Source: Flavobacteriales bacterium
GTDB taxonomy: Bacteria; Bacteroidota; Bacteroidia; Flavobacteriales_D; Sanyastnellaceae
Assembly: GCA_027491215.1 (NCBI GenBank)
Contig: JAIXWP010000057.1
Location: 1 to 43,772, forward strand
DNA length: 43,772 bases
Direction: 5' to 3'
The notes beneath the pieces were generated by a model. The model did no database searches and was not told the origin of the DNA. It saw only the letters and a program-made list of their open reading frames with translations. Positions 1 to 43,772 of this stretch are shown piece by piece; the first letter of the stretch is position 1, and the number at the start of each line of letters is the position of its first letter. The position numbers and the translations under genes were made by a program.

Positions 1-336
1 GGTGAAGTTGTATTTCTCATTGGTACACCAGCCGACACCTTGATGGCGGGTTCGGTGTTTAAAGGCGTGCTTTCGGGAATCAGAGATTTTGAGGGAGCTA
101 AATTTTTACAGACCGATGCAAAAGTGAATCCTGGAAATAGCGGTGGCGCTATGATAAATCAACGGGGTGAATTGGTGGGAATCGTGAGTAGTAAATATGT
201 AGGCTATGGAATTGAGGGAATTGGCTTTGCTATTCCTGCCTCTGAAATCAAGGAACGATTAAAAATCTCAGCTATAAAACCAGCTGTCAAAATAGCTCCA
301 CCTACACCTCCGATACCTAATAAGGCGAAGAAGTAG
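1..336 (+). CDS. Trypsin-like (S1C/HtrA-type) serine protease, C-terminal part only
   Basis: The reading frame is open from the first base of the window, so the 5' part of the gene lies outside. The visible 111 residues carry the catalytic serine motif GNSGG (near residue 49 of the visible part), followed by the strand pattern expected for the end of a trypsin fold (GELVGIVSSK, then GIGFAIPAS). This is the HtrA/DegP-type arrangement. The protein ends in a short Pro/Lys/Ala-rich tail with no PDZ domain after the protease fold, unlike classic DegP. The substrate cannot be told. Any PDZ, signal peptide or other N-terminal domain would lie off the window. The next gene begins about 50 nt downstream on the same strand. 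Family is confident; specific function is not. Confidence 0.85.
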   Translation, partial: GEVVFLIGTPADTLMAGSVFKGVLSGIRDFEGAKFLQTDAKVNPGNSGGAMINQRGELVGIVSSKYVGYGIEGIGFAIPASEIKERLKISAIKPAVKIAPPTPPIPNKAKK

Positions 337-386
337 ATTTTTTGACTTATTATTGTACCATAACCATAACCAAGATATCGAGAATT

Positions 387-1811
387 ATGTCAGTTTGGAG
401 AAAGAAACCAATTGCAGCCTATCAGGCTGAAGCAACAAAAAGTGATTTGAATCGTGTCCTTACAAGATGGGGATTGACATCACTGGGAATCGGCGCCATC
501 ATAGGCGGTGGTATTTTCACACTTACAGGTATTGCGGCACACGACCATGCTGGTCCAGCACTTGCGCTAGCGTTTGTGATCGCAGGTATTGGGTGTTTAT
601 TCGCTAGCTTATGCTATGCCGAATTCGCATCAGTTCTTCCTGTAGAAGGTTCAGCATATGCATACGCGTATGGAACTATTGGTGAATTATTCGCGTGGTT
701 TATCGGATGGAATTTGATTCTGGAGTATATGATGGGGGCTACAACAGTAGCCGTTGCGTGGAGTGGATACTTCAATAAATTACTCCATCTATTTGGAATA
801 AATCTCCCCGATTATCTAGTCAATGACCCCTCTACACACGGAGGTCCTGCATTTAACCTTCCTGCGTTTCTAATCACATGGGTGGTAACAGGTATTCTTA
901 TCAAGGGTATCAAAGAAGCTGCAAGCACCAATAATCTTATTGTAATTTTAAAAGTAGGTGTTGTACTATTTGTAATCATCGCAGGTGCATTTTATGTAGA
1001 CACTGCGAACTGGACACCTTTTATTCCTGAAGTCACTACGGGTTCTGATGGTATGCCGCACTTTGGTGTCGGTGGTGTTCTAACCGCAGCAACGATTGTA
1101 TTCTTTGCATACATCGGTTTTGACGCTGTATCAACACAGGCCGGGGAAGCTATCAATCCGAAGAAAGACGTGCCTTTTGCAATCATTGCCTCATTGATTA
1201 TTTGCACCATTCTGTATGTTGCTGTATCACTTGTATTGACTGGTATGGTGAAGTATGATCAACTTGATTTGAAAGCACCAGTTGCTAGTGCATTCTCAGG
1301 TGCTGGTATTACTTGGGCAGTGTACTTGATTACAATCGCTGCAACTGCTGGTTTGATGTCGGTAATGCTTGTAATGATGCTAGGTCAAACACGTATCTTC
1401 TTAGGTATGTCTAAAGATGGACTTCTTCCAAAAAATATCTTTGGAAAGTTGCACCCAACATTTAAGACACCTTACAGAAGTACCATTTTGATAGGTGGTA
1501 TTATTTCTCTAACTGCGGCATTAACTCCAATCGAAAAGATCTCTGAGATGTGTTCTATGGGCACGTTGTTAGCGTTTTCAATGGTATGTCTAGCAGTATT
1601 GATTTTGCGTATTAAAGAACCAACATTGGATCGTCCTTATAAGACACCAGCGATTTGGTTTGTTGCACCTGCAGGAGTGCTGTTCAATATTTTCTTGATG
1701 ACACAAGTTCGTATCCAGACTTGGTACACCTTCATTATTTGGGGTGTGTTGGGAGTCTTGGTTTACTTCCTTTACAGCAGAAGACATTCGAATCTCGAGC
1801 CGAAGAAATAA
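387..1811 (+). CDS. APC-superfamily amino acid permease (cationic amino acid transporter-like)
   Basis: This 474-residue integral membrane protein has about 12 hydrophobic segments. The first follows the typical APC signature GIGAIIGGGIFTLTG, the substrate-binding unwound helix of these transporters. A second family hallmark is FFAYIGFDAVSTQAGEAINPKKDVP in the middle, here cited only by its features: Phe/Tyr-rich helix, then an EE/EA-NP-KD-P turn. Overall it resembles the YfnA/CAT group, which imports amino acids by proton symport or exchange. An upstream TTG at 342 would add 15 residues (TYYCTITITK...). I chose the ATG at 387 because MSVWRKKP is a natural N-terminus for this family. A strong intrinsic terminator follows at 1832. 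Substrate identity cannot be read from the sequence. Confidence 0.9.
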   Translation: MSVWRKKPIAAYQAEATKSDLNRVLTRWGLTSLGIGAIIGGGIFTLTGIAAHDHAGPALALAFVIAGIGCLFASLCYAEFASVLPVEGSAYAYAYGTIGELFAWFIGWNLILEYMMGATTVAVAWSGYFNKLLHLFGINLPDYLVNDPSTHGGPAFNLPAFLITWVVTGILIKGIKEAASTNNLIVILKVGVVLFVIIAGAFYVDTANWTPFIPEVTTGSDGMPHFGVGGVLTAATIVFFAYIGFDAVSTQAGEAINPKKDVPFAIIASLIICTILYVAVSLVLTGMVKYDQLDLKAPVASAFSGAGITWAVYLITIAATAGLMSVMLVMMLGQTRIFLGMSKDGLLPKNIFGKLHPTFKTPYRSTILIGGIISLTAALTPIEKISEMCSMGTLLAFSMVCLAVLILRIKEPTLDRPYKTPAIWFVAPAGVLFNIFLMTQVRIQTWYTFIIWGVLGVLVYFLYSRRHSNLEPKK

Positions 1812-1831
1812 TTTTCTTTGGAAAAAGAATG

Positions 1832-1862
1832 AAAGCCCTTCCGTTGAGGAAGGGCTTTTTTA
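1832..1862 (+). terminator. Intrinsic terminator after the amino acid permease
   Basis: Perfect 11-bp stem AAAGCCCTTCC / GGAAGGGCTTT with loop GTTGA (1843-1847), followed by a T run to 1862. It lies 20 nt after the permease stop codon. Confidence 0.92.
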
Positions 1863-1950
1863 ATGACTTAAATCATTCGCCATCTGACGGTTTTCTGACA
1901 TTCAAAAAGAAGGGAGCAGCGAATTTTGGCGAATAAATCGTAGTTAGATC

Positions 1951-2853
1951 ATGGTAGAAAGAAACGATATCGTCGCTTATCTCAAATCCTTACAAGACAG
2001 CATTTGCGCAGGTCTTGAAAACGAAGACGGCAAAGCTAAATTCATAGAAGATAATTGGACACATGAAACGGGTGGCGGTGGCCGCAGTCGTGTCATTCAG
2101 CACGGCAATGTATTCGAAAAGGGAGGTGTAAATTTCTCAGCAGTAGAAGGTGACATGCCGAAATTCATGGCAGAAAAAGTCAATCCCAATGCGAAACGAT
2201 TTTTTGCAACGGGTGTCTCTCTTGTGATTCACCCCTTTAGTCCAATGGTGCCTATTGTTCACATGAATGTCCGTTATTTCGAAACAGATACGGGAGAGTC
2301 TTGGTTTGGCGGAGGCATCGATCTTACACCGATTTATATCAATAAAGACCAAGCGCGTTTTTTTCATGAAAAAATGAAAGAAGCATGCGACGCCCATCAT
2401 CCAGAATATTACAATAAGTTTAAAGATTGGGCGGATCATTATTTTTTCAACGAGCACCGCAAAGAAACACGCGGAGTGGGAGGAATCTTCTACGATTACT
2501 TACGCCCGTCAGACGCGGCTTCTAAAGAACAATTATTTGCTTTTATGCAAGAAGTGGGAAATACTTTTTTGAAGGCATATCTCCCAATTGTCGCCGCAAA
2601 TAAGCAAATGGAATTTGCACCCGAACAAAAGAATTGGCAATTGATTCGCCGAGGACGCTATGTGGAGTTCAATCTTGTTTACGACCGCGGTACTAAATTC
2701 GGTTTGGAAACAGGAGGTCGTATCGAATCTATTTTGATGAGTCTGCCAGAACACGCCTCATGGATTTACAATCATCAACCAGCAGCTGGTTCAGAAGAAC
2801 GAAAGACGTTGGATCTGCTGGTGAAGGGGGTGGATTGGGGTGTTGGTTCCTGA
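1951..2853 (+). CDS. hemF: Oxygen-dependent coproporphyrinogen III oxidase
   Basis: HemF converts coproporphyrinogen III to protoporphyrinogen IX using O2, the aerobic step of heme biosynthesis, in the cytoplasm. The 300-residue length is the usual one. Conserved HemF blocks are visible: the GGGGRSRV block near residue 40, VHMNVRYF then WFGGGIDLTP near 105-125, the RGVGGIFYDY block near residue 175, and RGRYVEFNLVYDRGTKFGL near 235. The heme demand fits a respiring aerobe with the heme-motif lipoproteins further on. The C-terminus ends DWGVGS directly before a repeat-filled intergenic stretch. The last residues may be altered by repeat insertion, since HemF normally stops near the DW. No clear promoter is seen. 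Confidence 0.97.
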   Translation: MVERNDIVAYLKSLQDSICAGLENEDGKAKFIEDNWTHETGGGGRSRVIQHGNVFEKGGVNFSAVEGDMPKFMAEKVNPNAKRFFATGVSLVIHPFSPMVPIVHMNVRYFETDTGESWFGGGIDLTPIYINKDQARFFHEKMKEACDAHHPEYYNKFKDWADHYFFNEHRKETRGVGGIFYDYLRPSDAASKEQLFAFMQEVGNTFLKAYLPIVAANKQMEFAPEQKNWQLIRRGRYVEFNLVYDRGTKFGLETGGRIESILMSLPEHASWIYNHQPAAGSEERKTLDLLVKGVDWGVGS

Positions 2854-2942
2854 GTGCTCGCGTAGCGAGTGTATCGAAGGACAATTCTCGATGGAGTTTG
2901 TCCACGGATTTGCACCGACTCTCGCGAAGTTTAGCTAAATGA
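2854..2942 (+). repeat. Gene-free repeat-like sequence after hemF with short hairpins
   Basis: Immediately after the hemF stop lie several small inverted repeats. They are CTCGC-GTA-GCGAG at 2857-2869, GGACAA/TTGTCC at 2879-2884 and 2898-2903, and the palindrome TTTAGCTAAA at 2930-2939. None is followed by a T run, so they look like part of the repeat block that continues to about 3240, not a terminator. No credible ORF. Confidence 0.55.
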
Positions 2943-3026
2943 GCTCGCTCCACGGTTTGGCACGGCCCCTCGACTTCACTTTGCTGGCGCTACGTTACGC
3001 TCGGGGAACGAAGGGCTTCGCTCAAG

Positions 3027-3090
3027 ATGGGAAAAAGTCAAAAAAATAGGCAGCGCATTGCGCTGCTTACTTTTTTTGACTTTTTCCCAT
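3027..3090. repeat. Core hairpin with perfect 20-bp arms
   Basis: Arms 3027-3046 and 3071-3090 are exact reverse complements (ATGGGAAAAAGTC plus A7, and its complement). The 24-nt centre holds a second palindrome, GCAGCGCA/TGCGCTGC. As RNA from either strand it would form a very stable cruciform-like hairpin. Confidence 0.9.
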
Positions 3091-3116
3091 TTATTGCGAG
3101 AGTTTCGTTCCCTGAG

Positions 3117-3155
3117 CGGAGTTTTCAATTAGCGAAGCGCAAATTGAAAACGGAG
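3117..3155. repeat. Small hairpin element nested inside the repeat, flanked by CGGAG duplications
   Basis: Copies of CGGAG lie at 3117-3121 and 3151-3155. Between them is a 29-nt unit whose ends TTTTCAATT and AATTGAAAA pair, with GCG-AAG-CGC at the tip. Removing one CGGAG plus the unit restores a continuous CCCTGAGCGGAG-TCGAAGGGG motif. The arrangement looks like insertion of a tiny palindromic element with a 5-bp target duplication. Confidence 0.65.
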
Positions 3156-3264
3156 TCGAAGGGGCGGTGCCCATCCGTGGAGCGACCTTTCTGTGATTGC
3201 TCGAAGTCGAAGGGGGCGGTGCCAACCCTTGGAGTTACTCTATTAAAAAGGTCTCAAAAAAAAA

Positions 3265-3285
3265 CGGCCCCGAGTAACGGGGCCG
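3265..3285 (-). terminator. Intrinsic terminator of lolA
   Basis: Perfect 8-bp GC stem CGGCCCCG/CGGGGCCG with a 5-nt loop. On the minus strand it is followed by a run of ten T. It lies 20 nt after the lolA stop. Confidence 0.93.
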
Positions 3286-3305
3286 CTCTTTATTAGACTA
3301 ATAAC

Positions 3306-3956
3306 TTAAATTCTATTATCAATAATCTCAACGCCTGGGTATTTTGCTGCGTTGAATTTGAATTCGGTGTCCGGACAATCTGTGTTCGGTTTGAAGTTTT
3401 TCACCTTGTATGAAATCTCGGCGTTTTCTCTTGTTTTTACTACAATTTTGGTCGCTTCTAATTTCGCCTTATCGATGTACATGATGATGGTGTGATAAGG
3501 TTTGTTTTTTGGGTTGATAGGGTAGAGGTGAATTTCGTAAGATGGGACGCCATCAGCAGATGCATTCACGTTCTTCATTTCATGTTTGAAATCCTTTTCC
3601 CAAATGGTAAACATTTCTGATGGGTCGAACGCGCCGTCTTTCACATCTACGAGGTTGTCAATGGTGCAAGAATTATTTTTCTTGTCATAGCTCCATACAG
3701 TGGTTCCGTCTGAAATCACTATGTATTGAGAAAGATTCAAATTGTATTTCTGACCTTTGATTTTGATGTTGCCCTCTTGCTTTTGATTCACATTAGCCTT
3801 TGGGTCTTTGAGTGTAGAAGAAAAATCGGATACGATGGTCTTCCAGTTTTTTGCTTTTGCAGAGACTTTATCTAAAATCTCTTTGGATGTTTGAGCACTT
3901 GAATTCATTGATAGAACGAGCGCTGCGAATACGAATAAGATTGAAAGCTTTTTCAT
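3306..3956 (-). CDS. lolA: LolA-like outer membrane lipoprotein carrier protein
   Basis: LolA is the periplasmic chaperone that receives lipoproteins from the inner-membrane LolCDE transporter and carries them to the outer membrane. The 216-residue protein starts with a clear signal peptide (MKKLSILFVFAALVLSMNSSAQ). It then shows the LolA open-barrel pattern: DFSSTL..., GNIKIKGQKYNL, YIVISDGTTVWSYDKKNN, and a DPSEMF segment before the second half. Bacteroidota carry lolA beside ftsK, as here, with lolA downstream. A good -7 box (TACCTTTG, 4028-4035) in the 111-nt gap suggests it has its own promoter, and a strong terminator follows. Clear family member; start ATG at 3956 fits the signal peptide. 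Confidence 0.93.
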   Translation of the reverse strand: MKKLSILFVFAALVLSMNSSAQTSKEILDKVSAKAKNWKTIVSDFSSTLKDPKANVNQKQEGNIKIKGQKYNLNLSQYIVISDGTTVWSYDKKNNSCTIDNLVDVKDGAFDPSEMFTIWEKDFKHEMKNVNASADGVPSYEIHLYPINPKNKPYHTIIMYIDKAKLEATKIVVKTRENAEISYKVKNFKPNTDCPDTEFKFNAAKYPGVEIIDNRI

Positions 3957-4027
3957 GATATATATTTTATCGGGCGGGCATTTTCAATAACTGTTCCAAA
4001 AAAGCGGGACATCGAAAATCACCGTCG

Positions 4028-4035
4028 CAAAGGTA
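4028..4035 (-). promoter_or_regulatory. Bacteroidota -7 box upstream of lolA
   Basis: TACCTTTG on the minus strand matches TAnnTTTG exactly and lies in the ftsK-lolA gap. It would give a leader of roughly 65-70 nt. No convincing -33 TTTG is seen at the usual spacing. Confidence 0.6.
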
Positions 4036-4067
4036 GGGCATTCAAATTACAATAGATAAAAGGCTTG

Positions 4068-7000
4068 TTAAAATGGAGAACTTCCATTGTTGTTAAGGCC
4101 ACGAAGGAATTGCTCGAGGGTATGCTCATCGGAGATCAGGACTTTGCGAGCCTTGCTGCCTTCGAACGGACCTATAATCCCTGCAGCCTCGAGCTGATCA
4201 ACTAAACGACCTGCACGGTTATAACCAAGCTTTAGCTTGCGTTGCAGCAAAGAAGCCGAGCCTTGTTGGGTCATTACAACGATTCTAGCAGCGTCTTCAA
4301 AGAGTGCATCTCTATCATCTTCTGAGAAGCTGAGCGATTCGCCAGCGTTTTCGTCTGGCACTTCTGGTAAGTGAAGGGCATGCGGGTAGCCTTGTTGTGA
4401 GCCAATGAAATCAGTGATTTCTTCTACCTCTGGTGTATCCACGAATCCACATTGGATACGAATGAGATCGTTTCCGGTAGAATAGAGCATATCTCCGCGA
4501 CCAATCAATTGATCTGCTCCTCCTGCATCCAAAATGGTGCGAGAGTCGATCTTTGAAGTCACGCGGAAGGCTATACGCGCCGGGAAGTTGGCTTTGATCG
4601 TACCGGTGATAATATTAACCGACGGTCTTTGCGTCGCAATGATCAAGTGGATACCAATCGCTCTTGCAAGCTGCGCCAGACGGGCTATCGGTGTTTCTAC
4701 CTCACGGCCCGCAGTCATAATCAAATCGGCAAACTCATCGACTACCAATACAATGTATGGTAGATAGCGGTGACCATTTTCAGGGTTGAGCCTGCGGCTT
4801 ATAAATTTCGCGTTGTATTCTTTGATATTACGACATTGAGCAATCTTGAGCAATTCATATCGCTCATCCATTTCTATGCACAGCGAATTCAATGTGCGCA
4901 CCACCTTGCTCGTATCGGTGATGATGGGCTCATCAGAATCGGGAAGCTTCGCTAGGAAGTGACGCTCAATTTTATTGAACAATGTCAATTCCACTTTCTT
5001 TGGATCGACGAGTACAAACTTGATTTGTGATGGGTGCTTTTTATAAAGTAATGAAACCAAGATCGCATTCAATCCAACTGATTTACCTTGCCCCGTAGCA
5101 CCAGCCATCAGCAAGTGCGGCATCTTAGCAAGGTCTACGACAAAATTTTCATTCGAGATCGTTTTGCCTAAAACAACAGGCAAATCCATGTCAGAATTTT
5201 GGAATTTATCACTTGCGATAAGTGATTTCATCGAAACGATTTCTGGCTTTGAGTTTGGGACTTCAATACCAATCGTTCCTTTCCCTGGAATGGGGGCGAT
5301 GATACGAATACCGAGCGCAGCGAGGCTAAGCGCGATATCGTCTTCTAGGTTTTTAATTTTTGAAATACGTACACCAGGCGCAGGTACAATTTCATAAAGC
5401 GTAACGGTTGGACCGATAGTCGCTTTGATCTTGTCGATTTCAATCTTATAATGATTGAGGGTTTCAACAATTTTGTTTTTGTTGGCCTCGAGTTCTTCTT
5501 TGTTGATTTGTGGAATGCCCGATCCATGAGGCTTTAGAAGCTCCACGGATGGTGGCTCGTAGCGACTCAAGTCTAGTTTTGGATCGTAAGGTCCAAACTC
5601 TTGAAGTTTATTTTCGAGATCAGAGTCGCTGAGGATGTCTTCATTTTTTGGTGCTTCCACTTCCATTCCGGCTACATGGAAACCAGCCTCACCGTTGCTT
5701 TGTAGGCCAATGATGGGAGAGGTTGAAGGAGCAACGATAGGCGAAATCAGTGATTCTTGAATAGGCGGTAGTGCAGCTTCTTCGACAGGAGGCTGTGGAG
5801 TTATTTCGATGGATGGCACTGCGGCCTTTACCGGTTCCGGTGTTGCCGTTGGTGTCACCATGGTCCATTCGGGATCAGCGTTGAATGCGGCTTCTGCCTC
5901 TTCAATGGTCTGATTGATGTCGAGCTCAAAGGTCGGTTTGATAGCAGGGACCTCGGTTGCAGGAGCAGTGAGCGGTGCGATAACAATCGGCGGTACTTGT
6001 GCTTCTATCGGAGGTGTTGCTGCAGGAGCAACAGGTGGCACAACTTCACGAGTAATCAAATATGGCTCTGGACCTTCCTCTTCAGGTTCGTCGGGACGGA
6101 TGGTCTGTGTAATTGGCGCTGGTCGGTCATCGCGGAAGGTATTGCCTACCGGGCTAATGATGGTTTTTTTCTCTGTCACGATGACACCAGGAATTTCTTC
6201 TGGGTTTTCTGCGATCGGAGTATTGAATGAATTAGCCGTATTTGATTTCAAAAATGGCGGCGCCGCTTCCTCTTCTTCCTTTTCTTCCTCTTCCTTCCTG
6301 CTTCTTTCTTCTTCTCTCTCCCTTCTCTCTTCTTCCTCCTTCTCCCTTATCTCTTCTTCCTCCGCCTTTCTTCTTGCTTCTTCTTCCTTTCGTTCCTTGC
6401 GCTCATCTGCCCATTCTCCAAAACGTGACCAAGCAGATTCAACTTTGTGATTATGATTGAAAATGAGGTAGGCCCCTGCGACGAAAAGTAGAGTCATCAA
6501 TGTTCCGATCCATCCAATAGTAAATACGAACCATTCTGTTGCGAAGTGTCCGTATCCACCGACAAATCTGTCGTTACAAGTGATTTCGATGGTGCGATCA
6601 AACGCATCTACTTTTTTATGAAAAGCAAATCCAATAGCAAGCGGGAAGTAGAGCATTCCCAAGATGGAAAGGCGAATGCTTTTGTAAAATGGCAAAATCT
6701 CTTTTTGAAATGTTACACGAACACCCCAAAGGAAAAAGATGAGGCTGACAAAAAATGCTCCCACACCGATATAAGTGAACATGAAAAAGTGTGCGAGGTG
6801 CGCTCCAATCTTGCCCATCCAATTGTGATAGGGTTCGTTTTCTGAAAAGTCGGATGGAGATTGTTGACCAGTGATTAAATATTGATCATGCCCTCCTGAG
6901 ATGAGATATGATAGGCATGCGAGAAAAAGATAAATACCAAAAAGAGAAAGAAAAACACCAGCGATTTTCTTTACACGGGGATCTTTTATGAATGCAGAAA

Positions 7001-7106
7001 ACCCAGATGACGATGCGCTTCCTTTCGATTTAGATTTCTTTGAGGTATCGCTAGCCACTGGTTCTTGAGGTTCTTTTGAGGTATTTTTACTTGTATTCTT
7101 TGCCAC
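4068..7106 (-). CDS. ftsK: FtsK/SpoIIIE-family DNA translocase
   Basis: FtsK anchors at the division septum and pumps DNA so that chromosome dimers are resolved and termini segregate. The 1012 residues show four N-terminal membrane segments (about 47-70, 106-130, 143-163 and 187-213). Next comes a highly charged Glu/Arg/Lys helix (about 228-285) and a Pro/Ala/Ile-rich linker to about 540. The motor follows, with Walker A GATGQGKS (about 667) and Walker B LVVDEFADL (about 785). A C-terminal winged-helix gamma domain (about 930-1000, ending in RAGRLVDQLEAAGIIGP) normally reads KOPS-type polar sequences. The start is a GTG; no in-frame ATG fits better. A TACATTTG box lies 25 nt upstream. lolA follows on the same strand. 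Confidence 0.97.
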   Translation of the reverse strand: MAKNTSKNTSKEPQEPVASDTSKKSKSKGSASSSGFSAFIKDPRVKKIAGVFLSLFGIYLFLACLSYLISGGHDQYLITGQQSPSDFSENEPYHNWMGKIGAHLAHFFMFTYIGVGAFFVSLIFFLWGVRVTFQKEILPFYKSIRLSILGMLYFPLAIGFAFHKKVDAFDRTIEITCNDRFVGGYGHFATEWFVFTIGWIGTLMTLLFVAGAYLIFNHNHKVESAWSRFGEWADERKERKEEEARRKAEEEEIREKEEEERREREEERSRKEEEEKEEEEAAPPFLKSNTANSFNTPIAENPEEIPGVIVTEKKTIISPVGNTFRDDRPAPITQTIRPDEPEEEGPEPYLITREVVPPVAPAATPPIEAQVPPIVIAPLTAPATEVPAIKPTFELDINQTIEEAEAAFNADPEWTMVTPTATPEPVKAAVPSIEITPQPPVEEAALPPIQESLISPIVAPSTSPIIGLQSNGEAGFHVAGMEVEAPKNEDILSDSDLENKLQEFGPYDPKLDLSRYEPPSVELLKPHGSGIPQINKEELEANKNKIVETLNHYKIEIDKIKATIGPTVTLYEIVPAPGVRISKIKNLEDDIALSLAALGIRIIAPIPGKGTIGIEVPNSKPEIVSMKSLIASDKFQNSDMDLPVVLGKTISNENFVVDLAKMPHLLMAGATGQGKSVGLNAILVSLLYKKHPSQIKFVLVDPKKVELTLFNKIERHFLAKLPDSDEPIITDTSKVVRTLNSLCIEMDERYELLKIAQCRNIKEYNAKFISRRLNPENGHRYLPYIVLVVDEFADLIMTAGREVETPIARLAQLARAIGIHLIIATQRPSVNIITGTIKANFPARIAFRVTSKIDSRTILDAGGADQLIGRGDMLYSTGNDLIRIQCGFVDTPEVEEITDFIGSQQGYPHALHLPEVPDENAGESLSFSEDDRDALFEDAARIVVMTQQGSASLLQRKLKLGYNRAGRLVDQLEAAGIIGPFEGSKARKVLISDEHTLEQFLRGLNNNGSSPF
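6266..6363. other. 98-nt near-perfect homopyrimidine/homopurine tract inside ftsK
   Basis: On the plus strand only two purines (G6300, A6349) interrupt 98 nt of C and T. The minus strand encodes the EEEE/KEEE/RREREE charged helix of FtsK. Such tracts can slip in replication and can form triplex DNA. Confidence 0.85.
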
Positions 7107-7131
7107 GTATCAATGCACAATTAGGGCGAAA

Positions 7132-7139
7132 CAAATGTA
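7132..7139 (-). promoter_or_regulatory. -7 box of the ftsK promoter
   Basis: TACATTTG (consensus TAnnTTTG) on the minus strand, 25 nt before the GTG start. A -33 element is only weakly present. Confidence 0.6.
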
Positions 7140-7218
7140 ATTTTCTGAACATGGGGAACGGAAAGGTTAGTTTTCTATTATCAACATTGGATTGTGTGGG
7201 AACCGCTATTTTAGCCGA

Positions 7219-7893
7219 ATGAAAGCATTGCAGGCATTTCAAGTATTGAATGAAATTTATCACCCACTCAGAAATAGCACTGAGGCCGCGGCAATGGCGG
7301 CCTACATGAAAAATCATTTTGATTTTTTGGGTATAAAAAAACCTATTCGTGCTGCGGCGCACAAAGCTTTTATGTCTGAGCTAGTGAAGGAAAAGGTGTT
7401 TGAAAGCACAGCTTTCATTGAAATTCTGTGGAATCAACCAGAACGTGAGTATCATTACTTCGCTATGGAGTTTGCAGAAAAGAAAAAGATCTTCAAGGAT
7501 AAAGACACCATAGATTTTATCGAATGGCTCATCATCAATCAGTCGTGGTGGGATTCGGTGGATACTATTGCAACACACCTCGTAGGAAAGTACTTTCTCA
7601 CATTCCCAGATCAAGTATCGAAAGTGGTTCCAAGATGGATTGTTTCGGAGAACATGTGGCTTAATCGCGTCGCTATCATTTATCAATTGGCTTACAAAGA
7701 AAAAACGAATGTTGACGTGCTTGTTTCGGCAATATTACCTCATGAATTTTCGAAGGAGTTTTTTCATAGAAAAGCCATTGGATGGGCTTTACGACAATAT
7801 GCACGCACAGATAAAAAGTTTGTTGAAGATTTTGTAAAGAGCAGATCATTTTCTGGACTCACCGTTCGTGAAGCACTTAAACACATAGCATGA
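7219..7893 (+). CDS. AlkD-like DNA alkylation repair glycosylase
   Basis: AlkD enzymes excise bulky or cationic alkylated bases (3-methyl and 7-methyl purines) using an all-helical HEAT-like repeat solenoid and no base flipping. The 224-residue protein has the family pattern: KYMKNHF-like helix near the N-terminus (AAYMKNHFDFLGIKKPIRA), a WNQPEREYHYFA helix, and the hallmark SWWDSVDTIA, containing the catalytic-site Trp/Asp region. It ends with FFHRKAIGWALRQYART. I take ATG 7219 as the start; an upstream TTG at 7192 adds nine unlikely residues. A TATTTTAG -7-like box ends only 4 nt before this ATG. The stop overlaps the next gene by 4 nt (ATGA), implying co-translation. Confidence 0.9.
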   Translation: MKALQAFQVLNEIYHPLRNSTEAAAMAAYMKNHFDFLGIKKPIRAAAHKAFMSELVKEKVFESTAFIEILWNQPEREYHYFAMEFAEKKKIFKDKDTIDFIEWLIINQSWWDSVDTIATHLVGKYFLTFPDQVSKVVPRWIVSENMWLNRVAIIYQLAYKEKTNVDVLVSAILPHEFSKEFFHRKAIGWALRQYARTDKKFVEDFVKSRSFSGLTVREALKHIA

Positions 7894-9314
7894 TGAAAGC
7901 CTTTTTTAAAAATCTTTCATATCAGCAATGGGCGCTTATTTTCATTGTCCTATTGTTCGTGCTTCGTCTTGTAGGAATCACTCATCCACCGTTGGAAGTG
8001 AATCATCATTGGAGACAAGTGACAGGACTCATGGTGGCTCGAAATTTCGCAGAAGGACAGACTGATTTTTTTCACCCAATAATTGATGAAGTAGGTGTCG
8101 GAACACATGTTAGTTCTGGTGTGATAGGCATGGAGTTTCCTTTGCTCAATGGCTTGATCGCTGTGGTTTCTAGCGTTATTGGCTACGATCATTGGTATGG
8201 TCGATTGATTAATCTCATTGTCTCTAGTCTTGGATTATGGTTTTTCTTTTTAATCATAAAACGATATTGGAATGATCGATTTGCATTTTATGCGACAGCA
8301 ATACTAGGAACATCTATTTGGTTCGCGTTTTCGCGTAAGACCATGCCCGATACATTTAGCATTTCAATTGCATTTTTCTCCATTTATTTTTTGAAAAAAT
8401 TTCTTGACGAATCGAGAGGCATTCATCTATTCGGCTACATCATTTTATCTGCATTGGCTTTATTGACAAAAATTCCCAGTGCAGTTATATTGTCGGTAGT
8501 TCCATTGATGATTTATTTCTCCACTATTTCTTTGAGAAAAAAGTGGCTGTTGATGACAGTCTCAGCGCTACCCGTGGGGGCCGCTGTTTTCTGGTACTTT
8601 GTGTGGAATGTAACCATTGCAAAAGAAAGCGGCATGTGGTATAATGTGGGGGAGGAAATTCCCAAAGGTTGGCATCTCTTCATTCAAGAGCTCGGCACAG
8701 TATCTAAGCATTTTTATTTCAGTACACTGATGAGTTATGTTGCTCTTGCCGCTTTGGTTGCGGGCTTTATTTTTATGATTTTGAAAAAAGAGAAGACGCT
8801 TCAGTTATCAGCTGGTGTTATCAGCATATTCTTTATTCTCTTTGCGTTGAAGTCGGGGCGTCATTTTGTTTTTCAGCATTATTACATGATTCCGATTGCG
8901 CCTGTTTTTTCATTGATCGCAGCCTTTGCTTTGGTCCAGCTGCAAAGACATTGGTTTGCTATGGTATTGTTAGTGTCTATCAGTATTGAGTCTATTGCTA
9001 ATCAGCAGCATGATTTCAGGATTCATCAGCGCAATCTTTACAAGCTAGAGTTAGAAGGAATTCTTGACAGCCTTGGGGCGAAGCGTGAGGATCTGATTGT
9101 GATTAATGGAGAAGGCAATCCACAGGAATTGTATTTGAGCCATCGAAAGGGGTGGACATGCGTCAGTAACGAATTGAATGATATCGAATATTTGAACGCG
9201 TTGGAAGAGGCTGGGGCGAAATATGTGGTCGTAAAACCCAATGAATGGGTTGAAACAGTACCTTTGACACTTGTGTTTGAGAACGATCATTATCGAATTT
9301 ACAGATTTAAGTAA
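7890..9314 (+). CDS. Polytopic membrane glycosyltransferase (GT39/ArnT-like)
   Basis: This 474-residue protein has about ten hydrophobic segments. The first periplasmic loop reads HPPLEVNHHWRQVTGLMVARNF, with the acidic and arginine positions typical of the GT-C fold (PMT/ArnT/STT3 type) that uses lipid-phosphate sugars. It ends with a soluble tail of about 100 residues (ILDSLGAKREDLIVINGEGNPQELYLSHRKGW...), as in related Bacteroidota proteins. The start could be either of the two adjacent ATGs (7890 or 7893). It is coupled to the DNA glycosylase gene only by a 4-nt overlap, with no obvious functional link. Donor and acceptor are unknown. Confidence 0.75.
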   Translation: MMKAFFKNLSYQQWALIFIVLLFVLRLVGITHPPLEVNHHWRQVTGLMVARNFAEGQTDFFHPIIDEVGVGTHVSSGVIGMEFPLLNGLIAVVSSVIGYDHWYGRLINLIVSSLGLWFFFLIIKRYWNDRFAFYATAILGTSIWFAFSRKTMPDTFSISIAFFSIYFLKKFLDESRGIHLFGYIILSALALLTKIPSAVILSVVPLMIYFSTISLRKKWLLMTVSALPVGAAVFWYFVWNVTIAKESGMWYNVGEEIPKGWHLFIQELGTVSKHFYFSTLMSYVALAALVAGFIFMILKKEKTLQLSAGVISIFFILFALKSGRHFVFQHYYMIPIAPVFSLIAAFALVQLQRHWFAMVLLVSISIESIANQQHDFRIHQRNLYKLELEGILDSLGAKREDLIVINGEGNPQELYLSHRKGWTCVSNELNDIEYLNALEEAGAKYVVVKPNEWVETVPLTLVFENDHYRIYRFK

Positions 9315-9393
9315 TTTCGACTTGGTTTTAATTAACTGTAAATCAGTGTCTTTTATCTGCAACGGGGCAGTAGGCAAAAGATTTTAGACCTCG

Positions 9394-9413
9394 AGTGTTA
9401 ATTTTTTAACACT
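9394..9413. promoter_or_regulatory. 7-bp inverted repeat just upstream of the rpmG promoter
   Basis: AGTGTTA (9394-9400), 6-nt spacer, TAACACT (9407-9413), ending 4 nt before the -33 element. It could be an operator or a weak terminator for the glycosyltransferase gene. Its T run is in the loop and not after the stem, so an operator seems as likely. Confidence 0.4.
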
Positions 9414-9417
9414 GAAT

Positions 9418-9448
9418 TTTGTAAAACAGGAAAGAAGTAGTACATTTG
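9418..9448 (+). promoter_or_regulatory. Bacteroidota-type promoter of rpmG (-33 TTTG, -7 TACATTTG)
   Basis: TTTG at 9418-9421, 19-nt spacer, TACATTTG at 9441-9448. This is the best consensus promoter in the window. Transcription should start near 9453, giving a leader of about 15 nt before the ATG at 9469. Confidence 0.85.
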
Positions 9449-9468
9449 CCCCCCATTTACAAGAAGTC

Positions 9469-9651
9469 ATGGCAAAGAAAGGAAATAGAATTCAGGTGAT
9501 TATGGAGTGCACTGAGCACAAGACTACTGGTCTTCCAGGCACAAGCCGTTATATCACAACAAAGAACAGGAAGAATACTCCTGATAGATTGGAGATGAAG
9601 AAATACAATCCAATCCTAAAGAAAATGACCGTACATAAAGAAATTAAATAA
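9469..9651 (+). CDS. rpmG: Ribosomal protein bL33
   Basis: A 60-residue basic protein of the large ribosomal subunit. The sequence has the bL33 pattern [18 protein letters not shown]... with [21 protein letters not shown], a near-universal signature. It has a single cysteine, so it is the zinc-free type. In many Bacteroidota rpmB (bL28) sits immediately upstream; here it does not, and rpmG is the first gene after its own consensus promoter. DUF4295 follows 11 nt downstream. Confidence 0.96.
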
Positions 9652-9662
9652 ACTAAGACACC

Positions 9663-9818
9663 ATGGCAAAGAAGGTAGTAGCAACCCTACAAACCGGTGG
9701 TGGTAAGAACCACTCTAAGGTTATTAAAATGGTTAAGTCTCCAAAGACTGGAGCTTATTCATTCAAAGAAGAAATCGTACACAACGACAAAATTGCCGAG
9801 TGGTTTACCAAAGGGTAA
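9663..9818 (+). CDS. DUF4295 small basic protein (probable ribosome-associated protein)
   Basis: A 51-residue Lys-rich protein beginning MAKKVVATLQTGGGKNHSKV and ending AEWFTKG. Its place, between rpmG and ftsY, and its composition match the Bacteroidota-specific DUF4295 family. From memory, the Flavobacterium johnsoniae ribosome structure revealed a new phylum-specific large-subunit protein (called bL38). This family is a good candidate for it, but I cannot confirm the identity here. Lysine content, position after bL33 and the shared promoter all support a ribosomal role. A terminator hairpin follows 21 nt after the stop. Confidence 0.85.
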   Translation: MAKKVVATLQTGGGKNHSKVIKMVKSPKTGAYSFKEEIVHNDKIAEWFTKG

Positions 9819-9839
9819 TTGTCGCGTGATATAATATTC

Positions 9840-9874
9840 AAAAGGGCTTTTTCCACATGGAGAAAGCCCTTTTT
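9840..9874 (+). terminator. Intrinsic terminator between DUF4295 and ftsY
   Basis: Stem 9840-9854 with 9859-9873 (AAAAGGGCTTT.. / ..AAAGCCCTTTT), one G-T pair, 4-nt loop ACAT, ending in TTTTT. It separates the small ribosomal unit from ftsY. Confidence 0.88.
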
Positions 9875-9881
9875 GTTGCCG

Positions 9882-9889
9882 TATCTTTG
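9882..9889 (+). promoter_or_regulatory. -7 box upstream of ftsY
   Basis: TATCTTTG matches TAnnTTTG exactly, just after the terminator and 21 nt before the ftsY ATG. No clear -33 element is seen, because the hairpin occupies that place. Confidence 0.6.
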
Positions 9890-9910
9890 TCATCGTTTAG
9901 AATTAGCACC

Positions 9911-10885
9911 ATGAATTTTTTCAAAAAACTCTTCTCTTCGGAGAAAAAGGAAAGCCTCAATCAAGGGCTTGAGAAGACCCGCTCAGGTTTCTTCTCTAAG
10001 CTAGCAAAAGTGATTGCTGGTAAAAGCCGCGTTGATGACGAGGTGTTGGATAATCTCGAAGAGTTGTTGATCAGCTCGGATGTGGGTGTTGAAACCACGA
10101 TCAAGATTATCAAGAAAATCGAAGAGCGCGTGGCTCGTGATAAATTCATGGGTACCGAAGAGCTCAACAATATTCTCAAAGAAGAAATTTCATTGCTTCT
10201 TTCTTCTCATGAGGGAGAGGATTCTGAGAATGTATTTATTCCAAAGAAAGACGGTCCTTATGTGATCATGGTGGTCGGGGTGAATGGTGTTGGTAAAACA
10301 ACCACCATCGGAAAGTTGGCGCATCAATTAAAGTCGCAAGGCAAGGTGGTGGTGCTTGGTGCAGCGGATACCTTCCGAGCGGCAGCGGTAGATCAATTGA
10401 AGATTTGGAGCGAGCGCGCTGGTGTAGCAATTGTTTCGCAGGGCATGGGCGCAGATCCAGCATCTGTGGCATTTGATACTTTGCAAAGTGCGGTAGCTCA
10501 AAATGCAGACGTAGTCTTAATCGATACAGCAGGCCGTCTTCATAACAAAGTAGGCCTCATGAATGAGCTCACGAAGATCAAACGTGTGATGCAAAAGGTT
10601 GTTCCGGATGCTCCCCACGAAGTGTTGTTGGTGTTAGATGGTTCTACAGGCCAAAATGCTTTTGAGCAAGCCAAACAATTTACTGCGGCAACAGATGTCA
10701 ATGCATTGGCTATTACGAAAATCGATGGTACTGCGAAAGGCGGAGTGGTAATCGGTATTTCAGATCAGTTTAGTATTCCTGTAAAGTATATTGGTGTAGG
10801 AGAGAAAATAGGAGATTTACAAGTATTCAATCGTTTTGAGTTTGTGGATTCTCTATTCAATCAAAACAATGGAGAGGCGAAGTAA
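9911..10885 (+). CDS. ftsY: Signal recognition particle receptor FtsY
   Basis: FtsY is the SRP receptor GTPase that docks ribosome-nascent chain complexes at the membrane. The 324-residue product has an N domain (residues about 30-105), then the G domain with P-loop GVNGVGKTTTIGKLA (about 121), DTFRAAAVDQL (G2), DTAGRLH (about 206) and TKIDGTAKGG (about 269). The acidic A domain is very short, as usual in this phylum. A longer frame from 9857 would start inside the terminator hairpin, so I use ATG 9911 (MNFFKKLFSSEKK). The stop codon overlaps the rimO start by one base (TAATG). Confidence 0.97.
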   Translation: MNFFKKLFSSEKKESLNQGLEKTRSGFFSKLAKVIAGKSRVDDEVLDNLEELLISSDVGVETTIKIIKKIEERVARDKFMGTEELNNILKEEISLLLSSHEGEDSENVFIPKKDGPYVIMVVGVNGVGKTTTIGKLAHQLKSQGKVVVLGAADTFRAAAVDQLKIWSERAGVAIVSQGMGADPASVAFDTLQSAVAQNADVVLIDTAGRLHNKVGLMNELTKIKRVMQKVVPDAPHEVLLVLDGSTGQNAFEQAKQFTAATDVNALAITKIDGTAKGGVVIGISDQFSIPVKYIGVGEKIGDLQVFNRFEFVDSLFNQNNGEAK

Positions 10886-12198
10886 TGAAGACGAAAACGC
10901 TTAAGAAAAATAAAGTGAACGTTGTCACTTTGGGATGTGCAAAAAACATCTTTGATAGTGAAGTGATGATGGGGCAATTGAAGGCCAATTCATTTGATGT
11001 GCAACATGAATCTGAGGATAAAGATTCAGAGATTGTCATCATCAATACATGCGGTTTTATTGATAATGCAAAGGAAGAATCAATCAATACGATTCTTGCT
11101 TGGGCAAAGGAAAAAGACAAAGGGAACGTGAGCAAACTTTACGTTACCGGATGCTTGAGCGAGCGCTACAAGCCAGAGTTGGAGAAAGACATTCCAGAGG
11201 TCGATGCATTTTTCGGGACAAGAGAGTTGCCTCGACTTTTAAAAACATTGAAGGCAGATTACAAGCATGAATTGGTAGGCGAACGTTTGCTTACAACTCC
11301 AGCGCATTATGCATATTTCAAAATTGCAGAAGGATGTGATCGCCCTTGTTCGTTTTGTGCAATTCCATTGATGCGCGGTCATCATACCAGTACTCCAATG
11401 GAAGAGTTGGTAGCGAATGCAAAAAATCTAGTGAAGAACGGAACCAAAGAACTCATCTTGATCGCTCAAGATTTGACATACTATGGTCTTGATATATACA
11501 AGGACAGAAAGCTTGCTGACTTATTGAAGCATCTTTCTGATATCGAGGGGTTGGATTGGATTCGTTTACAATACGCCTTCCCATCAGGGTTTCCGATGGA
11601 CGTGTTGCAAGTGATGAAAGAGAGAGACAACATTTGTAATTATTTAGATATGCCGCTTCAACATGCTTCAACAAATATGTTGAAGGCCATGAGAAGAGGT
11701 ATTACTCGTGAGAAAACTACAGAGTTGATTCATAATATTCGTGATATCGTTCCTGATATAGCATTGCGCACTACGCTTATCTGTGGCTATCCAGGAGAAA
11801 CAGAAGCGGATTTTGAAGAGATGAAAGAGTGGGTTTCAGAAATGAGATTCGATCGTCTCGGTGTGTTTACTTATTCTCACGAAGAAAATACCCACGCTTA
11901 TAATTTTAAAGACGATGTACCAGCGAAAGTAAAACGCGACCGCAGCAATGCGATTATGGAGATACAGTCGGAGATCAGCTTGGAGTTGAACGAAGATAAA
12001 GTTGGGAAGACTTTCAAAGTGTTGGTAGATAGAAAGGAGAATGATGTGTATATCGGTCGTACTGAATTTGATTCACCTGAAGTGGATAATGAAGTGGTGA
12101 TAACTGCTCCAGAAAATTATTTGCGTATTGGTGATTTCGTGAATGTAGAAATTGAAAGTGCGGAGCACTATGATCTATTTGGAAGCATTGTAGAATGA
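10885..12198 (+). CDS. rimO: Ribosomal protein uS12 methylthiotransferase RimO
   Basis: RimO is a radical-SAM enzyme that adds a methylthio group to the conserved aspartate of ribosomal protein uS12. In the 437 residues the N-terminal UPF0004 cluster cysteines are C18, C56 and C90. The radical-SAM cluster CDRPCSFC gives C151, C155 and C158, and a TRAM domain lies at the C-terminus (about 370-437). The sequence VTLGCAKN at the start is typical of RimO versus MiaB. It follows ftsY with a TAATG overlap, the usual Bacteroidota order, and its end overlaps the potassium channel gene by 4 nt. Confidence 0.96.
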   Translation: MKTKTLKKNKVNVVTLGCAKNIFDSEVMMGQLKANSFDVQHESEDKDSEIVIINTCGFIDNAKEESINTILAWAKEKDKGNVSKLYVTGCLSERYKPELEKDIPEVDAFFGTRELPRLLKTLKADYKHELVGERLLTTPAHYAYFKIAEGCDRPCSFCAIPLMRGHHTSTPMEELVANAKNLVKNGTKELILIAQDLTYYGLDIYKDRKLADLLKHLSDIEGLDWIRLQYAFPSGFPMDVLQVMKERDNICNYLDMPLQHASTNMLKAMRRGITREKTTELIHNIRDIVPDIALRTTLICGYPGETEADFEEMKEWVSEMRFDRLGVFTYSHEENTHAYNFKDDVPAKVKRDRSNAIMEIQSEISLELNEDKVGKTFKVLVDRKENDVYIGRTEFDSPEVDNEVVITAPENYLRIGDFVNVEIESAEHYDLFGSIVE

Positions 12199-13136
12199 GC
12201 GTTTTGAGAGGCAGAAATAGAAGAAATGATCCTGGTTTTGGGACCAAAATAGCGGGCTCAAAGAAGAGAATTATCAATCATGATGGTTCTTTCAATGTTA
12301 AGCGCACTGGGCTAAAGGGAGGTTTCGATAATGCTTATCAGAATATCTTAAGCCTGAGTAACGGTGCTTTTTTCTTAGTAGTACTGGGTGGTTTCATCGG
12401 TCTGAACTTGTTGTTTGCAACGGGGTATTATTTTATCGGTCCGGAGCATTTGGTGGGAATTCGTGGAGAGACGGAACTCGAACATTTTCTTGATTGTTTT
12501 TATTTTTCTGCACAGACATTTACAACAGTGGGATATGGAGCGATCGCTCCACGAGGAGTCTTAGCAAGTTCATTGGCATCGCTAGAAGCATTGATGGGAT
12601 TGATTGCATTGGCGTTAGCAACCGGTTTGCTTTATACGCGATTTTCTCGACCAAAAGCAAAGTTAAAATTCAGTAATAATGCCCTGATTACTCCTTTTGA
12701 AGGAGGAAACGCATTGATGTTTCGATTCACGAATGCGCGACGCAATGTGTTGATGAATTTGAAAGCAGAAGTGATTCTCACGATGAAGGATTCAGCAGAT
12801 CCAAATTCTAATCGTGATTACTACGGTTTAGAATTAGATTTTAAAGAAATATTATTTCTAGCCATTAGTTGGACACTCGTTCATCGCATTGATGAAAAGA
12901 GCGATTTGAAAGGACTTACAAAGCAAGATTTAATTGATCGTGAGGCAGAAATTCTTATCCTCATTTCAGGATATGATGATACATTCTCACAAACAGTTCA
13001 TACGCGGTATTCATATACTGCAGAAGAAATTGTTTGGGGGGCAAAGTTTGATAAAGCATTCACCACATCAGATGATGGAGGGGTGGTTATCAAATTGGAC
13101 GATATACACAATTATAAAGAAGTACCATTAAACTAA
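12195..13136 (+). CDS. Inward-rectifier potassium channel (KirBac-type)
   Basis: This 313-residue protein has the full Kir layout. An N-terminal slide region includes KRIINHDGSFNVKRTG (residues 24-39), typical of KirBac channels. TM1 is about 57-80. The pore helix and selectivity filter are TTVGYG (110-115). TM2 is about 122-148, and a C-terminal immunoglobulin-like cytoplasmic domain of about 160 residues follows. It should conduct K+ across the inner membrane. The start overlaps rimO by 4 nt and the next gene lies 7 nt downstream, so it is embedded in a translation-related operon. No ligand can be predicted. Confidence 0.94.
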   Translation: MSVLRGRNRRNDPGFGTKIAGSKKRIINHDGSFNVKRTGLKGGFDNAYQNILSLSNGAFFLVVLGGFIGLNLLFATGYYFIGPEHLVGIRGETELEHFLDCFYFSAQTFTTVGYGAIAPRGVLASSLASLEALMGLIALALATGLLYTRFSRPKAKLKFSNNALITPFEGGNALMFRFTNARRNVLMNLKAEVILTMKDSADPNSNRDYYGLELDFKEILFLAISWTLVHRIDEKSDLKGLTKQDLIDREAEILILISGYDDTFSQTVHTRYSYTAEEIVWGAKFDKAFTTSDDGGVVIKLDDIHNYKEVPLN

Positions 13137-13143
13137 ACACGAT

Positions 13144-13674
13144 ATGAACTTCGGAATTGGAGCTAAAATTACCCATCCCACTTTTGGTGAGGGAGTTGTT
13201 TTTGGAATGGACGATCATAAGTATCGTATCTATTTTAAAGAGCATGGAGAAAAGGAACTGGGAAAAGCTTTTGACGGCTATCAATTAATAGAAGCCGCAC
13301 CAGTCGTAGCATCTGTAGTGCAATTGGAAGATGTAGTGGATGCAGTTAAAAATGTATTCGATATGTATTACGAATCTTCCGAGTTTATAGAGTTCGCAGA
13401 TCGTTGGGAAGGTGGAGTCATGTTGATTCACCCAAAAGATCGTTCACTCAAGCCGAAAGAAATTCCTAATGAAGTATTCTTTCACAAGATTGTAATGTTG
13501 CGTGATCGCCTTCGAGTGTTGGAGCAAAAGATCAATTCGAATTCTAAATTATCAGATGAAGAAAAAGTAGAGATGCAACAGTATATCACAAAGGTGTATG
13601 GTTCGCTCACTACGTTCAATGTTTTATTTAAGAACAAGATCGACTACTTCGTAGGAGAATCGGGGGACAAATGA
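13144..13674 (+). CDS. Small protein with N-terminal UvrD/PcrA-C-like Tudor motif
   Basis: I do not recognise the full 176-residue protein. Residues 1-50 read FGIGAKITHPTFGEGVVFGMDD..YRIYFKEHGEKEL. This resembles the small Tudor-like beta domain found at the C-terminus of UvrD/PcrA helicases (pattern G..V.H..FG.G.V), which contacts RNA polymerase, and related CarD-like folds. Residues 50-176 are mostly helical (LEDVVDAVKNVFDMYYESSEF; DRLRVLEQKINSNSKLSDEEKVEMQQYITKVYGSL) without enzyme motifs. It has no signal peptide, so it is presumably cytoplasmic. It overlaps queE by 4 nt. A role in transcription or translation coupling is inference only. Confidence 0.75.
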   Translation: MNFGIGAKITHPTFGEGVVFGMDDHKYRIYFKEHGEKELGKAFDGYQLIEAAPVVASVVQLEDVVDAVKNVFDMYYESSEFIEFADRWEGGVMLIHPKDRSLKPKEIPNEVFFHKIVMLRDRLRVLEQKINSNSKLSDEEKVEMQQYITKVYGSLTTFNVLFKNKIDYFVGESGDK

Positions 13675-14285
13675 AAATTGACGATTCAAAATATCTTCCA
13701 GTGATGGAGCAGTTTTACTCCGTGCAAGGAGAGGGAGCTTATGCGGGGACACCTGCATACTTCATTCGACTTGCGGGTTGTGATGTGGGCTGCGTTTGGT
13801 GTGATGTGAAGGAAAGTTGGGAAGCAGAAAAACATCCCGTTTTGTCCATTGAGGAAATTGTGAGTAGTGCTGTAGCTTCTGGAGCTCCGTTGGCAGTTGT
13901 CACAGGAGGAGAGCCAACACTTTATGATTTGACGGCATTGACAGCTCAGTTGAAGGGTGCAGGTCTTCGCACGCACATAGAAACGAGCGGTACCAATGAA
14001 TTGACGGGTGATTGGGATTGGGTGACATTTTCACCCAAGAAGTTTAAGGCACCAGTTGATAGTATTTATTCAGCGACAGATGAATTGAAGGTAATTGTTT
14101 TTCACCCTTCGGATTTAGAGTGGGGTCAAGGTCATGCTGATAAATTGAATGAGAAATCAATGTTATATATGCAAGCGGAGTGGGACAAGCGCGAGCAGAG
14201 CAATCCACTTATTTTTGATTGGGTAAGAAAAAATCCGCGTTGGCGGATTTCTGTTCAAACTCATAAATATTTAGGCGTCGATTGA
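13671..14285 (+). CDS. queE: 7-carboxy-7-deazaguanine synthase
   Basis: QueE is a radical-SAM enzyme that contracts the ring of 6-carboxytetrahydropterin to 7-carboxy-7-deazaguanine, the committed step to queuosine in tRNA. The 204-residue protein has MEQFYSVQGEG (10-22), the SAM cluster C37-x3-C41-x2-C44 (CDVGCVWC) and the VVTGGEPTLYDL motif near residue 80. The end NPRWRISVQTHKYLGVD is the typical QueE C-terminus. No other queuosine genes are in view. The final codons and the stop lie inside the terminator stem. It begins 4 nt inside the preceding gene. Confidence 0.95.
   Translation: MKIDDSKYLPVMEQFYSVQGEGAYAGTPAYFIRLAGCDVGCVWCDVKESWEAEKHPVLSIEEIVSSAVASGAPLAVVTGGEPTLYDLTALTAQLKGAGLRTHIETSGTNELTGDWDWVTFSPKKFKAPVDSIYSATDELKVIVFHPSDLEWGQGHADKLNEKSMLYMQAEWDKREQSNPLIFDWVRKNPRWRISVQTHKYLGVD
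14231..14250 (+). other. Perfect hairpin inside the 3' end of queE
   Basis: AAATCCGC-GTTG-GCGGATTT, 8-bp stem and 4-nt loop, 22 nt before the terminator stem. No T run follows. It may slow decay of or shape the mRNA end, or be chance coding. Confidence 0.5.
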
Positions 14286-14295
14286 CGCCTTTTTT
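14273..14295 (+). terminator. Intrinsic terminator overlapping the queE stop codon
   Basis: Stem AGGCGTC (14273-14279) / GACGCCT (14284-14290) with a GATT loop and a T run to 14295. The queE TGA (14283-14285) lies in the loop/stem, and the T run covers the stop codon of the convergent gene. Confidence 0.88.
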
Positions 14296-15217
14296 ATTCT
14301 ACGGGTATTGTCTTTCTTTTTACAGTGAATACACGAGAGATATTAAATCCAAAGTGTATATCACCATTGCCCCATTCTCCTACTGTTTCTGTGATGAATC
14401 CTGGTTCGGTCATCGCAGTGCTGTTTGTGAAGTGCAATTGAAAAACGTGTCCACCGGTTTCGATATCTACGCCTACAGAAAGCGAATTCGTGTATTGAGG
14501 GGCAAGTTGGTTCGGTAATACATAAAAGTACTCAGCATTGACAGAAAGGCGCTGAGTGAGCTTGTAACGGCCTAATCCTCCTAGTGCTATTACGCCATTT
14601 TCTTCAGCCTTTGTGGCCACTAGATTTCTGTGGACGTAGGTAGGGCTTATTTGTAAAGAAAGATTATTGTTGAATTTTCTTCCGATAAGAAGTTGATGTG
14701 CGTAGAATAGACGAGATGAGAAGTAATTTTCTCTTTCGGGGTTTTGCCATTTTATCGAGTTGCAAACGATGTTTGAGAACCACGAAACAGAAATAGGCAT
14801 GTTTTTTTTCCCAGAGCTTTGACGCAAGATTTTGAATTTACCGAATGCATCAAATGCTTTATTAAAACTCGAGCGGCCTACACCAACCATCAAACGGTCT
14901 GTTACTCCGTATTCCAATCCAATCCGAAGTGTTGCTCCATCAAGCCCGAAGAACTCGTAAGCTCCAGTATTTATAAATCCGAATCGGTGAGAGATACGCA
15001 AATCCAGAACGCCCTTGGCAGCGTTTTCAATGCTGTGACCGTTGATCACACGAGTGCTTTTGAATGTGGCAGTCGTGTAGTTTATTTCTTCCTCTTCTCC
15101 CAATAGCGCCATCAGATCCACTTCTGTGGTGTCCGTTTGTGCAGTTGAGTTAAAAGAAAAAGTCAGGACTGGTAAGGCTACCAGTCCTGAGATAATGAGT
15201 TTTTTAAATGCTTGCAT
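14294..15217 (-). CDS. DUF5777-family beta-barrel protein, probably outer membrane
   Basis: A 307-residue secreted protein with a signal peptide (MQAFKKLIISGLVALPVLTF...AQ). After that come alternating hydrophobic strands typical of small outer-membrane barrels (GATLRIGLEYGVTDRLMVGVGRSS, LSLQISPTYVHRNL, GHVFQLHFTNSTAMTEPGF, GDIHFGFNISRVFTV). The pattern matches DUF5777, a Bacteroidota family often next to YceI and heme-motif genes, as here. I set the start at ATG 15217; a TTG upstream adds six residues before the signal peptide. It is the last gene of the minus-strand run. Function is unknown; a pore or docking barrel for the neighbouring lipoproteins is inference. Confidence 0.82.
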   Translation of the reverse strand: MQAFKKLIISGLVALPVLTFSFNSTAQTDTTEVDLMALLGEEEEINYTTATFKSTRVINGHSIENAAKGVLDLRISHRFGFINTGAYEFFGLDGATLRIGLEYGVTDRLMVGVGRSSFNKAFDAFGKFKILRQSSGKKNMPISVSWFSNIVCNSIKWQNPERENYFSSRLFYAHQLLIGRKFNNNLSLQISPTYVHRNLVATKAEENGVIALGGLGRYKLTQRLSVNAEYFYVLPNQLAPQYTNSLSVGVDIETGGHVFQLHFTNSTAMTEPGFITETVGEWGNGDIHFGFNISRVFTVKRKTIPVE

Positions 15218-15237
15218 TCGATATTTAATCTTCAAGA

Positions 15238-15792
15238 TTATTTCTTAAGCTCTTCGAGATTTGCTTTTGCAGTAACAGCAATTTTTGAAGCAATGTTATC
15301 ACGAACTGTTCCTGGGATTGTGATTTTATAATCTTCAGGAACAACATCAAATTTAGATTCACATGTAATTTTTCCGCCAGCCACTTTAAAAGTAGCGTCT
15401 ACAGTAACTTTTTTAGTAACTCCGTGCATAGTAAGATCACCGGTTACTTTAGAAGAGTAGGTGCCATCTTTTTTAAGATTTACACCAGCCATGTTATCCA
15501 CCTTTCCTTTGAAAGAAGTCTTTGGATATGTATCACTTTCCATGTAATTTTCATTGAAGTGCTCTTGCATCAATGCTTTTTCGAATTCGAAAGCTTTGAT
15601 AAGACCAGATATTTCAAGTTGACCTGTTGCTGCATCTAATACAAAGTTTACTTTATTGTTATCTCCTTTGATATCTTCCATTTTAGTGTCAGAGAAGAAT
15701 CCTAGGTAACCTGCACGAGTAAAATATTTTTGAGCTTGAGTGGTTGTTGCAGTTGCAATAAGGATTGCGAAGATTGCGATGTATTTTTTCAT
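15238..15792 (-). CDS. YceI-family periplasmic lipocalin-like protein
   Basis: A 184-residue protein with a signal peptide (MKKYIAIFAILIATATTTQAQ). The YceI fold follows: the ligand-facing strand TRAGYLGFFSDTKMEDIKG, the HFNENYMESDTYPKTSFKGKV segment, and the GDLTMHGVTKKVTVDATF strands. YceI proteins bind long isoprenoid chains such as polyprenyl-quinones in a beta-barrel. The start chosen is the ATG at 15792; the longer frame adds 19 non-signal residues. A second YceI at 21351 shares the H-FNENY-ES motif. It sits between the OB-fold gene and the DUF5777 barrel gene. Confidence 0.93.
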   Translation of the reverse strand: MKKYIAIFAILIATATTTQAQKYFTRAGYLGFFSDTKMEDIKGDNNKVNFVLDAATGQLEISGLIKAFEFEKALMQEHFNENYMESDTYPKTSFKGKVDNMAGVNLKKDGTYSSKVTGDLTMHGVTKKVTVDATFKVAGGKITCESKFDVVPEDYKITIPGTVRDNIASKIAVTAKANLEELKK

Positions 15793-15832
15793 GTTCTTTT
15801 TTTGTAATGATTTGTTGTGTGTTGGTAGACAA

Positions 15833-16237
15833 TTACTGGACCAAAGCACATTGTGTTAACTGCACGTCCAGATTATACCCCGCGCATATTCCTTTAATTT
15901 CGATTGAGTCGCCAATTTTTCCGCTGAAATTTTGATCTTTGATTAGCGTGCAATTGATAACTCCCATTATATCCTGTGTTTCAAGTAAGATAGTGGTTAG
16001 GCTATCTTGAGAAATGTCACCAATCTTGCCTTTAACCTGAATTACTTTATCTCCTTTGTATTTTTCCCAAGCCTTTGTTTCATCAGAAGAAAACTCATTC
16101 ATCAACTCGTCAGCCGTTGTAATAGCGAAAGGTTTTTCATCAGCAGCAGTTCGCTTTGGTTTGTTCCACATATAGTATCCGATCCCAGCAGCAGCCACGA
16201 TTGCGATAATCAGAACAGTGAATATTTTCTTTTTCAT
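15833..16237 (-). CDS. Membrane-anchored OB-fold (tRNA_anti-like) protein
   Basis: The 134-residue protein begins with one hydrophobic segment (MKKKIFTVLIIAIVAAAGIGYYMW) that may be a signal anchor. A short helical stretch (AITTADELMNEFSSDETKAWEKYKGD) follows. Then comes a compact beta domain VIQVKGKIGDISQDSLTTILLET...GDSIEIKGICAGYNLDVQLTQCALV, fitting the OB-fold family called tRNA_anti-like. These are periplasmic in Bacteroidota, not tRNA-binding as the name suggests. It repeatedly occurs beside YceI genes, consistent with this position. Ligand unknown. It lies 6 nt after the upstream heme lipoprotein gene and 40 nt before the YceI start. Confidence 0.82.
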   Translation of the reverse strand: MKKKIFTVLIIAIVAAAGIGYYMWNKPKRTAADEKPFAITTADELMNEFSSDETKAWEKYKGDKVIQVKGKIGDISQDSLTTILLETQDIMGVINCTLIKDQNFSGKIGDSIEIKGICAGYNLDVQLTQCALVQ

Positions 16238-16243
16238 TTTATA

Positions 16244-16621
16244 TTAGTTTTCAGGATATCCTTTATCAATCCAATTTTGGAGGTTATTGATATCGCAGTC
16301 GCTGAGTTTATTTTGATTTTTCGGCATAGGAGAGCAGCCTTCATGTCTGATTGCACACATCACTGTTCCGTTGATGATTTCATTTTTGAGATTGGTGTAG
16401 CCTTCCAAAATAATCCCTGCGCTGCCCACCGCTTGTTCGTGACAACCTGATAAACAGCTTTGAGAAATGATGGCAGTGATACGCCCATTGTAAACGTTGT
16501 TGGTAGTGTCACAAACAGCATTTGCAGCATACAATTCTTCTTCATTGTCGTAATAACAAGAGTTGAAAGTGCTAGCTAGTGCTAGTGCAAAGAGTGCGAT
16601 TACAAAAACCTTTTTTACCAT
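16244..16621 (-). CDS. Lipoprotein with single atypical c-heme motif (CX3CH)
   Basis: A 125-residue protein. The signal sequence ends in a lipobox-like FNSC (C22), predicting outer- or inner-membrane anchoring by lipid. C56-LSG-C60-H61 is a CX3CH version of the c-type heme attachment motif, and SPMPK near residue 98 could supply the axial methionine. The closing LSDCDINNLQNWIDKGYPEN matches the end of the cytochrome c-like domains seen in the next gene (SDCRIQQIQSWIDAGG). It is probably a duplicated form. It starts 5 nt after that gene ends. Whether heme is really attached with this spacing is uncertain. Confidence 0.8.
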   Translation of the reverse strand: MVKKVFVIALFALALASTFNSCYYDNEEELYAANAVCDTTNNVYNGRITAIISQSCLSGCHEQAVGSAGIILEGYTNLKNEIINGTVMCAIRHEGCSPMPKNQNKLSDCDINNLQNWIDKGYPEN

Positions 16622-16626
16622 ATTAC

Positions 16627-17331
16627 TTAGTTATTTAAGCCACCAGCATCAATCCAGCTTTGAATCTGCTGAATTCTGCAGTCACTTAGTGGGTTGCTCT
16701 GGTAGGGCATTTGAGTATAACCACCAGAACCCAAAAGTGTTTGCATCAATCTTCCATCATCAGCGATGGCCTTAATTTGGGTATAATTTGTCAAAGATAC
16801 TTGTCCGTCGGGATTTGTACCACTATGACAACCTTGACAATAAGTTTGAATGGTAGGTTGTATGGCTGCAGCGAAGGTGAATACATTTTGATCGCAATCA
16901 GAGGTGCACGAGTTGTTTTGCGCTCCTTGCTGGATCCAAGTGGTAATTAAGCTGATTTCTTCAGGGCTAAGCGTTCCCTCGCCAACAGGGGGCATTATAT
17001 TTTCGGGGTTATCTTCTGTGATAGCTTCCCAAAGATCGCTACCTCCTGGATTTCCTGCCGATACTTGTTCCATGATTACGTTGTAATCATACATTCCGAC
17101 CCCATCTTCCATGGTGGCTGCGTCATGGCAACCGGGCTGAGCACATGATGATTGCAAAAGGGGTTGAATGGTATTTACAAAATACACAGTGTTTGGGTCG
17201 CAGTCCGTTGAACCACCACCTCCACCGCCTCCGCCGTTGTCATCAATGCCGGGGAGAGTGCCATCGTCATTAATGTGCGTGCAAGCGCCAATGCTTAAAG
17301 AACCGAGTAAAATAAATAGAGCCTTTTTCAT
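16627..17331 (-). CDS. Lipoprotein with two c-type cytochrome-like domains
   Basis: This 234-residue protein has a lipobox at LSIGAC (C17), then a linker of eight consecutive glycines (33-40), then two domains. The first has C63-x4-C68-H69 (an unusual CX4CH) and NIMPPV (M113). The second has a standard C165-QG-C168-H169 and TQMPYQSNP (M208). Both end with the pattern LSPEEISLITTWIQQGA / LSDCRIQQIQSWIDAGG, typical of small surface-exposed c-type cytochrome domains in Bacteroidota. It probably moves electrons in the periplasm or at the outer membrane. First gene of the heme/OB/YceI/barrel group; no consensus promoter was found in the 96 nt upstream. Confidence 0.85.
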   Translation of the reverse strand: MKKALFILLGSLSIGACTHINDDGTLPGIDDNGGGGGGGGSTDCDPNTVYFVNTIQPLLQSSCAQPGCHDAATMEDGVGMYDYNVIMEQVSAGNPGGSDLWEAITEDNPENIMPPVGEGTLSPEEISLITTWIQQGAQNNSCTSDCDQNVFTFAAAIQPTIQTYCQGCHSGTNPDGQVSLTNYTQIKAIADDGRLMQTLLGSGGYTQMPYQSNPLSDCRIQQIQSWIDAGGLNN

Positions 17332-17427
17332 TGTTATTTGCTTGATAACCCAAAAATCGGGTATAATGTGTTACACTTCTAAACTAATAAACCGAACAGG
17401 TAGATTTTGACGCTAAACGGGAATTCT

Positions 17428-17613
17428 CTAAAACTTTTTCCCAGAAAAATACTTAATGCGTTCCAAATTGATGTCTCGTGTAAGTTTTACTTCATCGAGC
17501 ATGTTGTGATAGGCTGATCTATTGAGTATCATTAGTTCATTCATTACGTTCACGCCAAAATCCGTTATCAAACGATTTTTGTCCGCTTCGTTGAGCATTT
17601 TTTCCATCGCCAT
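17428..17613 (-). CDS. Small hypothetical protein, 61 aa
   Basis: An ORF of 61 residues (MAMEKMLNEADKNRLITDFG...), charged and probably helical, with no cysteine, signal peptide or motif I recognise. It stands in a gap between the LytTR regulator gene and the heme lipoprotein gene, 90 nt after the former. Its composition is protein-like and it is not opposite another gene, which favours reality. No clear promoter or ribosome binding site decides it. If real it may be the last cistron of the sensor operon. Confidence 0.5.
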   Translation of the reverse strand: MAMEKMLNEADKNRLITDFGVNVMNELMILNRSAYHNMLDEVKLTRDINLERIKYFSGKKF

Positions 17614-17703
17614 AGGGTTTGATGTTTCGAAAGTAATGATGCCTGTTTCGAAATATTTTATCCTTTCGGCTGAATGGGAATGAATGGTGCTTGAATGAGA
17701 ATT

Positions 17704-18468
17704 TTAGGAGGTAAGCCAGTCTTTGAATAGAGGGGATTTCTCAGTGCTGACAATGACCTCTTCGCCTTTGAAAGGCGGGTTAAGGTCAATTTGTACACGC
17801 GATTTTGAGACCACGTGCATATTGCCAACCGATTTGATATTCACAATGAATTGACGGTTTATGCGAAAGAATTTCGATGGATTGAGTTCTTTTTCGAGTT
17901 GCTCTAAGCTTTTATCGAAAGGATATTCCTTGCCGTTAAAGAGTACTAGGAAAACCGCTTTTTGAACAGTATAGATATAGGCTATTTCATCTGAAGTAAT
18001 AGATCGGATGTGTTCACCGAAACGAATGAGATAACGGCGATCGAATTTTTTCTCTTCAGCAATAATTGCGAGTGCAAGTTTGCTATAATCGATACCATCT
18101 AATGATGGCTTCATTGTCATATTCACTTTGGCAAGTGCATTTTCTAAGTCCGCTTTTTTGAGCGGTTTTAGAAGGTAGTCTACCGCATTTACTTTAAAGG
18201 CTGAAAGTGCATGTTCGTTATATGCGGTAATAAAAATGACAGGCATCGTGGGCTTATAGTGATCGAAGATTTCGAAACAAGTGCCGTCGGCTAATTGGAT
18301 GTCTGTAAAAATAATATCAGGACTAGCGTTGTTTTGGAGCCAGTCTAGAGCGCCTTCTGCGGTGTCAGCATCTCCTGCGATTTCAATAGAAGGATTGATT
18401 TCTTGAATGAGAGCCTTGAGTCTTTCCAGCGCTGCTGGCTCGTCTTCAATTAAAAATGCTTTCATCAT
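17704..18468 (-). CDS. LytTR-family response regulator
   Basis: The 254-residue protein has a receiver domain (1-120) with the acidic pair E8-D9, phosphoacceptor Asp56 in IIFTDIQL, and the conserved Lys in LLKPLKKADL. A C-terminal LytTR DNA-binding domain (about 150-252) includes FFRINRQFIVNIKSV, the family core. It is the partner of the sensor kinase encoded 6 nt upstream. LytTR proteins bind pairs of short direct repeats upstream of their targets. Candidate targets are the flanking YceI and heme-lipoprotein genes, by position only. Confidence 0.95.
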   Translation of the reverse strand: MMKAFLIEDEPAALERLKALIQEINPSIEIAGDADTAEGALDWLQNNASPDIIFTDIQLADGTCFEIFDHYKPTMPVIFITAYNEHALSAFKVNAVDYLLKPLKKADLENALAKVNMTMKPSLDGIDYSKLALAIIAEEKKFDRRYLIRFGEHIRSITSDEIAYIYTVQKAVFLVLFNGKEYPFDKSLEQLEKELNPSKFFRINRQFIVNIKSVGNMHVVSKSRVQIDLNPPFKGEEVIVSTEKSPLFKDWLTS

Positions 18469-18474
18469 TGACGC

Positions 18475-21354
18475 TTATTTCTGGTTTCGAATTAAAGGCA
18501 AATGAACGATAAATTCGTTTTCTGTTTTTATGATTTCTATTTCCTTATTGAATAGAATCCGATATCTATTTATGATATTGCTCAGTCCAACGCCAGTGCT
18601 TGGTTCCTTTTGAGATTTTTCTTGTAGATTATTTTTTATTACTAAAACATTTTCATCAGAAAGGATAGAAACATGTAGATTTTTAGCTTTTGCAATGATG
18701 TTGTGCTTGATAGCATTTTCTACAAGTAATTGCAAAGTCAGAGGAGGAATGATATAGTCTTCAAGCTTTTTATCGATACTGATCTCCACTTTTAAATTGT
18801 CTCCAAAGCGCTGTTTTTGTAGAAAAAAATAACGTTTGACCAGCTCTAATTCTTCTGCAAGGGTAATGGTTTCTTTATCTCTTTGCTCGAGAATAGTTCT
18901 GAAGTAATCCGAGAGTTGCTGCACATAATCGATTGCCATTTCTTGATCTTTGGAAATGGTACTGATTAACGTATTGAATGAGTTGAATAAGAAGTGCGGA
19001 TTGATTTGATTTCTTAGCGTTTCAAATTGGCTTTGAATGCGCTCACGCTCAATGATAGATTTTTCTTTAAGCTTTTTATCTCGACTTCTAAGCAGGAGGA
19101 ATATTGTGGTTGTAAATCCAATGATAAAAAGAGCAATAGCCCACCATTTTTGCCAATATGGCCTGCTAATTTCAAATGAATAACTCACTTGATCTGCATC
19201 AAACCAACCATTTCCAGAGGAGGCTTGAAGTACGAATGTATAGCTACCAGCTGGCAGTTTTGGGAAGCTTGCTTCAAGGTCGCGTGTTTCAAACCAATTT
19301 TCATCAAAGCCAATGAGTTTATATCGATACTTTACTTTTTGCTGTTGTTGCAACCATATAGAGGAGAATCGGAAAGTAAAGTGATTCTGATTAGAGTCAT
19401 ATTCATGAATCGAAGTGTCTTGTTTTTCGAGCATAACCAATATTTCTTCGATGCGAGGCTTAGGACGTATGATACTCGAACCTTGATTCGCTCTAAAACG
19501 AATCAAAGCATTTTCGAGACCCATCCAAATATTTCCTTCTTCATCTTTGCAAGAAATATTGAGGTAATTAGAGGTCACTTCATCTTCAAATGCAAGGAAT
19601 TGAATACGCGGATTATCTGATCTGAGCACGGCAAATCCAGTTGACGTCAGCACCAACACATTTCCTTCTTTATCTGTTTCAATAGCTAGCAGATCAGGCT
19701 GCGCTCCTTCGTTGATGATTTCTCTCTTTTCTATTCTATTTCCTTTGAAACATTGTACTTGCTGATCTGAAGTTAGAAACCAAATAGCACCTTGGGCATC
19801 TTCAGCAACATCTAAAATGTTTTTCGCGATATAGGGAAATTCTTTTCCCAGAAGTCGGATTTTTCCATTTTCTAGTATAATAGGACCTTGTCCATCAGTT
19901 CCAAACCAAACCCGATTTTTTGAATCAGTAAATACAGTATAGATGTAATTAGAAATCTTATCTATTTCGTCATTGCGTTGGAAGGAGGGACTTTCTCCTT
20001 CGAGATTCACATAACATGCACCACCAAGTGTAGCGAGCCACAAGCCTTGATTAGCGAGGGCAATACTTAGAACATTATTATTTACCAGTCCGTTTTTTTC
20101 AGTAAAAATTTTGGTGCGTTTCGTTTTGGCATCGATGAATCCAAGTCCCGCGCCATACATGCCAAACCAAATATTACCACGATGATCTTCTGATAGACTA
20201 ATAATTTCTTGTGTTGGATCTTTAGGTGTGGGAAGGTGTTTTACTAGTAATTGCTCATTACTGAAAAGGAGTTGATGAGAGTACACACCATTGGGGGAAG
20301 CAAACCATAAATTGCTATTAGAGTCACTGATTATGGATCTAATTTTACCAAGGCTTTCGCCATCATGATCTGTTATGAATAAAAAACGAGAATCAGAGAT
20401 CAGAAGTTCGTGGGTACCGTTGCAAGCAATCAAATTGCCTTCCATGTCATAGAGTGCATCTGAAAAGGGCGTTTTACTAGTGAATGGAGAAAAGTCATTT
20501 TCAGAAGATTGCGCAAAATTATCGCTAGCGTTTTTTCCTATGAATACTTGATGGTCATCAGTAAAGCAAATAATTTGGTTGTTGGTTTGAACTATTTTAA
20601 GGATACTGCCTTTTGGAGAATTATTAATGGCTGAGTAAGGAGTATTACTGTTAGTGTTTAAATTCCACTCTGAGATCGATCCATTTTGATTTCCAAGAAT
20701 AATTTTATTTGCTTCACGAGAAGGGGTAAGAGTTGTAATCAAATCGTCGGATAGTCCATTGGATTGATTGAAAAGTTCGAAAGAGCTTTCATTTTGGTTG
20801 TCTTTCCAACGAATTAGTCCACGATCAGTTGCTGCCAAGGTTTGATTTTGAATCGTGACGAAGCAGTGGATAACGTCATCGGGTAGATTGGATTCGGTAT
20901 TTAATCTTTTCCAAGGCTTGTCAATGTTGCCGATGTACATGCCTGTATTGGCTGTCCCTATCCATATTCTTCCTTTTGAATCGAGTGTTATAGCTGTGAT
21001 TTCGTCCTCGCAAACTTGAATAGAATTTTGGATGATGTTCGAACGGATATCAATGATTTGCAATTGTCCAGAAAAGGTGCCTGCTAGTAATTGATGATTG
21101 AATATTTTTAGAAACGAAATGGCTGTCGCATTAATTTCTTTTGCCCCTTGAGCTGGGGTTATTTGTGAGCCATTGTATTTATAAACTCCTTTGTTCGTTC
21201 CAAGCCAGAGATAGCCTGCTTCATTTTGTTGAATTTTTAGAAGATGAATATCATCAATTTTTGGAGTGACTGCAATCTTTCTGAAGTGAGGTTGTTGCGC
21301 GAAAAGAAACGCGGGAAGACAAATTATGAGAAGCAGCAGGAGGAGCTTTCTCAT
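18475..21354 (-). CDS. Reg_prop/Y_Y_Y sensor histidine kinase (LytS-type kinase core)
   Basis: This 959-residue sensor has a signal peptide (1-19), then about 620 residues of repeated propeller blades (Reg_prop type, for example GYLWLGTNKGVY, GRIWIGTANTGMY, GNIWFGMYGAGLG, NRVWFGTDGQGP). A Y_Y_Y immunoglobulin-like domain (about 650-720) and one membrane segment (about 735-757) follow. The cytoplasmic kinase has QINPHFLFNSFNTL (phosphoacceptor His about 785), an N box LLVENAIKHN (about 873) and a G box TGVGLSN (about 920). The architecture is a periplasmic two-propeller sensor, like polysaccharide sensors of this phylum, but the kinase is of the LytS class. It overlaps the upstream YceI gene by 4 nt (ATGA) and is followed by its regulator. 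Confidence 0.94.
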   Translation of the reverse strand: MRKLLLLLLIICLPAFLFAQQPHFRKIAVTPKIDDIHLLKIQQNEAGYLWLGTNKGVYKYNGSQITPAQGAKEINATAISFLKIFNHQLLAGTFSGQLQIIDIRSNIIQNSIQVCEDEITAITLDSKGRIWIGTANTGMYIGNIDKPWKRLNTESNLPDDVIHCFVTIQNQTLAATDRGLIRWKDNQNESSFELFNQSNGLSDDLITTLTPSREANKIILGNQNGSISEWNLNTNSNTPYSAINNSPKGSILKIVQTNNQIICFTDDHQVFIGKNASDNFAQSSENDFSPFTSKTPFSDALYDMEGNLIACNGTHELLISDSRFLFITDHDGESLGKIRSIISDSNSNLWFASPNGVYSHQLLFSNEQLLVKHLPTPKDPTQEIISLSEDHRGNIWFGMYGAGLGFIDAKTKRTKIFTEKNGLVNNNVLSIALANQGLWLATLGGACYVNLEGESPSFQRNDEIDKISNYIYTVFTDSKNRVWFGTDGQGPIILENGKIRLLGKEFPYIAKNILDVAEDAQGAIWFLTSDQQVQCFKGNRIEKREIINEGAQPDLLAIETDKEGNVLVLTSTGFAVLRSDNPRIQFLAFEDEVTSNYLNISCKDEEGNIWMGLENALIRFRANQGSSIIRPKPRIEEILVMLEKQDTSIHEYDSNQNHFTFRFSSIWLQQQQKVKYRYKLIGFDENWFETRDLEASFPKLPAGSYTFVLQASSGNGWFDADQVSYSFEISRPYWQKWWAIALFIIGFTTTIFLLLRSRDKKLKEKSIIERERIQSQFETLRNQINPHFLFNSFNTLISTISKDQEMAIDYVQQLSDYFRTILEQRDKETITLAEELELVKRYFFLQKQRFGDNLKVEISIDKKLEDYIIPPLTLQLLVENAIKHNIIAKAKNLHVSILSDENVLVIKNNLQEKSQKEPSTGVGLSNIINRYRILFNKEIEIIKTENEFIVHLPLIRNQK

Positions 21355-21923
21355 TTTTTCATTTTTAAATTCCCTGACACGTTCAATTTGATTGTTTCAG
21401 AAATTTTTTGATAGACAATGCGCGGGATAGTAATTCCGTGATCAGCGAGCATTACGTTGAAAGTGCTAGTGAATGTGAATGAATCCCCTTTTTTCACGAG
21501 GTCTACATTAATGATGCGCTCTTGTTGAATTCCGTGAATATTCATTTTCCCCTTTGCACGTATAGTTTGTGTTGCCTTTGCGGGGTCGATTTTATCTATA
21601 ATTTTTCCTGAAAAAGAAGCCTTCGGAAAAAGATTGGATTCAAGGTAATTTTCATTGAAGTGTTCTTTTTGGAGATCACTATTAAAGCCTTGAAATGTTG
21701 TGACGTCTATATTAAAAGCGAATGTGTTTTTTTCCAAGTCGAGCAATCCTTTGAGTTTATCAGAGGAGGCTGTAATGATTTCTAAATCCGCGTTAGAAGT
21801 AAATGTTATGTTTCCAACAGGGCATTCGTAAAGGGATTGAGCATTTACTTTATTTACAAACGAAAAAAGAAAAACACCCACTATAAAGTGTTTCAAAAAC
21901 CGAATGTTCATTCTGTTCTTCAT
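21351..21923 (-). CDS. YceI-family protein translationally coupled to the sensor kinase
   Basis: A 190-residue protein with an N-terminal hydrophobic signal (FLKHFIVGVFLFSFVNKVNA) and the YceI fold: GNITFTSNADLEIITASSDK, KEHFNENYLESNLFPKASFSGKI, GKMNIHGIQQERIINVDL, and ISETIKLNVSG at the end. Its HFNENY-ES motif makes it a paralogue of the 15238 gene. The annotated ATG at 21923 lies inside a hairpin stem. A second ATG (MNIRFLKHF) at 21911 is equally plausible and gives a more typical signal peptide. Its stop overlaps the sensor ATG by 4 nt. Co-expression suggests it supplies a ligand or co-receptor to the sensor (inference). Confidence 0.9.
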   Translation of the reverse strand: MKNRMNIRFLKHFIVGVFLFSFVNKVNAQSLYECPVGNITFTSNADLEIITASSDKLKGLLDLEKNTFAFNIDVTTFQGFNSDLQKEHFNENYLESNLFPKASFSGKIIDKIDPAKATQTIRAKGKMNIHGIQQERIINVDLVKKGDSFTFTSTFNVMLADHGITIPRIVYQKISETIKLNVSGNLKMKK

Positions 21924-21931
21924 AGTGGGTG
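21875..21931 (-). promoter_or_regulatory. Terminator-like hairpin covering the start region of the YceI-sensor operon
   Basis: Perfect 10-bp arms CACCCACTAT (21875-21884) and ATAGTGGGTG (21922-21931) enclose 37 nt. On the minus strand the distal arm is followed by TTTTTCTTTTTT. The arms include the first two bases of the ATG at 21923. It may terminate the ferredoxin transcript and attenuate or mask translation of the YceI-sensor-regulator operon. Confidence 0.6.
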
Positions 21932-21941
21932 ATTGTTTTTT

Positions 21942-22241
21942 TTATTCGTCCCAAGTGATCTTCACCACTTCGGAAGTTGGGTGAGATTGGCAAGCGAGGA
22001 TGTAACCTTGCTTCAATTCTTTGTCAGTTAATGCGTAGTTGACATTCATCTTCACTGTTCCTTCAAGAACTTTTGCTCTGCACGAGGTGCAGATGCCTCC
22101 CTTGCATGAGTACGGTGCGTCGACACCAATATTCAATGCAGCATTTAAAATGCTATCGCCATCTGTTGGGAGATCAAACGTTACTTCTGTGTCATCAATT
22201 CGTGTAGTCACTTTAGCTACACCGCTAAATTCTTGGCTCAT
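21942..22241 (-). CDS. Stand-alone plant-type [2Fe-2S] ferredoxin
   Basis: The 99-residue protein has the four ligands C46, C51, C54 and C84 in the order CX4CX2C...C, within YSCKGGICTSCRAKVLEG. Closest in style is the C-terminal ferredoxin domain of PaaE-type oxygenase reductases (LTDKELKQGYILACQSHP), here without the flavin and NAD domains. It has no signal peptide, so it is cytoplasmic. It would transfer single electrons to an oxygenase or other acceptor not present in the window. It follows the thioredoxin gene by 9 nt in the same minus-strand operon. Confidence 0.92.
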   Translation of the reverse strand: MSQEFSGVAKVTTRIDDTEVTFDLPTDGDSILNAALNIGVDAPYSCKGGICTSCRAKVLEGTVKMNVNYALTDKELKQGYILACQSHPTSEVVKITWDE

Positions 22242-22250
22242 TATTCTTTG

Positions 22251-22742
22251 TTAATTTTCTGTTTCTGGAAGTGCTTTTATTTCTGTTAAAAATTCTTCGT
22301 TGTTCCACTGGCATTCGCCTAATACTTTTTTCACCACAGCACTTTGATTATTGGTAAAGTAGGTAACAGGTATAGAAAAAATGTCGTTTTCTTTTAGTGA
22401 CTCAACTCGCTTTACAATCACATTTCCTTCACCTCGTAAAATCATTCTTCTGACTAACTCTGGCTCATCGTCGGTGATAAGAATAACATTGTATGGATTG
22501 TCATTTCTCTTTGCGTATTCTAATAGATGAGGGATCTCCGCCATACATGGACCGCACCAGCTAGCATAGAAATGGACGATGGTAGGTCCTTTTACTAAGG
22601 TTGAAAGTGCAGTATGCTCATTCTCGATATTCAGAACTTTGATTTCTTCAAACTCGAGATTCTGCGCGCGACCGTATCTCGACCAAAAGAAGAGTCCGAT
22701 CCCGAGTAATGCTCCAATTAAAATCAGCGTTGACTTTTTCAT
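22251..22742 (-). CDS. TlpA-like thioredoxin, membrane-anchored
   Basis: A 163-residue thioredoxin-fold protein. One hydrophobic N-terminal segment (ILIGALLGIGLFFW) acts as signal or anchor. The active site is WCGPC (C63, C66), with the cis-proline loop at SIPVTYF (about 125). Such periplasmic proteins reduce disulfides, for example apocytochrome c cysteines. It lies between the DUF4412 gene (6 nt) and the ferredoxin gene (9 nt). A link to heme attachment on the nearby lipoproteins is possible but unproven. Confidence 0.9.
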   Translation of the reverse strand: MKKSTLILIGALLGIGLFFWSRYGRAQNLEFEEIKVLNIENEHTALSTLVKGPTIVHFYASWCGPCMAEIPHLLEYAKRNDNPYNVILITDDEPELVRRMILRGEGNVIVKRVESLKENDIFSIPVTYFTNNQSAVVKKVLGECQWNNEEFLTEIKALPETEN

Positions 22743-22748
22743 ACACGC

Positions 22749-23420
22749 TTAGTCCTGTTCGATATTTTGGAAGTTCTGATACATTTGATCCATTGTCTGA
22801 AGCGTGTAGCCCGCTGGGATAGCGAATAGCGATTCAGCAACAACTTCTTTTGTTACAGCAGTTACTTCGTACTTCATAGTAATGCCTTCTACAATCATTG
22901 TGAATTCCATAGGTGTTCCACGGATTTCACCCTTCATTTCAACTGGAGCGATTTGCTCGCAGTACCATAGTTCTACACTTGTCACCACACCACTTTCATC
23001 AGCAATATCTACAATAGCTTTTTTGCAATCGTAACCAGCGATGAGTTTGCGTTCATTTACTTTTTTGATTTTTGCTCCATTGAGTTCAAGCCCCATGTTT
23101 TCAGTTGGCGAAGCATTGGTTTCCATTGGTTGAACCATTGCTGTCTTTTGTCCCATCATATCGGTTAATATGATCATTTCCTTTTTGATTGAATCTGTGA
23201 TAATCGCTGTAGTGCCCATCATGTTTTTCATTAACGTGTGAGAGCGATGACCTTTGAACGATGAGGTAATTTGCTGACCCATCATCGCTTCCATTCCAGC
23301 CATTTCAGCTGGTGCTTTGAGAACTGTGATTGACGCGTCAATTTTACCTTCGAATTTTTGAGCATTTGCGATCAGAGCTGTACAAGCGATGATTGCTAGG
23401 GTGAATAATTTTTTAAGCAT
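22749..23420 (-). CDS. DUF4412-family secreted protein
   Basis: A 223-residue protein with signal peptide (MLKKLFTLAIIACTALIANAQ). The body is rich in methionine: AEMAGMEAMMGQQ, LMKNMMGTT, ILTDMMGQKTAMVQPMET. The pattern ITDSIKKEMIILTDMMGQK and later KKVNERKLIAGYDCKKAIVDI matches the DUF4412 family of Bacteroidota periplasmic proteins. Function is unknown; the Met clusters could bind copper, a guess. It has two cysteines (one before the end of the mature middle, one at LWYCEQ). It follows the dehydrogenase gene by 16 nt. Confidence 0.82.
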   Translation of the reverse strand: MLKKLFTLAIIACTALIANAQKFEGKIDASITVLKAPAEMAGMEAMMGQQITSSFKGHRSHTLMKNMMGTTAIITDSIKKEMIILTDMMGQKTAMVQPMETNASPTENMGLELNGAKIKKVNERKLIAGYDCKKAIVDIADESGVVTSVELWYCEQIAPVEMKGEIRGTPMEFTMIVEGITMKYEVTAVTKEVVAESLFAIPAGYTLQTMDQMYQNFQNIEQD

Positions 23421-23436
23421 GTTTGTTTTGTTTAAA

Positions 23437-25521
23437 TCAATATTTCAATAACTCGGCCATTTTCTCTCTGACCTTATCTGAATTAGGAAGCATTGCGGCT
23501 TCAAGTGTGCTATTTAATGGGATTGCAGGAACATTTACAGAACCCATAGTTTTAACTGGAGCGTCGAGAAACTCGAAGCAAGTTTCACTGATTCTTCCAG
23601 CAATGGATTGAGCAAAGCTATTCACTACGGGCTCCTCGGTTACAACAAGACAGCGACCGCATTTTCTTACTGCACTGGCAATCGCTTCCTCATCGACAGG
23701 CACAATGGTGCGCAAGTCAATAATTTCAATTTGTCCGGGGAATGCCTCGGCTGCGGCTTTCGACCAGTAAACACCCATACCGTATGTTACAACAGCAAGC
23801 TTTGTATCTGTTGATGTAGCGCTTAGTACCGTGCGCGCTTTACCAAACGGGATTACGTAATCTTCGTCTGGCTCAATCGTACGAGCGTCTTCAGTGCCCT
23901 TGACTTTGCTCCAATAAAGTCCTTTGTGTTCGAGCATGATCACAGGGTTGGGGTCATAAAACGCAGACTTTAAAAGACCTTTTAAATCGGCACCAGTTGA
24001 AGGATAAGCGACTTTGATACCTCTGATATTAGCGAGTACGCTTTCTACACTGCTGCTGTGATAAGGCCCTCCCGAGCCGTAAGCTCCAATTGGAACACGA
24101 ACCACTGCGCTGACAGGCCATTTACCATTGCTCAAGTAGTAGCTTCGAGCAGCTTCGGTGAAGAGCTGGTTGAGACCTGGCCAGATATAGTCGGCGAATT
24201 GAACTTCCACAATGGGTTTCAATCCAGCAGCACTCATACCGACAGTGCTACCTATAATAAATGCTTCTTGAATAGGGGTGTTGAATACGCGATCGTCGCC
24301 AAATTTTTCAGCGAGCGTTGCAGCTTCACGGAATACTCCGCCTAGTCGCTTACCTACATCTTGCCCGTAGAGTAATGCTTCTGGGTGTTTAGCTAATAAT
24401 TCTTGCATTGCAAACAATGCACTATCTACCATTACGGTAGGCTGCTTGCCTGCAGGCTCGCGTTCGCCGCGCTCTTCAGTAATCGGAGTGGGTGCGTAAT
24501 CATATTTGGTCAAGTCTTCAGGACTTGGATCTTCCGCAGCTTTTGCTTCGATATAAGCTTCATCTACTTTGACACGAGCTGCTTTGAACATTTCGTTCAA
24601 TGAGCTTTCTGCGAAACCGAGACCTTCCAATTGCTTCATGAATTTTGGAAGCGGATCTCTTCGTTGTGCTGCTTCGAGATCATCACGGTACCATTCACGA
24701 CGAACGCCGCTGGTGTGGTGTCCGAGCAAAGGCACTTTGCAATGAATTAGATATGGTCTTCTTGACTTACGGACATCTGCAATCACCTCTTGAATGGTGT
24801 TGTAGCATTGGATGAAATCCGTTCCATCAAGTGATTTGGCTTTGAGTCCTGGATATGCGCGAGAAACAGTCATTGCATCTCCGAAACGAATTTCGGAAGA
24901 GTGTGCGCTGATGTCCCATTCATTATCCTGAATAAAAAATATAATTGGCAATTGCTTCAACGTAGCCATGTGAAGGGCTTCTGAAACTTCACCTTCCGTC
25001 ATCGCGGCATCTCCGATAGAGCATACTACGATAGGACGATCATCGGGATTTTCAAAAACTTCAATCCCTTGTTTTTCTTTGTATTGAATCCCCATTGCGA
25101 TACCAGTGGTTGGAATGGCTTGCATTCCTGTAGCACTAGATTGATGAGGTATTTTCGGCATATTGTCTCTTTTCAGAGAAGGATGCGAATAGTAAGTGCG
25201 GCCGCCGCTGAATGGGTCATCTTTTTTGGCCATCAACTGGAGCATGAGCTCATATGGAGTAACGCCAATGCCGAGAAGAATACTATCATCTCTGTAGTAT
25301 GCACTTAAAAAATCTTGTGGTTTAAGTTGCAATCCAAGGGCTAATTGACAAGCTTCGTGGCCTCTCGAAGTGGCATGAACATACTTGCTGGTTTCTTTCG
25401 CATTTTCTTCATAAAGGTCAGAAAGATTGCGTGCGGTAGCCATGAGGTCAAAGGCTTTCAGGAGTAAGTCACTGCTGAGGCTTGCTGGTTTGGCGTTATC
25501 TGTTTTTTCTAGCGTCGACAT
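23437..25521 (-). CDS. Branched-chain 2-oxoacid dehydrogenase E1, alpha and beta fused
   Basis: This 694-residue protein joins both E1 subunits. An alpha part (about 1-330) has the thiamine diphosphate motif SIGDAAMTEGEVSEALHMAT...DNEWDIS and the GHHTSGVRREWYRDD loop. A beta part (about 370-694) has LLYGQDVGKRLGGVFREA, VEVQFADYIWPGLNQL, and ends with NSTLEAAMLPN. The fusion is usual in Bacteroidota. It oxidatively decarboxylates the oxoacids of Val, Leu and Ile to make branched acyl-CoA for iso-fatty acids. Start taken at ATG 25521, since the upstream extension is poor. E2 and E3 are not in the window. It heads a long minus-strand gene run. Confidence 0.93.
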   Translation of the reverse strand: MSTLEKTDNAKPASLSSDLLLKAFDLMATARNLSDLYEENAKETSKYVHATSRGHEACQLALGLQLKPQDFLSAYYRDDSILLGIGVTPYELMLQLMAKKDDPFSGGRTYYSHPSLKRDNMPKIPHQSSATGMQAIPTTGIAMGIQYKEKQGIEVFENPDDRPIVVCSIGDAAMTEGEVSEALHMATLKQLPIIFFIQDNEWDISAHSSEIRFGDAMTVSRAYPGLKAKSLDGTDFIQCYNTIQEVIADVRKSRRPYLIHCKVPLLGHHTSGVRREWYRDDLEAAQRRDPLPKFMKQLEGLGFAESSLNEMFKAARVKVDEAYIEAKAAEDPSPEDLTKYDYAPTPITEERGEREPAGKQPTVMVDSALFAMQELLAKHPEALLYGQDVGKRLGGVFREAATLAEKFGDDRVFNTPIQEAFIIGSTVGMSAAGLKPIVEVQFADYIWPGLNQLFTEAARSYYLSNGKWPVSAVVRVPIGAYGSGGPYHSSSVESVLANIRGIKVAYPSTGADLKGLLKSAFYDPNPVIMLEHKGLYWSKVKGTEDARTIEPDEDYVIPFGKARTVLSATSTDTKLAVVTYGMGVYWSKAAAEAFPGQIEIIDLRTIVPVDEEAIASAVRKCGRCLVVTEEPVVNSFAQSIAGRISETCFEFLDAPVKTMGSVNVPAIPLNSTLEAAMLPNSDKVREKMAELLKY

Positions 25522-25538
25522 TATATTTCTTTTCGCAT
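25521..25538 (-). promoter_or_regulatory. Five-codon leader mini-ORF stop-start coupled to the dehydrogenase
   Basis: On the minus strand ATG CGA AAA GAA ATA TAA encodes MRKEI. Its TAA (25523-25521) shares one base with the dehydrogenase ATG. A TATATTCG box ends 2 nt before this mini-ORF. It could be chance, or a translational coupling/leader peptide signal. Confidence 0.35.
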
Positions 25539-25581
25539 GGCGAATATACGGATAAGGGGCAAGGGAATGGGGGAATATCAG

Positions 25582-25589
25582 TACTTTTG
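25582..25589 (+). promoter_or_regulatory. -7 box 4 nt before the dapF start
   Basis: TACTTTTG matches TAnnTTTG and lies 4 nt before the dapF ATG (25594). It would place the transcription start at or next to the ATG, giving a leaderless mRNA. No -33 element is obvious. Confidence 0.55.
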
Positions 25590-25593
25590 TTGA

Positions 25594-26385
25594 ATGAAGG
25601 TCCCTTTTTACAAGTATCACGGTACGGGTAATGATTTTATCCTAATCAATAGAACTGATTGGGATTACCCGATTTCTGAGAAACAAATTCAGACCATGTG
25701 TGATCGCCATTTTGGAATAGGTTCGGATGGTTTAATCTTTATCGAGAAAGATCCCAAAGGTGAAGTTGATTTTGTAATGAATTTTTATAACCCTGATGGC
25801 AGTCAGAGTTTTTGTGGCAACGGCAGTCGATGCGCTGTTCATTTTGCCCATCATTTAGGGTTGATTTCAGATAAATGTACATTCAAGGCCATTGATGGTA
25901 TTCATAGCGCTGAAGTCAATGGCAATCAAGTGAAAGTGGGTATGCGGGACTTGAAAGAGTGCGCCAAAATCTCTGACACGAAATATTTTCTGCACACAGG
26001 AAGTCCGCATTACATTGAGTATTTTGATCAAATTGCAGAGATCGATTTGATGAAGTGGGGAAGTGAGATTCGTTATTCGAAGGCTTATGCGCCATCTGGA
26101 ACCAACGTGAATGCCGCACATTATTTGGGCAATGGAAAAGTTGCGATGCGTACCTACGAAAGAGGAGTGGAGGCAGAAACTTTGTCTTGTGGTACAGGTG
26201 TCACTGCAGTGGCGCTGTCTGTGGCATTGCAACATCCACAAATTACGTCGGTAGAGGTTGTAACTCCTGGAGGAGAGCTAGAAGTTTTATTTGAAAAAAA
26301 TAGTCAACAAGAATTTAGAAATATTGTCCTTTCAGGGCCAGCACAAATGGTTTTTGAAGGCACTTTTAATTTATCGAATGAATAA
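25594..26385 (+). CDS. dapF: Diaminopimelate epimerase
   Basis: DapF interconverts LL- and meso-diaminopimelate for lysine and peptidoglycan synthesis. The 263 residues are the normal length. The two catalytic cysteines are visible in FCGNGSRC (C74) and SCGTGVTAV (about residue 199). The N-terminal YHGTGNDF motif is also present. The start ATG is only 4 nt after a -7 box. The stop overlaps the start of the next gene by 8 nt (ATGAATAA arrangement), so the downstream protein is probably translated from the same message. Confidence 0.97.
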   Translation: MKVPFYKYHGTGNDFILINRTDWDYPISEKQIQTMCDRHFGIGSDGLIFIEKDPKGEVDFVMNFYNPDGSQSFCGNGSRCAVHFAHHLGLISDKCTFKAIDGIHSAEVNGNQVKVGMRDLKECAKISDTKYFLHTGSPHYIEYFDQIAEIDLMKWGSEIRYSKAYAPSGTNVNAAHYLGNGKVAMRTYERGVEAETLSCGTGVTAVALSVALQHPQITSVEVVTPGGELEVLFEKNSQQEFRNIVLSGPAQMVFEGTFNLSNE

Positions 26386-27565
26386 ACTTTTTCTTTTTTT
26401 AGCAGTGATTTTGTCGTCACTATCGGCATCCGCTATTCGCCCAGCTGGTCAGAGTTTTGCTAGAATTACTATCTTAACTTGTACTCCAGGACCCGACTTG
26501 TATTCTGTATTCGGACACACCGCTATACGCGTAGAAGATAATTTTGGAGGTGAGCAAATCGACTGGGTTTACAACTATGGAACCTTTGAGTTTTCAGATG
26601 ATTTTTATTGGAAATTCGCTCAAGGAAAATTAGATTATAAATTATCGAAAAGTGATTTTGGTTTTTTCCAAGAAGAATATATCTATACTGGACGCGGCAT
26701 CTATGAGCAAGAGTTGATGCTTTCTCCTGAAGATAAATTCAAGTTGATAGAATTGTTAGAAGAGAATTATAAGCCGGAAAATCGCGTTTATCGCTATGAT
26801 TTTTTCTATGATAATTGTTCTTCACGTGTAAGAGATATTATCTTGAAAGCTGCTGGTAAGCCTACTTCATTTTCTTATGTGTATGCGCGTCCATACACGT
26901 TTAGACAGGCCATTCAAAATTATTTGAATTACATGCCTTGGAGTGATTTCGGAATTGATTTAGCACTTGGGATGCCCTGCGATCGCGTGATGGATAAAGG
27001 ACAGGCAATGTTTCTCCCAGATAGTCTTCTCAATGAATTTAATTACGCTACATATGGGGAGGGCCCAATTGCAGCGAAGTCACAAGAACTCCTACCTTAT
27101 GAATTTGAATTGAGCGATAGCACCGTATTTACACCGATGGTGGTGTTCGGGTTGTTCTTAATCGTTCAAATGATTTGGGGTTTTGTACGCTTGAGAAGTG
27201 GACGTAGCGTTGCAATTACAGATAGAGTGTTATTATTCACTACGGGCTTGGTAGGTGTGATGGTAGTTTTCTTATGGTTTTTCACAGATCACAATGCAAC
27301 AAAATGGAATTTGAATATTCTTTGGGCCAATCCACTTATGCTTTATTTAGCATTTGCGAGAATGGATAAGAAATGGATTAAGACCTATTGGAAAATTCAA
27401 GGGGGAATTTGTGTTCTATTGGTGGTCGGGTGGTTTTTCCTACCTCAACGTTTACACCTAGCGACCCTTCCAATGGTATTGGGATTATTGTTTATTAGCT
27501 TGCGTCAGGTTCGACCTCAGTTTTTTGTGTCGAATCGTGGAAAGCAGGGTAGAGCGGTCGCATAA
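26378..27565 (+). CDS. DUF4105 / Lnb-type lipoprotein N-acyltransferase-like membrane protein
   Basis: The 395-residue protein has a signal segment, then a periplasmic domain with C35 and H47 in TCTPGPDLYSVFGHTAIRV and the later FYDNCSSRVRD (Cys about 150). Four membrane helices follow in the last third (about 250-390). This matches DUF4105, which I recall is now annotated as the Lnb domain: a Cys-based enzyme that N-acylates lipoproteins in Bacteroidota lacking the classic Lnt. The Cys/His layout supports an enzyme. It overlaps dapF by 8 nt and precedes a lipoprotein gene. The exact reaction here is inferred from family naming. Confidence 0.82.
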   Translation: MNKLFLFLAVILSSLSASAIRPAGQSFARITILTCTPGPDLYSVFGHTAIRVEDNFGGEQIDWVYNYGTFEFSDDFYWKFAQGKLDYKLSKSDFGFFQEEYIYTGRGIYEQELMLSPEDKFKLIELLEENYKPENRVYRYDFFYDNCSSRVRDIILKAAGKPTSFSYVYARPYTFRQAIQNYLNYMPWSDFGIDLALGMPCDRVMDKGQAMFLPDSLLNEFNYATYGEGPIAAKSQELLPYEFELSDSTVFTPMVVFGLFLIVQMIWGFVRLRSGRSVAITDRVLLFTTGLVGVMVVFLWFFTDHNATKWNLNILWANPLMLYLAFARMDKKWIKTYWKIQGGICVLLVVGWFFLPQRLHLATLPMVLGLLFISLRQVRPQFFVSNRGKQGRAVA

Positions 27566-27578
27566 TGTATATGATACT

Positions 27579-29144
27579 ATGAAGAAATTATTGTTCGTCC
27601 TACTAGTAGTTTTATCCTTGTTTGGTTGTCGAAAGGAGCCTACCACATGGAATACAGAGGTGTTGGCTCCATTGGCAACAGGCACTCTTTCACTTTCTGA
27701 TATCATTCCCGATTCCATTTCTTACATAGATGAAAATTTTTTATATCACCTTGTATTTAATGAGTCCATCTCTGATTTGAATGTGGATTCTCTGGTGACT
27801 ATTCCAGACACGATTTTTTCTCAAAAATATGTGGTGCCTTTTAGCTCAGGTACGATTTCATTGCCTGCGGGCACTCAAATCATCAGTGTGAATGAAGAAA
27901 TTGAAGTGGGCAATGAAGATGTCGAACTTCATAACGTTATAATGAAGTCGGGCTATTTAAAATACAAGGTCAAGTCTTATATCAACGGATATATGACTTG
28001 CGTATATAATTTACCAGGGGCAACATTAGATGGAACTGCTTTAGCCATTACCGCAAATGTTTCGCCTTCAATTGGAGATATTCCGACTATTTCTGAAGGT
28101 CAGTTTGATTTGACGGATTACACTTTTGATTTAACAGGAGAAACAGGCAATGGATTTAATCAGTTGTTTTCTATGGGAACTGTTTCGGTTTCTTCAGATG
28201 CTCCAAGCAATGCATCTGTGCAAGGTCAAGACAGTGTGGTAGTTGAATTAGAGTTTATAGACGCGAAGGTGAAATATGCTAAAGGATATTTTGGACAGCA
28301 TTTATATTCATTTTCACAAAATGTATCTTTCCTAGATGACATTCAAATTCCTTCAGGAGTTTTAATGTTGGATCAAGCAAGAATGAATTTGAAGATTGAA
28401 AATAATGTAGGAGTCGATGCTCGATTTACTTTCAATGCTATTGAAGCAGGAAATGACAACGCTGCTCTTGCGCTTGATTACGCACCTTTTAATAATGCCA
28501 TAAACTTGACCAGAGCGATTGATAATGGCGGGATCGTGACACCATTCATCGCAAATTATTTGATCAATGAGAACAACAGTAATTTAACGTCTTTCATTGG
28601 CCTTTTGCCAACACAATTAAATATCCAAGGGCAAATTGAAATTAATCCACTTGGTAATATTTCTGGTGCAAGTGATTTTATTTATACTGATAATCCACTG
28701 CAGGCGTCCGTGGAAGTTGATGTTCCATTGAGGGTTGGTTTAGAAGGGCTCGGACTTCAAGATACGCTAGATATTATTTTAGAACAGGATGTAACTGCTA
28801 ATGGATATATCGTTTTGGTTGCGGAAAATTATTTTCCATTTTCGGCAGATATTAAATTGACCTTATTGAGCGACGAAAATTATCCGGAAGAAATCATTTT
28901 GAGCGGAGGTTATATCAATGCAGGTTATGAATCTTTTACTGGAGTAGTTTTAAATCCTTCAGTAAGTACGATTCGCATTCCTTTCACTTCGGAGCTTTTA
29001 GGTAGGCTTCGTCAAGAAAACCGAATGATCGCTCGGGTAACGTTTAATACACCTGATTTCCCTCAAGTGTATAGTTTGTATGATAAGTATAAAATAGATC
29101 TCCGCATGTTTATTGAAGCTGCGGCGGAAGTTGAAATCAGGTAA
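27579..29144 (+). CDS. Beta-rich lipoprotein of unknown function
   Basis: A 521-residue protein with a clear lipobox (LSLFGC, C17) after MKKLLFVLLVV. The remainder is beta-strand-rich and low in charge, with many Ile/Asn/Asp-rich segments (TGTLSLSDIIPDSISYIDENFLYHLVF; VSPSIGDIPTISEGQFDLTDY) and few cysteines. I recognise no domain with certainty. Residues are arranged like a surface Greek-key or jelly-roll protein. It lies between the Lnb-like gene and a DUF5723 barrel gene (3 nt), which suggests a surface lipoprotein working with that barrel. The start was placed at ATG 27579, not the longer frame from 27525. Confidence 0.8.
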   Translation: MKKLLFVLLVVLSLFGCRKEPTTWNTEVLAPLATGTLSLSDIIPDSISYIDENFLYHLVFNESISDLNVDSLVTIPDTIFSQKYVVPFSSGTISLPAGTQIISVNEEIEVGNEDVELHNVIMKSGYLKYKVKSYINGYMTCVYNLPGATLDGTALAITANVSPSIGDIPTISEGQFDLTDYTFDLTGETGNGFNQLFSMGTVSVSSDAPSNASVQGQDSVVVELEFIDAKVKYAKGYFGQHLYSFSQNVSFLDDIQIPSGVLMLDQARMNLKIENNVGVDARFTFNAIEAGNDNAALALDYAPFNNAINLTRAIDNGGIVTPFIANYLINENNSNLTSFIGLLPTQLNIQGQIEINPLGNISGASDFIYTDNPLQASVEVDVPLRVGLEGLGLQDTLDIILEQDVTANGYIVLVAENYFPFSADIKLTLLSDENYPEEIILSGGYINAGYESFTGVVLNPSVSTIRIPFTSELLGRLRQENRMIARVTFNTPDFPQVYSLYDKYKIDLRMFIEAAAEVEIR

Positions 29145-29147
29145 CGT

Positions 29148-30407
29148 ATGAAGAAGTTTTTAGCATTCGTTTTATTGTGTTTCGTTTTATTTGGTGCGAC
29201 TGCCCAAACTCCTACGTATTGGCTATTGGATAAAGAGAGAAGTTGGCAGAAGAATGGAGGCTTGATGATTCAAGCACATGGCAATGGCAATTGGGGTAGT
29301 AATGCGCTGGACAATCAGTGGTTTTATGATATGACGATAGGAGGCCATATTGGTCCAACTCAAGAAGAGACCTTGTTTAATAGTATGGAGGATTTTAATC
29401 GAGCAGGAGGCAACGTCAGTGGAGGTTTACATTTCTATAATTTCTCGGACAGTCTTTTCGGCGGTGATTGGGGATTACAAGTAGGGGCCAGTACAAATTA
29501 TTTTGCGAGTACCGGTTTTAGTCGTGATTTATTCGAGTTAACCTACATCGGAAATTACAGGCACCTTGGTGATACCATGAATCTAGGTCCGTTGTATGCG
29601 GAGTTCCAAGCTTTTCAAAAATTCGGATTTGGCTTTTTTAATAAAAATACTTTCACCAATGCGATGGTTAGCGTGGTGATGGGTCAAGATATGCAGAAGC
29701 TCGATGTGCGTAAAGCAGATTTGTTTACCAGTGCAAGTGTTGATCAAATGAATTTGATTTATCAGGGAGAGTTTCTTCAAGCGGATACTTCAAAAAGTGG
29801 TTTTGGTCAAGCCAAAGGATTAGGTATTGCATTGGATGGCGACATTAATATTCCAATGAAAGATGACAAAGGATTTATATCAATCTCTGCTAGAAATATT
29901 GGATGGGTTAATTGGAGTGAAAATACCAGCGTACAAGAGTTTGATACCACCTTTCAATGGACAGGGGTGGAGCTGCAAGGAATAGATAGTTGGGAAAACA
30001 ATGTTGGTGTACCTAGTTGGCAAGACACCTTGGGGATTTCTTCGCGTTTTGAATCTCGATGGGTTCCACTTCCAGGTTGGGTAAATTTGAGATTGCTTAG
30101 AAAGCTATCTTCTAAGATTTCGTATGAGGCTAATTTGAATGTACAACCTACATCGAATGCGATTCCTCAGCTTTCCTTTGGTTTTAATCATTTTGTAGCA
30201 AAAGGTTTGATGTTGCGTGAGCGAATCAGCTATGGTGGATTTGCCCGTGTTACGATTGGATTAGAAGCACAGTGGAAATTAAGTGATCGTTGGTTTATAA
30301 CAGCGGGAACGAGCCACGCGGCAGGATGGGTCAATTCTAGCGCACGGGGATTAAGCGCTTATGGAAGTGCTGCCTTTGTTATTCCATCGCATTCAATTTC
30401 AGAGTAA
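29148..30407 (+). CDS. DUF5723-family outer-membrane beta-barrel protein
   Basis: A 419-residue protein with signal peptide (FLAFVLLCFVLFGATAQ). Strand-turn-strand repeats are typical of outer-membrane barrels: GGLHFYNFSDSLFGGDWGLQVGAS, GIALDGDINIPMKDDKGFISISARNIGWVNWS, RVTIGLEAQWKLSDRWFITAGTSHAAG. Family DUF5723, often found beside beta-rich lipoproteins in this phylum, as here (3 nt upstream). Function unknown; possible partner of that lipoprotein. It is followed after 22 nt by kdsA. Confidence 0.8.
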   Translation: MKKFLAFVLLCFVLFGATAQTPTYWLLDKERSWQKNGGLMIQAHGNGNWGSNALDNQWFYDMTIGGHIGPTQEETLFNSMEDFNRAGGNVSGGLHFYNFSDSLFGGDWGLQVGASTNYFASTGFSRDLFELTYIGNYRHLGDTMNLGPLYAEFQAFQKFGFGFFNKNTFTNAMVSVVMGQDMQKLDVRKADLFTSASVDQMNLIYQGEFLQADTSKSGFGQAKGLGIALDGDINIPMKDDKGFISISARNIGWVNWSENTSVQEFDTTFQWTGVELQGIDSWENNVGVPSWQDTLGISSRFESRWVPLPGWVNLRLLRKLSSKISYEANLNVQPTSNAIPQLSFGFNHFVAKGLMLRERISYGGFARVTIGLEAQWKLSDRWFITAGTSHAAGWVNSSARGLSAYGSAAFVIPSHSISE

Positions 30408-30429
30408 ATTTGAACAATAATTAAAATAG

Positions 30430-31239
30430 ATGATTCAAGAAGTTCCAAATATTAAGCATTTAGAGAATGATAATTTCTTTCTCATAGCTGGTCCATGCGT
30501 AGTGGAAAGCGAAGAATTGATTTTCGAGGTTGCTGAGAAAGTAAAGGCCATTACCGATCGTCTCGGTATTCCTTACATTTTCAAAGCCTCTTATCGCAAA
30601 GCCAATCGCTCTAGAGGGGATAGCTTTACTGGAATCGGTGATGAAAAAGGATTAGAGTTGATTCGTAAAGTAGGTGATCATTTTAATCTGCCAGTGACAA
30701 CAGATTTTCACTCTGCAGAAGAAGCAGCGTTAGCTGCGAAGTATGTTGATATACTTCAGGTTCCAGCATTCTTGTGCCGCCAAACGGATATTCTTACTGC
30801 AGCTGCGGAAACAGGTAAAATTGTCAATGTGAAAAAAGGACAATTCCTTTCAGCAGATTCGATGGTGCACGCCGTGAATAAAATTAAAGAGGCAGGAAAT
30901 AATAAAGTTTGGCTCACCGAGCGTGGCACCACATTCGGATATCAAGATTTGGTGGTTGACTATCGTGGCTTGCCTGTGATGCAAAAGTTTGCTCCAACAA
31001 TTATGGACTGTACACACAGCTTGCAGCAGCCTAATCAGAGTAGCGGTGTTACAGGAGGAAAACCTGAATTGATAGAAACCATTGCTAAAGCTGCTGTGGC
31101 AGTAGGTGTTGATGGATTGTTTATCGAAACGCATCCAAATCCTGCAGTAGCAAAGAGTGATGGAGCGAATATGCTTCGTTTAGAATTACTAGAAGAGCTA
31201 TTAGTGAAATTAGTAAGAGTTAGAAAAGCAATCCGATGA
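30430..31239 (+). CDS. kdsA: 3-deoxy-8-phosphooctulonate (KDO-8-P) synthase
   Basis: KdsA condenses phosphoenolpyruvate with arabinose-5-phosphate to make KDO-8-P for lipopolysaccharide core. The 269-residue protein has FLIAGPCVVES near the N-terminus, YIFKASYRKANRSRGDSF (substrate loop), TDFHSAEEA and LTERGTTFGY, all typical KdsA blocks. The stop is in a 4-nt overlap with the next gene (ATGA), so the T9SS cargo downstream is likely co-transcribed. This fits an outer membrane with LPS or lipooligosaccharide. Confidence 0.97.
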   Translation: MIQEVPNIKHLENDNFFLIAGPCVVESEELIFEVAEKVKAITDRLGIPYIFKASYRKANRSRGDSFTGIGDEKGLELIRKVGDHFNLPVTTDFHSAEEAALAAKYVDILQVPAFLCRQTDILTAAAETGKIVNVKKGQFLSADSMVHAVNKIKEAGNNKVWLTERGTTFGYQDLVVDYRGLPVMQKFAPTIMDCTHSLQQPNQSSGVTGGKPELIETIAKAAVAVGVDGLFIETHPNPAVAKSDGANMLRLELLEELLVKLVRVRKAIR

Positions 31240-32630
31240 GATACATCATTTCCATTCTATTGACTGTTGCATTCTCTGCGCTAAAGGCGCAAGAACTCGC
31301 TCATACCATGAAAATTCAGGATGAGGGAAATGTTGATGTGATTGGAAGTTTTGAAAGTGTTCTTGGAGGATATATTACCATTTCTCAATCTGGGGCTGAG
31401 GATGCTGATGGAAATCACCTTATAATAAACCGCTTGGATAGCGATATGAATTGCACAGCAGGGCAAAAGATCTTGCTTTCTGATGCTACTTCATATTATC
31501 ATGCAGCGGAGGATGCAGAGGGTAATATTTATGCAGTTGGAATAAATTACAATAGTGGTGATTATGATGGTGTGATCATTAAAATTTCTCAGGACGGAAC
31601 ACTTCACTGGATGACACATCTCGGGAATGATGATTGGGATTCATTGGATCGGGTTGTCATCATGGATGATTATCTTTTAGTGGTGGGCTGGACCTATTCA
31701 AGTGGCACAGGCTTCCAAGATTTGATGTACGGTGCGGTTGCATTTGATGGTTCAATTATCTCTGAGCAATTCTTGTCACTCGATGCGAATGTCGAAGTGG
31801 TAGATCTTGCTTTTAATGATACGGGTGAGCCTTTGTTCTTGTTGAATCAAAGAGTTGGTGTAAACTACGCATATAGTATTTATGCATGGCAAAATGATGC
31901 CTGGGTTAATGTTTTCAATGATTATACAGATGGTAATTTGATCGCTCAGTGCTTTGATATTTATCAAAGTAAACTAGCGATAGGTTATAACTATTCTGTT
32001 GATGAAAGCGACTACAATTGGGTGCTTCGCCTATTTGATGAAAATCAATTCAATACTTTCACCTTCGATCAAGGAAATGATTTCGATTATCAGTTTAGTG
32101 ATCTCATTTATGATGATATTGTGTTGATGATTGGTCACCAAAATCAATATGGTCTTGGAGGACATGATATTCTTGTACAACAGGTAAATGCGGAAGCAAT
32201 CTTTGTTCATGCTATTACTTTCGGAGAAGGTGAGGATGATTTTGCAAGGCACGTTATGCGTACTTCAGACGGCGGCTTTTTAGTTAGCGGAACAACAGAA
32301 TTACAAGATCATACAAGAGATACATATCTTGTAAAATGGGATGAGCATGAAGTTTATGGATTTAGTTATACAGAAGCTGAAAGCTCAACGCAGTGTGATT
32401 ATGTATTGAGTATTGACCATTTCCAAAATGGAAGTTTGAGTGTGCAGGTATTGAAAGATGAGATTATTTTTAATACTACTATTTCGTCGTTCTCCATATT
32501 GAATATTGTTGGACAAGAGCTAGTGGCAGGCTCGAATTCAAATCGGGTTAGCATAGCGTCTTTGCCAGCGGGAGTATATTTCCTTGCGGATAAGTCAGCG
32601 GGACGATTGCTTAAATTCTATCATCATTAA
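31236..32630 (+). CDS. Secreted beta-propeller-like protein with type A T9SS sorting domain
   Basis: The 464-residue protein starts with a signal peptide (MRYIISILLTVAFSALKAQ) and has repeated short blade-like units (GGYITISQSGAEDADGNHLIINRLDSD; DGVIIKISQDGTLHWMTHLGNDDWDS; GGFLVSGTTELQDHTRDTYLVKWDE). These resemble SBBP-type repeats of extracellular Bacteroidota proteins. The C-terminal about 80 residues (FSILNIVGQELVAG...VSIASLPAGVYFLADKSAG) are a type A T9SS signal, predicting export through the type IX system and surface attachment. It overlaps kdsA by 4 nt. Substrate or partner unknown. Confidence 0.85.
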   Translation: MRYIISILLTVAFSALKAQELAHTMKIQDEGNVDVIGSFESVLGGYITISQSGAEDADGNHLIINRLDSDMNCTAGQKILLSDATSYYHAAEDAEGNIYAVGINYNSGDYDGVIIKISQDGTLHWMTHLGNDDWDSLDRVVIMDDYLLVVGWTYSSGTGFQDLMYGAVAFDGSIISEQFLSLDANVEVVDLAFNDTGEPLFLLNQRVGVNYAYSIYAWQNDAWVNVFNDYTDGNLIAQCFDIYQSKLAIGYNYSVDESDYNWVLRLFDENQFNTFTFDQGNDFDYQFSDLIYDDIVLMIGHQNQYGLGGHDILVQQVNAEAIFVHAITFGEGEDDFARHVMRTSDGGFLVSGTTELQDHTRDTYLVKWDEHEVYGFSYTEAESSTQCDYVLSIDHFQNGSLSVQVLKDEIIFNTTISSFSILNIVGQELVAGSNSNRVSIASLPAGVYFLADKSAGRLLKFYHH

Positions 32631-32632
32631 AG

Positions 32633-34057
32633 ATGGAGTCGGCCTGGAAGAATCGTCTACCAGTTGGGATACTTCTATTCTTTTCTGTGTTTTATATTCT
32701 CATTTCTCTAGTAAATCATTTTTGCTTTCGAACTTACGGACTAGATCTAGGCATGTTTAATCAGGCCATGTATCAGTTTTCTCACTTTGAAAATGCACAG
32801 TTTACACAAGGTGTCAAAGGCGATGTCATTCCTTATTTGGGAGATCATTTTTCAGTACTCACGGTGCTCTTGAGTCCACTTCAGTTTCTTGGTGGCAGCA
32901 TTACACTTTTGATCTTGCAAATTGTAGTTTTGATTTGGAGCGCTTGGATGTTGAATTTGTTGCTGCTGCGAAGGGATTGGGCGGCGACTGATCGCGCGTT
33001 GATTATGGTATTATATCTTTCAATGTGGGGAGTCGTGGCAGCGATGAGTTACGATTTTCACATGAACGTGATTGCTGCGTTTCTATTGATTCCTTGTATT
33101 TATTTTTTCTTGGAAAAAAAACTGAAAGCCATGTGGCTTGTGTTTTTGCTTATGCTTCTAACCAAGGAGAACACTGCTCTTTGGCTATTCTTTGTATTTA
33201 CCGGACTTGCTTGGATTCATAGATCGGACAGGGGTTTGAGGAAGACGGCACTTTTGCTCACTATCTTTTCTATTGTATATTTTATGGTGGTTGTTGGAAT
33301 AGTGATGCCATGGTTGAATGCTGGGAAAATCGCAGGGCCGTTGAAGGATCATTTTTTAGGAGGTCATGAGAGCTTGCTTGATTTTATCTATTACCAAGTG
33401 TCTCATCCCGTCGAGTTTATTGATGGGTTATTAAGAAATAGTGAAGGTAAAATAGCTTCGACGAAGCTAACGTCTATACAGTTCTTTTGCTTTGCTGGCG
33501 GGCTTTTGCTTTTTTTTAGACCGGTTTATTTATGGATGGTGTTGCCCATTTTTCTACAGAAATTTTTGAGTAATAATTCAATGATGTGGGATATCAAATA
33601 TCAATATTCTGTGGAGTTTGCACCAATAATTATTCTTGGTGTGATTGCGTTAACAGAACTCCGCAGCCTTAAGCGATATCGTTTGATAATTGTGTCGATG
33701 GTAATGGTAAGTTCTATTTATTGGACCATGAGAGAAGTAGTACTCAGAGATGTCCGGTCGAATGTTTTTGCAGCAGAGCATTATCAACCTAGTATTAATC
33801 GAGAGGCCTTCAGAGAGATTGAAGCAAGCATAGACGATAAAGCTACCCTAAGTGTTTCCTCTCATCTATCACCGCATGTCTCAGAGCGGTCGGTCGTTTA
33901 CGTCTGGCCAGTGGTAAAGGATGCGCGATATGTACTCATTGATAGAAATAGACTAGAACCGAATGAACATTCGGTAGTGCAAGATATTCTTCAAAACTCT
34001 GAATGGAAAGTTTTGAAGGAGCGAGGAAGTTTATTGTTGGTAGAAAGAGCTTATTGA
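32633..34057 (+). CDS. DUF2079-family membrane protein
   Basis: A 474-residue protein with about 10 membrane segments and the DUF2079 signature near the N-terminus: FRTYGLDLGMFNQAMYQF, then YLGDHFSVLTVLLSPLQF. This family is thought to be of glycosyltransferase (GT-C) type, with the acidic residue in the first loop, but no reaction is proven. It starts 2 nt after the T9SS cargo stop. Its end overlaps the convergent MazG-like gene by 7 nt. Confidence 0.85.
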   Translation: MESAWKNRLPVGILLFFSVFYILISLVNHFCFRTYGLDLGMFNQAMYQFSHFENAQFTQGVKGDVIPYLGDHFSVLTVLLSPLQFLGGSITLLILQIVVLIWSAWMLNLLLLRRDWAATDRALIMVLYLSMWGVVAAMSYDFHMNVIAAFLLIPCIYFFLEKKLKAMWLVFLLMLLTKENTALWLFFVFTGLAWIHRSDRGLRKTALLLTIFSIVYFMVVVGIVMPWLNAGKIAGPLKDHFLGGHESLLDFIYYQVSHPVEFIDGLLRNSEGKIASTKLTSIQFFCFAGGLLLFFRPVYLWMVLPIFLQKFLSNNSMMWDIKYQYSVEFAPIIILGVIALTELRSLKRYRLIIVSMVMVSSIYWTMREVVLRDVRSNVFAAEHYQPSINREAFREIEASIDDKATLSVSSHLSPHVSERSVVYVWPVVKDARYVLIDRNRLEPNEHSVVQDILQNSEWKVLKERGSLLLVERAY

Positions 34058-34464
34058 GCGTCGAGCACCTTTTTGATATCCGGTTTGAAATATCGATCAG
34101 ACTTCATCACCTTTCCATCTTCGCGATAGATTGGCTGGCCATTTTCGTCGAGTTTGGACATATTACTTCTGTGAATTTCCAGAAACACCTCTGCAATTTT
34201 ATGTTGCAACCCGTGAGCGTTTAGAGTGCCACAGAGAATGTAGAGTTGGTCGCCGAGAGCATCCGCTATTTCTACGAGATCGCCGTTTTTCGCTGCTTCT
34301 AAGTACTCTTCGTTTTCTTCTTTCATCAAGTTGAAGCGGAGCGTATATTCCTTTTCAGATAGTGATGCAGTTGGAGTGTGGCGATTGGTTATTTTGAATG
34401 CATCATGAAATTCTGCAACAGCATCAATAGTATCAGCAAGGGTGAGGAGATGTTTCTTTTCCAT
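34051..34464 (-). CDS. MazG-like nucleoside triphosphate pyrophosphohydrolase
   Basis: This 137-residue all-alpha protein has the paired acidic metal-binding motifs of the MazG/PRA-PH fold: KEENEEYLEA (EExxE) and EIADALGDQLYILCG (ExxD). It probably hydrolyses non-canonical or excess nucleoside triphosphates to monophosphates. Start is the ATG at 34464; an in-frame TTG lies two codons upstream. A perfect -7 box (TATATTTG) ends 3 nt before the ATG. The upstream gene on this strand is the 450-residue thioredoxin-fold protein, 18 nt away. Confidence 0.85.
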   Translation of the reverse strand: MEKKHLLTLADTIDAVAEFHDAFKITNRHTPTASLSEKEYTLRFNLMKEENEEYLEAAKNGDLVEIADALGDQLYILCGTLNAHGLQHKIAEVFLEIHRSNMSKLDENGQPIYREDGKVMKSDRYFKPDIKKVLDAQ

Positions 34465-34467
34465 TTT

Positions 34468-34475
34468 CAAATATA
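34468..34475 (-). promoter_or_regulatory. -7 box 3 nt before the MazG-like start
   Basis: TATATTTG (TAnnTTTG) on the minus strand. Placing +1 at the ATG would make the mRNA leaderless. It lies in the 18-nt gap after the preceding gene. Confidence 0.55.
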
Positions 34476-34482
34476 ACCGAGT

Positions 34483-35835
34483 TTATTTTATGAGTTCCAA
34501 CATTTCATCCAAAGCGATTTCGAGTTTGCTTCGCATGATGAGTCGTCGGAGCACTTTGCCATTGGCATCAATAGCAATAAGCGTGGGAGTGCTAGGAACG
34601 GGATATTTTTTACTAAAATCCTTTCTTGAATCATATGAGAGGAATACGCTTTTCCAAGGAGCGTTTTGTTCAGTAGCTTTTTTTCTCCAATCTGCTTCCT
34701 CCTTGTCACTGCCAATAGCGTACACTTCTACACCCATTGATTTATATTTCGCATAAATGCTTTGAAGTAGTGGTTCGAATTCCGCACAGTGATTGCAGTT
34801 GGATCTCCAGAACATGACAATCGTAACTTTATTTTTTTTGGCTAACTGGTGAAGATCAATTCTATTTCCTGCTAGATCTGGAAGTACAAGATTTGGAAAC
34901 GTATTCCCAGGCTTGCAGTTTTCTAGTGCAAGAATTAAATTCTTGGTATTAGAAGACAGCGATTCATTATCAGAGCAGTCGGGGGCATACCAAGTGAGAA
35001 GATAGGTTAGACCGTTTTCATTTTTATAGTCCAACATTTTTTCAAGCGTAAATCTGAAGAGAAGAGTATTGAGCGGTTCGTTGGCCATGCTGCGAGCAAG
35101 CACCTTGTCGATGTACTGATCAGCCGAACTGTCCTCGCGGAAATAGTAATAGTAGTGATTGAGGCTTCTTACGATAGCTTGATGATGCATGATCTCGGTC
35201 GACTCAAAAGGCCAGTTATCGAGTGCATGAATTTTATTGAATTGGAATATACTGTCTATGGATGGATTGCTATTCTGCCATTCAGGAGCGATAGGTAAAG
35301 AAGCTACAGGAATGATAAATTTTGATGTAAATGAGTTTGGATATGTTTTTTTGATCTCCTGCAAGCGTTCGATCATTGAAAGCTCACTGCGAAGGTGCGC
35401 CATGTTTTTTTTATCGACAGAATCACGGCCAGAAATGAAAGGATTATAAATTTTAGCGAAGGCTTGATAGGCCAGGTTTTCGTCGTCTTTAAATTCAGGG
35501 GATGGTTCGTTGTTGAGTTGATTAACGCTACATTGGAACATCATGCTCTTTGGCATACTTTCTTTTACTACGATGAAGTCGGACCAGTTGCGGGGTCGTG
35601 TTGAGATGCGAATGCGGTATTGACCATTGACCGGCCAGTTTACAGTTACCTTGAATTTTCCGAGAGCAATTGGGGTAGTAGTGAGTTGTTTCCAGCTGTC
35701 TTCATTCCAATACTCGATCACCACTTGTTCGTTAGGTCGGTCCGACATATCCGCGATGATTCCCGTAATCTCTGTTTGCGAGAACATCGAAAAGTATGAA
35801 AGGAAGAATGAGAATAGCAGTAGAAAACGCATCAT
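34483..35835 (-). CDS. Secreted thioredoxin-fold protein with DUF4369-like N-terminal part
   Basis: A 450-residue protein with signal peptide (MRFLLLFSFFLSYFSMFSQ). An N-terminal beta domain (about 22-110) has TEITGIIADMSDRPNEQVVIEYW, as in DUF4369-type leaders of Bacteroidota thioredoxins. A helical middle follows. A C-terminal TlpA/AhpC-like domain has VTIVMFWRSNCNHCAEFEPLL (active site CNHC, residues about 350) and the cis-proline segment VPSTPTLIA. It is a likely periplasmic thiol-disulfide oxidoreductase. Two ATGs (35835, 35832) are adjacent. Confidence 0.88.
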   Translation of the reverse strand: MMRFLLLFSFFLSYFSMFSQTEITGIIADMSDRPNEQVVIEYWNEDSWKQLTTTPIALGKFKVTVNWPVNGQYRIRISTRPRNWSDFIVVKESMPKSMMFQCSVNQLNNEPSPEFKDDENLAYQAFAKIYNPFISGRDSVDKKNMAHLRSELSMIERLQEIKKTYPNSFTSKFIIPVASLPIAPEWQNSNPSIDSIFQFNKIHALDNWPFESTEIMHHQAIVRSLNHYYYYFREDSSADQYIDKVLARSMANEPLNTLLFRFTLEKMLDYKNENGLTYLLTWYAPDCSDNESLSSNTKNLILALENCKPGNTFPNLVLPDLAGNRIDLHQLAKKNKVTIVMFWRSNCNHCAEFEPLLQSIYAKYKSMGVEVYAIGSDKEEADWRKKATEQNAPWKSVFLSYDSRKDFSKKYPVPSTPTLIAIDANGKVLRRLIMRSKLEIALDEMLELIK

Positions 35836-35871
35836 GTCATTTTGTAGGGCTAAAATTAAGCCAAAGCTGCG

Positions 35872-36234
35872 TTATAGGTGCACAACGATGATTCCGATGA
35901 GGGCGGGGAGGGCTTGGACGAAGAATATCTTCTTTGAAGCCGTAAAAGCCCCATATAGTCCAGCGATGAGTACACAAGTTAGAAAGAAGATGGCCGTATA
36001 GATTTGCCATTGATGATTAGAGATGAGCAGAGACCAGATTAATCCAGCAGAAAGAAATCCATTGTATAAACCTTGGTTTGCGGCGAGCGTTTTCGTAGGG
36101 CGAAACAGTTCATCAGGGAGCGCACCTTTGAAAGTTTTCTTACCAAGTGTTTCCCAAGCAAACATTTCCATGTAGAGAATATAGAGATGTTCAAGAGCGA
36201 TAATAGCGATGATTATTTGCGCGATGATGTTCAT
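35872..36234 (-). CDS. DUF1304 small membrane protein
   Basis: A 120-residue protein of four hydrophobic helices with EHLYILYMEMFAW near the N-terminus and AANQGLYNGFLSAGLIW. Both are hallmark sequences of DUF1304. Function unknown in the family. It stands alone on the minus strand, with a GC-rich palindrome just upstream. The only candidate promoter is AT-rich (TATATTTATATTG) and not a good match. Confidence 0.9.
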   Translation of the reverse strand: MNIIAQIIIAIIALEHLYILYMEMFAWETLGKKTFKGALPDELFRPTKTLAANQGLYNGFLSAGLIWSLLISNHQWQIYTAIFFLTCVLIAGLYGAFTASKKIFFVQALPALIGIIVVHL

Positions 36235-36261
36235 GGTGCAATATAAATATATTTTGGCGAA

Positions 36262-36297
36262 GGGCGGCGCGGCGCAGAGCCGCCCTGCAGGGCGGCT
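36262..36297. repeat. GC-rich palindrome cluster between dsbA-like and DUF1304 genes
   Basis: A perfect 20-bp palindrome at 36278-36297 (AGCCGCCCTG / CAGGGCGGCT) plus a further GGGCGGC at 36262-36268, giving three alternating GGGCGGC/GCCGCCC arms. It is far more GC-rich than the surroundings and no T run follows, so it looks like a repeat, not an ordinary terminator. Confidence 0.75.
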
Positions 36298-36322
36298 GTA
36301 CTGCCGCCATAGCGCATCGGCA

Positions 36323-37312
36323 TTATGGTTTTGCCAATCGATATATCGATCCGTTTTTGGTGGAGAATTTTGTGATTTTTTTTTCTCCGACTAATACTTC
36401 TAATTTTTCTTGCGCAGCTTCAGTTGTTAGCTCGGAGAGCTCGGCGAACTCACGGACGGTGAGGGAAGGAAAAACAAAAAATAATCCCGACGGACTGCGG
36501 TTGTATTTCTTGGCAATAATCTGAGGCACTAATTGTTTCAATGCGGTTTCAATGGCCTCGAATTTTTGAAAACCATAAATGGTTTGTGTTTTTCCTTCTT
36601 TATTTGAAAGTATTAATGTTGGAAATCCACGCACACTAGACTTTTTACTCAAGGCAAGATCTTCTTCAAACAATATTTTGGCTGGCCCATCGAAATCCGA
36701 TCTTAATTTTTTTACATCAAGATTTGCCATGGTCGCTGCTTGTGATATCACTTCCCATTTGGCAATATTCTTTTTTTCCAAGAACACCATCTCTCGCATG
36801 ATGCGAAGAAATACCAATGCCTTTTCTAAATCCTGCATTTGAGCTGCTTTAAACGCAATCGAAGGTGGATATGAGGAATCGAGCGGATCTTCTAGCCAAA
36901 CATCCCCGTCGATAGGCATGTTGTAATATTTGCTCACTTCGTCCCAATGATGCGCTACATCAGAAGGCTTGCTAATGCCGCCGCTATTGTAACTCCAGTC
37001 AGGCAGAAGCCCTCCCATGTGATAAATAATGCTTACTTCCTCTCCATAAGCCAATTTCAATTTGCGCAATTGTGGCTCGATTCCCCAACAAGCGGAACAA
37101 ATAGGGTCGGTGAAATAGTGGATAGTAATGCTTTTCTCAGCACTGATGCCTGTAGAAGTGGTATCGCCTCCATTAGCTGCCGGAGCCTCACACACTCCCT
37201 TGGCGGGATCGCAAATCAACGGGTTGGTTTGTTCTGAAGTGCTGGGTTGACTGTTGCAACTTGTCACAATGAACAAACATAAACCGATAAGTATGTGAAG
37301 ACTTTTAAGCAT
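36323..37312 (-). CDS. DsbA-family (FrnE/YjbH-like) thiol oxidoreductase, lipoprotein
   Basis: A 329-residue protein with a lipobox-like TSC (C19). After a Ser/Thr/Ala linker (20-60) comes a DsbA-like thioredoxin domain with active-site C72-SA-C75 (TDPICSACWGIEPQL) and a helical insert. The cis-proline loop is RGFPTLILSNK, near residue 240. The C-terminal 60 residues (FPSLTVREFAELSELTTEAAQEKLEVLVGEKKITKF) look like a small winged-helix region. It probably oxidises or isomerises protein disulfides in the periplasm. A chimeric tRNA-like element sits 31 nt upstream. Confidence 0.85.
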   Translation of the reverse strand: MLKSLHILIGLCLFIVTSCNSQPSTSEQTNPLICDPAKGVCEAPAANGGDTTSTGISAEKSITIHYFTDPICSACWGIEPQLRKLKLAYGEEVSIIYHMGGLLPDWSYNSGGISKPSDVAHHWDEVSKYYNMPIDGDVWLEDPLDSSYPPSIAFKAAQMQDLEKALVFLRIMREMVFLEKKNIAKWEVISQAATMANLDVKKLRSDFDGPAKILFEEDLALSKKSSVRGFPTLILSNKEGKTQTIYGFQKFEAIETALKQLVPQIIAKKYNRSPSGLFFVFPSLTVREFAELSELTTEAAQEKLEVLVGEKKITKFSTKNGSIYRLAKP

Positions 37313-37343
37313 GGAGGAAGGGGAAATAAGTAAGCAAAAGAAG

Positions 37344-37426
37344 TGGAGAATGCGGGATTCGAACCAGTGACCTCTTGCATCCCGAAAGTTTTCGGGAAGC
37401 GCTCTAGCCAGCTGAACTAAGCCCCC
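37344..37426 (-). pseudogene. Chimeric tRNA-like element (Ala-GGC-like) interrupted by a hairpin
   Basis: On the minus strand a tRNA backbone is visible: GGGGGCT-TA-GTTC...GAGC, the D arm with GG in its loop, the variable AGGTC, and TTCGAAT in the T loop with 3' CCA. It most resembles an alanine (GGC) tRNA, but the anticodon-loop region is replaced by an 18-nt palindrome (TCCCGAAA-AC-TTTCGGGA, plus-strand 37380-37397), making 83 nt in all. The acceptor pairs GGGGGCT/ATTCTCC and T stem ACTGG/CCCGC contain mismatches, so the 3' end looks borrowed from another tRNA. I call it a tRNA pseudogene; a functional tRNA is unlikely. Confidence 0.6.
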
Positions 37427-37613
37427 ATTTTATGGTGGGTAAAGGTATAAATCCTGATGAAATCAAAAAAAAAGAAAAAAAATGAGGAAAAGGTGCAACA
37501 TTTTAAAAGCGCACCTCGTTACAATGATATATTCTCAAATCTCATAGAGAATTTGGTTTTGGTTAAGGAATAAGATTAGGCCCCTCAACGGAGGGGCCTA
37601 ATTTGTTTTTAGG
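37427..37613. other. Gene-free stretch between the tRNA-like element and the GT39-like gene
   Basis: It contains an A-rich run (37465-37480), an imperfect hairpin AGGTGC/GCACCT (37491-37496 and 37511-37516), and CTC/GAG-type stems near 37540. The strong terminator at 37576 closes it. No ORF, no promoter. Confidence 0.5.
37576..37601. terminator. Bidirectional-looking terminator downstream of the GT39-like gene
   Basis: Perfect 11-bp stem TTAGGCCCCTC / GAGGGGCCTAA with loop AACG. Plus-strand T-rich tail TTTGTTTTT follows. On the minus strand it lies 13 nt after the stop of the preceding gene, where the tail is only moderately T-rich. Confidence 0.8.
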
Positions 37614-39440
37614 CTAGTCCTTTTTCTCTAAAACCTCAACGGAAACGTCGTCCACATCGACTTTTTGGCCATGTCGGTTCCAGAGATACAGTTTGAATTT
37701 ATCACGTGTAGTTCTTATCTCTGGAGTGAGATATAAAGTTTCAATGGTGATCCATCCCAAACTATCCGCCGGGCCAGTGCATTCTGTCGCGTAATAGCCA
37801 TAGCTGCCATTTTTTCTATCCATGGTATTAATTACAAGCGGACGCGCGCCAACTTGGGTAGTGTCGTATCGTACTTTTAGTTTTGCTTTTACCCAAAAGT
37901 GATCTTTCTCAGAGATTTCACGATAACGCTTTTCATAGAGAGGAAAGAATTCCTGATCTGTTCGGGTTTGATAGTAGGCATAGGTACTATCGAATACAAC
38001 TTCTGGCGTTTTTAATTTATCATGATTCGTAAAGTCTTCATTTTCTTCCTGCTTGGAAACATAGTCCTCCGGATTATTTAATTCCATTTTACCAGTAAAA
38101 TCTCGATAAATTAATAAATACTCAAGGTCTTCAGCCGTCACAGATGTCTTTAAGAACGTACGCCAATAGTATTCTTTCGTTGTGCGATAGGGATCGAGTA
38201 TATACTCTTTCATCTGCCACCACTGAAATTGATTGAGGAATACGCAGCTCAAGACGAAGATTGCAACTACAGTTTTTGCCCATAATTTTTTTTCTGAAAT
38301 TGCTTTTAAAGTATAGCCAATACTCAGTCCAAGCAACGGATAGATCGCAATCATAGGACGAGTGGAGAAGGCAGCACCATACCACCATTCCGACCAACTT
38401 GCAATGATGTAAAATGCAATGAAGGAATAAATAAATAGCGCGAAGAATATTGGCTTATTGTTTCGATAAAGCACTACAAAACCAATTATGGAAAGGATCA
38501 TTACAGGCGTGTAGATAAGCCAACCTTTTCTGTAGCTGAATAGAACATCCGAAATATGCGGAGATAGAAAATCGAGTCCTACCCCTGGATTCTTGTAGCT
38601 GTCATATAGTACTTTTCCTGTTTTAAGATACCAATAGTACATCTGAGGAGAAGCAATCAAAAGACAAATGAGAATTGTCAACACAACCATCTTCCAGTTG
38701 CTGAGAAGCTCTATGAATCGATCTTTTAGAAGTTTGAAGGAAGTTACTTCCCAGAGTAATGGTATCAAGACAACGAATACTTCGCTTGGTTTTACTAAGG
38801 CAACAAGTATTGAAAAAATCCCAATGGGAATCAATCGATAATAATTTTTAGTTTCTCGCCAACGGATGGTATTCCAAGTGATCAATGAAACCAACATGAA
38901 TAGGATGTTTACTGTTCCGAGGTTGTCAAGAGTGAGATGGTGAATGTAATTCGTTCCTAAAACAACAGTCAGCAATACCAACGATGTGATATTGTCAGAC
39001 AGGTAGCGCAAGAGTATTTTTCGAAAGTAAATTAATCCAATCAGCGAATAGATCAGACCGCCAATGACAAGACCATATTGATAGGGCATGGAAAAACCAT
39101 CTGTTGGAGCTCCGATCTGCGCAGCCACAAAATGCGAAACGGCAAAAGAAGGAGCATAGAATGAGGACATTCCCATCAAAAAGAAATACATGTTTTCACC
39201 TTTTTCATTAGATGAAATCATATAATAAGTACCCGTTAGCTTGTTATCTGCGTTTTGTTCTTTAAGCCAGGTTATATCAGTAAGCAGCGGATCATCATGA
39301 ACGAAGGTTGCGGGTAAATAAAGATAATAGCCCAAAACATCCCAGGAGATTTCAAAACTCTTGATATTGTTGAGTCGGTAAAAGCTCATTCCGCTGATAA
39401 GGATAACGAGAATGATGAGCGATTTGATAGACTTCTTCAT
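37614..39440 (-). CDS. Large polytopic glycosyltransferase-like membrane protein
   Basis: A 608-residue protein with about 12 hydrophobic segments. The first periplasmic loop contains SWDVLGYYLYLPATFVHDDPLLTD, and Asp/His-rich loops follow, as in GT-C enzymes. It ends in a soluble domain of about 150 residues (LEYLLIYRDFTGKMELNNPEDYVSK...; beta-rich KAKLKVRYDTTQVGARPLVINTMDR). Similar two-part proteins in Bacteroidota lack known activity. It starts 5 nt after a perfect -7 box. Substrates unknown. A terminator follows 13 nt beyond the stop. Confidence 0.75.
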   Translation of the reverse strand: MKKSIKSLIILVILISGMSFYRLNNIKSFEISWDVLGYYLYLPATFVHDDPLLTDITWLKEQNADNKLTGTYYMISSNEKGENMYFFLMGMSSFYAPSFAVSHFVAAQIGAPTDGFSMPYQYGLVIGGLIYSLIGLIYFRKILLRYLSDNITSLVLLTVVLGTNYIHHLTLDNLGTVNILFMLVSLITWNTIRWRETKNYYRLIPIGIFSILVALVKPSEVFVVLIPLLWEVTSFKLLKDRFIELLSNWKMVVLTILICLLIASPQMYYWYLKTGKVLYDSYKNPGVGLDFLSPHISDVLFSYRKGWLIYTPVMILSIIGFVVLYRNNKPIFFALFIYSFIAFYIIASWSEWWYGAAFSTRPMIAIYPLLGLSIGYTLKAISEKKLWAKTVVAIFVLSCVFLNQFQWWQMKEYILDPYRTTKEYYWRTFLKTSVTAEDLEYLLIYRDFTGKMELNNPEDYVSKQEENEDFTNHDKLKTPEVVFDSTYAYYQTRTDQEFFPLYEKRYREISEKDHFWVKAKLKVRYDTTQVGARPLVINTMDRKNGSYGYYATECTGPADSLGWITIETLYLTPEIRTTRDKFKLYLWNRHGQKVDVDDVSVEVLEKKD

Positions 39441-39445
39441 GGTTT

Positions 39446-39453
39446 CAAATGTA
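39446..39453 (-). promoter_or_regulatory. -7 box 5 nt before the GT39-like start
   Basis: TACATTTG (exact TAnnTTTG) on the minus strand, 5 nt upstream of ATG 39440. Implies little or no leader. The -33 region is not convincing. Confidence 0.55.
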
Positions 39454-39491
39454 ATTGATGTTTTGAATTGGCTTTTTGAAATAAAGGTTTT

Positions 39492-39520
39492 TTTGCGGAA
39501 AGCTGTTTGGGCTATCTTGC
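39492..39520 (+). promoter_or_regulatory. Promoter-like pair 3 nt before the aspartic protease start
   Basis: TTTG (39492-39495), 17-nt spacer, TATCTTGC (39513-39520; two positions off consensus). The ATG follows after AAC, so a leaderless transcript would be expected. Confidence 0.5.
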
Positions 39521-39523
39521 AAC

Positions 39524-40504
39524 ATGCTCCGCATCTTGGTTATGACGCTATTCACATTGTGCTCCTTTCTGAAGGGGTTTGCGTGGCATGACATCACTCT
39601 AAGTAATTTCACTCCATCCGATCCACAAGTGGTGGGTGAGTGGGAAAGATTGGTGCTCCCTCTCAAGCGGAGTGGAAATCTACTTTTGTTGGAGGGCAAA
39701 ATAGATTCAATTCAAGGCAATTTTATTATCGATACAGGTGCGCCCTATTTAGTGCTGAATAGTACTTATTTTAGAAATTATGCGCTCGGTAAACAGACCT
39801 CGGTTACAAGTGTGAGTGGAGCTGTTGATGCTGCTCAGCGCGGTTTTATATCACAGCTAAACTTTGGGGACCTTCAGTATAATGCTGTGGATGCAGATAT
39901 TACAGGTCTGAGTCAATTGGAGAATAAATTAGGAATAAAAGTATTGGGCTTGCTGGGTACGAATTTGTTCTCTCAATTTTTAATGAAAGTTGACATACAG
40001 AAGAGCCAATTGATTTTATACCGTTCCACAAAAGGCAGTACGATCAAATCTTCTTGGAAGGATGATTTGCCTTTGGTTTCAAGTATTGATACAATACCTA
40101 GTTTGAAGGTTGGATTCAAATGGTGTGATAATAAAATCTTTATGCCTGTGCAAGTCGCCGGTGAAAAAATGAATTGGATGTTTGATACAGGAGCAGAGAG
40201 CAATGTAATCGATGCACTTTCTAAGAAAAAAATTCTCAAGGAGTTTAATGTGACACGACGTGTTAATTTGACGGGGGCTGGTGGGCAAAAGAAGGAAGTC
40301 TTCCTTGGCACGATGAGTGAAATGAGTGTTGGGGATCGGTCGTTTCAAATGCAACCCACTATCATGACAGGGATGCAAGAAATGAATGAGGTGTGTAGCG
40401 TTTTCGTAGATGGAATATTAGGATATAGTTTTTTCTCTCAAGGGATCTTTACGATCGATTTTACCAGTCGTGAATTTTGTCTCTATCTTTATAAAGCAGA
40501 ATAA
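39524..40504 (+). CDS. Two-lobed retropepsin-like aspartic protease, secreted
   Basis: The 326-residue protein has a signal-like N-terminus (MLRILVMTLFTLCSFLKGFA) and two aspartic protease active-site motifs: FIIDTGAPYLVL (Asp about 69) and WMFDTGAESNVI (Asp about 221). Each is followed by the usual hydrophobic strands. Most bacterial retropepsin-like proteins have one DTG per chain and dimerise; two in one chain gives a pepsin-like single-chain layout. No PDZ domain. It is probably periplasmic. It is followed by the multi-domain protein gene after 1 nt, so the two may act together. Confidence 0.85.
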   Translation: MLRILVMTLFTLCSFLKGFAWHDITLSNFTPSDPQVVGEWERLVLPLKRSGNLLLLEGKIDSIQGNFIIDTGAPYLVLNSTYFRNYALGKQTSVTSVSGAVDAAQRGFISQLNFGDLQYNAVDADITGLSQLENKLGIKVLGLLGTNLFSQFLMKVDIQKSQLILYRSTKGSTIKSSWKDDLPLVSSIDTIPSLKVGFKWCDNKIFMPVQVAGEKMNWMFDTGAESNVIDALSKKKILKEFNVTRRVNLTGAGGQKKEVFLGTMSEMSVGDRSFQMQPTIMTGMQEMNEVCSVFVDGILGYSFFSQGIFTIDFTSREFCLYLYKAE

Positions 40505-40505
40505 T

Positions 40506-41939
40506 ATGAAACAGGTTTGTTTTTATATCATGTTTTTACTTTTAGCGTTAGCCACAAACGCTCAGAAGGGTCATTTTGAATTGGATGGAAATAATATGTT
40601 GTTGCGTGTAGAAGGCAGCTGGACTGCCCGTCAATTGGACAGTGTGCGCGCGCTTTATGATATTCCTTATTTTTCTAAAGATTCACTTTTTAAGTACTCT
40701 TATTTAGGAACACTTGCAAATGATGGCTGGAAGATCAAGAAAAAACGAGCTTCTCAAATCGTTCTGAAACGTTCGATGGTCGAAGATTGGGGTTCTTGGA
40801 ACAATATGGAAATCATGGTCTCCAGAATTTTTGATACACAGATGGATGATTGGAGTGATAACAAATGGACGACAAGAGTATTTGGATTTAATGAATTTTC
40901 GGTACCGAGCGTTCGTTCGGTTTCTGACAGCACCTCAGAGTTTCGATTGATTGGTTTTGAGAATGCAAGCTCTGTTTTGTTGAGTGGAACATTCAATAAT
41001 TGGAGTACTTCTGGGCCTTTTCTAAATAGAGTAGAAGGTGGTTGGTCGGCAATCGTTCCGGTAGAGGCTGGAAGGCATGAGTACAAATTTATTGTAGATG
41101 GCTCATGGATAAAAGATCCGAACAATGAGTTGAAGATCTCTGATAATTTTGGTTCATTTAATTCTGTTTATTTTAAAGAAAATTATTCTTTCGAGCTTCA
41201 GGATATGGGCTTTCAACGAGTGCTTGTGGCTGGAAGTTTTAATGACTGGAATGAGTCAAAAGCACAGATGAAAAAAGAGGCAGGTGTATGGCGTTTAAAG
41301 TGCTTTATTCCTGATGGAGACTATCAATATAAATTCATCGCGGATGATCGCTGGATGGTAGATTCAAAGAATACATGTAAGCAGCCCAACGAATTCAATG
41401 ATTACAATTCATGTTTTAGTATCGGAGAAAAAACGAGTGTAGTTTTTGAATTGAATGATGCCTCGAATGCGAAGCAAGTGATCTTGGCAGGCGCGTTCAA
41501 CGGTTGGGATGAAATGTCGTTATCGATGAAAAAAACGGAAAAGGGTTGGGAAGCAACGGTGCCGATTCGCAAAGGTTTTTATGCTTATCGATATATTATC
41601 GATGGTAGTTGGTACACAGATCCATCGAAGGCACAATGCAACAGTAGCGAACCAGGTCAAAAAGATAATTTTGTTGTGGTTGGTCCGAACTATCATTTTG
41701 TGCTTGCAGGATTTGAGAATGCACAAAGAGTTAGTGTCAGCGGCTCATTCAACAATTGGGATCAGGCAGGATATACTTTGAAAAAAGAAGGCAACACCTG
41801 GGTGCTGCCTTATTATTTCGAACCTGGAAAGGTCTCTTATAAATTTATCGTCGATGGTCAATGGATTTTGGATCCAGCAAACCCCATTAAAGAAGAGAAC
41901 GAATTCGGAACTGGAAACTCCGTTTTCTGGATGGAGTAG
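40506..41939 (+). CDS. Secreted protein with four tandem AMPK/glycogen-binding-like E-set domains
   Basis: A 477-residue protein with signal peptide (MKQVCFYIMFLLLALATNAQ). A unique N-terminal region (20-140) is followed by four repeats of about 83 residues starting near 145, 227, 312 and 395. Each holds the hallmark core VLLSGTFNNW, VLVAGSFNDW, VILAGAFNGW or VSVSGSFNNW, then a WxxxxxxxxG.Y.YKFI.DG.W..DP end. This is the AMPK-beta/CBM48-like glycogen-binding E-set fold. The aromatic FNxW residues usually contact glucan, but binding here is unproven. The start was set at ATG 40506, immediately after the protease stop. No T9SS C-terminal domain is seen. Confidence 0.88.
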   Translation: MKQVCFYIMFLLLALATNAQKGHFELDGNNMLLRVEGSWTARQLDSVRALYDIPYFSKDSLFKYSYLGTLANDGWKIKKKRASQIVLKRSMVEDWGSWNNMEIMVSRIFDTQMDDWSDNKWTTRVFGFNEFSVPSVRSVSDSTSEFRLIGFENASSVLLSGTFNNWSTSGPFLNRVEGGWSAIVPVEAGRHEYKFIVDGSWIKDPNNELKISDNFGSFNSVYFKENYSFELQDMGFQRVLVAGSFNDWNESKAQMKKEAGVWRLKCFIPDGDYQYKFIADDRWMVDSKNTCKQPNEFNDYNSCFSIGEKTSVVFELNDASNAKQVILAGAFNGWDEMSLSMKKTEKGWEATVPIRKGFYAYRYIIDGSWYTDPSKAQCNSSEPGQKDNFVVVGPNYHFVLAGFENAQRVSVSGSFNNWDQAGYTLKKEGNTWVLPYYFEPGKVSYKFIVDGQWILDPANPIKEENEFGTGNSVFWME

Positions 41940-41942
41940 AGT

Positions 41943-43772
41943 TTATCTCAATACCACTACAATACCTGATTTTTCAAAGGTTTCAGAAGAACATTCTCCT
42001 CTGTAAGTAATGTAGTAAGAATAAGCTTCGTTTGCTACATAGTGCTCTCCATCTTTGTATGATCCGTCCCAAGGTTTCTCGAGCTTATCTGTTTGGAAAA
42101 CAGGATCACCCCAGCGATTGAAGACCGTCATAGAATATTCTGCAACGTCGGTCCCAAGTGGTAAGAACACATCGTTCAAGTTGTCGTTGTTGGGCGAAAA
42201 TGCATTTGGAATAAACAATGATGGTGTGTACTGATTGACAGAAACCTTGATGATTCCATCTTGAATACAACCATTTTCATCAGCATATTCATAGCAGTAC
42301 TCACCTTCTTTATTCACGCTGATATCTTGAATAGTATCACCTTCACACCACTGGTAATAGCTGCCACCAGCGTAAGGAATGCTCAGAGTTAGATCGCTTC
42401 CTTCACAGAATTCAAGAGATGTAAGGTTCATTGTTTTTTCACCCACTTCTACAGTGAATGGAACGTTGGTCACGCAATTATTATAATATACATTCACGTA
42501 ATAATCTCCTGTTTCTGCGATGGTGATTGAAGGTGTCGTTTCACCATTTGACCAGAGGTAGGTAGTGCCAGCGCCAGGATCAGCTGGTGCGATAACCACA
42601 GCATCATCATAATGACAAATGAATACCTGATCTGGAATTTGAACATTTGCTTCTTCAATGACATCAAGTTCTATCGAGTGGCTGTCTTGTGCATTACACG
42701 TTGGTTCTGTTATCGTTAATTCAATCGTATAAGATCCAGGAGTGCCGAAAGAATGTGAAGGATTTTCGAGTTGGCTTACCGTACCATCATCGAAAGTCCA
42801 GAGATAGGTGAGGTCATCCCCTGAGCTAAGATTTGTTGTGTTGATATTCATGATACTGCAATCACCAAATTGAGCGACTTCAAAGTCTGAATTGATTGGA
42901 GGTGCAGGGATGATTGTAATTTCAGTAGCTGTAGTGTCTGTACCTATGCAAACATCTGTAGGCAAGGCGATGAGGGTTACAGTATATACTCCAGGAGTAT
43001 CATAAACGTGTGTTACGGAGTTGCCCGATTCACTAGGGCTGCCGTCGCCGAAATCCCATACATATTCACCTGCAAACCCACCGTTTTCGAATAGGAAATT
43101 GGTGCCGGTACATCCATTGTTGTCGTCGATATCTATTAATGCTATCACTTCATTGATTACTTGGAGCACTTCAGTAATAGAAGAGTCGCTATCACAACCG
43201 TTATCTATAGCGGTAAGGGTGAGTTCATATTCACCAGGTTCCGTGTAACTGTACACAATGTTTTCTCCTTCCATTACAGTGCCATCGCCAAGCGTCCATA
43301 CATAATTTAGGAAGTCATAACCAGTAGTGTTATTAGTCGTGATAGTCATATCCTCGCAATTGTAGAGGAAGTCGAAAGAAGGAACATAATCAACTGGAGT
43401 GCTGATCGTGATTTGGAAAGAAGATGTATCCGCAAGATTGCAACTGAGCGAGTCGGATGCAATCATTACCACATCATAGACACCGGGAGTATTGTAGGTG
43501 TGAGAAGGTTCGAAAGCATCGCTCACTGTTCCGTCACCGAACGACCATTCGAATTGGTCTCCTGTACTGAAATTTTCGAATTGCACTACATAAGGAGCGC
43601 AACCTGAAAGGTCAGGTGCGGTGATTGCCGAGTTGACACCACTTACGTCAAAATCGATTTTAAACACACCGATATCCCATCCTCCATTTTGTGTGTTCGC
43701 CCAAGCACCGGGAGTGGTATTGAAACCTCCTCCAGAGCAAACTGCTTGATAGACCGTACCATTTTTATCAAA
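41943..43772 (-). CDS. PKD-repeat protein with type B (gliding-motility) T9SS C-terminal domain, 5' partial
   Basis: The frame stays open to the window end, so the start lies beyond it; 609 residues are seen. The opening FDKNGTVYQAVCSGGGF..NTTPGAW region is the usual lead-in of such proteins. Then come four PKD domains (WSFGDGT, WTLGDGT, WDFGDGS, WTFDDGT) and two Ig-like domains. The C-terminal type B sorting region LFIPNAFSPNNDNLNDVF...FNRWGDPVFQTDK..WDGSYK follows. This predicts secretion by the type IX system and a surface/adhesin role. Its end is 3 nt from the convergent E-set gene with no terminator between them. Confidence 0.92.
   Translation of the reverse strand, partial: FDKNGTVYQAVCSGGGFNTTPGAWANTQNGGWDIGVFKIDFDVSGVNSAITAPDLSGCAPYVVQFENFSTGDQFEWSFGDGTVSDAFEPSHTYNTPGVYDVVMIASDSLSCNLADTSSFQITISTPVDYVPSFDFLYNCEDMTITTNNTTGYDFLNYVWTLGDGTVMEGENIVYSYTEPGEYELTLTAIDNGCDSDSSITEVLQVINEVIALIDIDDNNGCTGTNFLFENGGFAGEYVWDFGDGSPSESGNSVTHVYDTPGVYTVTLIALPTDVCIGTDTTATEITIIPAPPINSDFEVAQFGDCSIMNINTTNLSSGDDLTYLWTFDDGTVSQLENPSHSFGTPGSYTIELTITEPTCNAQDSHSIELDVIEEANVQIPDQVFICHYDDAVVIAPADPGAGTTYLWSNGETTPSITIAETGDYYVNVYYNNCVTNVPFTVEVGEKTMNLTSLEFCEGSDLTLSIPYAGGSYYQWCEGDTIQDISVNKEGEYCYEYADENGCIQDGIIKVSVNQYTPSLFIPNAFSPNNDNLNDVFLPLGTDVAEYSMTVFNRWGDPVFQTDKLEKPWDGSYKDGEHYVANEAYSYYITYRGECSSETFEKSGIVVVLR

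Follow-up and report, generated by a model that had tools for sequence, protein, structure and literature searches.

At positions 37,344 to 37,426 of a contig from a Flavobacteriales bacterium, a sequence resembling a tRNA gene carries a palindrome where the anticodon should be, which raises the question of what this sequence is and how a palindrome came to stand there. The window, meaning the whole stretch of 43,772 nucleotides that was analysed, is contig C110 of a draft genome of 3.17 Mb in 150 contigs with an estimated completeness of 99.95%. The tRNA-like sequence, here called the relic, is a dead copy of a tRNA-Ala(GGC) gene. We read it, with a probability of roughly 0.6, as an orphan, non-functional copy left by a tRNA-parasitic GIY-YIG cassette that drives duplication in the manner of the phage endonuclease SegB; its link to any formerly adjacent open reading frame (ORF) is one that we infer. 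The features of the window that bear on this reading are as follows.

37344..37426, minus strand: degenerate full-length tRNA-Ala(GGC) copy of 83 nt, the relic (RF00005, 23.7 bits; no ARAGORN call; halves like the intact Ala-GGC genes of relatives).
37380..37397, unstranded: palindrome TCCCGAAA-AC-TTTCGGGA replacing the anticodon arm, the sole YYCCGN palindrome of the window and a hairpin in the RNA fold.
37374..37379, minus strand: TGCAAG, the kept 3' end of the anticodon arm; comparison with intact genes shows the anticodon and most of the 5' partner strand to be missing.
37352..37368, minus strand: T arm with a broken stem (ACTGG / CCCGC, three of five pairs) and an intact T loop, TTCGAAT, from the sequence and the RF00005 alignment.
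36323..37312, minus strand: DsbA-like ORF of the thioredoxin family (PF13743, 1.6e-49), starting about 30 nt past the relic; it is not counted as part of the element, 10 of 11 related loci having no tRNA.
26378..35835, unstranded: eight ORFs collinear with the congener G002, the collinearity ending where G002 carries its Ala-GGC gene.

A preliminary description of this locus had reported a tRNA-like gene resembling Ala(GGC), with a palindrome in place of the anticodon, and in location and main features it stands. The gene reads from 37426 to 37344, and its 5' half, its TGCAAG strand and its 3' end are common to the intact tRNA-Ala(GGC) genes of relatives. Those genes mostly read CTT-GCATGGCA-TGCAAG and the relic CTT-CCCGAAAACTTTCGGGA-TGCAAG, 17 nt (CCCGAAAACTTTCGGGA) thus standing for 8 nt (GCATGGCA) that include the anticodon. 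These 17 nt are part of the 18-nt palindrome, which has 8-bp arms and a 2-nt centre, and it is the palindrome TCCCGAAAACTTTCGGGA that stands for the anticodon. In a functional tRNA-Ala a 5-bp stem would carry a 7-nt loop with the anticodon; here the palindrome has taken the anticodon and some of the 5' stem. By eye, six of the seven acceptor-stem positions pair (two as G-U) and three of five in the T stem, and the relic carries several further substitutions. The same description held that the 3' acceptor and T-stem strand does not pair with the 5' side, which is correct for the T stem and wrong for the acceptor, and that CCA is encoded; the apparent CCA is acceptor positions 71-73, CTTC follows, and the relic has no CCA tail. 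The chimera of two tRNAs that it proposed was rejected as unneeded, since the acceptor pairs and both halves match Ala-GGC. A tRNA intron was likewise rejected, since removal of the palindrome would restore no anticodon arm, the gene having lost GGC and bases of the 5' stem strand.

The relic scored 23.7 bits against the Rfam tRNA cut-off of 29, compared with 48.4 bits for the lowest of the 29 tRNA matches above cut-off in its own genome. ARAGORN made no tRNA call at 37344-37426, and no Rfam match at the gathering threshold was obtained in the whole window. The low score that had been proposed as a check was thus obtained, and the suggested pseudogene with a palindrome holds. The exact palindrome arms were found at the relic only, that pattern and its reversed control each occurring once in the 3.17-Mb genome; for this reason the palindrome by itself is unremarkable and it is its position that is remarkable. 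The intact Ala-GGC gene proposed as a further check was not found elsewhere in the assembly. The tRNA search of the genome returned 31 matches, namely the 29 above cut-off, the relic and a truncated tRNA at the end of contig C101, and no tRNA-Ala was among the genes called at these loci across the whole assembly. The C101 partial gene was considered as an Ala tRNA and rejected, being truncated with the loop TTGTGGT (GTG, His-like by eye). The missing Ala tRNA is not proof of loss, because the assembly also lacks a 16S rRNA and calls for tRNA-Ile(GAT) and tRNA-Tyr; a tRNA-Tyr-like start runs into the contig end in L005. By a scarred duplicate we mean retained tRNA halves with a YYCCGN palindrome for the anticodon arm. 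The relic has this form, with no intact tRNA of its kind beside it in the window or anywhere else in the assembly.

Scarred Ala copies were then sought in other genomes. A gap pattern that normal Ala-GGC genes do not match was scanned in one genome per species for 84,980 species and returned eight stretches, seven of which are an Ala-GGC-like copy with an anticodon-arm palindrome (six with CCCGA, one with CCCGC in L075) and one of which, L081, is of another kind. Four of the seven adjoin an intact Ala-GGC gene. A stricter pattern of tRNA plus palindrome matched six of 399 genomes of the order, the present one included, against none for the reversed control; the six matches are the relic, four copies adjoining intact Ala-GGC and one copy by an Ala-TGC gene in an rRNA spacer. 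A viral origin based on the pattern was rejected: the three stretches that it matched in viral contigs lack a tRNA call and appear to be chance matches. Beside tRNA-Ala(TGC) genes, L084 has a palindrome-scarred fragment in a presumed rRNA spacer, and L036 and L042 carry tRNA-like elements with odd anticodon arms, also following tRNA-Ala(TGC) in presumed rRNA spacers; ARAGORN called that of L042 tRNA-???.

The replacement of an arm by a palindrome recurs in copies of several tRNA species, and it is the local tRNA that is directly repeated. Copies of Ala, Val, Arg, Lys and Leu genes have a hairpin such as TCCCGA-TTTTA-TCGGGA for the anticodon arm, with tRNA sequence resuming on both sides. The usual form in Bacteroidota is YYCCGN...NCGGRR, and the copies are partial, lie on the same strand and flank the tRNA genes. 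Other copies have the scar elsewhere, those of Met in the variable region, those of Phe and Asn in the T loop and those of Arg and Ala in the D arm; the palindrome is sometimes of a different sequence. Two layouts were seen. In the downstream layout an intact tRNA is followed by a presumed terminator, an ORF and a copy that begins at about nt 16-26, includes the palindrome and extends to the 3' end; the terminator often follows once more. In the upstream layout the upstream sequence (a presumed promoter) and the 5' half of the tRNA are followed by a palindrome, a piece extending to the T arm, an ORF or spacer, and the intact tRNA. Since the repeated tRNA and flanks belong to the host itself, we infer that the duplication was made locally. 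Most copies are anchored at one end; the relic is full length, and L080, L114 and L126 are nearly so. Repeated units of 88 bp in L077, 87 bp in L126 and 379 bp in L128 look like tandem expansions. By eye, upstream-type copies (L077, L105, L114, L128) often stop in the T arm near GGTTC.

An ORF of about 84 residues often lies between the intact tRNA and the scarred copy. It adjoins the scarred Ala copies in L034 (whose sequence equals L078), L037, L075, L079 and L082, a fragment of it is found in L080, and L077 ends within an apparent ORF of this kind. The scarred copies in G002, G130 and G037 (the last at a contig end beside the tRNA) show no ORF in view, so ORF and palindrome can exist separately. 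Six ORFs from scarred loci matched the GIY-YIG family PF01541 with E values from 2.8e-17 to 2e-10. In NCBIfam only a group I intron endonuclease model was matched, below its cut-off, and PADLOC gave weak partial matches to defence models for three of four ORFs (E 4.8e-4 to 6.7e-3). One of the ORFs was searched against a phage collection and matched nothing there. In L079 (156-404) the stop codon of the ORF falls inside the next tRNA-Ala copy (TCA GCT GGC TAG), so that the same bases encode the protein C-terminus and belong to the tRNA D arm.

These ORFs are associated with tRNA genes in the relatives. A profile built on five of them was searched in 395 genomes of the class and matched 269. At the 30 best-scoring loci an intact tRNA lies within 1.5 kb in 24 cases (22 of 28 if L098 and L099, apparently the query's own genomes with features as in L082 and L075, are left out) and within 100 nt in 22. 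The nearest called tRNA is on the ORF strand at all 24; in L101 and L126 that call is itself a scarred copy, with the intact tRNA also on the ORF strand. Five of the remaining six loci hold a scarred tRNA copy, and at the exception, L127, neither a tRNA nor a scarred copy was seen. A lower-scoring sample of 20 non-tandem matches from 18 genomes, taken upwards from the bottom of the matches listed, had an intact tRNA at 16 loci, with none at L142, L143, L144 and L155. Twelve tandem arrays, chosen by hand, had one in eleven cases. An unrelated protein family served as control, with an intact tRNA at one of 11 loci (12 less the window's own); L072 and L073, from another query, also have none. The tRNA species at GIY-YIG loci include Ala, Val, Arg, Lys, Leu, His, Asn, Asp, Met, Pro, Phe, Thr and Ser. 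Linkage of the ORF to tRNA genes, as in a SegB-like cassette, is thus present in the relatives, and the window itself has no GIY-YIG ORF. The own genome has three PF01541 matches, all away from this locus, one of them a small ORF on contig C40 (E 1.4e-17) with no adjacent tRNA copy.

The palindromes might be mobile in their own right, as very small dispersed repeats of REP, MITE or cyanobacterial type that enter tRNA copies while the GIY-YIG gene merely shares the niche. This is unlikely, and it has points in its favour. Scarred copies have no ORF in view in the window, in G002 and G130 and at the tRNA-Asn gene of the own genome, as well as in G037 at a contig end. L016 and L082 each have two palindromes within one copy; in L016 (1623-1711; G000:C34, near a contig end) this is the partial copy downstream of the own tRNA-Asn(GTT), with TCCCGTTAGAACGGGA in the anticodon region and TCCCGCAGCTGCGGGA in the T loop. 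The loose form TCCCGA..TCGGGA was found 317 times in 60 genomes against 100 for its control, and 10 times against 3 in the own genome. This excess over control is only about threefold, so the loose palindrome is not an abundant repeat, and for the exact palindrome an abundant REP was rejected on its single place in the genome; many near-identical copies, as expected of a REP or MITE, were thus found in neither form. Sequence and length of the palindromes also vary among loci, they replace an arm, and no target duplication was noticed at the flanks of the copies inspected. They are much denser at GIY-YIG loci than at others, YYCCGN palindromes being present at 25 of 30 such loci, 6 of 12 tandem loci, none of 11 control loci and 2 of 29 own-genome tRNA loci, a count that includes some terminator-like hairpins, misses a few long-loop scars (e.g. 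L103) and has some overlapping loci. One of the two own-genome loci is that of tRNA-Asn(GTT), and some of the six tandem loci without the motif carry other palindromes. The preliminary description had small palindromes hopping into structured RNA genes of this genome. Palindromes do occur in its tRNA copies, at tRNA-Asn(GTT) and tRNA-Ser(GGA); free hopping into structured RNA genes in general is unsupported, because the scars occupy duplicated pieces of an adjacent tRNA, mostly the anticodon arm, and are linked to GIY-YIG genes in relatives. The very small mobile repeats of cyanobacteria, reportedly described by Elhai et al. in 2008, share with these palindromes their shortness and their presence inside genes. 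REP palindromes are also short and found within genes, and according to the available text of PMC3733652 they carry GTAG or CGTC tags; by eye neither tag lies beside 37380-37397, and the exact palindrome is not of high copy number, and palindromes of this kind are enriched at tRNA duplicates.

Simple decay is less probable still. By this account a resident tRNA-Ala(GGC), redundant to Ala-TGC, was killed by a one-off template-switch mutation that created the palindrome, with no element involved. The gene neighbourhood, which is that of the Ala-GGC gene of G002, would agree with a resident gene, as would the absence of another Ala-GGC from the assembly and the extra substitutions and broken T stem of the relic. 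G002 has an intact tRNA-Ala(GGC) about 85 bases past the last shared gene. Past 35835 no ORF of at least 100 residues in the window matches the corresponding stretch of G002. The relic lies 1.5 kb on from the end of the shared genes, on the strand opposite to that of the G002 tRNA relative to them, so a rearrangement is required; given the gene collinearity, its place is probably the former Ala-GGC locus, rearranged. A truncated scarred copy, with TCCCGATGGGATCGGGA in its anticodon arm, lies directly downstream of the intact gene in G002. Across many genera, copies of several tRNAs carry a palindrome of this kind at the same position, the Ala-GGC of G002 and the own tRNA-Asn among them, which argues against a one-off event.

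A function of the scarred copies as expressed tRNA-like RNAs, for example as decoys against anticodon-arm nucleases with the GIY-YIG protein as partner, is very improbable. Upstream-type copies do retain the tRNA upstream sequence and 5' half, and the hairpin that replaces the anticodon arm is about the size of that arm (16-29 nt in copies, 17 nt in the intact gene). Phage tRNAs are described in the available text of PMC13096335 as countering tRNA-cutting defences. Against this, the acceptor strand is missing in many copies, the T stem of the relic is broken, and its minimum-energy RNA fold keeps a hairpin of 7 bp with a 4-nt loop and has no cloverleaf (z -1.16). An assembly or binning artefact at a repeat, conceivable in a draft of 150 contigs with several tRNA arrays at contig ends, is hardly credible with the relic 6 kb inside its contig and equivalent structures in the one-contig genomes G529 and G653.

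The preferred reading remains the tRNA-parasitic GIY-YIG element, whose complete form, present in many Bacteroidota genomes, has a stand-alone GIY-YIG ORF (about 84 residues) next to a tRNA gene and, beyond the ORF, a duplicate of half of that tRNA or sometimes of nearly all of it. The putative nuclease would cut within the tRNA gene, and repair would then duplicate a tRNA half together with upstream or downstream sequence and introduce the ORF; one tRNA would remain intact, allowing the host to survive. The palindrome would mark and disable the spare copy, making it neither a tRNA nor a good target, and the repeats could later expand into tandem arrays or collapse. The locus in the own genome has neither ORF nor intact partner and keeps one full-length scarred copy, which would fit a collapsed end state. 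Points against the reading are that the window locus has no GIY-YIG ORF, that the relic is full length and requires a rearrangement relative to G002, and that palindromes do not always occupy the anticodon arm, with some loci lacking a YYCCGN palindrome or a tRNA. Candidate roles for the palindrome are a protective tag, a recombination site or an independent small repeat; because some scars elsewhere have no ORF in view, it may arise or move without the nuclease. A broader proposal, put forward tentatively and at somewhat less than even odds, is that Bacteroidota chromosomes hold undescribed minimal selfish elements, made of an 84-residue GIY-YIG nuclease and an arm-replacing palindrome, that live at tRNA genes, spare one intact tRNA, tag or protect the spare copy by the palindrome and expand into arrays; the window would then be an end stage in which the genome lost its only Ala-GGC gene when the unit collapsed.

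Several known systems share parts of this arrangement. Phages and genomic islands integrate in tRNA genes by means of tyrosine recombinases, duplicating part of the tRNA and leaving one intact gene. Part of the tRNA is duplicated here too, but the ORF lies on either side of the intact tRNA, a palindrome replaces an arm and no integrase is needed to describe the unit. Endonucleases that target the anticodon region of tRNA genes share the target region, but here there is no intron, and the anticodon of the relic cannot be restored by splicing because 17 nt replace it. At E of 0.01 or less the ORF profile matched no solved chains except two single-domain GIY-YIG proteins of the UPF0213 group, PDB 1zg2 (7.3e-10) and 1ywl (7.9e-9); these chains of 107 and 96 residues are named hypothetical, with no tRNA-linked role given.

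SegB is the closest system. The available text of PMC13096335 and PMC2988022 describes it as a free-standing GIY-YIG homing endonuclease by the tRNA genes of the T-even phages T4 and T6, with cuts mapped within tRNA genes, a role in driving segmental amplification, a location near many tRNA isotypes and homologues in phages of Bacteroidota. Its reported motif, RAWTSGAAC (PMC13096335, available text), appears to be the tRNA T loop read on the other strand. A stand-alone GIY-YIG gene by tRNA genes is common to SegB and the Bacteroidota units. SegB, however, is phage-borne, with no palindrome-scarred tRNA duplicates reported in that text, whereas the present units lie in bacterial chromosomes, usually with one tRNA per unit and an ORF of about 84 residues. 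By this analogy the Bacteroidota units look like a chromosomal version of the SegB arrangement. Among the open-licence papers listed, judged by title and abstract, no description was found of palindrome-scarred tRNA copies or of chromosomal GIY-YIG genes by tRNAs in Bacteroidota, phage SegB being the nearest; the available text of a GIY-YIG superfamily paper (PMC1564403) has no word starting with Bacteroid-.

Scars beside tRNA genes in many related bacteria, often with a tiny GIY-YIG gene, suggest a mobile element, little noticed so far, that parasitises tRNA genes. The class is rich in small GIY-YIG genes, as the profile matches indicate, and if these genes are tRNA-gene parasites they gain a role, the theme of phage SegB reaches bacterial chromosomes, and how a host survives a nuclease that cuts essential tRNA genes becomes a directly testable question. 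Scarred copies also mislead annotation, and the arrays may break assemblies. Scarred copies at L101 (1724-1799), L126 (1737-1816), L111 (1119-1213) and L114 (777-857) were called tRNA-Phe, tRNA-Glu or tRNA-Lys by ARAGORN, miscalls that arise because their hairpin loops mimic anticodons.

Two further palindromic sequences were observed in the own genome. Upstream of its tRNA-Ser(GGA) gene (L029; G000:C136), the first 18 nt of that gene are repeated and followed by a different palindrome-like stretch, GTCCTTCGGCGAAGCTCAGGAAC. The preliminary description had also drawn a parallel between the relic and a nested hairpin near 3117 of the window. Kinship with that hairpin (3122-3150) was rejected, since it has a different sequence and a single place in the genome, and no tRNA was called in the window. 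At 3116-3156 the hairpin TTTTCAATTAGCGAAGCGCAAATTGAAAA stands between 6-bp direct repeats, CGGAGT, within CTGAGCGGAGTCGAAGG-type sequence, and it looks like an insertion with target duplication.
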